Assembly (NCBI GenBank): GCA_947461175.1
Contig: CANHIY010000009.1
Coordinates: 1 to 43,826 of the forward strand
Source of the DNA: Bacteriovoracaceae bacterium
Lineage (GTDB): Bacteria > Bdellovibrionota > Bacteriovoracia > Bacteriovoracales > Bacteriovoracaceae
DNA: 43,826 nucleotides
Direction: 5' to 3'
The notes beneath the pieces were generated by a model. The model saw only the letters and a list, made by a program, of their open reading frames with translations, searched no databases and was not told the origin of the DNA. The position numbers and the translations under genes are program-made. This document shows positions 1-43,826 of this stretch, piece after piece. Positions within the stretch are counted from its first letter, which is position 1. Every line of letters starts with the position of its first letter.

Positions 1-2
1 AT

Positions 3-128
3 TCTGGCAATCATAGACCAGCCGCTGTCTCCATGATCGATCACTGTGTCGGAACTGTCGCCTCCTTGGAAACCTTAGATGATACCAGTTCAAAAATCTC
101 TGAGATTCCTGGATTAATATATACATGA
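3..128 (+). CDS. C-terminal end of an unrecognised protein (5' partial)
   Basis: An open frame enters from the left edge and ends at the TGA at 126-128. It encodes 41 residues with no stop, ending in EIPGLIYT. The stop overlaps the start of the next gene in an ATGA arrangement, which is typical of translational coupling and supports this being a real coding end. The fragment is too short for me to assign a family; nothing in it is a recognisable motif. It probably forms an operon with the transporter genes that follow. Confidence 0.55.
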   Translation, partial: SGNHRPAAVSMIDHCVGTVASLETLDDTSSKISEIPGLIYT

Positions 129-1351
129 TACTTTCAAGCCAAGAAGAATCTGATTTAAAAAAAGAGCGCTGGTACATCATCATTTTAGCCGCCATACAGA
201 TTGTTCATATCCTAGATTTCGTGATCATGATGCCTTTGGGACCACGTTTTATGAGGGTGTTTCAAATTACTCCTGCTGAATTTTCTACTCTGGTCTCTGC
301 CTATACTTTCAGCGCTGGTATTGTTGGGTTTTTAGGTGCACTCTATGCAGATCATTTTGACAGGAAAAAATTTCTTCTTTTTAATTTCACAGGCTTTATT
401 TTTGGAACTTTTATGTGTGCCAAAGGCACAGATTTCTCCTCTCTTCTTACGGCCAGAATTATAGCTGGGGCCTTCGGAGGAATGCTCAATGCCAATGTTT
501 TGTCGCTGGTATCAGATCTTATACCTTTTCAAAGAAGAGGTACTGCCATGGGTGTTGTCATGTCCGCCTTTTCTATCACCAGCGTCTTTGGTGTTCCTGT
601 TGGGCTCCATATTGCAAATGTATTTGATTGGCAGATGACGTTTTATTTTATCTGTTTTATTGCCATCATTTTTTGGTTCCTGTCATTTTTAATCCTTCCC
701 TCGGTTAGAGTCAGAAGCATTAAAAAATCATTTACTGAGAATTTTAAAAATTTCAAAGACATCGTTTTTCAAAGAAAATATCATTCAAGTTTTCTTCTCA
801 CCAGTCTCCTAGGATTCAGCCTCTTTATCATTATTCCTTTTATTTCACCCTACATGGTGAAAAATGTAGGTATGACTGAAGAACAATTACCTTTAATTTA
901 TTTTATTGGGGGAATATTTACGATTATCTCGGCGAGATTTATCGGAAAATTGTGTGATAAAATCGGAAGTTTTAAAATTTTTTACATTGTCGCTTTTTCA
1001 TCAATTCTACCAGTTGTAGCTCTGACAAATCTTCCTCATGGTACTCCTTTGTGGGCGGCCCTTATGGCCACAACTCTTTTTACCATGTCTGCCTCAGGAC
1101 GATTTATTCCAGCTCTCACCATTGTCTCGGCCGTTGTAAAATCAGAGGACAGGGGAACTTTTATGAATCTTGAGAATGCCCTAAGACAATTGTCCTCAGG
1201 ACTTGCCTCTCAGGTTGGTGGGCTCATCATAGTCACAACCTCTTCGGGTAGCTTAGACCATTATCAGATTCTTGGGCTTATTTCAGTGCTTATTTCCATG
1301 CTTGCTGTCTATACTGGGTTTATTATTAAAACTAACTTTGGTTTAAAATAA
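125..1351 (+). CDS. MFS transporter
   Basis: A 408-residue inner-membrane protein with about 12 hydrophobic segments in two halves separated by a charged cytoplasmic stretch near residues 195-220 (RVRSIKKSF...FQRKY). The loop after TM2 carries a motif-A-like signature, ADHFDRKK, around residues 78-85, the conformational-switch motif of the major facilitator superfamily. Length is normal for a 12-TM drug or metabolite exporter of the AraJ/PbuE type. Substrate cannot be read from sequence. The ATG overlaps the upstream stop by 4 nt, and the next transporter starts 1 nt after its stop, so it lies within an operon of membrane proteins. Confidence 0.88.
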   Translation: MILSSQEESDLKKERWYIIILAAIQIVHILDFVIMMPLGPRFMRVFQITPAEFSTLVSAYTFSAGIVGFLGALYADHFDRKKFLLFNFTGFIFGTFMCAKGTDFSSLLTARIIAGAFGGMLNANVLSLVSDLIPFQRRGTAMGVVMSAFSITSVFGVPVGLHIANVFDWQMTFYFICFIAIIFWFLSFLILPSVRVRSIKKSFTENFKNFKDIVFQRKYHSSFLLTSLLGFSLFIIIPFISPYMVKNVGMTEEQLPLIYFIGGIFTIISARFIGKLCDKIGSFKIFYIVAFSSILPVVALTNLPHGTPLWAALMATTLFTMSASGRFIPALTIVSAVVKSEDRGTFMNLENALRQLSSGLASQVGGLIIVTTSSGSLDHYQILGLISVLISMLAVYTGFIIKTNFGLK

Positions 1352-1352
1352 A

Positions 1353-2258
1353 ATGAATCTAACTTCAGCACATTTAGCGGCAGTGAGTGCTTTTTCCCTT
1401 TGGGGTTTATTTCCGCTTTACTGGAAAATATTTCCAGAGGTTGGTGCCTGGGATTTATTTGGACATCGCCTTATCTGGTCATTTATCACGGTCATGTTGA
1501 TTTTAATTTTTCAAAAAAAACTTAAAAATCTTAAGAGCATTTGGCACCAAAAAAAAGTTCGTTATATGCTGATGCTTTCAGCGCTCTTTATTTCATCGAA
1601 TTGGTTAATTTATATCTATGCCATTAGTGTTGGGAAAGTTCTGGAAGCGAGTATGGGGTATTTCTTAAATCCCCTTATCAATGTTCTCTTCGGTTGGTTC
1701 ATTTTAAAAGAAAATCTGAGGTTCACTCAGTGGCCAGCGATATTTCTGGCACTTTTCTCTATTGTCCTTATGGGAATTCAGACCGAGCTTTCTCATTTCC
1801 CTTGGATGGCCGTTGTTTTGTCCCTGACCTTTGCCCTTTATGGAATCATCAGAAAAACAACTCACGTTGGCGCCTTGGAGGGTCTTGCCTTTGAAACTTG
1901 TTTTATTGTTGGTCCAGTTTTAATCTACTGGTTATTTCAAAAATCTACTCCTGTCACCATTTACAGTGAACTTCCCCTCTGGAAACTTGGTTTCTTATCT
2001 CTTTCGGGACTCATTACTTGCACTCCCTTAATTCTATTTGCCTTCAGTGCTCGCAGATTAAAACTTCAAACTATCGGATTTATTCAATACCTTTCCCCAA
2101 GTCTGAAGTTCCTGTGCGGTCTTTTTGTCTTAAATGAATCATTAACTTCCGAAAAACTTCAAGCCTTTGTTTTGATATGGATTGCTCTTGGATGGTACAC
2201 AATAGAGTCTTTTCTTTTTTTAAAGAAACAAAAAAAAGCGATCCCAATTAGCGAGTAG
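1353..2258 (+). CDS. rarD: RarD/EamA-family permease
   Basis: A 301-residue polytopic protein of the drug/metabolite transporter superfamily with about ten TM segments. The N-terminal block WGLFPLYWK and the central GYFLNPLINVLFGW...LKE block are hallmarks of the RarD (chloramphenicol-sensitive protein) subfamily rather than generic EamA proteins. RarD proteins are inner-membrane exporters or permeases of uncertain natural substrate. The start is 1 nt after the MFS stop, so the two are almost certainly co-transcribed. The symbol reflects family membership; function in this organism is inferred. Confidence 0.85.
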   Translation: MNLTSAHLAAVSAFSLWGLFPLYWKIFPEVGAWDLFGHRLIWSFITVMLILIFQKKLKNLKSIWHQKKVRYMLMLSALFISSNWLIYIYAISVGKVLEASMGYFLNPLINVLFGWFILKENLRFTQWPAIFLALFSIVLMGIQTELSHFPWMAVVLSLTFALYGIIRKTTHVGALEGLAFETCFIVGPVLIYWLFQKSTPVTIYSELPLWKLGFLSLSGLITCTPLILFAFSARRLKLQTIGFIQYLSPSLKFLCGLFVLNESLTSEKLQAFVLIWIALGWYTIESFLFLKKQKKAIPISE

Positions 2259-2298
2259 GCCCTTATTATTAGTCACCACTTTTACTGAGGTATAAACT

Positions 2299-2745
2299 AT
2301 GGTGTTAAATTTTGTTTTGATGGCAATTGTGATTGGCATCCTTATGCCCGTACAAGCAGGACTTAATGCTGAACTTACTCGTTATCTAAAGCATCCCCAC
2401 CTGGGTGCATTTCTTTCTTTGTTCATCGGTTCGATGATTATTTCTTTGATGGTTATTTTCAACGGAAGATTCAATGAAATTAAAAGAATACCAGAGACAC
2501 CACCCTATCTTTTTTTGGGAGGGGTTTTAGGGGCGATTTTTGTCAGTTCTTCCCTTTATTTGATCCCGAAAATGGGGGCTACGGCCTTGATTTGTTCATT
2601 TATTACTGGTCAATTGATTGGATCAGTCATAATCGATCATTTTGGCCTCATGGGTCTTACCCCCTATCCTTTAAATTTAAACCGAATTCTTGGTATTTTT
2701 CTTCTTTTCTCTGGCCTTATGCTGGTGGTAAAAAAATCAGTATGA
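2299..2745 (+). CDS. YdcZ-type DMT family membrane protein (DUF606)
   Basis: A 148-residue protein with four to five hydrophobic helices. It opens with a stretch containing MPVQAGLNAEL, characteristic of the YdcZ/DUF606 branch of the drug/metabolite transporter superfamily, whose members are half-size and act as dimers. An SD-like GAGG (in ACTGAGGTATAAACT) lies 8 nt before the ATG. Its stop overlaps the start of the ABC ATPase gene by 4 nt (ATGA), so the two are translationally coupled. No substrate is predictable. It is the third consecutive small-molecule transporter in this operon. Confidence 0.82.
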   Translation: MVLNFVLMAIVIGILMPVQAGLNAELTRYLKHPHLGAFLSLFIGSMIISLMVIFNGRFNEIKRIPETPPYLFLGGVLGAIFVSSSLYLIPKMGATALICSFITGQLIGSVIIDHFGLMGLTPYPLNLNRILGIFLLFSGLMLVVKKSV

Positions 2746-3719
2746 TTCAGGCAGAAAACTTAAATTACAAGTATGATCACCGTGCAATTGCAGGCATCCA
2801 TTCCTTATCCCTTAAGGTTAAGGAGGGGGAAGTCTTAGGAATAATTGGCCCAAATGGAAGTGGAAAGACAACACTTTTAAAGCTTTTGTCCGGTCAAATT
2901 CTTCCCCACTCTGGAAGCATAAAAATTGATGGTAAAATTTCAATTTTTTCAGAAAACCAATTTACATCCCAAATAAATGTACAGAAATTTCTTCTGGAAA
3001 ACATGACGTTAGACATTGATGATGAAAAAAAAATCCTCCTCATCAGAGACCTGGCCGACACTTTTGAATTTACTTTTCAACTAAGACAAAACCTAGAAGA
3101 ACTCTCTTCCGGACAGAGACAAAAAGTCCTTCTCGCCAAAGTGCTACTTAATAGACCACAGGTTCTTTTCATGGATGAACCTTTCTCTCATCTTGATCCT
3201 TTCACAAGAGGCGACATACTTAAAAGTCTTTTTAAGTACATCCGACAGCAAAACATAACAGTCATTTGGATCACCCATGATTTAGATGAGGTCCTTAAAT
3301 TTTCAGATCAATTGGCCCTCCTGAACTTCGGTCGGATGGAGCAAATAGCTGAATCAGAACAATTTATTCAGAAGCCTAAAAATCTTTTTGTGGCCCAGTT
3401 TATTGGTTATAGGAATTTTTTCCACATCAAATTTCATGAGGAAAAATGGACTTCTCCATGGGGTATGCTTCATTTTCCTCCTTTAGAAAAAGAAGATGGT
3501 ATCCTTGTCGTACCTGATGACGCTTGGACGATTGATCCTGATGGAATTGTCTTTAAAGTTATAGATAGGTATGCTGGGAAACAATGTATTCACTACGAAC
3601 TAGAATCAGGTCCTCATAAAATCTTCATGACTCAAGGTCCAGAATTGGCATGTCAGGAAGTAGGATCGGAAATGTCCCTGAGACCCTTTATAAGGTCGTG
3701 TTTTGTCATCAAGCTTTGA
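2742..3719 (+). CDS. ABC transporter ATP-binding protein with TOBE-like tail
   Basis: A 325-residue ATPase. Walker A is GPNGSGKTT, the ABC signature is LSSGQRQK, Walker B is VLFMDEP and the H-loop is WITHDL. After the nucleotide-binding domain (about residues 1-230) there is a roughly 90-residue extension with alternating hydrophobic strands, resembling the TOBE regulatory domain of PotA/FbpC-type importers. The ATG at 2742 was chosen over an upstream in-frame start at 2592 because ABC homology begins at MIQAENLNYKYDH and the ATG couples to the ydcZ stop. No permease or binding protein is adjacent, so the partner must lie elsewhere. Import of a polyamine, iron or anion is only a guess from the TOBE tail. 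Confidence 0.86.
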   Translation: MIQAENLNYKYDHRAIAGIHSLSLKVKEGEVLGIIGPNGSGKTTLLKLLSGQILPHSGSIKIDGKISIFSENQFTSQINVQKFLLENMTLDIDDEKKILLIRDLADTFEFTFQLRQNLEELSSGQRQKVLLAKVLLNRPQVLFMDEPFSHLDPFTRGDILKSLFKYIRQQNITVIWITHDLDEVLKFSDQLALLNFGRMEQIAESEQFIQKPKNLFVAQFIGYRNFFHIKFHEEKWTSPWGMLHFPPLEKEDGILVVPDDAWTIDPDGIVFKVIDRYAGKQCIHYELESGPHKIFMTQGPELACQEVGSEMSLRPFIRSCFVIKL

Positions 3720-3783
3720 ATTCAGACCTTTAAAGCTTAAAAAAAAACTATACCCACTGGTCTAAAATACCCTATCGTGGTAA

Positions 3784-4695
3784 ATGAATTTCATGGCCGT
3801 GACATACTTTGACAAAAATAAATATCAACGAAAACCAGAGTGGCTGAAGGTTAAACTTCCAGCAGGTGAAGACTTTAAAGAAATCAGGGACAATCTTCGG
3901 GAAAAGGGCCTTGCCACAGTTTGTGAGGAAGCTAAGTGCCCCAACATATCAGAATGCTGGAGCGCCCGCACGGCCACTGTGATGATTCTTGGAGACACTT
4001 GCACCAGGGCCTGTAAATTCTGTCATGTTAAAACAGGTAATCCCAAAGGTTTTATTAATCATAACGAGATTGAAAATACCTCCGAGATGGTAGGACTTAT
4101 GTCTCTACGTTATATCGTTATTACGAGTGTTGACCGAGATGATCTACAAGATCATGGGGCGGGCCACTTTGCCGCAGTGGTGGATCGGGTTCATCGAGAT
4201 CATCCAGAAACAAAAGTTGAAGTTCTTATTCCAGATTTTGGAGGAGATGAAGAGAGGATGCATCTTCTAGCGAAGTCCCATCCTTTTGTGATTGCACAAA
4301 ATATTGAGACAGTGAAAAGACTGACCCATCCCGTTCGAGACCCCCGTGCCAGCTACGAGAAGACCTTGAGGTGTCTGGATTTCTATAAAACTCACTACCC
4401 TAGTATCCAAACGAAAACGTCTTTAATGATGGGACTTGGAGAAACATGGAAAGAGATCCAGGAAACATTGGATGATCTTAGAAAAATTCATGTTGATATC
4501 GTCACCTTTGGTCAATATCTTCAACCCAGCAAGCGCCACTTAAGTGTTGAGAAGTTTTATAGCCCTGAAGAGTTTGAGGAACTTAAACGTATGGCCTTAA
4601 AAATGGGCTTTAAATTTGTGGCCAGCGGTCCCTTAGTGAGAAGTTCATATAAAGCTGGAGACTTCCTGGAATACGTAGAAAATAAGGACTCTTAA
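3784..4695 (+). CDS. lipA: Lipoyl synthase
   Basis: A 303-residue radical SAM enzyme that inserts two sulfur atoms into protein-bound octanoyl groups to make lipoyl cofactors for 2-oxoacid dehydrogenases and the glycine cleavage system. The auxiliary cluster ligands C47, C52 and C58 form CxxxxCxxxxxC. The radical SAM cluster ligands C73, C77 and C80 form CxxxCxxC. The C-terminal VRSSYKAG supplies the conserved serine ligand of the auxiliary cluster. Length is typical. The start may be 3784 or the in-frame ATG at 3793; neither has a strong SD. The lipB gene follows after 1 nt, so both steps of lipoate synthesis are co-expressed. Confidence 0.96.
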   Translation: MNFMAVTYFDKNKYQRKPEWLKVKLPAGEDFKEIRDNLREKGLATVCEEAKCPNISECWSARTATVMILGDTCTRACKFCHVKTGNPKGFINHNEIENTSEMVGLMSLRYIVITSVDRDDLQDHGAGHFAAVVDRVHRDHPETKVEVLIPDFGGDEERMHLLAKSHPFVIAQNIETVKRLTHPVRDPRASYEKTLRCLDFYKTHYPSIQTKTSLMMGLGETWKEIQETLDDLRKIHVDIVTFGQYLQPSKRHLSVEKFYSPEEFEELKRMALKMGFKFVASGPLVRSSYKAGDFLEYVENKDS

Positions 4696-4696
4696 A

Positions 4697-5437
4697 ATGA
4701 AGGACTCTATCAGTTCTTTATTTTTTTGGGCTGACTTTGGATTAACTTCAGATGATGTTTCAAAACTTGATGATGACACCATTGTTGTAACAAAATGGAA
4801 CTGGGACTACTCCTTGTCCCATAGGTTTCAAAGAAAAGCCCTGGAGCTCGTTCAAGGAAATCCTCGTTTAAAAATTCTCATCTGTTGCAATCATCCGGAA
4901 GTTCTTACTAATGGAAGAGGATTGCAAAAACCCAAAAAAGGTGAAGCTTTTCATTTGATTGAATTTGATCCGGAACTAGTTAAAAATTTCAACTATCCTC
5001 TGCACCAAATCGAGAGAGGTGGAGGGCTAACTTTCCATCACCCTGGACAGTTCATCTTTTACCCTGTGGTGAAGCTAAATCCCAAAACCTTATCCCTATC
5101 CTTAATGATAAATCAGATTTTTGATGTAACCTCTCAGGTGCTAAAAGGTTGGGGCATTGAAAAATTAAATCATGAAAACCAACTCTTAGGATTATGGCAC
5201 GAAGAAAAAAAGATTGCCTCCATGGGGATTGCGATTAATAAACTTACTACCTTCCATGGAATGGCCCTAAATATTTTGAACAATCCTAAAATGATGCTTT
5301 CATTGCAGTCTCTTAATCCCTGTGGACTAAATATTAAGACCTATACATCTGTGGAAAGTTTAACAACTCTTCCAGCTGATCCAATCGAAAGTTTTAAGAC
5401 TGAATTTTTAAAAAGGATTCACCATGAGTGGAAATAG
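4697..5437 (+). CDS. lipB: Octanoyl-[acyl-carrier-protein]:protein N-octanoyltransferase
   Basis: A 246-residue LipB homologue that moves octanoate from acyl carrier protein to lipoyl-domain lysines. Diagnostic elements are RGGGLTFHHPGQ at residues 107-118, the catalytic lysine region KKIASMGIAI near residue 172, and the catalytic cysteine C209 in NPCGL. The roughly 45-residue N-terminal lead before the domain is slightly long. It sits directly behind lipA, which uses its product. The stop lies 14 nt inside aroC, so the chorismate synthase start is read from within this gene, implying coupling. Confidence 0.94.
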   Translation: MKDSISSLFFWADFGLTSDDVSKLDDDTIVVTKWNWDYSLSHRFQRKALELVQGNPRLKILICCNHPEVLTNGRGLQKPKKGEAFHLIEFDPELVKNFNYPLHQIERGGGLTFHHPGQFIFYPVVKLNPKTLSLSLMINQIFDVTSQVLKGWGIEKLNHENQLLGLWHEEKKIASMGIAINKLTTFHGMALNILNNPKMMLSLQSLNPCGLNIKTYTSVESLTTLPADPIESFKTEFLKRIHHEWK

Positions 5438-6434
5438 CTTTGGAAGAATATTCAAAATGACCACCTTCGGAGAATCACATGGAAGTGCCCTTGGAGTTGT
5501 GGTGGATGGAGTGCCAGCCGGATTAACCATTGACGTTTCGGAGCTCATAAAGGAACTCAAGAGAAGGGCCCCTGGGCAACATGAAATACAGACATCCAGA
5601 AAAGAAGATGATTTTCCGGAAATTCTTTCAGGAATTTACGAGAACAAAACTCTTGGAACTCCTATTACAGTCATAGTAAAAAACACAAATCAAAAAAGTA
5701 CAGACTACGATAAGCTTAAAAATCAATACCGACCTGGGCATGCAGACAGGACGACGATGATGAAATATGGTTTTAGAGATCATCGTGGTGGAGGGAGATC
5801 ATCAGGCAGAGAAACTTTGGCCCGGGTTATTGGAGGGTATTTTGCTGGTCTTCTCCTTCCCGATGTTTCTTTTTATGCCTACATTGAAGAAGTATCCCAC
5901 TTCAAACTTAAATGCCCTCCAATTAATCACTTTGTAGACCGAGGTGAAATTAATATCCCTGATCCGGAGCTCTCACGGGAGGTTATGGACTATCTCAAAC
6001 AGTGCAAGGAAAAAGGAGAATCAGCGGGAGGAGTGGTTACACTTTCCATACTAAACTCCCCTACCGGCCTTGGAGAACCTGTATTTGACAAACTTAAGGC
6101 TGATTTGGCCAAGGCCATGCTCTCAATTCCTGCCTGTATCGGTTTTAGTATCTCGTCAGGATTTGAACTTGCTAAAATCCCAGGCACTGAAATGTCTTCT
6201 GATTCAAAAAATTTTGGTGGTATGGAAGGAGGTATTTCAAATGGGGAAGAAATTTTATTAAAAATCGCCTTCAAGGCTCCCTCCACCGTCGGAGAGAATG
6301 CTAAAACCGGACGACACGATCCTTGCATCTTACCAAGAGTCATTCCAGTGGTTGAGGCCATGGCCAAGATTGTGCTTGCCGATCATTACCTAAGACAATT
6401 GTCCTATCATTCATGGCTTAAAAAGTTAGAATAA
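5424..6434 (+). CDS. aroC: Chorismate synthase
   Basis: A 336-residue enzyme that converts 5-enolpyruvylshikimate-3-phosphate to chorismate using reduced FMN, the last step of the shared aromatic pathway. The N-terminal block GRIFKMTTFGESHG, the YRPGHAD segment and the RGGGRSSGRET block are all family signatures. The C-terminal half retains GRHDPC. It overlaps lipB by 14 nt, so lipA-lipB-aroC form one transcription unit although the pathways are unrelated. The gene ends 8 nt before the converging pilT-type gene, with no clear terminator hairpin between them. Confidence 0.96.
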   Translation: MSGNSFGRIFKMTTFGESHGSALGVVVDGVPAGLTIDVSELIKELKRRAPGQHEIQTSRKEDDFPEILSGIYENKTLGTPITVIVKNTNQKSTDYDKLKNQYRPGHADRTTMMKYGFRDHRGGGRSSGRETLARVIGGYFAGLLLPDVSFYAYIEEVSHFKLKCPPINHFVDRGEINIPDPELSREVMDYLKQCKEKGESAGGVVTLSILNSPTGLGEPVFDKLKADLAKAMLSIPACIGFSISSGFELAKIPGTEMSSDSKNFGGMEGGISNGEEILLKIAFKAPSTVGENAKTGRHDPCILPRVIPVVEAMAKIVLADHYLRQLSYHSWLKKLE

Positions 6435-6442
6435 AAAATTAA

Positions 6443-7543
6443 TTATTCATCATCAGAAGAATCACCGAACATGAGGTTTCTTTCAAAATCCTCTGGTTTA
6501 GTTGCATTAGTTTTTGCCTCTTCTAAGGTTATGAGACCATCTTTGTAGAGTTTTGTAATATGCTGATCAAAACTTTGGGCACCAGAGCTATTTTTTCCTT
6601 TTTCTATATAAGTATAAATCTCTTTGGTTTTAAAAGGATCAAGAATTGCTTCTCGTACTCCTGGATTGTTAAGCATGATCTCTTGTGCCGCAATTCTTCC
6701 CTTGCCATCAGCTGTTTTCAGTAATCGTTGAGAGATGGTGGCATAAAGATTTTCTGCCAAACGGGCACGGGCCACAAGTTGTTCCTCAGGTGGGAACATA
6801 GCTATGAGTCTTCCTATAGTGCTTAATGCATCTGTCGTATGAACTGTACCAAAAACCAAGTGACCTGTTTCAGCGGCCTTAATAGCAATGGAGATCGTTT
6901 CGGCATCTCTCATCTCACCAATTAGGATAATATCTGGATCCTGTCGTAGTGCAGACCTTAAGGCAGAATCAAAATCTTCTGTATCCGTTCCTATTTCTCT
7001 TTGCGTGATCCGTGCCTTTATAGGGTGATGTACATATTCAACTGGATCCTCAAGAGTCAAGACATGTACTGATGATGTTTTATTTATATAGTTTATCATC
7101 GCCGCGAGTGTAGAGGATTTCCCAGACCCGGTAGCACCGGTGACTAACACTAATCCAGCATTTGCGGATGCAATCTTATTAATAACTGGGGGTAATTTTA
7201 ACTCCTCAGTTGTTGGTACTTTATCACTGATGATACGTAAGATGATTCCTAATTTCCCTTGAAAACGAAGAACGTTAAAACGAACTCGACAAACATTAGG
7301 TACAGAAAAAGATCCATCATATTCCTTGAGAGTGTCCATTTTTTTTAATATTTCAGGATCCTTTATCATATGCTGACAAATCATTTTCATATCATCAGTT
7401 GTCAAAGGGTCAGCTTTAACTTGAATGAGATCTCCTCTTAATCTGAAAAAAGGTTTTTCATCAGTTCGCAAATGAATGTCACTGACACTTGCAGAGGATG
7501 CAGACTTAATAATATTATGAAAAGCTTCTTTTGAAAGAGTCAT
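6443..7543 (-). CDS. Type IV pilus retraction ATPase, PilT/PilU family
   Basis: A 366-residue cytoplasmic hexameric ATPase that drives pilus disassembly and twitching. Walker A is GATGSGKSS (136-144), the Asp box is around LTLEDPVEY (162-170), Walker B is DPDIILIGEMRD (202-213) and the His box surrounds GHLVFGTVHTTDA (227-239). The C-terminus (SFDQHITKLYKDGLITLEEA) looks more like PilU than canonical PilT, and it ends in an acidic tail DSSDDE. The ATG at 7543 is preferred over an upstream TTG at 7618 because family homology begins there and the extra 25 residues are unlike the family. Other pilus genes are not in the window. Pili are essential for prey entry in predatory relatives, but that role is inference. 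Confidence 0.92.
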   Translation of the reverse strand: MTLSKEAFHNIIKSASSASVSDIHLRTDEKPFFRLRGDLIQVKADPLTTDDMKMICQHMIKDPEILKKMDTLKEYDGSFSVPNVCRVRFNVLRFQGKLGIILRIISDKVPTTEELKLPPVINKIASANAGLVLVTGATGSGKSSTLAAMINYINKTSSVHVLTLEDPVEYVHHPIKARITQREIGTDTEDFDSALRSALRQDPDIILIGEMRDAETISIAIKAAETGHLVFGTVHTTDALSTIGRLIAMFPPEEQLVARARLAENLYATISQRLLKTADGKGRIAAQEIMLNNPGVREAILDPFKTKEIYTYIEKGKNSSGAQSFDQHITKLYKDGLITLEEAKTNATKPEDFERNLMFGDSSDDE

Positions 7544-7662
7544 ATAATTCCAATGAATAAATAGTAAATTGCTTATCGGAGAAAAAAAAATGAGGTTTAC
7601 ACCAAACATACCATTCAACTCCAGTCAACTTTAGAAAAGTGGATAAAATCCGATAACTCAAT

Positions 7663-8805
7663 ATGCTTGAAACTTGGAATTCAGAAGAGATTTTTTTAGA
7701 TGGGGATACCTATTTTGAGAGACTGATCTCTGATATCAATTCTGCTCAAAAATACATCACTGTTGAAATGTACATGTTTAATGATGATCTTTTAGGTAAA
7801 AAAATATCTCAACACTTGGTTAATGCAAATCTAAGAGGAGTAAGAGTAGAAGTAATTGTAGATGGTATTGGAAGTTATAATTTTAATAACAACATGAATG
7901 AATACTTTTCAAGAAATGGCATAAAAGTCAAAATTTATAATCCACTTCCTTTCTATCATCCTTTACCCCAAAATATTGACCTGATAGAAAAGATTTCTAT
8001 TCTAACAGAAAGAATGTGGAGGCTTAACAGAAGAAATCACAGAAAAATATTTACCATCGACTATAAAATTCTTTACGTAGGAAGTTTTAACATTACATCA
8101 GAACATATAAAGGATCATAATGGAGGTACCTGGAAGGACATGGGCGTCAGAGTGACTGGAGATCATGTAAACTTTGCCATCCTAAACTTTAAAAAAACCT
8201 GGAAGTTTAAGGACTTCTATCGATTCAGAAAAAAAAACCATCATCATTTTAATATGAACTGGAGGGTCTCACCTATGAGGCTTAATCAAACAGTTTTTAT
8301 GAGGAGGTTTCTCTATAAAGATCTTATCTGGAGGATGAACAGAGCAAAAAAACGTATTTGGTTAATGACTCCATACTTTATCCCTAAAAGATCATTGATC
8401 AAGGCAATTGGAAAAGCTGCTTTGAGTGGTGCTGATGTAAAAATTTTAATCTCTTATGAGAATGACGTAAAATTATTTAAATGGCTCCACTATTTCTATT
8501 TTAGGTACTTAATGAAAAAAGGTGTATCAATATACCATTATGATAAATCTATCCTCCACGCAAAATGTTATATAATAGACAATTTTATCACAATAGGATC
8601 ATCAAACCTAAACCACAGAAGCTTGCTTCATGATTTGGAGGTGGATATGACCATTCAAAATAAGAAAAATAAATTCATCATTGAATCAAACTTTATGAAC
8701 TCACTGAACGAAGAAAAAAAGATAACAATGGAATATTTATCAAACCGTCCCTGGCTTGATAAGATACTTTCTAAATTTATTTTTCTGTTCAGGTACTGGC
8801 TTTGA
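7663..8805 (+). CDS. Cardiolipin synthase-like phospholipase D protein (ClsB type)
   Basis: A 380-residue protein with two HKD motifs. The first is H126-x-K128-x4-D133 in NHRKIFTIDYK. The second is H299-x-K301-x4-D306 in LHAKCYIIDN, followed by GSSNLNHRS. Two HKD motifs in a protein under 400 residues without N-terminal TM helices fit the ClsB subgroup, which transfers phosphatidyl groups to make cardiolipin at the inner membrane. The next gene is a YbhP-like EEP protein, the same neighbour that clsB (ybhO) has in E. coli; this supports the assignment. It is transcribed divergently from the pilT-type gene across 119 nt. Confidence 0.85.
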   Translation: MLETWNSEEIFLDGDTYFERLISDINSAQKYITVEMYMFNDDLLGKKISQHLVNANLRGVRVEVIVDGIGSYNFNNNMNEYFSRNGIKVKIYNPLPFYHPLPQNIDLIEKISILTERMWRLNRRNHRKIFTIDYKILYVGSFNITSEHIKDHNGGTWKDMGVRVTGDHVNFAILNFKKTWKFKDFYRFRKKNHHHFNMNWRVSPMRLNQTVFMRRFLYKDLIWRMNRAKKRIWLMTPYFIPKRSLIKAIGKAALSGADVKILISYENDVKLFKWLHYFYFRYLMKKGVSIYHYDKSILHAKCYIIDNFITIGSSNLNHRSLLHDLEVDMTIQNKKNKFIIESNFMNSLNEEKKITMEYLSNRPWLDKILSKFIFLFRYWL

Positions 8806-8811
8806 GATGCT

Positions 8812-9549
8812 ATGAAATTCAAGATATTGTCATATAACATTCATAAAGGTTTCAGTATTGGCAACAGAGACTTCATCTTGGATCAAATTAAGTTTGCTCT
8901 TAGAGAAACTAATGCAGACATACTCTTTCTGCAGGAAGTGCTGGGTGACCACTTAATAAAAAAAATACCAAACTGGGAAACCTCCATCCAATTTGAGTAT
9001 ATAGCAGACTCAGTGTGGCCTCACTTTGCTTATGGTAAAAATGCTATCTACCCAGAAGGGCATCATGGCAATGCAATCCTGAGCAAATTTCCAATCATAG
9101 AGTGGCAGAATCATACTATATCTACCAATCGATTTGAGCACAGAGGACTACTTCAAACGAAGATCATCATACCTGAAAGTGAAAAAGAGATTCTCCTATG
9201 CAATACTCATCTAGACCTTACCCAAGGAGGAAGAAACATTCAGACAGACATGATCACTAAAATAATGAAAAAAGAAGAAATTATCCCATGGATCCTAGTT
9301 GGCGACTTCAATGATTGGAATAAAAAAATATCAACAAAGATAGAAAAAGATCTTCAAGCAACAGAGGCATTTAAATCTCTTTTTGGAGATTATCCAAATA
9401 CATACCCCTCATTCTTCCCTTTACTCTCACTAGACAGGGTCTTTATACATAAAATGAAAGTTATACATGCAACCGTTCTGAGTGAAGAAAAATGGAGAAA
9501 ACTCTCTGATCATTTACCACTTTATATTGAGATTGAAATTTTGCCTTAG
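8812..9549 (+). CDS. Endonuclease/exonuclease/phosphatase-fold protein (YbhP-like)
   Basis: A 245-residue EEP-superfamily metal-dependent phosphodiesterase. Ordered motifs are LSYNIHKG near the N-terminus, the metal-binding glutamate in FLQEVLG, GNAILSKFP, NTHLDL, VGDFNDW, LDRVF and the final SDHLPL with the catalytic Asp-His pair. All catalytic elements appear intact. It begins 6 nt after the ClsB-like gene. In enterobacteria YbhP sits beside clsB (ybhO), so a phospholipid head-group substrate is plausible, but the reaction is not established. The 3' end overlaps the convergent peptidase gene by 4 nt. Confidence 0.82.
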   Translation: MKFKILSYNIHKGFSIGNRDFILDQIKFALRETNADILFLQEVLGDHLIKKIPNWETSIQFEYIADSVWPHFAYGKNAIYPEGHHGNAILSKFPIIEWQNHTISTNRFEHRGLLQTKIIIPESEKEILLCNTHLDLTQGGRNIQTDMITKIMKKEEIIPWILVGDFNDWNKKISTKIEKDLQATEAFKSLFGDYPNTYPSFFPLLSLDRVFIHKMKVIHATVLSEEKWRKLSDHLPLYIEIEILP

Positions 9550-10208
9550 TTTATTGTTATCTTACAACCCTGACTAAATACAAAAACTCTTCCTAAGAAC
9601 CTTATCTCATCACCATTAACCACAACTCCTGAGCCATCAGGGCATGCATAAATATTTTTATTTTTTGATTTAGAAAATCTTTTAAAAGCAGAATCATATC
9701 TTGAAGAATTTCTAAAATGTGGGAAAAATAAAAAATCTACCAAATTCAAAGAAGAAAGATTTTTTAAACCAACCTCATTTTCATCTCTATCAAACTCAGG
9801 GTACCCAGCTGTCTCGATATTTTCTGTCATCAATATGGCCCCTGCAGAGAGACCCGTAAGGACCCCACCTCTTTCCACAAATTTCTTAAGTTGAATAATG
9901 AGATGATTTTTTCTTAAAGAATTTAAAAAGTAGAAAGTATTACCTCCGCCAAGATGAATCGCATCACTTTTAAAAACTTCATTCAAGAGAGTCTGGTCAA
10001 AGGGTACATCAACTGGGAAATGGAGAAATTTTTTTATCTTGTATTTTGAATAATGACGTATAAATGTCTTAAACTCCTGCTCTGCCAAGTATGACGAGGA
10101 TGGTATGAATGTAACAAGGGGATTTTTTTTTCCTATCAACCCCACAAAGGACTTATCAATACATGAATTTTGAACTTCGTCTCCTCCACTATAAAAGACT
10201 AATTTCAT
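9546..10208 (-). CDS. Peptidase S51 family protein (peptidase E / cyanophycinase-like)
   Basis: A 220-residue class I glutamine-amidotransferase-like protein. The nucleophile elbow is GLSAGAI with serine at residue 121, preceded by the characteristic LGGGNTFYFLNSL block around residues 86-96. Serine rather than cysteine in the elbow indicates the S51 group (alpha-aspartyl dipeptidase PepE, cyanophycinase) and not an amidotransferase. Length matches PepE. No signal peptide is seen, so it is probably cytoplasmic. The 5' end overlaps the stop of the SelO-like gene by 4 nt, so the two are translationally coupled on the minus strand. Confidence 0.83.
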   Translation of the reverse strand: MKLVFYSGGDEVQNSCIDKSFVGLIGKKNPLVTFIPSSSYLAEQEFKTFIRHYSKYKIKKFLHFPVDVPFDQTLLNEVFKSDAIHLGGGNTFYFLNSLRKNHLIIQLKKFVERGGVLTGLSAGAILMTENIETAGYPEFDRDENEVGLKNLSSLNLVDFLFFPHFRNSSRYDSAFKRFSKSKNKNIYACPDGSGVVVNGDEIRFLGRVFVFSQGCKITIN

Positions 10209-12052
10209 AATCCCTCACGAAAATCTCTGACGATTAAATACAGATTTCGCATTATGTGTTTTTGAGGTTTAAACTCTGAAATCATTTTTTTACTTGATTT
10301 CTCTTTTCTATCAGGATTTAAATCTTGAAAGAATGAAAACTCGCTGGCTATTTGATAGAGATCATCTGGAGTAAGTTTTGGTTTCTTTTTTTGAACCTTT
10401 TGGACAATATGCGAAATTGAATCTCCTGTTATTCTTTCATATTTATTAATGACAGATGATCTCATTATGACTTCAAGTAGGATCTCTCGAAAATCTTTCT
10501 TAATTTCTTTCTGTAAAAGAAAGATTAATTCTAGGTAGGAAATTTGAAATTCTTTAATTTGAAATATTCTTTCCTTGGATAATTTTAGATCTGATCTTTT
10601 GGCATAAGTAGATTTAATGATTTCAATAAACTCATCATCACTTAGATAATTTTGTCGGGCGAGATAGATCTGAGGAAATTCCCTAAGAATATCTCTCATA
10701 CAAAAAATGGCATCCCGTGTAATCCCGTCTGCAACTTTATAGGATCCTCGTTGGGACTTCGACCTTTCAAAATAATCAAAACTTTTTCTAAATCTCTTTA
10801 GAGCATCTGGTTGTTTACTTATGATAAGGTCTGCATGTTTTTTTCTAAAACCAATCTTCTGAAGGATATTGTGACTCTTACATTGAAGAAAGTTTGAGTC
10901 AAAATAATCAAGTATTTCGTGATTATTGAAAATTTTCAGTGTTTTTTTTCTACCAGTACTGAGATAGTCCGCAATCTGTATAAAACATTGAGTAATATAT
11001 CTTGCCTTTTTTTTCTGTTCTAGTATGGTGGTTGAAAATCGGTCTGTATCATCAAAACGATACTCGGAGTGAAAAAGTCCAAACTGACGGATTGATCCGT
11101 AGTCAATAATTCCCCCGTTCATTAAAATATTATCCCCATCCCAATCCAACCAACAGAATATGTATTCATCTTCAAATTTTGCAGAAACTTCAGAAAATGA
11201 CTTGGCGACTTCTTTAGCGAGAAAAAAATACTTCTCTCTTTCGGTTTTAAAGTTTTTTTTCTGCCAGACCCCGTTTTCAAACTGTCTGGCCATGTAGTAA
11301 TCAGCAACTTGTTTTAAAGTGACATAATTTGATTGTTTAAGATGACAAAAAAAATGACTAGGCCTCATGAGGTTTTCATGAGCTCGCACGTTAATGGAGA
11401 GGCCCTTATCAAATTCAATAATGGCTAGTATTCTTTCTGTTTTGAAACCATTCTTATTTAAAACTTCGGAAAAAAATAAGGTTTCTAAACCTTCCCCAAT
11501 CTCTGCAAGTCCACATCCATAGGAAATGCTAGGGTCACCAGTTTGATAATACTTTTTATTAATGTTCGAGGCGGGTGACAATCTTGTCGCCCCTGTCCCA
11601 CAACTTGAGACATCCCAAGTCACCCCGTTACTTTTTATGGTGCCATTCCATATTGTTCTGCCATCACCAGAAGTTCTTCCGGATTTATCAGGGTGTTGCA
11701 ATTGTAAATATCTTGTGGCCATGAATGAGCCTGGTAGTTCTTCATCTTTTGGAATTTTAATCCTATTTATTAGGTCATACTCGTTGATGATCACAAGAGA
11801 AAAAGACTTTAATATCTGATTCTCAAGTTCAGGATTTAATTGGCTGGGATGATCTTTAGTAATAAGTCCCATTATTTTTGCCAATTCAAAGTTAAAAAAA
11901 GCGACTCGACCACCCTTTTTATAACGGGCCCTATATTCAATTCTACCTTCTGGAACCTGATCTTTGAAGGGATGGTCTCCGTTCAAAAGCTTGAATGCAA
12001 TGTAGGGTTCAAAACTTGTTGATTTCAACTTTTTTTTAAAGGACTCACCCAT
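10205..12052 (-). CDS. Divergent SelO/YdiU-like pseudokinase-fold protein
   Basis: A 615-residue protein I align by eye to the SelO (YdiU, UPF0061) protein adenylyltransferase family. Shared blocks are SGDGRTIWNG (128-137), the glycine-rich CGTGAT (151-156), IGEGLE...NGFKTERILAII, the LMRPSHF arginine (R230), the catalytic-type DN pair D307-N308 in DWDGDNIL, and the metal-binding DYG at 317-319, followed by YRFDDTDRFS. The glycine-loop lysine of SelO (LKGAG in E. coli YdiU) is cysteine here (C151). It is about 130 residues longer than E. coli YdiU, mainly at the C-terminus. SelO proteins transfer AMP to Ser/Thr/Tyr of target proteins; whether this divergent member does is unknown. Its stop is coupled to the S51 peptidase gene. 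Confidence 0.72.
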   Translation of the reverse strand: MGESFKKKLKSTSFEPYIAFKLLNGDHPFKDQVPEGRIEYRARYKKGGRVAFFNFELAKIMGLITKDHPSQLNPELENQILKSFSLVIINEYDLINRIKIPKDEELPGSFMATRYLQLQHPDKSGRTSGDGRTIWNGTIKSNGVTWDVSSCGTGATRLSPASNINKKYYQTGDPSISYGCGLAEIGEGLETLFFSEVLNKNGFKTERILAIIEFDKGLSINVRAHENLMRPSHFFCHLKQSNYVTLKQVADYYMARQFENGVWQKKNFKTEREKYFFLAKEVAKSFSEVSAKFEDEYIFCWLDWDGDNILMNGGIIDYGSIRQFGLFHSEYRFDDTDRFSTTILEQKKKARYITQCFIQIADYLSTGRKKTLKIFNNHEILDYFDSNFLQCKSHNILQKIGFRKKHADLIISKQPDALKRFRKSFDYFERSKSQRGSYKVADGITRDAIFCMRDILREFPQIYLARQNYLSDDEFIEIIKSTYAKRSDLKLSKERIFQIKEFQISYLELIFLLQKEIKKDFREILLEVIMRSSVINKYERITGDSISHIVQKVQKKKPKLTPDDLYQIASEFSFFQDLNPDRKEKSSKKMISEFKPQKHIMRNLYLIVRDFREGL

Positions 12053-12281
12053 TACTTTTTCATTCCCTTTTTGTCTTTAAACAAATTCATTAGTTAAATT
12101 ATAAGATTGAGATGAAAACTGACCAAACTGAAGGGAAAGGGGCAAAATAATCACTTTTCTAAAAAAAGGGCAAATTTTTCCGACTTTTTGAGAAGGTCCT
12201 TAATCTAAACTTAACCTGGCCCACAAAATCCTAAAGTGAATATTCTTTAGCTTTAAGTGAAAATAATTAAACAGGGAGAGG

Positions 12282-12398
12282 ATGATGAAAAAATTAATTA
12301 GGATGGGATTTTATCTTCTATCACCATATCTATTCTACATTTATTGGAGAAATTCTTTAAAAAGTATTGGGAATATTCATTCTCATTTCGAGCTCTAA
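12282..12398 (+). CDS. Small membrane peptide, 38 aa
   Basis: A 38-codon frame starting ATGATG, preceded by a strong SD (AGGGAGAGG, ending immediately upstream of the first ATG; the second ATG at 12285 has about 4-nt spacing). The peptide is hydrophobic in the middle (MGFYLLSPYLFYIYW) with basic residues before and after, like a single short TM segment. It lies in the roughly 390-nt gap between the SelO-like and VanX-like genes, both on the other strand, and would need its own promoter, which I cannot place firmly. No family recognised. An inverted repeat follows directly. It could also be a fortuitous frame. Confidence 0.5.
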   Translation: MMKKLIRMGFYLLSPYLFYIYWRNSLKSIGNIHSHFEL

Positions 12399-12428
12399 CC
12401 TTCACATTTGGAGTTTTAGAGGTGAAGG
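12399..12428. terminator. Inverted repeat between convergent genes
   Basis: CCTTCAC at 12399-12405 is exactly complementary to GTGAAGG at 12422-12428, with a 16-nt loop. It lies between the stop of the small plus-strand ORF and the stop of the VanX-like minus-strand gene, where a bidirectional terminator would be expected. No long T-run follows on either strand, so termination is uncertain. Confidence 0.3.
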
Positions 12429-12442
12429 GTCATTGATTTATT

Positions 12443-13102
12443 TCATTCTACATCAAAGTCGAAATACTGATTTGGGTAAGGCTCTGGTCGAAAGGAAAAA
12501 TGCCACCACTCCTGAGAGAAATTTTTAAAACCATTTGATTCCATTAAATCTTTTAACAATCTTCTATTATTTTGTTGTTCTCTTGTAATAAAGGGTGATT
12601 CGGTGTGGGAAATTTCATCAAAAAAATCAAATCTACTCCCCATATCAAGCTCTTTTCCAGTACTTAATTCATAAAGAGTAAGATCTATTGCGCTCCCTCT
12701 GGAATGGGATGATTTCTTAGCAATAAATCCTTTCTCAAACAACTCTAGTCTTGAGAACCGAGGGTAATAAAGTTCTTTCAGGTGATGATTATTTTCCGGC
12801 AATTTTGCCCACTCTTGAAAGGACTCCACTGCTTTTACTGGTCTGTAAGCGTCAAAAACCTTAAGCCCGAAACCCCTTAGTTTAGCGGCAGTATGAACTT
12901 TGCAAAGGGCCTTGGCAGGTATCAGAGCAAAAAAAGCTTTTTGAGATTTATAACCACGGACAATAGAGCCAGTAAAATTCTTCGTTGTACTATAATCGGC
13001 CTGGACTTCAATTCCTGGACAATATTCAGCGATAGATATGAATTTATTTAAATTTTCTGCCATAGTTACACCAGAAAAAAGAAGAATCATTAAGTAGCAC
13101 AT
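12443..13102 (-). CDS. VanX/DdpX-type D-alanyl-D-alanine dipeptidase, exported
   Basis: A 219-residue M15D zinc peptidase that hydrolyses D-Ala-D-Ala dipeptides. Zinc and catalytic residues fit the VanX pattern: H133 and D140 in SHSRGSAIDLTL, E198 and H201 in EWWHFS, and the substrate arginine R87 in AYRP. A hydrophobic N-terminus (MCYLMILLFSGVTMA) looks like a signal peptide, so it probably acts in the periplasm on peptidoglycan-derived peptides. Vancomycin resistance is not implied, because vanH and vanA partners are absent. Muropeptide recycling, or digestion of prey wall in a predator, are possible roles. Confidence 0.85.
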   Translation of the reverse strand: MCYLMILLFSGVTMAENLNKFISIAEYCPGIEVQADYSTTKNFTGSIVRGYKSQKAFFALIPAKALCKVHTAAKLRGFGLKVFDAYRPVKAVESFQEWAKLPENNHHLKELYYPRFSRLELFEKGFIAKKSSHSRGSAIDLTLYELSTGKELDMGSRFDFFDEISHTESPFITREQQNNRRLLKDLMESNGFKNFSQEWWHFSFRPEPYPNQYFDFDVE

Positions 13103-13225
13103 AATCTACACTCACAACATGGTTACAAAAAAATATTAGACATTAAATTTGATGAAATTGAAAATAGAATTTTTTTATTCGCCCCGGAGTTTAAGAGCTT
13201 AAAAGTCTGGATGATCTTTGATGGT

Positions 13226-13744
13226 TTAATAATCTTTAAAGTGATTTATTGTTAAATATGTAAGACGGAGTCTCTTTTCAATTGTTTCATCTAACATCAG
13301 TAGCAGCTCTTCTAATTCAAAAGTTAAACCCAGATCACTCACAAATTTATCCGCCTCAACTTCGGCAATAATTTGATTATTTGTCATTCCCTCAAGTTCA
13401 AGCAGCACAAAGGCAACTTCATGGGCAAGATAGGCCACAGCACTTTTCCTATCAGACTGCAACAGTTTTTGAAATTCGGGGAATACAACAATTGTATTTG
13501 TCACCCATGGAGATTTTTGACCTAGCTCATCACTTGGAACAAAAACGACCGGATTTTTTGTCATCATTATTTCAAGTAAATTTGCAGGCAAATGTGCTAT
13601 TAACTTATCAAAGTGATCTCTATTACAATTTTCAAGAATCCATTTATGCTCTGGAAGAGAATAAAAATAACTTATAAAATTTTTTCTTATGTGGGCTTTA
13701 GATTTTTTATCTTTACTTAAAAATTTTTGAATTAAATTCATCAT
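13226..13744 (-). CDS. Hypothetical protein resembling a degenerate zincin
   Basis: A 172-residue protein without signal peptide. Residues 105-132 resemble the active-site region of gluzincin metallopeptidases. H108-E109 begins HEVAF, where the second zinc histidine of HExxH would be F112, and E128-x3-D132 (EVEAD) matches the family's third-ligand ExxxD helix. If real, zinc binding would be lost. The first of two tandem ATGs (13744) is chosen because AGAGG lies 7 nt upstream. That SD is inside a 9-bp hairpin, suggesting translational control. The function is unknown and the zincin link is an eye alignment only. Confidence 0.65.
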   Translation of the reverse strand: MMNLIQKFLSKDKKSKAHIRKNFISYFYSLPEHKWILENCNRDHFDKLIAHLPANLLEIMMTKNPVVFVPSDELGQKSPWVTNTIVVFPEFQKLLQSDRKSAVAYLAHEVAFVLLELEGMTNNQIIAEVEADKFVSDLGLTFELEELLLMLDETIEKRLRLTYLTINHFKDY

Positions 13745-13750
13745 GACACA

Positions 13751-13778
13751 ACCTCTTTCTTTCTTTTCGGAAAGAGGT
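13751..13778 (-). promoter_or_regulatory. Hairpin sequestering a ribosome-binding site
   Basis: On the minus strand ACCTCTTTC (13778-13770) pairs perfectly with GAAAGAGGT (13759-13751) across a 10-nt loop. The 3' arm contains the AGAGG Shine-Dalgarno of the gene starting at 13744. No T-run follows the hairpin, so it is not a typical terminator. The geometry suggests a translational switch. Confidence 0.5.
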
Positions 13779-13811
13779 CAGGTCTCTTAAGTAATATTTT
13801 AGAATTAATTG

Positions 13812-14087
13812 TTATTGAAAGGGCTGATCCTCGGAGTCAGCAATAATATTAACTGTACCCTGATATTTCTCTCCGATAATATTCACGAGTTCATCGGGGA
13901 TTTTTGAGGCGCGGTATTTTTTTCCATTACTGGTTCTGATCCAAAAGCCATTTAAGATTTTGTCCATACGAGAAATTCGGATAGGCTTGATCGAAATAAT
14001 ATGATCCAGATTAAAAAGAACCTCCACTTCCTCAGCTTCGGTTGGGGAAGTCTTAGAGTTAATGATGGTGAACTTTTGAAACTTCAT
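13812..14087 (-). CDS. Small conserved-looking hypothetical protein, 91 aa
   Basis: A 91-residue cytoplasmic protein with an excellent SD (AAGGAG, 6 nt before the ATG at 14087). The central part predicts a beta-hairpin-rich fold: a hydrophobic strand FNLDHIISIKP, then WIRTSNGKKYRASKIPDELV. This is reminiscent of the short FlbD-type fold (strand, turn NGKKY, final helix), but too weak to claim. It is upstream of and codirectional with the degenerate zincin gene, separated by 67 nt that contain the hairpin described there. No function can be assigned. Confidence 0.65.
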   Translation of the reverse strand: MKFQKFTIINSKTSPTEAEEVEVLFNLDHIISIKPIRISRMDKILNGFWIRTSNGKKYRASKIPDELVNIIGEKYQGTVNIIADSEDQPFQ

Positions 14088-14157
14088 AAAGACTCCTTAC
14101 AATAATAGAGCTATTTTATATTGCATTTTTAGTAATTTGGATTTCGGAGATTATTTT

Positions 14158-14838
14158 TTGAAAATTTTACATGAAACTCTTGAAATGAAATGGCAATTCC
14201 GATCCCATGCAGAGCTAACAGGTATTATCCGTCGAGTGGACGATCCCCAAAATCTTATTCTTTTATTGCATGGTCTTGGACAAAGAGGAAAAAGAATATA
14301 TAGGCAACTGCTCCCCTTTCTCCCTGAAAATGCTCTCATCATAGCCCCCAATGCCCCGTTTCCCATTCCCAGAGAAAAGGAAGGAAAGATAGATTTCGGC
14401 CACTCTTGGTATTTTTATAACAAATATGAAAGATCATATTTTGTGACACACGAACTCTCAAGCTGTTGGCTAAAAAGTCTTATTGAGTTAGAAAATTTAA
14501 CTGCCTTACCAGTTACTATCATTGGCTTTTCCCAAGGTGGTTACTTAGCCCCACATGTGGCAAAATATATAAAGGAAACAAGACTGGTTCTTGGAATTTG
14601 TTGTGAGTTTAGGTCCCATATGATTGATCATAATCTTCAAGTTCCCTTGATTGGGATTCATGGAGAATCAGATGACATCGTAAGCCCAATATCGGCTGGT
14701 CTTGAAATTGAACGATTAAAGGAAAAGGGCGTTCAGGCAGAGTTTCATACTGTTCCAGAAACGGGACATGAAATAAACAAAGAGATGGGTCAAATTATTA
14801 AGTTTCAATTGGAAAAATATGGAAAAAGAGATTTATAA
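14158..14838 (+). CDS. Alpha/beta-hydrolase, phospholipase/carboxylesterase family
   Basis: A serine hydrolase of about 226 residues of the Abhydrolase_2 (YpfH/carboxylesterase) type. The oxyanion segment is LLLHGLGQRG, the nucleophile elbow is GFSQGG, the acid is in HGESDDIV, and the histidine is in ETGHEINKE, giving a complete triad. I place the start at TTG 14158 because GGAG lies 8 nt upstream. A TTG at 14137 and an ATG at 14185 (MKWQF) are alternatives. Substrate is probably a short-chain ester or thioester. The 3' end overlaps the Nudix gene by 20 nt, a coupled pair. Confidence 0.8.
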   Translation: MKILHETLEMKWQFRSHAELTGIIRRVDDPQNLILLLHGLGQRGKRIYRQLLPFLPENALIIAPNAPFPIPREKEGKIDFGHSWYFYNKYERSYFVTHELSSCWLKSLIELENLTALPVTIIGFSQGGYLAPHVAKYIKETRLVLGICCEFRSHMIDHNLQVPLIGIHGESDDIVSPISAGLEIERLKEKGVQAEFHTVPETGHEINKEMGQIIKFQLEKYGKRDL

Positions 14839-15331
14839 AGGAAATATCTTACGACTAACAGAAGAAAGAATTGAGTCCACCGTTTGGGAGAGAGTTTATC
14901 TACCATCGGGGGTGATTATTTTTCCCATAACAAACGAAGGAAAAATCATTCTCATCAAAGAGAGACGCCCACATGAATCTCCACAAATGAGAATAAAACC
15001 AATTTCAGGAATACTTGAATCAGAAAAAGGGACTCCTCTTGAAAATGCACAAAGAGAAATGCAGGAGGAAATTGGGTTACGTGCTGAGAGGATGGAACTT
15101 TTGTGGACTTTGACGAGCACGGGGACAGTTAACAACACACAATATTTTTTTACTGCTCATGGACTTTCCATCTCAAAAATTCCCAACCCAGATGGGGAAG
15201 ATATCGTACTTGAGATTATCGAATATGATCCCCAGGAACTCTTGAGTGCCATTCTAGAGGATAAAATAAAGTGGTCTATGTCGACCTTGGGAATTTTTAG
15301 ACTCCTAAAATCATTGGGGCTATCTATCTAA
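14819..15331 (+). CDS. Nudix hydrolase (ADP-ribose pyrophosphatase-like)
   Basis: A 170-residue protein with a Nudix box at about residues 64-88. The metal-binding REMQEEIGL is intact and the leading glycine is in SGILESEKG. One residue appears inserted between the glycine and the RE pair compared with the usual G-x5-E-x7-RE spacing. The N-terminal YLPSGVIIFPI region and the length fit the ADP-ribose/nucleoside diphosphate-sugar group. It is predicted to hydrolyse a nucleoside diphosphate linked to another moiety; the exact substrate is unknown. Its ATG lies within the esterase gene, 20 nt before that stop. Confidence 0.83.
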   Translation: MEKEIYKGNILRLTEERIESTVWERVYLPSGVIIFPITNEGKIILIKERRPHESPQMRIKPISGILESEKGTPLENAQREMQEEIGLRAERMELLWTLTSTGTVNNTQYFFTAHGLSISKIPNPDGEDIVLEIIEYDPQELLSAILEDKIKWSMSTLGIFRLLKSLGLSI

Positions 15332-15430
15332 ACTCTTGATTTATCTATCTTTTAAGACTTTTGAATTTATTACAAAACACTTGTTAGCTAGTTCAAACAA
15401 ATGTATAATGGGCTATAAGGAAGTTCATGT

Positions 15431-15637
15431 ATGTACATTTGTATTTGTAGAGGCATTACAGAAAAACAAGTCCAAGAAGCGGTTATTGGCCGAAACTCTA
15501 ATAATCCAAAAGAAATCCTCAAGGCCTTAGGTATTGGCCAGGATTGCGGCACATGTGTTGAAGATGCTGTGAGTTCATTACTTGAACAAACTTCCCACTC
15601 CCCTCTTGAGATGAAAGATAGCTCAAACAACTCTTAG
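15431..15637 (+). CDS. bfd: Bacterioferritin-associated ferredoxin-like protein
   Basis: A 68-residue [2Fe-2S] protein. Cluster ligands are C4 and C6 in YICICRG and C39 and C42 in DCGTC, the BFD-domain pattern C-x-C...C-x2-C. Bfd delivers electrons to bacterioferritin to mobilise stored iron. AAGGAAG lies about 7 nt upstream of the ATG, which decides this frame over an overlapping 64-residue frame starting at 15336. The bacterioferritin gene follows within 80 nt, the usual arrangement. The last 15 residues are a polar tail. No clear Fur box is seen upstream. Confidence 0.88.
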   Translation: MYICICRGITEKQVQEAVIGRNSNNPKEILKALGIGQDCGTCVEDAVSSLLEQTSHSPLEMKDSSNNS

Positions 15638-15715
15638 GTTCATTGAACTTTTTTGATTCTTTGCCCGCCTTCCTCTACAATTCAATCAGATCAACCGTAT
15701 TCATCGAGGTTATAT

Positions 15716-16201
15716 ATGAAAGGTTCAAAGACAATTATTGATGCCCTGAATTCAGTCCTTACGAAAGAGCTCACTGCTATAAATCAATATTTTCTCCATG
15801 CCAGGATGTTACAAAACTGGGGCCTAGAGAAAATTGGAAAGCTTGAATATGAAGCTTCCATTGATGAGATGAAGCACGCTGATTTGGTTATTAAAAGAGT
15901 TCTTTTTTTAGAGGGACTTCCAAATCTTCAAAAACTGGATAAATTAAAAATTGGACAGGATATTTCTGAAATTATTCAGTCCGATCTTGAAGTTGAATAT
16001 GCAGCTGTTCCTCATCTAAAAAAATGCATCCAGCAAGCAGAATCTGAACACGATTATGCAACTCGGGACCTTTTTCTTAATATTCTTAAATCAGAAGAGC
16101 ATCACATAGATTGGTTAGAAACACAGAGGGATCTAATTAAGTCAGTTGGGCTTCAGAATTATATGCAGTCTCAAATGAATCCGGACAAGGGTGCGGAATA
16201 G
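15716..16201 (+). CDS. bfr: Bacterioferritin
   Basis: A 161-residue haem-binding ferritin that oxidises and stores iron in a 24-mer shell. All ferroxidase ligands fall at the family's usual positions: E18, Y25, E51, H54, E94, E127 and H130. M52, the inter-subunit haem ligand, is present. The ATG at 15716 is preferred over an upstream in-frame codon at 15653 because GAGG lies 7 nt before it and the N-terminus then matches the family exactly. It is paired with bfd upstream and followed by a strong hairpin terminator. Confidence 0.96.
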   Translation: MKGSKTIIDALNSVLTKELTAINQYFLHARMLQNWGLEKIGKLEYEASIDEMKHADLVIKRVLFLEGLPNLQKLDKLKIGQDISEIIQSDLEVEYAAVPHLKKCIQQAESEHDYATRDLFLNILKSEEHHIDWLETQRDLIKSVGLQNYMQSQMNPDKGAE

Positions 16202-16211
16202 TTTTATTTAA

Positions 16212-16248
16212 TGAACCCTCCCTTCAAAGGAGGGTTCACTTCTTTCAA
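16212..16248 (+). terminator. Rho-independent terminator after bfr
   Basis: A perfect 10-bp GC-rich stem pairs TGAACCCTCC (16212-16221) with GGAGGGTTCA (16229-16238) across a 7-nt loop. A T-rich stretch CTTCTTTC follows. It lies 11 nt after the bacterioferritin stop and separates the bfd-bfr unit from the membrane-protein gene downstream. Confidence 0.75.
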
Positions 16249-16273
16249 TCATTCAATTTGAAAAGTAGTGAAC

Positions 16274-16774
16274 ATGACCAAATCAAGAAAAATTCACTAT
16301 CCACTTTTTCTCATCCTTACAAGTATCTGGTGGGCTTGGACCGTTCTCGTGGATATGTTTATTGTAAGAACTATTTTTTCTACCGTTGAGGACTTTTTTA
16401 CTGCAGGCAATCTTGGGATGGTCATTTTTTCCCAACTCAATAATCTTGAACTGATGGTTGGGAGTTTAATCATTATCGTTTTAGCATTTGAATCAAAATA
16501 TAACAGAAATGTTTTATGGATATTTATTTTGAGTCTCTTATGTTGGATAGTTGCCATTTTTTACTTTAGCTATTTGACACCCAAGCTGATTGAACTAAGC
16601 CAACTCTGGAAACAAAGTGATCTACAGGGGATAACAAGTGCGGGTCTCATAAATGACATCCAACAGGAACATCAATTCTATCATAGAATCTATATTGGGA
16701 TTGATTCCTTAAAACTCCTGATCCTCACCGTCTTAATCGTTTTTAGTACTTGGAAAAGAGAAAAGTGGAATTAA
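16274..16774 (+). CDS. Four-TM integral membrane protein (DUF4149/TMEM205-like)
   Basis: A 166-residue protein with four hydrophobic helices (roughly residues 10-30, 58-75, 82-102 and 142-160). The loop QQEHQFYHRIYIGIDSLKLL before TM4 resembles the conserved histidine region of DUF4149/TMEM205-like proteins, but the match is weak. ATG at 16274 is preferred; a GTG two codons upstream (16268) is an alternative. The 3' end overlaps the dus gene by about 25 nt if that gene uses TTG 16750. It follows the bfr terminator, so a new promoter is expected in 16239-16273, which is short. Function is unknown. Confidence 0.68.
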   Translation: MTKSRKIHYPLFLILTSIWWAWTVLVDMFIVRTIFSTVEDFFTAGNLGMVIFSQLNNLELMVGSLIIIVLAFESKYNRNVLWIFILSLLCWIVAIFYFSYLTPKLIELSQLWKQSDLQGITSAGLINDIQQEHQFYHRIYIGIDSLKLLILTVLIVFSTWKREKWN

Positions 16775-17739
16775 AAAAATTGCCTCAAGTTCCCTATGGT
16801 TCACTTTTTTTTGCACCGATGGAAGGTATCACGGATGAAGCTTTTAGAAAGACGATTCTAAAGCTCTATCCTGAGTGGGATTATCTTGCGACTGATTTTC
16901 TAAGGGTACCCTCTGCTGGAAAATATCCAAAAAAACATATAATCCGTCATTTTGGTCTAGAGCTTTTTGAAATGTCCTGGGTATTGGACCGAACCATGTT
17001 TCAGATTCTCACATCCCATAAGGCCTTTACCATCGAAATGGTTAAACAGATTGAGGATCTTAAGTTCCCATGGCTTGATATGAATATTGGTTGTCCATCC
17101 AATACTGTGTGTAAAAATCAAGGAGGATCTTTTTTATTAACAAATCTTGTCTCTTTAAGAACTCTGGTAAAAACCATCAGGGAACATTTTAGCGGTCGTT
17201 TCTCATGCAAAATACGAATCGGTTATAACCACACAGAAAACTTTGAAGACTCTATCAAGATGCTCAATGACGAGGGGGTGGAACTAATTACTGTTCATGC
17301 CAGAACCCGTGATGACATGTATAAACTACCGGCAAGATGGAGCTTTATTGAAAAAGCTGTAAAAATCTCACAAGTCCCAATCATAGGGAATGGGGATATA
17401 TGGTCTCCCTCTGATCTAAAAAACATGCTAGAACAAACAGGTTGCCATGGAGTTATGGTTGCTCGTGGGGCACTTAAAGCACCCTGGATAGCACGGTGTT
17501 TTAAGGAAAATAATTTTAAAATGAATGATCCCGAAATTTATCATGAGATTAAACATTTTTTAAAAAATTACAGGCAGCATCTTGAAGATGAAAATGTTAC
17601 ACCTCGCGGTCTTCTCAAACAAAGTAAGTCTGTCACTAGATTTATGCTAGATGGACTTGGAGAGACTAACGAGATCCGACGAAAACTTGTGTTATCTCAG
17701 ACTGTATCAGAATTTTATTCGATTATTGATGGGCTTTAA
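16750..17739 (+). CDS. tRNA-dihydrouridine synthase
   Basis: A 329-residue FMN enzyme that reduces specific uridines in tRNA to dihydrouridine. Signatures are APMEGITDEAFR near residue 22, the catalytic cysteine C115 in NIGCPSNTV...GGSFLL, KIRIGYN, TVHARTRDDMY, and the FMN-phosphate region IIGNGDIWS and VMVARGALKAPWI. The compact MEGITD and overall length look most like the DusC side of the family, but subfamily is not certain. The start is ambiguous: TTG 16750, GTG 16765 or TTG 16780 are possible; none has a clear SD. The 3' end overlaps the convergent ATP-grasp gene by 4 nt. Confidence 0.88.
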   Translation: MEKRKVELKKLPQVPYGSLFFAPMEGITDEAFRKTILKLYPEWDYLATDFLRVPSAGKYPKKHIIRHFGLELFEMSWVLDRTMFQILTSHKAFTIEMVKQIEDLKFPWLDMNIGCPSNTVCKNQGGSFLLTNLVSLRTLVKTIREHFSGRFSCKIRIGYNHTENFEDSIKMLNDEGVELITVHARTRDDMYKLPARWSFIEKAVKISQVPIIGNGDIWSPSDLKNMLEQTGCHGVMVARGALKAPWIARCFKENNFKMNDPEIYHEIKHFLKNYRQHLEDENVTPRGLLKQSKSVTRFMLDGLGETNEIRRKLVLSQTVSEFYSIIDGL

Positions 17740-18689
17740 AAATTTTTCATCGAGTACTCAACTCTTTCTTTTGCCATGAGATTTTTTGGAGCTTGAAGTC
17801 TTATTTTTTCCAGTCGAGGAACAAGTCCAGAAAGATTAGCAATCTGAATACCCAAACCAGGCCGGGCATTCAGCTCCAGAAGAATGGGCCCGTGATCAGG
17901 AGTGAGGACAATATCCGCTCCTAGGTAACCAAGTTCGACCATGTCATAACACCGGGCCGCTAGCTCCAGAATTTCCTTCCAAAAAGGGAGTTTTAAACCA
18001 GACAAACTGTGGCCAGTATCAGGATGAATATCCACGACCTGACTTCTAATAACAGCATTGTTTGTACGACCATCGGAGAGGTTTAATCCGGCCCCAATTG
18101 CACCCTGATGTAAATTTGCTCTTCCATCTGAGGATTTCGTAGGAAGACGAACCATCGACATGACGGGAAATCCTTCAAACACTATGACTCTGATATCTGG
18201 GATTCCACCATAAGAATATTGATCAAAAATAGGATGCTTATCAATTTTTGCCTGAATAATGGCCGTATCACTCTGACCTGAAAGGGAATGAAGTCCAGAA
18301 AGAATACCTGAAATATGATGCTTTACCTCGTCTAAATCCATCAACTTATCATTGGATCGGCGACAAAGAATGCGAACTTCTCCATCCTTCTCTTCTTTAA
18401 TAATTTCTTTAATGACAATAATTCCATTTCCCTGTGATCCTTTGGCAGGTTTTATGACAAAGGACTCATAGTTAAGAAGTTTCAGGTGAAGATTTTTTAG
18501 GGAACCATAATTTTCAACAATCAAATAATTTTCCGGAGTGGCAATCCCCCAAGCTTCCGCCCTTTGTGCCGTTAAAACTTTATTATCTACCAGAGGGTAA
18601 TTTGATCTCTTGTTATGACGAAGGATATACCTTCCCACACGGTTGTTAATCCCAAGGATGCCCATTTCTTTAAGCTTAGAGAAGATCAT
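17736..18689 (-). CDS. RimK-related ATP-grasp ligase (alpha-L-glutamate ligase-like)
   Basis: A 317-residue cytoplasmic ATP-grasp protein of the alpha-L-glutamate-ligase-like family (TIGR02291 type). Visible elements are the ATP-binding strand FVIKPAKGSQGNGI near residue 80, the DIRVIVF...MVRLPT block around 166-184, and the metal-binding LLELNARPGLGIQIAN near the C-terminus. These enzymes form amide bonds, usually adding glutamate-like amino acids to a peptide or small molecule. The 5' end overlaps the 7-TM gene by 14 nt. The gene order retropepsin, 7-TM, ligase is a recognised conserved module, supporting a shared peptide-modification role. Confidence 0.87.
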   Translation of the reverse strand: MIFSKLKEMGILGINNRVGRYILRHNKRSNYPLVDNKVLTAQRAEAWGIATPENYLIVENYGSLKNLHLKLLNYESFVIKPAKGSQGNGIIVIKEIIKEEKDGEVRILCRRSNDKLMDLDEVKHHISGILSGLHSLSGQSDTAIIQAKIDKHPIFDQYSYGGIPDIRVIVFEGFPVMSMVRLPTKSSDGRANLHQGAIGAGLNLSDGRTNNAVIRSQVVDIHPDTGHSLSGLKLPFWKEILELAARCYDMVELGYLGADIVLTPDHGPILLELNARPGLGIQIANLSGLVPRLEKIRLQAPKNLMAKERVEYSMKNF

Positions 18690-20289
18690 GTGGCAGTGAC
18701 TCCATTTTTTTCTTCTGTCGGACCAAGTCTCTAAAGCGTAAGAATTCAGATAATCTGTATCCCTTATATTTTCCGACTAAAATTAAAAGACCAATTATTG
18801 TTAAAAGTAACTCTGGGTTAGTGAACATGAACATTTCTAATGCTGAAATGAAATAGAGAGAGTACACAAGAAGAACAATTAACAACGTTCCCAGAAGCGT
18901 CTTGAAGGTATTAAGCATTCCTTCCTCAGTGATCATAATGGAAAGTCTTTCAATTATCAGAGTAACGATCACAATCGGGAAAAAAGAGAGGTGCTTCTGT
19001 GATATGGAAGTTAGCTCTACGGCGTAGAAAGAATACCCCAACATCAGCATAATGATCAGGGTAAGGATGATAGAAAGTCTTGGAACGGCCAGGAGGTAGA
19101 ATTTATCAAGGATGTACCTCTCAACAATTCCAATCGTCACAACCACGGCAAAAAATAACATTCCAAAACCGAAGGAAGTTTCTTTAAAAAAAAGAGTTAA
19201 AAGGATAGGTGTAAAAATCCCAAATGTGGGAATTCCAATAATGTTTCTGGCAATAGATAAAACCAGTGCTCCGATAGGTATTAAAAGTATTGTTGTAAAC
19301 ATTGTTTGAAGTGGTAGAGGAAGTCGGTAGAGGCTTAATTTAGAGAAAATGGAATCTGATTTTATAACTTCTTTCTTAAATTCTGTTTTATTGTATCTAT
19401 TGATTCTGGCACGCTCTGCTTGAATAGAGTAAGTGATATTCTTTTTAGAAATTAGTTTTTCAACCTCTTCATAATTCCGATGAATCAACATAAAGTTATC
19501 AGGTCTTTGAGCAAAATAGCCTCTGTTTGTATCTATTGGTACCCATTTATTTGCCAGAAAAACTTCATTAGCGAAAGTGAAGCGCAACTTCGTTTCCTCC
19601 ATGGATTGACGAACTTCAGGCATTCTCACCATCACGACAATCCTTGAAGGTACATTTTTTCGTCTGGCCATGATATTAAAAAGCTTGGCCTTAATAAGTG
19701 GAGACCCCTTACCGGTATTAAGCGTTTCATGAATTGTTTTAATATCTGTGTTACGCTGAATTTCTTCCTCTACATAATAATAGATCTTCCTTATCAAAGT
19801 GGTTTTATCCTCACTTCCCTCAAGAATGGCCGTTTCGAGAGAGCTTATGGCCTCTTCATCTTCAGGTAATAGAGTTGGGAGTTTTAAGTATTGCTCAAGG
19901 CCCTTGGGATAAGTCTCAGTATAATCTTTTGGTATTCTGTTGTAGGTGACAGGCTTTAGATCTACTCTAGCAGAATAAGAAATTCTACCCTTAATTAATT
20001 CTTTTGAAGTCCAGGTGGCAACATGAGAATCAGAGTTGGAATCAATAAAAACCTCTAAGTCCTTACGGCGAATCCTCTCATCAGATACTTTTTGACCAAG
20101 CCCCATTTTGGGAATGGGGAAGGAAAAGCTTGTCACATCCCCTTTGGGTTTTAGATTGATGTGTAAATTCCACACATCATCTACCATTTGAGGAACTAGG
20201 GAAAGTTTGAGGATACGGGCCTTATAGATCAGAACTCCCACAGGAAAGAGGATTAACGTTGCAGTGATAAATATGATCGTTTTTTTCAT
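18676..20289 (-). CDS. Inactive transglutaminase fused to 7 TM helices
   Basis: A 537-residue inner-membrane protein: one N-terminal TM (residues 3-24), an extracytoplasmic transglutaminase-like domain (about 50-290), then about seven TM helices (about 320-515) and a basic C-terminus. In the transglutaminase region the catalytic cysteine position in GKGSPLIKAKLFNIMARR is not cysteine and the catalytic histidine position before NEVFLANKWVPID is not histidine, while the aspartate remains. This matches the known inactive transglutaminase-7TM families (PF14400/PF14402). It is flanked 3 nt upstream by a retropepsin-like protease and overlaps a RimK-like ligase. It may recognise a peptide substrate outside the cell membrane; that is inference. 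Confidence 0.88.
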   Translation of the reverse strand: MKKTIIFITATLILFPVGVLIYKARILKLSLVPQMVDDVWNLHINLKPKGDVTSFSFPIPKMGLGQKVSDERIRRKDLEVFIDSNSDSHVATWTSKELIKGRISYSARVDLKPVTYNRIPKDYTETYPKGLEQYLKLPTLLPEDEEAISSLETAILEGSEDKTTLIRKIYYYVEEEIQRNTDIKTIHETLNTGKGSPLIKAKLFNIMARRKNVPSRIVVMVRMPEVRQSMEETKLRFTFANEVFLANKWVPIDTNRGYFAQRPDNFMLIHRNYEEVEKLISKKNITYSIQAERARINRYNKTEFKKEVIKSDSIFSKLSLYRLPLPLQTMFTTILLIPIGALVLSIARNIIGIPTFGIFTPILLTLFFKETSFGFGMLFFAVVVTIGIVERYILDKFYLLAVPRLSIILTLIIMLMLGYSFYAVELTSISQKHLSFFPIVIVTLIIERLSIMITEEGMLNTFKTLLGTLLIVLLVYSLYFISALEMFMFTNPELLLTIIGLLILVGKYKGYRLSEFLRFRDLVRQKKKMESLPHDLL

Positions 20290-20292
20290 AAA

Positions 20293-20775
20293 CTAATCAC
20301 CCAGAACATGTGAACGGGCCACATCCACAATAAAGCGTCCAAGGAGAAGATTTCTTCCCACAAGAAACTTGTAATCCATATTTGATCGGTCATTCAGGTT
20401 AATATTGACTTCACGTTCAATATTTCCAATTTTAATTTTTTCTTTAATGACATATCTTTTTGTAATAAAGCCCGAGGTATTAGAAACCTTTTGAGTGGTG
20501 TCTACTTTTCTGACCAATTCGACAGTCTTGCCCTCAGAATCAATTGTTTGAAACCTCACAAAGAGCTCTCCCCTTTGCTCAACTTCCTCAATGTTTCTCG
20601 CATGAAGGGAAGTGGTCTTGGCCCCTGTATCAATTCTTGCCTTGTGTTTAATTTTCAAATCAGGCAATTGAACCCATTCAATCCGACCGATTAAAACTTT
20701 TTCTTTTAAGAGTTGGGCGTAAACTGGTTTAAAACAACTTAAAAATAAAATGGAGAAGAGAAAGATCACTTTCAC
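20293..20775 (-). CDS. Exported retropepsin-like protease (RimB/PF05618 type)
   Basis: A 160-residue protein with a signal peptide (MKVIFLFSILFLSCFKPVYA, probable cleavage after VYA). The mature domain carries KARIDTGAKTTSLHA, the aspartyl-protease loop with catalytic Asp-Thr-Gly that defines the family annotated as ATP-dependent zinc protease, now grouped with retropepsins. Later strands FLVGRNLLLGRFIVD are also typical. Members pair with ATP-grasp amidoligases of the RimK group and are thought to trim or remove added amino acids. It begins this three-gene minus-strand operon. Confidence 0.88.
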   Translation of the reverse strand: MKVIFLFSILFLSCFKPVYAQLLKEKVLIGRIEWVQLPDLKIKHKARIDTGAKTTSLHARNIEEVEQRGELFVRFQTIDSEGKTVELVRKVDTTQKVSNTSGFITKRYVIKEKIKIGNIEREVNINLNDRSNMDYKFLVGRNLLLGRFIVDVARSHVLGD

Positions 20776-20940
20776 TTATTTGGACCTTGTTTGGAGCATT
20801 AAATAATTACATCTTAAACTATTGGATTTCCTATCGGCAACTGAAGAGAAAAACCAAGCTATTAATTTTAATGGTTATTAAAACTTTATTTTCCTCAATT
20901 TAATCAAGGATGATTCCGATAAGGTATCAAAGGAAAACAT

Positions 20941-21105
20941 ATGAATTGTAAAATAACCACTCTGGGTACGTATTGTTTTTTAATGGTATTTTGGACATTT
21001 ATGGTCGTTCATTATGCAAAGATGAAAGCCCCAGCTCAGGATAGAGAGGTTGCAAGTTGGATTCGTCCCGTCAAACCCTTGTACGACGCCAGTTTCAAGC
21101 TCTAA
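20941..21105 (+). CDS. Small single-TM protein, 54 aa
   Basis: A 54-residue frame with a good SD (AAAGGAAAAC, 7 nt before ATG). Residues 8-26 (LGTYCFLMVFWTFMVVHYA) form one TM helix, followed by a soluble tail rich in proline and charge (DREVASWIRPVKPLY). The stop overlaps the stop of the convergent aldehyde dehydrogenase gene by 4 nt. It stands alone between two minus-strand operons, so it needs its own promoter within 20776-20940. No family recognised. The clean SD and N-in membrane pattern support a real small membrane protein. Confidence 0.6.
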   Translation: MNCKITTLGTYCFLMVFWTFMVVHYAKMKAPAQDREVASWIRPVKPLYDASFKL

Positions 21106-22460
21106 CGGATAAACATTTTCAACCAACTTAACTTACTCTCATAGGGAGGATACCTAAGGGGAATGTCGACCTTTGTCGCCTGTTCAAAAACTGACTTATA
21201 GTGAGTAAAGGTATCAAAAGATTTTTTACCGTGATAACTTCCAAACCCACTTGTTCCAACTCCACCGAATGGTAAATTCGGATTTGCTAGGTGCACCATG
21301 GTATCATTAACACAGCCCCCTCCAAATGAAACTTTAGCAATAATTTCATTCTTTTTTTTCTCGCTCTCTGTAAATACATAAAATGCCAGTGGTTTGGGAA
21401 GATTGGTTATTTTTTCAATGGCAAGGTTGAGATTTTCGTAGGGAATAATGGGTAGGATAGGCCCAAAGATTTCTTCATCCATAATTTTATCTTCCCAAGA
21501 TACATCTCTCATCACAGTTGGGGCAATAAACCTTTCTTCTCTGTGCAACTGATTACCAAGTGCAACTTTTTTTGGATCAATTAAATTACTCAGCCGATCA
21601 AAATGTTTCTCATTAATGATTCTTGGATAATCTTGAGATTTTTTAACCTCTCCATAAAAAGATTGAACATGGACTTTCATTCTTTCAATAAACTCATCTT
21701 GAATTTTACGGGGTAAAACAACATAATCCGGAGCGACACAGGTTTGTCCAGCATTTAAAAACTTTCCCCAGGCTATTCGTTTCGCAGCGAGGTCAATATT
21801 TGCTGACTCTTCAACAAGGCAGGGACTTTTACCTCCAAGCTCTAACGTCACAGGAGTCAGATGCTCAGCCGCTGATTTCATGATGATTTTTCCCACATTT
21901 GTACTACCTGTGAAAAAAATGTAATCAAACTTTTGCTTTAAGAGTACCTGGGTTTCTTCAACTCCCCCTTCAACAACACAAGCCTCTTTTTGATCGAAAA
22001 CTTCATCGATTATTAATTTCACCACCGAACTGGTATGAGGAGAAAATTCAGATGGTTTAATGACAATCCTGTTACCGGCGGCCAGGGCCCCAACGAAAGG
22101 GGAAAAGCACTCCTGAAATGGATAATTCCAGGGTGCAATGATGAGTACAACACCATAGGGTTCTGGATAAATAAAACTTTTACCAGGGAAAAGAGTTAAG
22201 GGGGTCTTAACTTTTTTTGGTCTAACCCAAAGACTTAGTTCTTTTAAAGCATGACCAATTTCATTCAGGATAAAACCGACCTCTGTAGCATAACTTTCAA
22301 AAGGTGATTTCCCAAGGTCCTTTTTTAAGGCATCATTGATCCGGGATTCATTTTTAAGAATAACCTTCCGAAGCTTTTCTAATTTATTTTTTCGGGAATC
22401 AGGTGAAATATAACCATTGTTTAGTATTTCTTTTCTAAGTGTTTGGGCAATATTTTCCAT
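21102..22460 (-). CDS. Aldehyde dehydrogenase (class 3-like)
   Basis: A 452-residue NAD(P)-dependent aldehyde dehydrogenase. Key residues are N112 in APWNYP, E207 in LELGGKSP and the nucleophile C241 in GQTCVAPDY. Its short length, the GQTCVAPDY block and C-terminal GGVGTSGFGSYHGKKSF resemble the class 3 / fatty-aldehyde group (ALDH3, coniferyl aldehyde dehydrogenase). It begins 2 nt after the solute-binding protein gene, which in turn overlaps an FAD oxidase gene, suggesting it oxidises the aldehyde released by the oxidase. The substrate is not determinable from sequence. Confidence 0.9.
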   Translation of the reverse strand: MENIAQTLRKEILNNGYISPDSRKNKLEKLRKVILKNESRINDALKKDLGKSPFESYATEVGFILNEIGHALKELSLWVRPKKVKTPLTLFPGKSFIYPEPYGVVLIIAPWNYPFQECFSPFVGALAAGNRIVIKPSEFSPHTSSVVKLIIDEVFDQKEACVVEGGVEETQVLLKQKFDYIFFTGSTNVGKIIMKSAAEHLTPVTLELGGKSPCLVEESANIDLAAKRIAWGKFLNAGQTCVAPDYVVLPRKIQDEFIERMKVHVQSFYGEVKKSQDYPRIINEKHFDRLSNLIDPKKVALGNQLHREERFIAPTVMRDVSWEDKIMDEEIFGPILPIIPYENLNLAIEKITNLPKPLAFYVFTESEKKKNEIIAKVSFGGGCVNDTMVHLANPNLPFGGVGTSGFGSYHGKKSFDTFTHYKSVFEQATKVDIPLRYPPYESKLSWLKMFIR

Positions 22461-22462
22461 AT

Positions 22463-24205
22463 TTATTTCCCTATTTTAAGATATTTTATATAGTTTCTAA
22501 TAATACTAGACTCTCTAAAGTTTTTAATCTCAGGATAATGCAAAATGAACGAACTATCGTACATCAAAGGTATCCATGGAACATCTTTAAAAACAAGTTC
22601 TTCCATCTTACGAATAATTAAATCTCGCTCATCTAAATTATTCGTTTCTTTAAGTTTTAAGTAAAGCTCATCGATTTTGGGATTAAAATACCCACTTTTA
22701 TTTATTCCGGGAGCATTGGTTGAGACTAAGAGCTGAAGAATATTTTCAGCATTAGGATAATCAAATAACCAATTATCGGTAAAAAACATGAGTTCGCCGG
22801 CCCGACCCTTCTTAAGGAATTCAGGAAAAGTTAAAATTTGCAAGTCAACTTTTAGACCAATTAACTCTAGTTGCCTTTTAATGAAATGGGCCTCTTCAAG
22901 ACTGATACCTTGATTACCTCTTGTCGAGTAAACAATTTTAGGGATTTTACCGGACATATTAAGGTTAGCTTTTTTTAAATAGGCCCTAGAGAGCTCTAAA
23001 TCATAATTGAATGGAAAATCTTTTGCTGGGGAGTATCCAGCAATCCCTGGTACAAGGAGGGAATTAGCTCGAAGGCTCGTGTTAAGAGTAAGCTGTTTAA
23101 CGTAATCAGAGTAATTAATAGCATGTGCAATAGCTTTTCTCAGGTAAATATTTTTACCAAGAACAGGATCTCTCATATTAAACGCCAACCAACGGTTTGC
23201 CATGGCAGGAAAATGTTTAATAACAATTTTTTTGTGACTTAATTCAGGGTTGAGTGCACCAAAATCATCAAATAACTTTGAAATATATGTTTTGGGAACA
23301 GTTAGAATATCTACTTCTTTTTTGAGAAATTTTTCCCACCTTGATCCTTCATCTCCGGAAATTTCAAAACGAAGATTGTCGATGAAGGGAATTTTTTCTC
23401 TGCTCGAGTCTAAAAGTTTCCCCACATTGGCATATCTGTCCCCCGAAGTGGGATAGAAATCTTCTCTATACATCTTATTTTTAGACATACTCATCTGACT
23501 GTTTTTTATGCCTTGAAAAATATAAGGTCCAGTGCCGATTAAAGTATGATCTAAGTTATTGGTAAAATAATTAACTATCTCCCAGGGCATTGGAGTAATG
23601 AAATTGAGAGAAAGGTAGTAGATAAGATTTGGATCATTCTTTAATAATTTAATTCGCAAGGTATATTTATCTTGAGCAGTAACTCCTGATAATTCCTTTG
23701 TGTGAATGTCTCTCCAGTCATTTTTTACTTTTTCACTATATTCACTGAATCCCTCAATAAGACCTAAAAAAAGCCCCCGACCTGGGCTTTGTAAACTTTC
23801 AAGCGAGATTCTTTTAAATTGGGTAACAAAATCTTCGGCGACTAATTCTCTGGCGACACTTCCAAAAGCCTTATGAGGATGATAAAAAATGTTCTTTTTT
23901 ATTTTAATTTCAATTAATTTCCCTTCTTCTCCTATTTTAGGAAAATCTTCGGCTAAAAGAGGCTGTAGCTCATAGGGTCTTTTTAAGTAGTGATACTGAT
24001 AGAGTGGCTCTAGTACCTGAGAAGAGACAAAAAGAGAGTCATCACTGTACGCCTTGGCGGGATCAAGACTTTCTATTTTATCATCAATAATAAGATTTAA
24101 CGTATTCTTAGGTTGAAAGGAAAAATTAAAATTATTAGAAAAATAAATTATGACAAATGTAAAAACAGAAAAAATCAAAACCAATAAAACCGAGATTCTT
24201 TTCAT
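22463..24205 (-). CDS. ABC transporter solute-binding protein, family 5 (peptide/opine type)
   Basis: A 580-residue periplasmic protein, anchored or exported by an N-terminal hydrophobic segment (residues 4-23). The SBP_bac_5 pattern is clear: LDPAKAYSDDS near the N-terminus, LEPLYQY, TGPYIFQ, the RKAIAHAINYSDY block and C-terminal VPWIPLMY. Family members bind oligopeptides, opines or similar ligands for an ABC importer. No permease or ATPase genes adjoin it. It is coupled (ATGA) to the FAD oxidase upstream and lies 2 nt before the aldehyde dehydrogenase, so uptake and catabolism of an amine or peptide-like compound is plausible. Confidence 0.87.
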   Translation of the reverse strand: MKRISVLLVLIFSVFTFVIIYFSNNFNFSFQPKNTLNLIIDDKIESLDPAKAYSDDSLFVSSQVLEPLYQYHYLKRPYELQPLLAEDFPKIGEEGKLIEIKIKKNIFYHPHKAFGSVARELVAEDFVTQFKRISLESLQSPGRGLFLGLIEGFSEYSEKVKNDWRDIHTKELSGVTAQDKYTLRIKLLKNDPNLIYYLSLNFITPMPWEIVNYFTNNLDHTLIGTGPYIFQGIKNSQMSMSKNKMYREDFYPTSGDRYANVGKLLDSSREKIPFIDNLRFEISGDEGSRWEKFLKKEVDILTVPKTYISKLFDDFGALNPELSHKKIVIKHFPAMANRWLAFNMRDPVLGKNIYLRKAIAHAINYSDYVKQLTLNTSLRANSLLVPGIAGYSPAKDFPFNYDLELSRAYLKKANLNMSGKIPKIVYSTRGNQGISLEEAHFIKRQLELIGLKVDLQILTFPEFLKKGRAGELMFFTDNWLFDYPNAENILQLLVSTNAPGINKSGYFNPKIDELYLKLKETNNLDERDLIIRKMEELVFKDVPWIPLMYDSSFILHYPEIKNFRESSIIRNYIKYLKIGK

Positions 24206-25368
24206 ATTGCACTATCAACTTGTTTAAACTGATGAAAGAAAGACTCTTCTTTAATACCCAAACAAACCTGAGCCATTTCTTTTCCTGATAAAAAACCCAG
24301 CCCCATGCCATGTCCGCTGAATCCACCTATAAAATAAGTCTCCAAAGGAGCCGGAACCCTATCGATGATTGGTAATTCATGATCAGTAAAACCCATAATC
24401 CCGGCCCAGCGGTGAGTGACTTGAAATTTTAATCCCAGTTTATCTAGGTATTGTTCTAGTGCCTTTTGAATGAGTGGTGTAACTTTTTCGAATTCACCCA
24501 CTTCTCCAGATTCATCCAAGGTTCTTTTTCCCCCAACAATAATTTCTCGCTGATGATTCATCCTCCAATACACTTTTTCAGCTGGATCATAATAGACATC
24601 AGGGCAATTAAAATCTTCCTCTAATCTTGCGGACAACATCTGAGCTCGTTTAGGAAAAACTAGGTTTTGAAAAGCAGAGTGAAATTGGGAGGAATATCCA
24701 TTTAATGCCAAAATGACTTTTTGGGGCTTGATAAGACGTCGACTAGTTTTGACACCTGTTTGAGTTATTTCAAAACCAGCTTCATTCTCAATAAAATTAA
24801 CTCCCCGTAGCTTGAGGATTCCTTTTATACTATTTAATAACAGAAGAGGGTTAACTTTAAATTCTAGAGATGCTTCATACCCTCCTGTGTATATTGACTT
24901 AAGGGAATCCGGAAGCTCTTGAGAGCTTTTCCAAGTGAAATGAAAATCCTCTGGAATAAAATTATTTGTTTTCCAAGACTCTATAAAATTTTGATTTTTA
25001 ATGAGTGTTACAGAGGAAGATCTCTCAAATTTAATTTCGGGGTGAAATTTTAAAATTGATTCATAAAGTAAATTAACTGAATGACTCGCAAAAGCTGCTA
25101 CACTACTTGCCTTTTCCACCCCCCAACGATTGAAGAGATTATAATAAAAGGCTGCACTCCCTATAGTTAAAAAGCCTGCATTTTTCCCAGTAGCACCAGA
25201 GCCACAAGTAAGCCTTTCAAGTATCGTAACCTTGAGATTTGGTCTAATTTCAGTTAACCAAAAAGCAGTTGAAAGACCAGCATAGCCTCCTCCGATGATA
25301 AGTACGTCAGTAACAATATCATGAGAAAATGTTCCTACTTGATTACTTGACCAAAAAGAGGATGACAT
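24202..25368 (-). CDS. FAD-dependent oxidoreductase, DAO family
   Basis: A 388-residue flavoprotein. The N-terminal Rossmann motif is DVLIIGGGYAGLS (21-33), followed by LERLTCGSGATGKNAGFLT, a signature of the DadA/PuuB/glycine-oxidase group, and the C-terminal FAD contact FIGGFSGHGMGLGF. The extended N-terminus (SFWSSNQ...) and ADP-binding block resemble gamma-glutamylputrescine oxidase (PuuB). With an aldehyde dehydrogenase two genes on, oxidation of an amine to an aldehyde and then acid is a reasonable inference. The 3' end overlaps the binding-protein gene by 4 nt. Confidence 0.86.
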   Translation of the reverse strand: MSSSFWSSNQVGTFSHDIVTDVLIIGGGYAGLSTAFWLTEIRPNLKVTILERLTCGSGATGKNAGFLTIGSAAFYYNLFNRWGVEKASSVAAFASHSVNLLYESILKFHPEIKFERSSSVTLIKNQNFIESWKTNNFIPEDFHFTWKSSQELPDSLKSIYTGGYEASLEFKVNPLLLLNSIKGILKLRGVNFIENEAGFEITQTGVKTSRRLIKPQKVILALNGYSSQFHSAFQNLVFPKRAQMLSARLEEDFNCPDVYYDPAEKVYWRMNHQREIIVGGKRTLDESGEVGEFEKVTPLIQKALEQYLDKLGLKFQVTHRWAGIMGFTDHELPIIDRVPAPLETYFIGGFSGHGMGLGFLSGKEMAQVCLGIKEESFFHQFKQVDSAI

Positions 25369-25370
25369 GC

Positions 25371-26240
25371 TTATTTTCTCAAAATTCTAAATGATAAATC
25401 ATAGTTCCAAGTATTAAGCTGGGTATTACCTTGATGATTTTTTTTGATTTCCATAAAAGAGCGATCCTTCAATTGATCAGCTAACTCCGCGGCTTTATAT
25501 CCAATTGTGCCAGTCGCCAACCTATCGTCATGATTTAAATTTAAGAGCATATCAGAAAGTGCCTTTATTTCTTTTCGCAAATTTATAATAACCTTTGAAC
25601 GTTGAGGATCATAGCTTGAGTAAACGGCAATCGCGATGTCAATAATTATTGAAGAGAGTTGCTGCATTTCCTTAATATCATCCCCATCTGATTCAATGAT
25701 TCCATAGTCAATAATCAAGTGATTATCAGGTCTCTTAGCTTGAATACCTGTAAGAGGGAAAATGGCACGGTCAATTTCATTGAAGAAAAAACTTTGATTG
25801 GAGCTAATTCCTTTGTAAATCGATGTAACTTTTCCCGTTGGTACCACCCCATCAGTAACAAAGAAATAGGCGTAGATGTCATCTTTAAAAAAATCATCCG
25901 AAGTTTCATGAACATCTAGTTTTAGAGCATGAACGACTACCTCTGGAGCGACCTTCGAAATAAAACCTGAAGTTTGTGTCCAGCTATCAAATTCATCATC
26001 CTCTCGAAGACGCCAATCCTGTGACTTTTGATTTGTATATTTTTCGATAATCTCTGAGTCAATCTGACTTTTCTCAAGCACTTGTAATACGGCCCTGATT
26101 TCATTTGAAACGTAGAGTGAATGACTTGAGGAAATTCCCTTAGCATACATTTCAGAGGCTTCAAGAAAAATAGGAACGACTTTTGATGAATTGGCCATAA
26201 GAGATTGAGAGAATAGCAAGGTTAACAAGATCCATTTCAT
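25371..26240 (-). CDS. Exported hypothetical protein, 289 aa
   Basis: A protein with a signal peptide (MKWILLTLLFSQSLMANS). The mature part is mixed alpha/beta without a motif I recognise; notable runs are DDIYAYFFVTDGVVPTGKVTSIYKG and LIIDYGIIESDGDDIKEMQQL followed by helices. It starts the minus-strand run that continues 2 nt later with the FAD oxidase. The close spacing suggests co-transcription, but a functional link is not obvious. Predicted periplasmic or outer-membrane associated. Confidence 0.7.
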   Translation of the reverse strand: MKWILLTLLFSQSLMANSSKVVPIFLEASEMYAKGISSSHSLYVSNEIRAVLQVLEKSQIDSEIIEKYTNQKSQDWRLREDDEFDSWTQTSGFISKVAPEVVVHALKLDVHETSDDFFKDDIYAYFFVTDGVVPTGKVTSIYKGISSNQSFFFNEIDRAIFPLTGIQAKRPDNHLIIDYGIIESDGDDIKEMQQLSSIIIDIAIAVYSSYDPQRSKVIINLRKEIKALSDMLLNLNHDDRLATGTIGYKAAELADQLKDRSFMEIKKNHQGNTQLNTWNYDLSFRILRK

Positions 26241-26318
26241 AATTTTCCCCTTAATTTAAAGTAGGAAAATCATAACATCAGTTCTGTACATGAAGACAAG
26301 TTGTAAATGAGATTAAAA

Positions 26319-26561
26319 TTAGGAGGCTTTCTTATGGTTTCTTATTTCAGGATAAAAATCTTCACCATATTCACTTTTATACTTTAAAAACAACTGATAA
26401 TTCGCAAACTCTACCTCAGACATCATTCCAATCTGCTCATCGAGTGATTTTCGAAAGCACATATCAATATAATTCAACTGAAATGCATCAAGGTGAATAA
26501 AAAAATCCTCTGTGAGTGGCACAGTTTTTAACAAATCTTTCAAGCTTTTTGCATGGTACAT
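26319..26561 (-). CDS. Small hypothetical protein, 80 aa
   Basis: An 80-residue soluble protein with a clear SD (AAGGAG, 7 nt before the ATG at 26561). It is predicted mostly helical, with acidic and aromatic residues (LNYIDMCFRKSLDEQIGMMSEVEFANYQLF). No motif or family recognised. It is transcribed alone, divergently from the 115-residue membrane protein gene across 145 nt. Confidence 0.65.
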   Translation of the reverse strand: MYHAKSLKDLLKTVPLTEDFFIHLDAFQLNYIDMCFRKSLDEQIGMMSEVEFANYQLFLKYKSEYGEDFYPEIRNHKKAS

Positions 26562-26706
26562 AAACCACTCCTTGCAAGAAACTTATCGGCATTCCAACCA
26601 GTAAGTTAAACTGATGTTTTTCAAGATGATAAAAATCTTTGGCTCTTAAGATAATAAAAGGTTAAGATGATTATATTACCTTACGGTTTCAGGCAGGAAT
26701 GGGCAA

Positions 26707-27054
26707 ATGGGAAATAATTGGGAAAATCTTCTTTGGGAAATAGCAATATTCTTTACCCTGGGAATTCTCTACTATTTCTATCAGAAAAAAAAGATCATTA
26801 ATTTTGAGAAAAATAAACATTCTTTAATCATGAACGAAATTCTTGAGTCCTGTCTCAGCGAAAAAAAAGATTATCCTCAGTCGGAACTTGACACCCTCAT
26901 CGAATCTCTGGACGATTTTCTCCAGAAGAAAATTCCCAATCCTCCCCTTTCCCTTTTAAAAATGTATTTGAGTTCATCTGATTGCTCAAAAGAACTTAAA
27001 GAACTTATATCCGAAGGGATTATTGAGATTGAAAGAGATCATGAAAAAAAATAA
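26707..27054 (+). CDS. Small membrane-anchored hypothetical protein, 115 aa
   Basis: One N-terminal TM helix (about residues 9-25, LWEIAIFFTLGILYYFY) followed by a basic stop-transfer KKKK and a cytoplasmic helical domain with leucine-rich helices (residues 38-105). An AGGAATGGGC stretch gives an SD upstream of the ATG. The last 14 nt overlap the greB start, so the two are translationally coupled. No family recognised. Confidence 0.65.
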   Translation: MGNNWENLLWEIAIFFTLGILYYFYQKKKIINFEKNKHSLIMNEILESCLSEKKDYPQSELDTLIESLDDFLQKKIPNPPLSLLKMYLSSSDCSKELKELISEGIIEIERDHEKK

Positions 27055-27523
27055 TTACATTTCCCCGGATGGTTACAAAAAACTTATGAATGAGTTAAAC
27101 CATCTTTTAAGAAGTGAGCGTCCAGAGGTCACTAAACTTGTTCAATGGGCAGCCAGTAATGGTGACCGCTCCGAAAATGCTGATTACTTATATGGAAAAA
27201 AGAGATTACGGGAAATTGACCGACGAATCCGTTTTTTGAACCAAAGACTAGAAGCGTCATCAGTGATCGACCCTTTAAATATCAATTCAAAGAAAATTCA
27301 ATTTGGAGCAACGGTTGAAATCATTGATGAGACTGGTCTTTCTAAATGCTTCACTATTGTGGGTGTTGATGAAGTTGACACGACGAAAGGAAGAATAAGC
27401 TGGCAGTCCCCTATTGGAAAAAGCTTAATTGGCAAAGAAGTAGGCGATGAAGTACTCGTCAAAGTCCCTGCAGGCGAACTATTATTTGTGATAGAGTCAA
27501 TTTCCTATCAACCTATCGAGTGA
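27041..27523 (+). CDS. greB: Transcription elongation factor GreB
   Basis: A 160-residue Gre factor that stimulates RNA polymerase to cleave backtracked transcripts. The N-terminal coiled coil carries the conserved NGDRSENADYLYGKKRLREIDRRIRFL block, whose acidic residues (D and E in GDRSENAD) form the catalytic tip. YLYGKKRLREIDRR distinguishes GreB from GreA. The C-terminal FKBP-like domain includes GRISWQSPIGKSLIGKEVGDEV. ATG 27041 is preferred over an upstream TTG (27023) since it restores the normal N-terminus and GAGATC precedes it. It overlaps the upstream gene by 14 nt. Confidence 0.93.
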   Translation: MKKNNYISPDGYKKLMNELNHLLRSERPEVTKLVQWAASNGDRSENADYLYGKKRLREIDRRIRFLNQRLEASSVIDPLNINSKKIQFGATVEIIDETGLSKCFTIVGVDEVDTTKGRISWQSPIGKSLIGKEVGDEVLVKVPAGELLFVIESISYQPIE

Positions 27524-27531
27524 GGTTTTAT

Positions 27532-27921
27532 ATGAAGATTTTTGTTTTTGTGATGACGATGATGATATCTACACTTTCTTTTGGGGCCTGGAATGAGCTT
27601 GAATGTGATGGATACGCCGGCAACAAAGTAGTTAGACTTGAAGTTGAAAGACCTTTTCCTAATGGCTCCTATTTTAGAAGAGCCCAATTATTTGTGACTC
27701 AAGATGGGAAAGAGATTGTTACCAACTTCTCATTAACTCCTAGAATTAACCCCGCATTTGGACGTATTGAGTATTGGGGCGGGGGCCTTAAAATTGAAAT
27801 CAACATTTGGCCAGACCAATACCCAAGATGGGGTTGGACTTACTTTGGTAGACTTGAAACCTCAGTCATAGATAACTGGAGCCCTTATACATTGGACTGT
27901 ACGTTTCCTAATGCCTTTTAA
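27532..27921 (+). CDS. Exported small hypothetical protein, 129 aa
   Basis: Begins with a signal peptide (MKIFVFVMTMMISTLSFG, cleavage before AWNELE). The mature protein of about 110 residues is rich in beta-strand-type sequence with aromatic residues (YWGGGLKIEINIWPDQYPRWGWTYFG) and has two cysteines (ECDGY and LDCTF), likely one disulfide linking N- and C-termini. GAGG lies 7 nt before ATG 27532, which is why this start is preferred to GTG 27520. Predicted periplasmic or secreted; family unknown. A strong terminator follows. Confidence 0.7.
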   Translation: MKIFVFVMTMMISTLSFGAWNELECDGYAGNKVVRLEVERPFPNGSYFRRAQLFVTQDGKEIVTNFSLTPRINPAFGRIEYWGGGLKIEINIWPDQYPRWGWTYFGRLETSVIDNWSPYTLDCTFPNAF

Positions 27922-27932
27922 TAAATCTCCTA

Positions 27933-27979
27933 GGCCGCAAATTCATTTTGCGGCCAAATTTTCCCTGCTCTTTTTTTCT
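27933..27979 (+). terminator. Rho-independent terminator
   Basis: GGCCGCAAA (27933-27941) pairs perfectly with TTTGCGGCC (27947-27955) across a 5-nt loop. It is followed by AAATTTTCCC and then a T-rich run. It ends the unit that contains greB and the small exported protein. Confidence 0.75.
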
Positions 27980-28020
27980 TAAAAAGACTTAAAATAAAAG
28001 TCCCTATAAAAGGAAATTTT

Positions 28021-28758
28021 ATGATTAAGTTCATACTCATCCTAAGTTTAATCAATCTCCTTCACCAAAGCTTACTTGCCAGTGTTGAAAAAATCGATCA
28101 CATGAACGGAGTCAATGTAAAATCTTTTAAGGAAAAAGAGGGCAGAGTCTACGTAGGCACAATAAAAAAAATCCTCCCCTACGACATAAACATGGTTCTT
28201 AAATCTATCACCAATTTTTCTGAAAAGTGTAATAACAAATTTAAAAACAAACGAAAGTACACTCCTACTGAGAGTGATTGCAAATATCATAATGAAAACC
28301 TCATTGAGACCTTTTTTGTAAGAGATATTAAAAATAAAAATATTTCCAAAAATATTATTGATAGTTACTTACTCGGAAGACACATCTTCAATCGTGGTAC
28401 TTTTGGCTATTATGAGCTCATTACAATAAAGGAAGATCTTAATCGAAAGAAACAAAAAACGATCACCGTTTCATCCACCATGCTTAATGACAATGAAGTA
28501 AAAAAATTTACCTCACCTCAATTTAATCGGGAAACTGCATTTGATAAAACGGATTGGAGATTTAAGCTCACCCAAGTATCTGAGAATGAAACACATGTTG
28601 CTTATAAATACTCCACTCAAACAAATCATTGGATTTTAAATAAGGAAGTTTCTGTACCTCAAGTTTTTCTCTCAATGAGTAAAAGCATTAGTGATCTCCT
28701 CAGTTCTGTTGAAAAGGAATCACTCTTTCAAAAACAGGCTTCCCAGACTAAAAAATAG
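28021..28758 (+). CDS. Exported hypothetical protein, 245 aa
   Basis: A signal peptide (MIKFILILSLINLLHQSLLA) precedes a basic, lysine-rich domain of about 225 residues. The order of a strand (VYVGTIKKILPY), helix, and later long strands (TITVSSTMLND, THVAYKYSTQTNHWILNKEV) then a C-terminal helix vaguely recalls START/SRPBCC-like folds, but I cannot assign it. An AAAAGGAAATTTT SD precedes the ATG. Codirectional with the following radical SAM gene (29-nt gap). Predicted periplasmic. Confidence 0.65.
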   Translation: MIKFILILSLINLLHQSLLASVEKIDHMNGVNVKSFKEKEGRVYVGTIKKILPYDINMVLKSITNFSEKCNNKFKNKRKYTPTESDCKYHNENLIETFFVRDIKNKNISKNIIDSYLLGRHIFNRGTFGYYELITIKEDLNRKKQKTITVSSTMLNDNEVKKFTSPQFNRETAFDKTDWRFKLTQVSENETHVAYKYSTQTNHWILNKEVSVPQVFLSMSKSISDLLSSVEKESLFQKQASQTKK

Positions 28759-28787
28759 TCTTCCGCCTTGATATTTGATATGGATTG

Positions 28788-29693
28788 ATGATGAAGTTTC
28801 TGCGCACATACATTGAAATATCCAACATTTGTAATTTACAGTGTACGTTTTGTCCTGAAGTCGAAAGAGAAAAAAAAATACTCCACCCGGAACAATTCAG
28901 AACTATTTTAAAAAAAGTTTTGCCTTATACAGAACAAATTTGTCTTCACCTTATGGGTGAGCCCCTTGCCCACCCACAATTTTCAGAAATTCTTCAAATT
29001 TGTGAAGAAGAACAAGCAACAATTCATCTTACAACCAATGGAACATTACTCTCAAAATTTGGTTTTGATTTATTTTTCAGGTCAAAATCTATAAGGCAAA
29101 TTAATTTTTCAATCCACAGCTACAAAGATAATTTTCCTAACCAGGACTTAAGGCCCTATCTGTATGACATTCTTCTATTTTCAAAACAGGCCCTAGAACA
29201 GAGACCAAACCTTTATATAAATTATCGCCTTTGGAATCTTCAAAAGAATGATCAAATGAGATCAGAAAACCAGGACATTATTGACCATGTTTGTGAATTT
29301 TTCCAGGTCCCAATAAATGAAAGAATTGATGTGACCTCCAAAAAAAGTAAAAATATCATGGGAAGAATTTATTTTCATTTTGACTCTCGTTTTGAATGGC
29401 CCAGCCTGAATAATCCGCCTCAAGGGGATAAGGGATTTTGTCATGCACTGTCTCAACAGCTAGGAATACACGCAGATGGTACCGTCGTTCCTTGTTGCCT
29501 GGATAAAGAGGCTGCCATTCCCTTAGGAAATGTTCTTCTTCAAAACTTTGAAGATATTCTTAATTCTCAAAAATTGATAAAAATGAGGGATGGTTTCAAG
29601 AATCACGTTCTTACTGAAGAGCTTTGTAAGAAATGCTCATATATTAAAAGATTTGATAAAAAGATTTTTAAAAACACCAAAACTTCTCCTTGA
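28788..29693 (+). CDS. Radical SAM/SPASM-like protein
   Basis: A 301-residue radical SAM enzyme. The [4Fe-4S] motif is CNLQCTFC (C15, C19, C22), followed by MGEPLAHP (the GE motif) and HLTTNGTLL. The C-terminal part has cysteines in GFCHAL, VPCCLDKEAA and LCKKCSY, typical of a SPASM or twitch auxiliary cluster region. Such proteins often modify peptides or proteins, or act in cofactor synthesis. No precursor peptide gene is evident beside it, although several small ORFs occur within 3 kb. A TTG at 28785 and ATG 28791 are alternative starts. Confidence 0.83.
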   Translation: MMKFLRTYIEISNICNLQCTFCPEVEREKKILHPEQFRTILKKVLPYTEQICLHLMGEPLAHPQFSEILQICEEEQATIHLTTNGTLLSKFGFDLFFRSKSIRQINFSIHSYKDNFPNQDLRPYLYDILLFSKQALEQRPNLYINYRLWNLQKNDQMRSENQDIIDHVCEFFQVPINERIDVTSKKSKNIMGRIYFHFDSRFEWPSLNNPPQGDKGFCHALSQQLGIHADGTVVPCCLDKEAAIPLGNVLLQNFEDILNSQKLIKMRDGFKNHVLTEELCKKCSYIKRFDKKIFKNTKTSP

Positions 29694-29719
29694 ATAACTC
29701 GTAAATCTTCATTTTTTTC

Positions 29720-29748
29720 TTGTGATACGGAAAAATTACGCATAAAAT
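29720..29748 (+). promoter_or_regulatory. Predicted sigma70-type promoter of lexA
   Basis: TTGTGA (29720-29725) and TAAAAT (29743-29748) are separated by exactly 17 nt, giving a good -35/-10 pair. Transcription would begin near 29755, about 30 nt before the lexA ATG. The first TACG-N7-TACG repeat lies entirely in the spacer between the two boxes. Confidence 0.6.
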
Positions 29749-29773
29749 CTAAGTCAAATACGGAAAAAATACG
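29726..29773 (+). promoter_or_regulatory. Putative LexA operator pair, TACG-N7-TACG direct repeats
   Basis: Two near-identical 16-mers, ATACGGAAAAATTACG (29725-29740) and ATACGGAAAAAATACG (29758-29773), differ at one base. Each contains two TACG half-sites 11 bp apart, one helical turn. The two units are offset by 33 bp, three turns, placing all four half-sites on one DNA face. One unit occupies the promoter spacer and the other lies just downstream of the start point, ideal for autorepression. Alphaproteobacterial LexA also uses a direct repeat with N7 spacing (GTTC-N7-GTTC). Confidence 0.5.
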
Positions 29774-29783
29774 GAGACCTTAA

Positions 29784-30377
29784 ATGGCATTAACAAAAAA
29801 GCAAAAAGAAGTCTTAGATTTCATCACTGAATATGTAAGGGAAAATGGGTACTCCCCTACACAGAAAGAAATTCAACATCATTTTGGCTTTAAATCTCTT
29901 GGCTCTGTACAGGACTATATAAAATATCTTACCTCCGGCGGTCATTTAAACAATGACTCTCACTCAGTTCGAGGCTTAACACCCTCTAGCGTTCAACAAA
30001 ACTCAGAAGAAATACCTCTTTTGGGAAATATTGCAGCAGGAACGCCTATTGAGACCATTGAAAACTCAGAAATGATCAGCGTGCCGGTACACATGCTTGG
30101 GAAAGGAAAATACTATGCCCTCAAAGTTAAAGGGGAATCTATGATTGATGAAGGAATCTTGAATGGAGATATTGCCATCATCAAACATCAAACCCAGGCA
30201 GAAAATGGTCAGATTGTCGTTGCAGTTGTTGATAATGAGACAACACTCAAAAAATATTTCAAAAAATCTAAACAAATTGAACTCCATCCTTCTAATAAAA
30301 CTATGAAGCCCATCATTGTACGGGACAAAGACTGCGAAATCAGAGGATTGATGGTTGGACTTATAAGAACTTACTAA
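29784..30377 (+). CDS. lexA: LexA repressor
   Basis: A 197-residue SOS repressor and self-cleaving peptidase. The N-terminal winged helix (residues 1-65) opens with LTKKQKEVLDFI and includes YSPTQKEIQHHFGFKSLGSV as the recognition region. The cleavage site is A85-G86 in NIAAGTPIE. The catalytic serine S119 is in VKGESMIDEGI and the lysine K156 is in ETTLKKYF. All residues for RecA-stimulated autocleavage are present. The recognition helix (FGFKSLGSVQDY) differs from the E. coli type, fitting a different operator. The promoter carries paired direct repeats that probably mediate autoregulation. Confidence 0.95.
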   Translation: MALTKKQKEVLDFITEYVRENGYSPTQKEIQHHFGFKSLGSVQDYIKYLTSGGHLNNDSHSVRGLTPSSVQQNSEEIPLLGNIAAGTPIETIENSEMISVPVHMLGKGKYYALKVKGESMIDEGILNGDIAIIKHQTQAENGQIVVAVVDNETTLKKYFKKSKQIELHPSNKTMKPIIVRDKDCEIRGLMVGLIRTY

Positions 30378-30425
30378 TCATTTTTTATTTTTTTAAAAAT
30401 CTTATTTTCGTCATGGAGGATGATC

Positions 30426-30623
30426 ATGGAAACTTATGCCTATTTTTGTGAATCTGAAAACTTTATCTGCGAAAAAGAAATTTTCTTAAAAGTTAAATAC
30501 CAAATCCAAAATCGATATGAAATTGATGAAAAGCTTGCCAGTGAAATGGCCTGGGATTTAATAGAAGTTTTGACAGCTATTGATTGCAACTTAGGAGTTT
30601 TTGAGAAATTTTTTCTACATTAA
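30426..30623 (+). CDS. Small hypothetical protein downstream of lexA, 65 aa
   Basis: A 65-residue acidic, helical protein (METYAYFCESENFICEKEIFLKV...). ATG 30426 is chosen over ATG 30420 because GGAGG at 30415-30419 abuts the first ATG but lies 6 nt from the second. It begins about 48 nt after lexA on the same strand with no obvious terminator between, so it may be SOS co-regulated. No family recognised; two cysteines near the N-terminus may be coincidental. Confidence 0.6.
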   Translation: METYAYFCESENFICEKEIFLKVKYQIQNRYEIDEKLASEMAWDLIEVLTAIDCNLGVFEKFFLH

Positions 30624-30656
30624 AAAATTTATTAAAACAAACGAAGGAAGGCATTT

Positions 30657-30755
30657 ATGATTTCAGAAAATGATCTTTGGCTAAGTAAATCTGTTCTGAT
30701 TTTGATAGGGAGTTTTTTAATCTTTACTTTAATAAGTTATATCCACAGTGCTTAA
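30657..30755 (+). CDS. Small single-TM peptide, 32 aa
   Basis: A 32-residue frame with a strong SD (GAAGGAAGG, about 5 nt before the ATG). After an acidic N-terminus (MISENDLW) residues 10-29 (SKSVLILIGSFLIFTLISYI) form one hydrophobic helix. It is the third codirectional gene after lexA with a 33-nt gap to the previous one. SOS-linked short hydrophobic peptides (TisB, for example) are known, but no toxin-antitoxin arrangement is visible here. It may be a fortuitous frame. Confidence 0.5.
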   Translation: MISENDLWLSKSVLILIGSFLIFTLISYIHSA

Positions 30756-30764
30756 TGATAACTG

Positions 30765-31145
30765 TTAACAGAACAAATAGGATTCAATCAACTCTTTTGA
30801 TAGGCCTTGATCTGTAAAATATTTTTTTAGGAAAAGATGTTTGATCACAATATGATTTTTAAATAAAACCCCCGAGGTCACATTTTTAATCTTTATGAAT
30901 ACCATGTCTTCTGGTGGAAATGATTTCCAATTAAAATCAGAGATTCCAATATCATCTAGAATTTCATGAATATGATCTTCTTTCATTTGCAAGACAGATT
31001 GAAATTGGATACCTAACTTTTTAACTGTATGACCATAGGGACAGTGCAAACATGAAGAACGACAACATGAACCTCTTTTTTTCAAATAGGCACTGGTGAA
31101 AACTGTAAACCCCTCAGGACTTAAATAGGAATACTCAATAGACAT
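30765..31145 (-). CDS. DUF5522-type cysteine-rich protein, 126 aa
   Basis: The N-terminal 40 residues match the DUF5522 pattern: FTVFTSAYLKKRGSCCRSSCLHCPYG, with cysteines at 27, 28, 32 and 35, likely binding a metal. DUF5522 proteins are often only 50-70 residues; here about 85 extra residues follow, including EDMVFIKIKNVTSGVLFKNHIVIKH. The family has no established biochemical role. It converges on the small lexA-side ORF with 9 nt between stops. Its promoter must lie in the 31146-31300 gap. Confidence 0.72.
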   Translation of the reverse strand: MSIEYSYLSPEGFTVFTSAYLKKRGSCCRSSCLHCPYGHTVKKLGIQFQSVLQMKEDHIHEILDDIGISDFNWKSFPPEDMVFIKIKNVTSGVLFKNHIVIKHLFLKKYFTDQGLSKELIESYLFC

Positions 31146-31309
31146 AAAAAACCATGGTTAGAGATTAAAACACTAAAGTACTTACATTATCTAACACTCT
31201 TTATCCAATAAATTGCCTCTTCATAGAACTAAATTGGGGCAATCTGACCAATGACTGTTTCATTGCAACACCTGGTCAGACATTCATTTTAGAGCTTTAC
31301 CATTTTATA

Positions 31310-31509
31310 GGGGCCGGCATGGGGGTTGCTTATCCATTAGAAAGGCAGGGGGAATGAACTCCACAAAAAATTCAAGAAACGTCCCAGGAGTAAATCAGCT
31401 AACCACTGATCTCTTCCTCAAAAAGACCCTCCCATAAATTTCACCGTTCCTTCCCCTGCAGGTTAAGTTTTAATAAAAAAAGGCCCAACAAAAGCTTGGG
31501 CCTTTTTTT
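31310..31509 (+). ncRNA. Candidate structured RNA with its own terminator
   Basis: The stretch 31146-31474 has no convincing protein-coding frame. From about 31310 the plus strand can fold: GCAGGGG(G)AA (31345-31354) with TTCCCCTGC (31451-31459), enclosing ACTCC/GGAGT and the ATCAG-CTAACCA-CTGAT hairpin. ATGGG..GGTT can also pair with GACC-CTCCCAT. The stretch ends in a perfect 14-bp terminator. A weak -10-like TTATAG lies at 31305. No match to 6S, SRP, tmRNA or RNase P RNA was recognised. It could instead be the 3' trailer of nothing more than intergenic DNA. Confidence 0.35.
31475..31509. terminator. Perfect bidirectional terminator
   Basis: AAAAAAAGGCCCAA (31475-31488) and TTGGGCCTTTTTTT (31496-31509) are perfectly complementary over 14 bp with a 7-nt loop. 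The A-run and T-run flanks make it functional in both directions. It overlaps the stop codon of the minus-strand gene that ends at 31508 and would also stop plus-strand transcripts from the preceding gap. Confidence 0.85.
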
Positions 31510-31924
31510 ATTCAGACAAAAGAGATACTGTTACCGCTGTCGCTATTCTATGAAGTTCAGACCCTGACTTAACAACCGAATGGACTTCTTTAATCTTTGC
31601 TGGATCAGAGGAGATTTCTAAAAATAGTTCCTTTAACCCTAATTGGCGAACCTGATCTATGGTTTTAACCTCACCCGACATCATGTCTTCGTTTAAATCG
31701 ACTAACTCATCCTTTAATTGCTCTTTGCCTGCAACACCTCTTGATTGAATTGAAGAGAATGTAAAGTTGAGGGCCCCAAGTGTTGTTACGGTTGCAGACT
31801 CCATTAATCGAGTAGCAGTAGCAAAAGGGGAAAGAGTTATTCCCGAAGTAGATTCAATCACTATCTGGGAATAGGCCGAATTGAAAGAGAATAGTAGTAA
31901 AATAGTAATGAACTTATTTTTCAT
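31508..31924 (-). CDS. Exported small hypothetical protein, 138 aa
   Basis: A signal peptide (MKNKFITILLLFSFNSAYSQ) is followed by about 118 residues, mostly helical, rich in Ser/Thr/Ala at first (SPFATATRLMESATVTTLGAL) and then amphipathic helices. SD AAGGAG precedes the ATG at 31924. Its start lies 11 nt inside the DUF4105 fusion gene, so the pair is translationally coupled and may act together in the periplasm. No family recognised. Its stop overlaps the bidirectional terminator, which ends the operon. Confidence 0.68.
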   Translation of the reverse strand: MKNKFITILLLFSFNSAYSQIVIESTSGITLSPFATATRLMESATVTTLGALNFTFSSIQSRGVAGKEQLKDELVDLNEDMMSGEVKTIDQVRQLGLKELFLEISSDPAKIKEVHSVVKSGSELHRIATAVTVSLLSE

Positions 31925-33797
31925 AAGTACTCCTTGTTATGAATTCTTCATTTCTTGATATGATTACGGATGAGGTAATTTTTTTTATTTTCAACATGTG
32001 ATTTAGTTCATTTAGCTCTTTAGCAAAGTAGTTCTTATCTAATATAGATAACAGAGTATTCATGTGTATCTCGGCTTCCGTCTCCAGTGTTGACTTCATT
32101 TTAGTTAGAAAATACTGAAATTGATTTTTGAACTCAATCTCATTAGGTACACCATAAACGCTCTTAATTACTTCCCAAGGCGCAAGACTCAGGACCTTAA
32201 GTTCTTGAGAAATTGTCAAAACCTGATGTTTCAAGGTGCTGTCTTTATTAAAAAATTTCATTACTTTTGATGGAATGGTCTGGAGATACTTCGCAGCGAG
32301 AAGTCTTTCCAAATGATGGATCTTCAAGATTATCATTTTTTGTTCATTGACATCATACCTTTCTAGATCGTCAAAAAGATTTTGATATTCAATAAATCGC
32401 TTCTCAGCTGAAAGATTTTTAAGAAATTCACTGAAGGATATATTCGAAAACGAAGGAATAAATTTTTTCAAAAACTGGAAACTTTCATAAAAATTCTTAT
32501 GCATACTTTCTACTAAATACCCCTTATCTTTAAGCTCTTGCCTCGTTAGAGTATCAATACCATAAGCAGTAAAGTTGTTTTTTGAGTTAATAATGTCTTT
32601 ATAAATCCTAAGTGGGGTGGTGGAGCGAATTAAAGCACTCTCAGAATCAGTCAGAACTGAAGATAATTGTTTTACGGCCTCAGTTCCACAATTATTATCC
32701 AAAAAATAGTACTTTCCCTGATAAGTCCAAAAACGTTCAATTGTTAAATTTAAAAAATCTTTTTTTTGATCAAGACTTAAATTCAGTGGGATGCTTATTA
32801 GGTCTCTAAGTTCAAATTTGGTGTATTCCTGAAGAACCTCCATATAACGAAGTAAGTACAATTGGGAAGGATACTTTCCCGTTAAACCACTGGCGTAATT
32901 AATTGATGGGTCACTGATTTTTGCTCGATAACTTAAAACAACATGATGAGAAATGTCTTGTAAACAATCCTCACTTATCTCAGTACGAAAAGGTGCACAA
33001 ATAACAAGCCTAAACATTGCATGCCCCCATCGGGACATCAGTGACTCTCCCTTTGAGGCAAATAAGTAATGAATCTGATAAACTCTTTTGGGGTCAATTG
33101 AGGCCTTTGTTCGGTAGTGGTCCTCAAGGAAAGAGGATTGAAGTAAAATGTCATAATTTTTCTTACAAATTCGTTTGAGCTGAATCCCCAATCTTTTCGA
33201 TAAGTATTGGGCACTCGCTGGTTTACGGCACTCATATTCAGGATCCAAAATCAAATACTCAGCATTCACAGCAAGTGACTCTTCAAGATTTTTAAACTCA
33301 TAGGGGTCTGGGGATACTTCAAGAACTTGGTTAATGACTTTTTTCTTACTATTCAAAGTAATCTTCTTTACACCCACAATTCTTTGAAACTCTGGATCTA
33401 GGCTTATCTTTTCATGATTGTCTTTGACATGAGTGAGTTCATGTATGAGGACAGCTTTTAATAACTTTAAGAAAGTTCCATGGCCGCAATGAAAAAGAGT
33501 GGTATTTGTTTTTGCCAAAAGAATTAGTTGAGTATTTACAAAAATTTTATTCTGCTTCAAAAATCCGAGCTTCGTTTCTTCGCTCATTTGGCATAAATTA
33601 TCTGTGAGACTTTCAGTATTTGATGATGGAAACTCCTCCACAATAATATCCCCATCTACAGAGGACAAAAAATCAGAAGGAAGGATGCGGACAACCTCAT
33701 TTATTACACTAGCAAAAAAAATATTCTCTCCATTTATTTTCACCCCGGCCTGAGCAAAATTAATAGAGAAGAATAAGGCCAATAAGATATATTTCAT
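31914..33797 (-). CDS. HExxH metallopeptidase-like / DUF4105 (Lnb_N-like) fusion, exported
   Basis: A 627-residue protein with signal peptide (MKYILLALFFSINFAQA). The N-terminal part has a zincin motif HELTH (H119, E120, H123) in AVLIHELTHVKD, followed about 50 residues later by an acidic ESLAVNAEYLILDP segment that could supply the third ligand. The central part (about 235-400) is DUF4105-like: SRWGHAMFRL (H259) and FLDNNCGTEA (C370), the His/Cys pair of a permuted papain-like fold also found in Lnb-type lipoprotein N-acyltransferases. The C-terminal 200 residues are helical. ATG 33797 is chosen over TTG 33812 by signal-peptide fit. Substrate unknown; periplasmic. Confidence 0.75.
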   Translation of the reverse strand: MKYILLALFFSINFAQAGVKINGENIFFASVINEVVRILPSDFLSSVDGDIIVEEFPSSNTESLTDNLCQMSEETKLGFLKQNKIFVNTQLILLAKTNTTLFHCGHGTFLKLLKAVLIHELTHVKDNHEKISLDPEFQRIVGVKKITLNSKKKVINQVLEVSPDPYEFKNLEESLAVNAEYLILDPEYECRKPASAQYLSKRLGIQLKRICKKNYDILLQSSFLEDHYRTKASIDPKRVYQIHYLFASKGESLMSRWGHAMFRLVICAPFRTEISEDCLQDISHHVVLSYRAKISDPSINYASGLTGKYPSQLYLLRYMEVLQEYTKFELRDLISIPLNLSLDQKKDFLNLTIERFWTYQGKYYFLDNNCGTEAVKQLSSVLTDSESALIRSTTPLRIYKDIINSKNNFTAYGIDTLTRQELKDKGYLVESMHKNFYESFQFLKKFIPSFSNISFSEFLKNLSAEKRFIEYQNLFDDLERYDVNEQKMIILKIHHLERLLAAKYLQTIPSKVMKFFNKDSTLKHQVLTISQELKVLSLAPWEVIKSVYGVPNEIEFKNQFQYFLTKMKSTLETEAEIHMNTLLSILDKNYFAKELNELNHMLKIKKITSSVIISRNEEFITRSTYEK

Positions 33798-33833
33798 AGG
33801 ATCAACCCTCAATTCATTGAAATATACCCCAAC

Positions 33834-33892
33834 TTCATGCCCATTATGTTCAAAGCATGAATTTTTTAGATCAGTCGTCTAAAAATTAGACG
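33834..33892 (-). promoter_or_regulatory. Cluster of inverted repeats upstream of the DUF4105 gene
   Basis: Three perfect inverted repeats lie within 60 bp. TTCATGC/GCATGAA is at 33834-33840 and 33855-33861. TTTTTAGA/TCTAAAAA is at 33863-33870 and 33878-33885. CGTCTAA/TTAGACG is at 33876-33882 and 33886-33892. The last two share an arm, so on the minus-strand RNA only one hairpin can form at a time. They precede the DUF4105 ATG by about 40-95 nt, fitting an operator, terminator or attenuator. Confidence 0.45.
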
Positions 33893-33951
33893 GCATTAAA
33901 CACCTAGGATTAAAATCTGATGAGAATGAGGGACCTGAGTAGTAGGTAATC

Positions 33952-34407
33952 TTAGCTCTTCATCCACTCATAAAGGTGGTAATGTTCCCGGTCCATTTCA
34001 AGTTCAGTATAGACTTTTTGGGCCACAAGATTTGTCTTATCCACATACAGCCTAAGTCCCCTTAATTCTGGTGAGCTAAGAACATTTTCCTTTAAATGAA
34101 GGTATAAGGCCTTAAAGACTCCGCCCCTTCTAAATTTGGGTTCAACATAGACAGAATGAATCCAAAGAACCGTTCCATTTCTCCAATCGCTCCACTCAGA
34201 AATGGTGAGAAGGCACCCTACAATATGACCATCAACTTCTGCCACCCAGTATTTTCCCTTAGTGGGATCATCCAAAACAGCTGAAACGCCCATGTGAACA
34301 ATAGAAGGATCTAAATTTAGATTTTCCGTCTCCAAGGCCATTTTGATCTGAAACTGGGCGATGGTATCAATGTCAAATAAAAGACCAGGACGAATTAAAA
34401 TACTCAA
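33952..34407 (-). CDS. GNAT family N-acetyltransferase
   Basis: A 151-residue acetyl-CoA-dependent acetyltransferase. The GNAT core runs from IRPGLLFDIDTI to YVEPKFRRGGVFKALYLHL, where RRGGVF is motif A (R/Q-x-x-G-x-G/A, here without the last glycine). The C-terminal LYVDKTNLVAQKVYTELEM is the typical beta-strand-helix region. The substrate is unknown. The ATG overlaps the DUF6952 stop by 4 nt, so it is the last gene in the rapA-trx-DUF6952 run. Confidence 0.87.
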   Translation of the reverse strand: MSILIRPGLLFDIDTIAQFQIKMALETENLNLDPSIVHMGVSAVLDDPTKGKYWVAEVDGHIVGCLLTISEWSDWRNGTVLWIHSVYVEPKFRRGGVFKALYLHLKENVLSSPELRGLRLYVDKTNLVAQKVYTELEMDREHYHLYEWMKS

Positions 34408-34640
34408 CTCAAGACTCCTCGGATTCTTTTTGAAAATTCTCTTACCGCCTCGTTCATAGGGATCCCTTTGTCCAATAAACAGCGCAGTTCTGCACCCATG
34501 AGATAATCACTCATTTGTGCTCCAGGATCCTCCTGGGTTTTAATGGGAGGCGTACCAGTAGATTCAAATTCATCGGCGAATTTATTAAGCTCCTCCGCTG
34601 TATACTTCTGAGCAAGATCCTTTATTGATTTAATATCCAT
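34404..34640 (-). CDS. DUF6952-like small protein, 78 aa
   Basis: A short helical cytoplasmic protein beginning MDIKSIKDLAQKYTAEEL. I recognise the start and the C-terminal DKGIPMNEAVREFSKRIRG as resembling the DUF6952 family, which tends to sit beside thioredoxin-like genes, as here. No catalytic residues are apparent. It is 2 nt after the thioredoxin-like gene and overlaps the GNAT start by 4 nt, so all are translated together. Possible accessory to the thioredoxin-like protein. Confidence 0.7.
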   Translation of the reverse strand: MDIKSIKDLAQKYTAEELNKFADEFESTGTPPIKTQEDPGAQMSDYLMGAELRCLLDKGIPMNEAVREFSKRIRGVLS

Positions 34641-34642
34641 AA

Positions 34643-34957
34643 TTATACCTTCATGCTTTGAACAAATTCTCTAAACGCTTCTTCCTTTGTTACTGAAACC
34701 AGCCCCTCAGGATTTCCCATTTTAAAACACCCCACTGAGGGAAGACCAGGAAGAGTCACCATTTCTTTGATTTTTGGATTCTTTTCGACATCAATCTTGA
34801 AAATTTTCACATTTTCTTCTTGGGCAACTTTCAAAAACATAGGAGCGGCCACACGACAGGAACCACACCAGGAGGCATAAAAGTCTATAAAAACTAAGGG
34901 TTCATTTTCAATGACATCAAAAATAGTCTCATCAGTTAATTCAAGCATACCAGCCAT
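34643..34957 (-). CDS. Thioredoxin-like protein
   Basis: A 104-residue cytoplasmic thioredoxin-fold protein. The active site is WCGSC (C31, C34) instead of the canonical WCGPC. The cis-proline is in LPGLPSVGCFK, and DVEKNPKIKEM matches the thioredoxin helix-strand pattern. The serine in place of proline should alter redox potential. It starts 9 nt after the rapA stop and precedes the DUF6952 gene by 2 nt. It probably reduces a specific partner rather than being the housekeeping thioredoxin. Confidence 0.87.
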   Translation of the reverse strand: MAGMLELTDETIFDVIENEPLVFIDFYASWCGSCRVAAPMFLKVAQEENVKIFKIDVEKNPKIKEMVTLPGLPSVGCFKMGNPEGLVSVTKEEAFREFVQSMKV

Positions 34958-34966
34958 TTTAAACTC

Positions 34967-37696
34967 CTATATGATTATGCGAATAGAATCCAACGAAAGC
35001 TCCGCTAGATCCATGGCCTTTAACATATTGTCTCGATGAAATCTAAGTAACAAGATCTCTGTTTCAGAAACTGTTGGGTTTACTTTTCTCAAAGCCTCCA
35101 GCCTCTCGATTTCAGAATTCATGAACTTAAGCATTTCTTCCTTAAATTTTTCTTTATACTGCCTGGCACGGGGAATACACAACTCCTTACCCTTTTTTAT
35201 GCAATCTTTGATAAATTCCTTAGGTAACTCTTTAAGTTGAGATCTTTTTTCCTGATCAATAAATTGGACATGATCATCAATAAACTTTTTAGGCATTTTT
35301 TGAGTTAAATCCTGAAGTTGAGCATTTAAAAGGACTCTTAAAGGAGTTGGTGGGAACCATTTAGAAAGCTGTAGTTTCTTTTCTGCGACAGCATTTAAAA
35401 CGAAATATCCTTCAAAGAGAAACTGCTCCTTTGAGGGTGTCTTCCATGTTCCAATAGTTACATTTCCCATTTCTTTTGAAGAAATGAAATCCATAATTCC
35501 ATTGACCATAGGATGATCCCAGGTCAGGAATGTTATATCTTCCCTGGTTAAGGCCATTTTTCGATTAAAGGTGACTGTCATCCCCTCATTCTCAAGCCCG
35601 GGGAAATGCGGCAAATACATGTTGTCACCTGGACGGATGAAGAAAGTATGGGGATCATTCATATCCTCTGTTTCAACCCCAAGCTGATTCCAAAGATTTA
35701 ACATGAAATCACGTAACTCATCTGAATCATCAACGGCCTTAAAGGTCTTAATGAATTCCATCGCCTTATGGTGATTAAAAGAGTTTATTTCGACCAATTG
35801 ATCTTGTCCCTCCTCTAATCTTTTCTCGATCCCTTGATGAATTTCTTTGGTTTTCTTCAAAAAGTGACCAAATTCCTTCTCTGGATAATTGCCCTCTTGA
35901 GTTTTTTTCAGTAATTCGAGAAATTCATTTCGAACATTCGCATAGAGTTCTGTTGCCCCTCTTGGAGACGATTCAAAGGCATTAAATCCTTCATGATACC
36001 ATTTCATGAGAAGTTCATCTGGAGATGACTCCACATAAGGAACATGAATTTGGATATCGTTTTTCTGTCCAATACGGTCAAGACGTCCAATCCTTTGTTC
36101 CAAAAGATCCGGTAACTGAGGAAGATCAAACAAGATGAGGTGACGGGCAAATTCAAAGTTTCTTCCCTCAGAGCCGATTTCAGTACTAAGAAGAATATTG
36201 GCCCCATCCGGATCAGCAAAATAAGCGGCTTGTCGGTCTCGATTCATTAAATTCATTCCAGAATGAAAGAAAGCAATTTTGGAGGTGGTTTTTTCCTTTA
36301 ATACTTTCTCAAGCTCAATTACAAGTTCCTTTTCGTGGCAGATGAGTAGGATTTTATCATTTTTATTTTTTTCTACAAAATCAGATAACCAAAGGGACTT
36401 CTGTTCAAAGATTTTTTTTTCTGTGTTTTTTCCTTTTCCGAGCTTAACTAGACGAGGGTGAAAAATTCTTTTTGGAAAAAACTCTGCATAAGAAGCCATC
36501 GTTTTTCGAGTATTCCTGAAATAGACTCTCCCTGTACCATGACGGTCAACAAGCATTTGCAAGGTCTTGTCTTTGTCATCTGTATCAACTCCAACTTTTT
36601 GTTTAAGAAGTTTTTTATCTTCACCATTTAAAGGTGACCCTTTAATAAGTTTATTCGCAAGCAAAGTGATTGGTTGATAGCTCGTAGTTTCTTCGATGAA
36701 TTGATTGAAATTATGAAAACGATTTGGATCTAAAAGATGAAGTCGGGCGTAATGACCGGCCAGACCAAGGATTTCAGGAGTACCGGAAAGAAGTAAAATT
36801 CCGGGCGTATTTTTGGATAGTGCTGCAACGAAGTCATACTCAAGAGAAGAATTATCCGGAGCCCATCTTAATTGATGGGCCTCATCTACAACCAGCAAGT
36901 CCCATGTTGAATCCATTGCCTGCTCCAATAGCCAATCCTCTTTCATAAGGTACTTCAAAGAAGCAATGTATAACTGACCCTCTTCAAAGGGACGATCTCC
37001 TCGCTCTAATTTGGATTCGTGATTGATGGTTTGAAATGTTAGCTGAAACTTCCTTAGCATTTCCACAAACCATTGATAAACAAGAGAGTCCGGCACTAAT
37101 ATCAAACAACGCTCTACCCTACCGGTAAGGATCAATTGGTGGAGGATGAGTCCAGCTTCAATAGTTTTCCCTAAACCAACTTCATCTGCGAGAAGGACTC
37201 TTGGTCTAGATCTTTTCGCGACTTCACTGGCCACATATAACTGATGGGGAATAATACTCAAACGAGGTCCCACAAAACCTTTTACTGGGGAAATGTGGAG
37301 TTTTCTTTGATTAAGTAAAACGTCATACCGGAGCTTGAATAATTCATTCGAATCAATGTTTCCGGCAAAAAGTCTCTCTTCCGGTTTAGAGAAAGACAAT
37401 GTATCAGATAGGATTGATTCCGATATGGTTTTCCCTTGCCCATGGTAACTAACAATACCGAGAGTTTCTGAAGTTGACTCAACCATCAGTTGCACCCCGT
37501 CTTTAGAGGTCACTTCATCTCCTGCGAGAAAAAGAATCCTCCGCAAAGGTGCGGTCATAAAACCGTATTTCCGATCAACTTTAGCAGCAGGAAAAAAACA
37601 AGTAACCGTTTTAGATTCAATCTCAATAATAACTCCGAGACCAAGCTCCGGCTCCGATTCTGATATCCAGCGCTGTCCTACAATGAATTGCTTCAT
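34967..37696 (-). CDS. rapA: RNA polymerase-associated SNF2/SWI2 ATPase RapA (HepA) type
   Basis: A 909-residue Swi2/Snf2 ATPase. The N-terminal part (1-100) has Tudor-like beta modules (VGQRWISESEPELGLGVIIEI) that bind RNA polymerase. Walker A is DEVGLGKT (171-178), motif II is DEAHQ (271-275), helicase motifs IV-VI include HSGMNLMNRDRQAAYF, TEIGSEGRNFEFARHLILFDLP and LLEQRIGRLDRIGQ. A RapA_C-like region follows. E. coli RapA is about 968 residues, so this is slightly short. RapA recycles stalled polymerase. It leads a minus-strand run with a thioredoxin-like gene, DUF6952 and GNAT. Confidence 0.94.
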   Translation of the reverse strand: MKQFIVGQRWISESEPELGLGVIIEIESKTVTCFFPAAKVDRKYGFMTAPLRRILFLAGDEVTSKDGVQLMVESTSETLGIVSYHGQGKTISESILSDTLSFSKPEERLFAGNIDSNELFKLRYDVLLNQRKLHISPVKGFVGPRLSIIPHQLYVASEVAKRSRPRVLLADEVGLGKTIEAGLILHQLILTGRVERCLILVPDSLVYQWFVEMLRKFQLTFQTINHESKLERGDRPFEEGQLYIASLKYLMKEDWLLEQAMDSTWDLLVVDEAHQLRWAPDNSSLEYDFVAALSKNTPGILLLSGTPEILGLAGHYARLHLLDPNRFHNFNQFIEETTSYQPITLLANKLIKGSPLNGEDKKLLKQKVGVDTDDKDKTLQMLVDRHGTGRVYFRNTRKTMASYAEFFPKRIFHPRLVKLGKGKNTEKKIFEQKSLWLSDFVEKNKNDKILLICHEKELVIELEKVLKEKTTSKIAFFHSGMNLMNRDRQAAYFADPDGANILLSTEIGSEGRNFEFARHLILFDLPQLPDLLEQRIGRLDRIGQKNDIQIHVPYVESSPDELLMKWYHEGFNAFESSPRGATELYANVRNEFLELLKKTQEGNYPEKEFGHFLKKTKEIHQGIEKRLEEGQDQLVEINSFNHHKAMEFIKTFKAVDDSDELRDFMLNLWNQLGVETEDMNDPHTFFIRPGDNMYLPHFPGLENEGMTVTFNRKMALTREDITFLTWDHPMVNGIMDFISSKEMGNVTIGTWKTPSKEQFLFEGYFVLNAVAEKKLQLSKWFPPTPLRVLLNAQLQDLTQKMPKKFIDDHVQFIDQEKRSQLKELPKEFIKDCIKKGKELCIPRARQYKEKFKEEMLKFMNSEIERLEALRKVNPTVSETEILLLRFHRDNMLKAMDLAELSLDSIRIII

Positions 37697-37772
37697 CTAA
37701 CCTCCGTCCAGGGTGACAAATCCCTTATCATGAGACAAGATAATATCAAAGTACGAAGAGGGCCAAAAGCTT

Positions 37773-38972
37773 ATGTTAAAAAAAACATCCATGATTTTGA
37801 CGATATTTTTATTATTCGCGAGTTTTAGCCTACATTCCAGAAGCTTTAACCCTGGAACATGGAAATTTGAACTAAAAACGACCCACGGAACTGTTCCCTT
37901 TATCATCCATGTTTTAAACAACCAAGATAAGTATTCTGCCCTCCTCCATAATGGAGCCGAAAAAATTCCTCTGGAAGTCAAACTCTCAGACACAGGTATC
38001 TCGATCCCTATTCAAAGTTTTGAATTATCTCTTGAGCTCAATTATCCACAAAATGGAGTTATGTATGGGCACTTGGTTCGCCATAATAAATATCCCAAAT
38101 TAAAAACTCCCGTTAGTGCAACTTGGGGAAAACTTACGCGTTTTCAAGAATCCGATGCTCCTCCTTCCGTGGATTTAACTGGTAAGTGGGCTGTGACCTT
38201 AACCCATGATACAAGTGAAAAAGAAAGGGGTGTTTTAATTTTTAAACAGCATAAAAATAAGATCGAAGGAAGTATTCTTACTCCCACGGGTGATTACCGG
38301 TACATGGAGGGAATAGTTACTGATAATAAATTCAAGGCAGCAAGTTTTGATGGAGTTTACAATTACCTATTTACCGGTGAAATCATTGAAGGAAAACTTA
38401 AGGCAGAGATCCTAAACTCCTATAAAACTCAAGTTGAAGGAATCAGAGATGATAAAGCAGCTCTGCCTGACGCTTATGCACAAACAAAAATAAGTTCCTT
38501 AAAATTTGAATTCCCGGATGTATTTGGTAAGAAAGTTAATTTAAAAGACGAAAAATTTAAAAATAAACCCGTCATCATCCAAATTTTTGGATCTTGGTGC
38601 CCAAATTGTTTAGATGAAATGAATTTTCTCATCCAATGGTCTTCCCAAAACTCAAACCGTTCTATTGAAATCCTGGCCTTGGCTTTTGAACGTAGCCTGG
38701 ATACCAAGGGAGCGAAAGCCCAACTTTTAAAAACTTACAAAAAATACCAAATTCCCTACACTGTTTTGCTTGCAGGCTCCACCTCGGAAGATAAGCCCAT
38801 GGAGAAGTTAAAAGGCTTAAAGAATTTCATTTCTTTTCCAACAACCATTTTCCTTAACAAGAACCATGAAGTTGTTAAAGTGCATACTGGTTTCAGTGGC
38901 CCCAGCACAGGAGAATATTATGATAAATGGAAAAATGAATTTAATACAATTGTTGATGAACTCTTAAAGTAA
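37773..38972 (+). CDS. TlpA-like thioredoxin-fold redoxin with beta-rich N-domain, exported
   Basis: A 399-residue protein with an N-terminal signal or TM segment (residues 7-20). Residues 25-230 are beta-rich, with the repeated pattern GKWAVTL...GSI...YRYMEGIV found in TlpA proteins of the periplasm that carry an N-terminal lipocalin-like domain. The C-terminal thioredoxin domain (245-399) has WCPNC (C276, C279) and the cis-proline in SFPTTIFL. It probably reduces disulfides or a cytochrome-maturation substrate in the periplasm. GAGGG lies about 10 nt upstream of ATG. The stop overlaps the DUF486 start by 1 nt (TAATG). Confidence 0.83.
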   Translation: MLKKTSMILTIFLLFASFSLHSRSFNPGTWKFELKTTHGTVPFIIHVLNNQDKYSALLHNGAEKIPLEVKLSDTGISIPIQSFELSLELNYPQNGVMYGHLVRHNKYPKLKTPVSATWGKLTRFQESDAPPSVDLTGKWAVTLTHDTSEKERGVLIFKQHKNKIEGSILTPTGDYRYMEGIVTDNKFKAASFDGVYNYLFTGEIIEGKLKAEILNSYKTQVEGIRDDKAALPDAYAQTKISSLKFEFPDVFGKKVNLKDEKFKNKPVIIQIFGSWCPNCLDEMNFLIQWSSQNSNRSIEILALAFERSLDTKGAKAQLLKTYKKYQIPYTVLLAGSTSEDKPMEKLKGLKNFISFPTTIFLNKNHEVVKVHTGFSGPSTGEYYDKWKNEFNTIVDELLK

Positions 38973-39304
38973 TGATTAAAACCATTTTTCTCTTATTACT
39001 TTCAAATGTCTTCATGACTTACGCCTGGTATGGGCATCTTAAAAGTCTAGGAAGTAAACCATTCTGGATAGCAATCCTCGCGAGTTGGGGAATTGCTTTT
39101 TTCGAGTATTGTTTTCAAGTCCCGGCCAATCGAATTGGGTATCAGCATTTTAGCCTAGCACAGCTAAAGATCATACAAGAAGTAATCACCATGATTGTTT
39201 TTTCTGGTTTCGCCATCTTTTTTATGAAGGAGAATCTGAATAAAAACTTTATTTATGCTTCAATTTGTTTAGTTGGTGCTGTTTATTTCATATTCAAAAA
39301 ATAG
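38972..39304 (+). CDS. DUF486 family DMT membrane protein
   Basis: A 110-residue membrane protein with four helices. The segments YAWYGHLK, GIAFFEYCFQVPANRIGY and QEVITMIVFSGFAIFFMKE are characteristic of the DUF486 (PF04342) group, a small member of the drug/metabolite transporter superfamily. It likely acts as an oligomer. The substrate is unknown. The start overlaps the TlpA-like gene stop (TAATG), so the two are coupled. It converges with the DUF2231 gene, 17 nt apart. Confidence 0.88.
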   Translation: MIKTIFLLLLSNVFMTYAWYGHLKSLGSKPFWIAILASWGIAFFEYCFQVPANRIGYQHFSLAQLKIIQEVITMIVFSGFAIFFMKENLNKNFIYASICLVGAVYFIFKK

Positions 39305-39321
39305 TTTCTATAAGAGATTCA

Positions 39322-39933
39322 TTAATCTTCTATTTTAGATTCATCATCCAAGGCGCCCTCAGCATCATCACCTGTTCCATAATCGTGCTCATCGGGCTTA
39401 AGACTCTCATTCTCCTCCACGGGATAGGGTGATTCAGATGTCTTCAATCCGGGAGTTGGAAGAAGTCCCTGGGAGCTAGGTTCTTCTAAATAGGCCGATG
39501 CTCCTCCATGTTTATAAACCAACTCTCCCCCAAGCTTCCCTGTTCTATAGGAGAGAAAAATGGAAAAAACACTTATGAAAGCAATAATCATTTTGATAAT
39601 AAAGCCAAGGTCTTTACGAATAAAAAAGACAGCAATAGATAAAACCAAAACAATCACCGTGGAACCCACAAAAATCTCAGCTGCTTCCTCATGTTCATGA
39701 ATCAGTTTTTTTGAAACAACCCTCTCCACAGTCTCTTCCTCAGTTTCTCCAGTCTCCATGGCCATGTAACCAGTCGCTACAATCATAAGCTGTAAAGAAA
39801 TAATAATTAACCAGCTCACAGGATTCATCCTGTTGGTCTTGATTAAATAAGCAAAAGCAACAATGAGTGGGGGAAGAATAACACTTAAGGCAATGGGAAA
39901 ATGGACAACTAGGGGATGATAAGGAACTTCCAT
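39322..39933 (-). CDS. DUF2231 family membrane protein
   Basis: A 203-residue protein opening with HPLVVHFPIAL, the histidine-rich hallmark of DUF2231 (PF09990), and with GELVYKHGGASAYLEEP after the fourth TM. Four hydrophobic helices occur in residues 10-32, 42-57, 90-107 and 112-128. A soluble, acidic tail (SLKPDEHDYGTGDDAEGALDDESKIED) follows, longer than usual. The conserved histidines suggest haem or metal binding. Function is unestablished. It is 33 nt downstream of the PLP decarboxylase gene on the same strand. Confidence 0.83.
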   Translation of the reverse strand: MEVPYHPLVVHFPIALSVILPPLIVAFAYLIKTNRMNPVSWLIIISLQLMIVATGYMAMETGETEEETVERVVSKKLIHEHEEAAEIFVGSTVIVLVLSIAVFFIRKDLGFIIKMIIAFISVFSIFLSYRTGKLGGELVYKHGGASAYLEEPSSQGLLPTPGLKTSESPYPVEENESLKPDEHDYGTGDDAEGALDDESKIED

Positions 39934-39966
39934 GACAACCTCAACGAAGGATTTTTAATAAAGTTA

Positions 39967-41370
39967 TTATACATCCAGACCATCTGCTATTTCCAAGATC
40001 GATTGCATCAACACGTCTATGTGCGATGACTGAGTTTGATGATTAGGAAATACCAGCCTAAAAAAGATAGTTCCATCGGAGCGTTTTGCATAATTAACGA
40101 GAGACTTTCCTTCTTTTACCAAAGATTTTCTAACGTTTAATGTGAAAGTATTTACGTCCATTTTTGAGCGAAATGGGACAACCTGAAAGCATAAATTAAG
40201 ATAGTTTGAACTTATATATTTAAAACGAGGATTTTTTGACACTATTAAGCGGGCGTATTCAGCAAGATCAAATAAATGCTCTGTTCTTTTAATCAATCCC
40301 TCAGTCCCATGGGCCCGCCATAGTAGCCAAAATTTTAAGATATCGGCCCGTCTTCCGCATTGGAGGGAATACGTACCTGTATCCCATTCAGAATTATCAT
40401 ACTCGTGGAAAAGGTATTCTGATCCACCGCCTCGGTTGGTATTTTTCAAAATCCCAGCATGCTTTGTAAGAAAAAATGAGGTTATAAGAGGAGTTCCCAT
40501 GGTTTTATGGGCATCAAAAGCCACGGAGTCAGCTAACTCAATACCCTTGAATAGATGAGCAAATCTTTTAGAAAAAAGTGCCCCCCCTCCCCAAGCCGCA
40601 TCCACATGAAGCCAAACTTTGAAGGTTTCACAGATTTTAGCAATTTTTACAACGGGATCAAAAGCTCCCATGACTGTTGTCCCGAAAGTTGCACCAACCA
40701 TAATAGGAACATAACCTTCCTTTAAGTCGGCAGAAATAATCCTTTCAAGTTCTTCTGGAATCATTTCTCCGGACTCATTTGTCGGTATCTGCACAAGATT
40801 CTGGGTACCAATTCCTGTTATGTTGGCGGCCTTATCAAATGAATAGTGGGCCTCAGACGATACATAGACTCTAAATCTGTTATGCCCAAAACCTGTAAGA
40901 CGTATATTAGGGCCATATTCTGTTCTCGCACATAGCATGGCAAGAAGATTAGAATTACTTCCCCCAGTAACCATGACCCCTTCACCACGATCAAATCCCA
41001 TCATTTTTAGAAGCTCAAAGACCACTTTCTTTTCTATGACAGTTAGGACAGGAGCTATTTCAAAAGTTGCCATGGTAGGATTCAAAAGAGAGGCGATAAC
41101 CTCTCCAACCCAGGCAGTTTTATCAAATCCACCAAACAGCTGATTAAGAAACATAGGATGAATTGTTTTAACAGAATGATCGAGGATTACTTCTATTTCC
41201 TTTAAAAGAGCATCCTCAGAAACTCCGTCAGAAGAAATTGAAGGCAAGAGCTCTTTAATTTTCTCTACAGGGCATACTTTAATCACCGGATGATTGTCCG
41301 CACTCTCATGAATATAATTCCGGAGTGTCAAAAAAACATCATTTAAAAACTCATCTCTCGAGTGAAACAT
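39967..41370 (-). CDS. Group II PLP-dependent decarboxylase (glutamate/cysteine-sulfinate/aspartate type)
   Basis: A 467-residue fold-type I decarboxylase. The PLP lysine is K289 in FDAHKTMGTP. H175 in SSEAHYSFDKA stacks on the cofactor and D257 in HVDAAWGGG pairs with the pyridine nitrogen. The N-terminal HPMFLNQLFGGFDKTAWVGE closely matches the GAD/CSAD branch of the family. The substrate is an acidic amino acid by analogy, giving GABA, taurine precursors or beta-alanine. Length fits that branch. It lies with the DUF2231 gene on the minus strand, separated from dksA by about 200 nt. Confidence 0.9.
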   Translation of the reverse strand: MFHSRDEFLNDVFLTLRNYIHESADNHPVIKVCPVEKIKELLPSISSDGVSEDALLKEIEVILDHSVKTIHPMFLNQLFGGFDKTAWVGEVIASLLNPTMATFEIAPVLTVIEKKVVFELLKMMGFDRGEGVMVTGGSNSNLLAMLCARTEYGPNIRLTGFGHNRFRVYVSSEAHYSFDKAANITGIGTQNLVQIPTNESGEMIPEELERIISADLKEGYVPIMVGATFGTTVMGAFDPVVKIAKICETFKVWLHVDAAWGGGALFSKRFAHLFKGIELADSVAFDAHKTMGTPLITSFFLTKHAGILKNTNRGGGSEYLFHEYDNSEWDTGTYSLQCGRRADILKFWLLWRAHGTEGLIKRTEHLFDLAEYARLIVSKNPRFKYISSNYLNLCFQVVPFRSKMDVNTFTLNVRKSLVKEGKSLVNYAKRSDGTIFFRLVFPNHQTQSSHIDVLMQSILEIADGLDV

Positions 41371-41427
41371 GGGCTCGCCTTCATTATTTTTTTATGATGA
41401 TGTACCAAAATCTTACTCTCTCTTGCA

Positions 41428-41455
41428 ATGACAATGAAAGCAAATGTTAGATAAT
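41428..41455 (+). promoter_or_regulatory. Predicted promoter of the DksA-type gene
   Basis: ATGACA (41428-41433) and GATAAT (41450-41455) are 16 nt apart, each matching five of six sigma70 consensus bases. A second, weaker pair, TTCATT (41493-41498) and TACAAT (41516-41521), spacing 17, lies downstream. The resulting leader would be about 40-110 nt. Confidence 0.45.
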
Positions 41456-41569
41456 ACAAGCCCTTATGGCCCATCAATCTATTGGCAATTGGTTCATTAA
41501 AGTTTTTAATTTTTGTACAATATTTTTGCTAACCGGCCATGGTGCCACCTGTAAAAAGGAGAACTAAGG

Positions 41570-42007
41570 ATGTCAGTTCGACCAAAGAGTCATTTAAGTG
41601 ACAAGCAACTTTCAGAGCTCAAGGATAAGCTTTTAAGTGAAGCAGAGCGTATCCGGACTAATTTTCAACTGAAGAAGCAAGAATATGAAAGTAACTCCGT
41701 TACTGGCTCAAAGGACGAGGTTGACTCTGCCAATGATAACATCCTCCTCGCGGCTGACATGAGATTCTCCAACAGAGAAAGCCTTTATTATAAAAAGATC
41801 ATGAAAACTCTGAGTAAAATTGAGTCCCACCAGTATGGGATCTGTGATGAGTGTGGAGAAAATATTACCTTCTCTAGACTTATTGCAAGACCTACCTCTG
41901 AAATGTGCATCCTTTGCAAGGAAGAATCTGAAAGAGAGGAATCTCAGAACTTTTTTGAACGTCGCTCAAAATCCCTGGGACGTGAAATGAGTGTGTCAGC
42001 TCATTAA
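41570..42007 (+). CDS. DksA/TraR-type zinc-finger protein
   Basis: A 145-residue protein with an N-terminal coiled coil (residues 8-85) and a C4 zinc finger, CDECG...CILCKE, with cysteines at 92, 95, 113 and 116. This is the DksA architecture that binds RNA polymerase through its secondary channel and modulates initiation, often with ppGpp. The coiled-coil tip reads VDSANDNILLA; it has the acidic residues in the DxxDxA-like position, though not identical to E. coli DksA. AAGGAG and TAAGG give a strong SD. Length is close to E. coli DksA (151). Confidence 0.88.
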   Translation: MSVRPKSHLSDKQLSELKDKLLSEAERIRTNFQLKKQEYESNSVTGSKDEVDSANDNILLAADMRFSNRESLYYKKIMKTLSKIESHQYGICDECGENITFSRLIARPTSEMCILCKEESEREESQNFFERRSKSLGREMSVSAH

Positions 42008-42030
42008 TGACCTAACTATATGAAGCCAGT

Positions 42031-42699
42031 TTAGTTTGAACAAAGAAATTTGATCACATCCCTGGTTCTATACTGAAGAGTTCCTTGGGAAGTGTAAGTT
42101 GGGCTTTCCATGAGGGAGATCGTTATGGTGAAATCTTCAATATTTGAAATTTCACTGTATGCTCCCTTAATCTCTTCAATTTTTCTGAAAAGGACATCTG
42201 TTTGAGGTTCAACGAAATAAAAATTTCTTAGATCTCTTAAACCTGCTTTATTGCTTCCAGAATAAAGGGCATTTATCTGATGAAAGAACTTTGCCTTTCT
42301 ACTTGTAAGGTTCACACTAAAAATTGGCAGATGATTCTTTTGAGTCGAGGAAGATGTTCTTAAATCAAGACTTGTTTTTTCTTCATACTTAGGAACATCA
42401 CTTATTTTGGCAAAACATGATCCTCTAAAATACAACTGCGAGGCAAAATGAAGACATATAAACCATTTATCCCGATCTATGGCATCTGATACATACTCTC
42501 TTTCATCAGTGTTATCTTGATTTAGAAAATTTTTAAAATTTTCAATTTTATCTTCATTACGCACTAAGCAAAGAGAATTATTAAGATCAATAACTTCATC
42601 GATCTTGTCCTCAATCATTTTACAGCCCGTGGAATTTTCTTGAGAGAACACGGGAACACACAAACTAACGAAAAGAATAAACAAAAAATTTTTCTTCAT
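42031..42699 (-). CDS. Exported hypothetical protein, 222 aa
   Basis: A signal peptide (MKKNFLFILFVSLCVPVFSQ) is followed by about 200 residues with five cysteines (GCKM, SLCL, FICLHF, GSCF, FLCS), probably disulfide linked. The central DRDKWFICLHFASQLYFRG, with Cys next to His, looks like an active or binding site, but no family is recognised. The C-terminal half has strands SIxVNLTSRKAK and DFTITISL. It begins 12 nt after the gene upstream, so they form an exported pair. Confidence 0.68.
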   Translation of the reverse strand: MKKNFLFILFVSLCVPVFSQENSTGCKMIEDKIDEVIDLNNSLCLVRNEDKIENFKNFLNQDNTDEREYVSDAIDRDKWFICLHFASQLYFRGSCFAKISDVPKYEEKTSLDLRTSSSTQKNHLPIFSVNLTSRKAKFFHQINALYSGSNKAGLRDLRNFYFVEPQTDVLFRKIEEIKGAYSEISNIEDFTITISLMESPTYTSQGTLQYRTRDVIKFLCSN

Positions 42700-42711
42700 T
42701 CTTTTTCAACC

Positions 42712-43626
42712 TCAAATGTTTAATAACTTAATAGAGTCCCAAATGACCTCAGGGTCATGAGTTGTTCTATAATTATAGAAAAAATCTATTGGCATGAACT
42801 CAAATGGAACAAGTTCAATTCCTATAAGCTTTAATGGATAAAAATACTCCTCATCCTCCCCTGATCTTTTTTTGATCCAGTCAAATGCCAGATTTGCATC
42901 TGCGGTCTCATAATCCATGAAATCTTCATCTTTTTTTGTCCAATTTTGGCGTAAAAGTAATTTTAAAAAACTAATTTTATTCTCATCGTCTCCAATAAAC
43001 TTTTTTGGAATCTTTCTTCTAACGATCCAATCTTCTGGTAAGTAATAGCCTGAAGATAGATTGAATAAAACGGAAGCAAAATCCGCACAACCAGCCCCCT
43101 CACCCTGCAGAGTATTTTTTTCACCACCATAAACAGTGTAGGAACCACTCTGGATCCATTTATCTAAAAACTCCAGGGCCCTTGAACAATTTTGAGAGGA
43201 TACAGGTACCGTGATTTTTTTTAGCCTCTTATCTTTTCTCGCCTGTTCAATTTCTTTTTTGGTTTGATCTGAAGGAACAAGATTTCCCTCAAAACTGTAG
43301 AATAAACTGCCAAGACCGAGTCTTTCCTTTAAGACAATTTTTTTACTCTTTTTAGCATCTATCCTCTCCATGCCAGTTAAAACATGCTGGGCAGGTCCAT
43401 GAGGTTCGGGTGAACAATTTAACTCCACAGCAAAATGACCAATGGGTGCATAATCGTCACGAATACTATTTAAGGCCGTCTTGATCAACAAACGAGATGG
43501 AGAATCCCAAGAAAGTCTATATTTAGGTTTAATCACATATATCGAAATAAAATCCGATTGGGAGATATTTGCCCAACTTACATTTAAATAAAATATCAAA
43601 ATCAAAAAACTTAAAACCTTCAACAT
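42712..43626 (-). CDS. Exported protein with a permuted papain-like His/Cys pair
   Basis: A 304-residue protein with signal peptide (MLKVLSFLILIFYLNVSWA). H64 lies in PIGHFAVELNC and C180 in GEGAGCADFASVLFNL, in the order His then Cys on a hydrophobic strand and helix. This arrangement resembles circularly permuted papain-like enzymes (NlpC/P60 relatives and DUF4105), but an eye match only. ATG 43626 is preferred over TTG 43635 for signal-peptide fit and an upstream GAG. It is the first gene of a two-gene unit with the 222-residue exported protein. Potential amidase, peptidase or acyltransferase in the periplasm. Confidence 0.68.
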   Translation of the reverse strand: MLKVLSFLILIFYLNVSWANISQSDFISIYVIKPKYRLSWDSPSRLLIKTALNSIRDDYAPIGHFAVELNCSPEPHGPAQHVLTGMERIDAKKSKKIVLKERLGLGSLFYSFEGNLVPSDQTKKEIEQARKDKRLKKITVPVSSQNCSRALEFLDKWIQSGSYTVYGGEKNTLQGEGAGCADFASVLFNLSSGYYLPEDWIVRRKIPKKFIGDDENKISFLKLLLRQNWTKKDEDFMDYETADANLAFDWIKKRSGEDEEYFYPLKLIGIELVPFEFMPIDFFYNYRTTHDPEVIWDSIKLLNI

Positions 43627-43810
43627 AAAACTCAACTCTCTATTAATATTAATTCATAAAATTTACCAGATTTCAGAGTCCCTATGATAAATCCTGTAAA
43701 AAATACTGGATGAAGTGTGTTCTTAAAAATTTCATTAAATTGCCTCATGCTGAAAAACAAAAAAGTTAGGTTCACCTTTCCTTGGGAAATATATTGAACA
43801 AAAGGCTAAA

Positions 43811-43826
43811 ATGAGGTTTAAAAAAT
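43811..43826 (+). CDS. Possible 5' start of a gene cut off by the window edge
   Basis: ATG at 43811 is preceded by AAAAGG with about 5 nt spacing and begins Met-Arg-Phe-Lys-Lys before the sequence ends. The 184 nt before it (43627-43810) are AT-rich with no other convincing frame. Too short to confirm. Confidence 0.3.

Follow-up and report, generated by a model that had tools for sequence, protein, structure and literature searches.

The LexA boxes closest to the one considered here are the direct repeat GTTC-N7-GTTC of Alphaproteobacteria and the motif TTAC-N3-GTAA of Bdellovibrio (PMC8565304, PMC3323433), both of which had been named correctly in the initial annotation of this locus. A wider direct repeat, TTACACATATTTTWTACATA, is the LexA motif of Balneolaeota, with binding shown by EMSA (PMC7739468). 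For the LexA sites of Bacteriovoracaceae, no treatment was found in the literature searched, which consisted of open-licence papers, so that a description elsewhere is possible. In Bdellovibrio bacteriovorus the canonical SOS genes are said, in the title of Campoy et al. 2005, not to be under LexA repression.

The window, i.e., the whole stretch of 43.8 kb that was analysed, contains a lexA gene, and the product is, judged by its sequence, a canonical LexA that has both the cleavage site and the catalytic residues. It scored 190.9 bits against TIGR00498 (cutoff 110.95) and possesses the domains LexA_DNA_bind (PF01726) and Peptidase_S24 (PF00717); alignment to solved LexA chains predicted self-cleavage at Ala85-Gly86 and Ser119 and Lys156 as catalytic residues. 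The features of the gene and its promoter are as follows, with the basis of each assignment in parentheses.

29720..29725, + strand: -35 hexamer TTGTGA of the lexA promoter (sequence, promoter scan, relatives)
29726..29742, + strand: putative operator 1, TACGGAAAAATTACGCA, with TACG-N7-TACG as the -35/-10 spacer; copy 1 of the repeat, TACGGAAAAATTACG, at 29726-29740
29743..29748, + strand: -10 hexamer TAAAAT (sequence, promoter scan; TATACT-like in relatives)
29759..29775, + strand: putative operator 2, TACGGAAAAAATACGGA, just 3' of the inferred transcription start; copy 2 of the repeat, TACGGAAAAAATACG, at 29759-29773
29773..29776, + strand: probable Shine-Dalgarno sequence GGAG (sequence, inferred)
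29784..30377, + strand: lexA, 197 aa (TIGR00498, domains, alignment)
29895..29927, + strand: recognition-helix region SLGSVQDYIKY of LexA (alignment)
29910-29912, + strand: codon of Gln43, which aligns with E. coli residue 44

The sequence bore out the initial description of the promoter. The two copies of the repeat start 33 bp apart, the 16-mers taken from one base upstream differ at a single position, and each copy holds two TACG half-sites separated by seven bases. Copy 1, together with the following CA, fits exactly between TTGTGA and TAAAAT as their 17-bp spacer, and copy 2 lies past the expected start, the second half-site of operator 2 overlapping the GGAG ribosome-binding site. These are the only two matches to TACG-N7-TACG on either strand of the window, where 0.06 would be expected, and none of 100 shuffles of the window reached two. 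A promoter scan recovered the same lexA promoter, although shuffled sequence contained promoter-like sites in similar number.

In the lexA promoters of 24 near relatives, none of the four half-sites varies. The hexamers are well kept and the TTG of the -35 element is invariant or nearly so (TTGAAC in most of the window's genus, TTGACT in marine genera), whereas sequence farther upstream varies, as does that separating the operators. Operator 2 begins 23-26 bp 5' of the ATG in these relatives. The suggestion that all half-sites share one face of the helix holds roughly, 11 bp corresponding to 1.05 and 33 bp to 3.1 turns, but not strictly: the separation of the two operators ranges from 28 to 43 bp among the 24 relatives (31-32 bp in 18 of them). 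Exact phasing was therefore dropped; it is a rough phasing that is conserved.

Directly 3' of lexA the window contains a short ORF of about 65 aa (30427-30623), which begins METYAYFCESENFICEKEIF. In many genera of Bacteriovoracaceae a gene for a Y-family polymerase (DinB-like, 22-26% identical to UmuC) adjoins lexA downstream or divergently, e.g., at G002:C1:1636246-1637639 and G043:C2:174467-175914; the lexA operator may thus control the polymerase gene as well.

The initial annotation had proposed to look for the repeat in lexA promoters of relatives, where its absence would have spoken against a LexA box, and upstream of recA and imuAB/dnaE2. Those relatives that bear a name in public records are Bacteriovoracaceae. 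Within this family 80 of the 81 distinct regions upstream of lexA contain TACG-N7-TACG, which was also present before recA in 26 of 30 genomes and before umuDC in 27 of 30; related operators before imuA or dnaE2 were encountered in other families (see below). Among all 256 four-letter half-sites at N7 in Bacteriovoracaceae promoters TACG ranked first, and in a scan of spacings from 0 to 20 N7 stood far above every other value. A consensus built from 53 sites before recA and umuDC reads TTACGSAWAANTTACGSA, in which TTACGSA is repeated directly with a period of 11 bp; the form found in marine genera is TTGACTTACGCAAAACTTACGCA. When seven other genomes (26 Mb) were searched with ACTTACGCNNNNCTTACGC, allowing at most one mismatch, 21 matches were obtained versus 0 for the reversed control, and these precede lexA (7), recA (7), umuDC (6) and uvrA (1). 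Core SOS genes thus share a conserved promoter element with lexA itself, and this was taken as the mark of an operator. The idea of a new LexA box gains strong support from these sequence comparisons, and the two repeats are, with high confidence, operators for the LexA whose gene follows them.

The position of the repeats could also suggest an intrinsic promoter or sigma-factor element, or an RNA feature of the 5' leader, since operator 1 occupies the promoter spacer and operator 2 overlaps the ribosome-binding site. This explanation appears hardly credible, because the repeat is restricted to SOS genes (21 of 21 sites in the seven genomes), because no Rfam family was matched by the repeat region, and because either strand is used: 15 genomes have the recA site in reverse and 11 in forward orientation, and both orientations also occur before umuDC, as expected of a DNA operator.

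A site before recN was present in only 6 of 30 genomes, confined to the window's genus and a sister genus, and recN was rejected as a family-wide target. In some marine genomes (L332, L341, around position 1501) the umuDC operator is situated between umuD and a divergent gene, whose product starts MCFSVHID or MCFSVQID and resembles the SOS-associated peptidase (SRAP/YedK); a search of NCBIfam with this gene returned no match.

In the genome to which the window belongs (3.0 Mb), the bare pattern TACG-N7-TACG is not enriched, with 23 matches versus 32 for a control read backwards. Enrichment by count was dropped in favour of location, which is the telling feature: matches precede lexA (2), recA (1), recN (2) and umuDC (1), and with 23 matches in 3.0 Mb as background, the 200-bp promoters of recA, recN and umuDC would all three contain one by chance with a probability of about 4e-9. 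Given the lack of genome-wide enrichment for the bare pattern, flanking positions must matter. The tightened pattern TACGKANNNNWTACG, whose extra positions were taken from the SOS sites of this genome themselves, occurs exactly at seven places, namely the six sites before lexA, recA, recN and umuDC and one before a sugar-epimerase-like gene, which may be a chance match. Sites with one mismatch were mostly within coding sequence and provided no convincing extra target. On contig 118 (L369, 4650-5110) repeats of 11 and 22 bp form arrays in which TACG/CGTA recurs every 11 bp; these arrays adjoin a ParA-like gene and another gene, maybe a replication initiator, and have the appearance of plasmid iterons, not of LexA sites. 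Contig 125 (L368) of the same genome encodes a second S24-type repressor, a 217-aa XRE-S24 protein (2371-3024, minus strand), possibly a prophage-type or a second damage-responsive regulator.

The half-site was compared with the LexA residue aligned to position 44 of E. coli. With half-sites of the TAC type this residue was Gln or Asn in 102 of 104 cases, and with the TTC type it was His in 26 of 27; the exceptions were two rows with His and TACG and one with Gln and GTTCG. The association of Gln or His with the half-site gave p = 5e-24 in Fisher's test, in which the rows are related by descent; on the tree, two independent pairs agreed with the rule, none disagreed and one showed no change. 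As a hypothesis, the residue of the recognition helix would track TAC versus TTC half-sites, the independent switches being too few for proof.

These data bear also on the question of whether another DNA-damage regulator binds the repeats instead of LexA. Non-LexA SOS repressors are used in other phyla (PMC8565304), and the XRE-S24 protein just described would be a candidate. Such an assignment is very unlikely, however: conservation of the site is highest at lexA, as autorepression predicts, the half-site varies with the recognition helix of LexA across the phylum, and the 200 bp before the XRE-S24 gene contain no such repeat.

Related direct repeats, with TTACGC or TTACAC 11 bp apart, were found before lexA in most other families of Bdellovibrionota sampled. 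In the families labelled f8, f12, f14, f18, f19 and f20 the lexA promoters carry TTACGCATAACTTACGCAT or close variants, in f21 and f28 repeats like TTACACATAACTTACACAT, and in Bdellovibrionaceae-like genomes (f6) TACGGGAAATGTACGG or GTTCGAGAAATGTTCG; no such direct repeat was seen in the lexA promoters of f3, f7 and f17. Outside Bacteriovoracaceae, one genome has a related operator before an imuA-imuB pair, and a second genome has one before dnaE2. The sequence of Bdellovibrio-type lexA promoters is TTGACTTACATATAATTTACACTGTAA, in which the published TTAC-N3-GTAA ends, and overlaps, a TTAC-N7-TTAC repeat. A second site resembling TTAC-N7-TTAC-N3-GTAA lies before an imuA-like gene in Bdellovibrio-type genomes (L395-L397, around position 1501).

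It could be argued from the published motif, which does occur in lexA promoters of the Bdellovibrio type, that the palindrome TTAC-N3-GTAA is the functional unit and the direct repeat incidental. This is very improbable. The lexA promoter of the window lacks the palindrome. Inverted TACG/CGTA pairs occur in few Bacteriovoracaceae promoters, mostly with a spacing of N9 and TACGTA as the half-site, against a near-universal N7 direct repeat, and the Bdellovibrio promoters themselves contain TTAC-N7-TTAC.

Beyond the phylum, LexA proteins with about 39-45% identity to that of the window carry TTCG-N7-TTCG before lexA. Such loci (L099, L101, L103, L105, L109, L110, L114-L118, L124) were seen in Riflebacteria, Patescibacteria and Gemmatimonadetes, and the repeat often overlaps the promoter. 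The ancestral LexA operator of Bdellovibrionota could perhaps be a direct repeat whose TTAC(G/A)-type half-sites lie 11 bp apart, the Bdellovibrio palindrome a derived piece of an array which still holds TTAC-N7-TTAC, and the residue at E. coli position 44 (Gln/Asn versus His) the determinant, among LexA proteins that read direct repeats, of whether the half-site is TAC or TTC; taken jointly, these proposals are plausible, with the balance leaning slightly against them.

Altogether, the repeats are best read as operators for autorepression and for a small SOS regulon. Beyond the motif, its conservation and its targets, we infer binding, repression, induction, cleavage and dimer geometry from sequence patterns and from knowledge of LexA. 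Each operator would consist of two TTACG(C/G)A half-sites in direct repeat, 11 bp or about one helical turn apart, on which a LexA dimer would set its two winged-helix domains on same-facing half-sites, as does alphaproteobacterial LexA on GTTC-N7-GTTC. Since operator 1 is located between -35 and -10, bound LexA would exclude RNA polymerase, and operator 2 at the start site should strengthen autorepression. Upon DNA damage, RecA filaments would induce self-cleavage of LexA, and lexA, recA, recN and umuDC would be freed.

The box recurs before the main SOS genes across a family of mostly predatory bacteria. Bdellovibrio bacteriovorus provides the only characterised LexA that was found for the phylum, and there the canonical SOS genes are reported not to be repressed; for a related predatory lineage the present evidence predicts an ordinary small SOS regulon (lexA, recA, umuDC; uvrA or recN in some). 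With an exact operator, the damage response and induced mutagenesis can be tested in predators that have been proposed as living antibiotics, and the natural LexA variants are material for studies of direct-repeat recognition by the LexA dimer and of SOS-box evolution.

Compared with the known systems, the operator of Bacteriovoracaceae would appear to be a new half-site on the known N7 direct-repeat layout, as far as the literature was searched. The initial view that the motif matches neither known box exactly was therefore right as to the half-site and the missing TTAC-N3-GTAA, but the N7 layout is that of Alphaproteobacteria. The box of Caulobacter and Rhizobium shares the direct repeat, the 7-bp spacer, the 11-bp period and the control of SOS genes, and differs in its half-site, GTTC instead of TTACG(C/G)A, with TACG in 80 of 81 lexA promoters of Bacteriovoracaceae. 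The TTCG-N7-TTCG systems of Riflebacteria, Patescibacteria and Gemmatimonadetes have the same layout, often overlapping the promoter, but their half-site is TTCG, not TACG. In sampled LexA proteins with TTCG or GTTC-type sites the recognition-helix position is His, whereas the window type has Gln (or Asn). The Balneolaeota motif has in common a direct repeat with a TAC-containing half-site, but belongs to another phylum and has other flanks and about 13 bp between the TAC cores. Bdellovibrio bacteriovorus, of the same phylum, shares the TTAC core, and lexA promoters of the Bdellovibrio type also contain TTAC-N7-TTAC; its box was described as a palindrome, whereas that of Bacteriovoracaceae is a direct repeat, and the presence of the box before recA and umuDC appears to set Bacteriovoracaceae apart from Bdellovibrio as characterised in the 2005 title.
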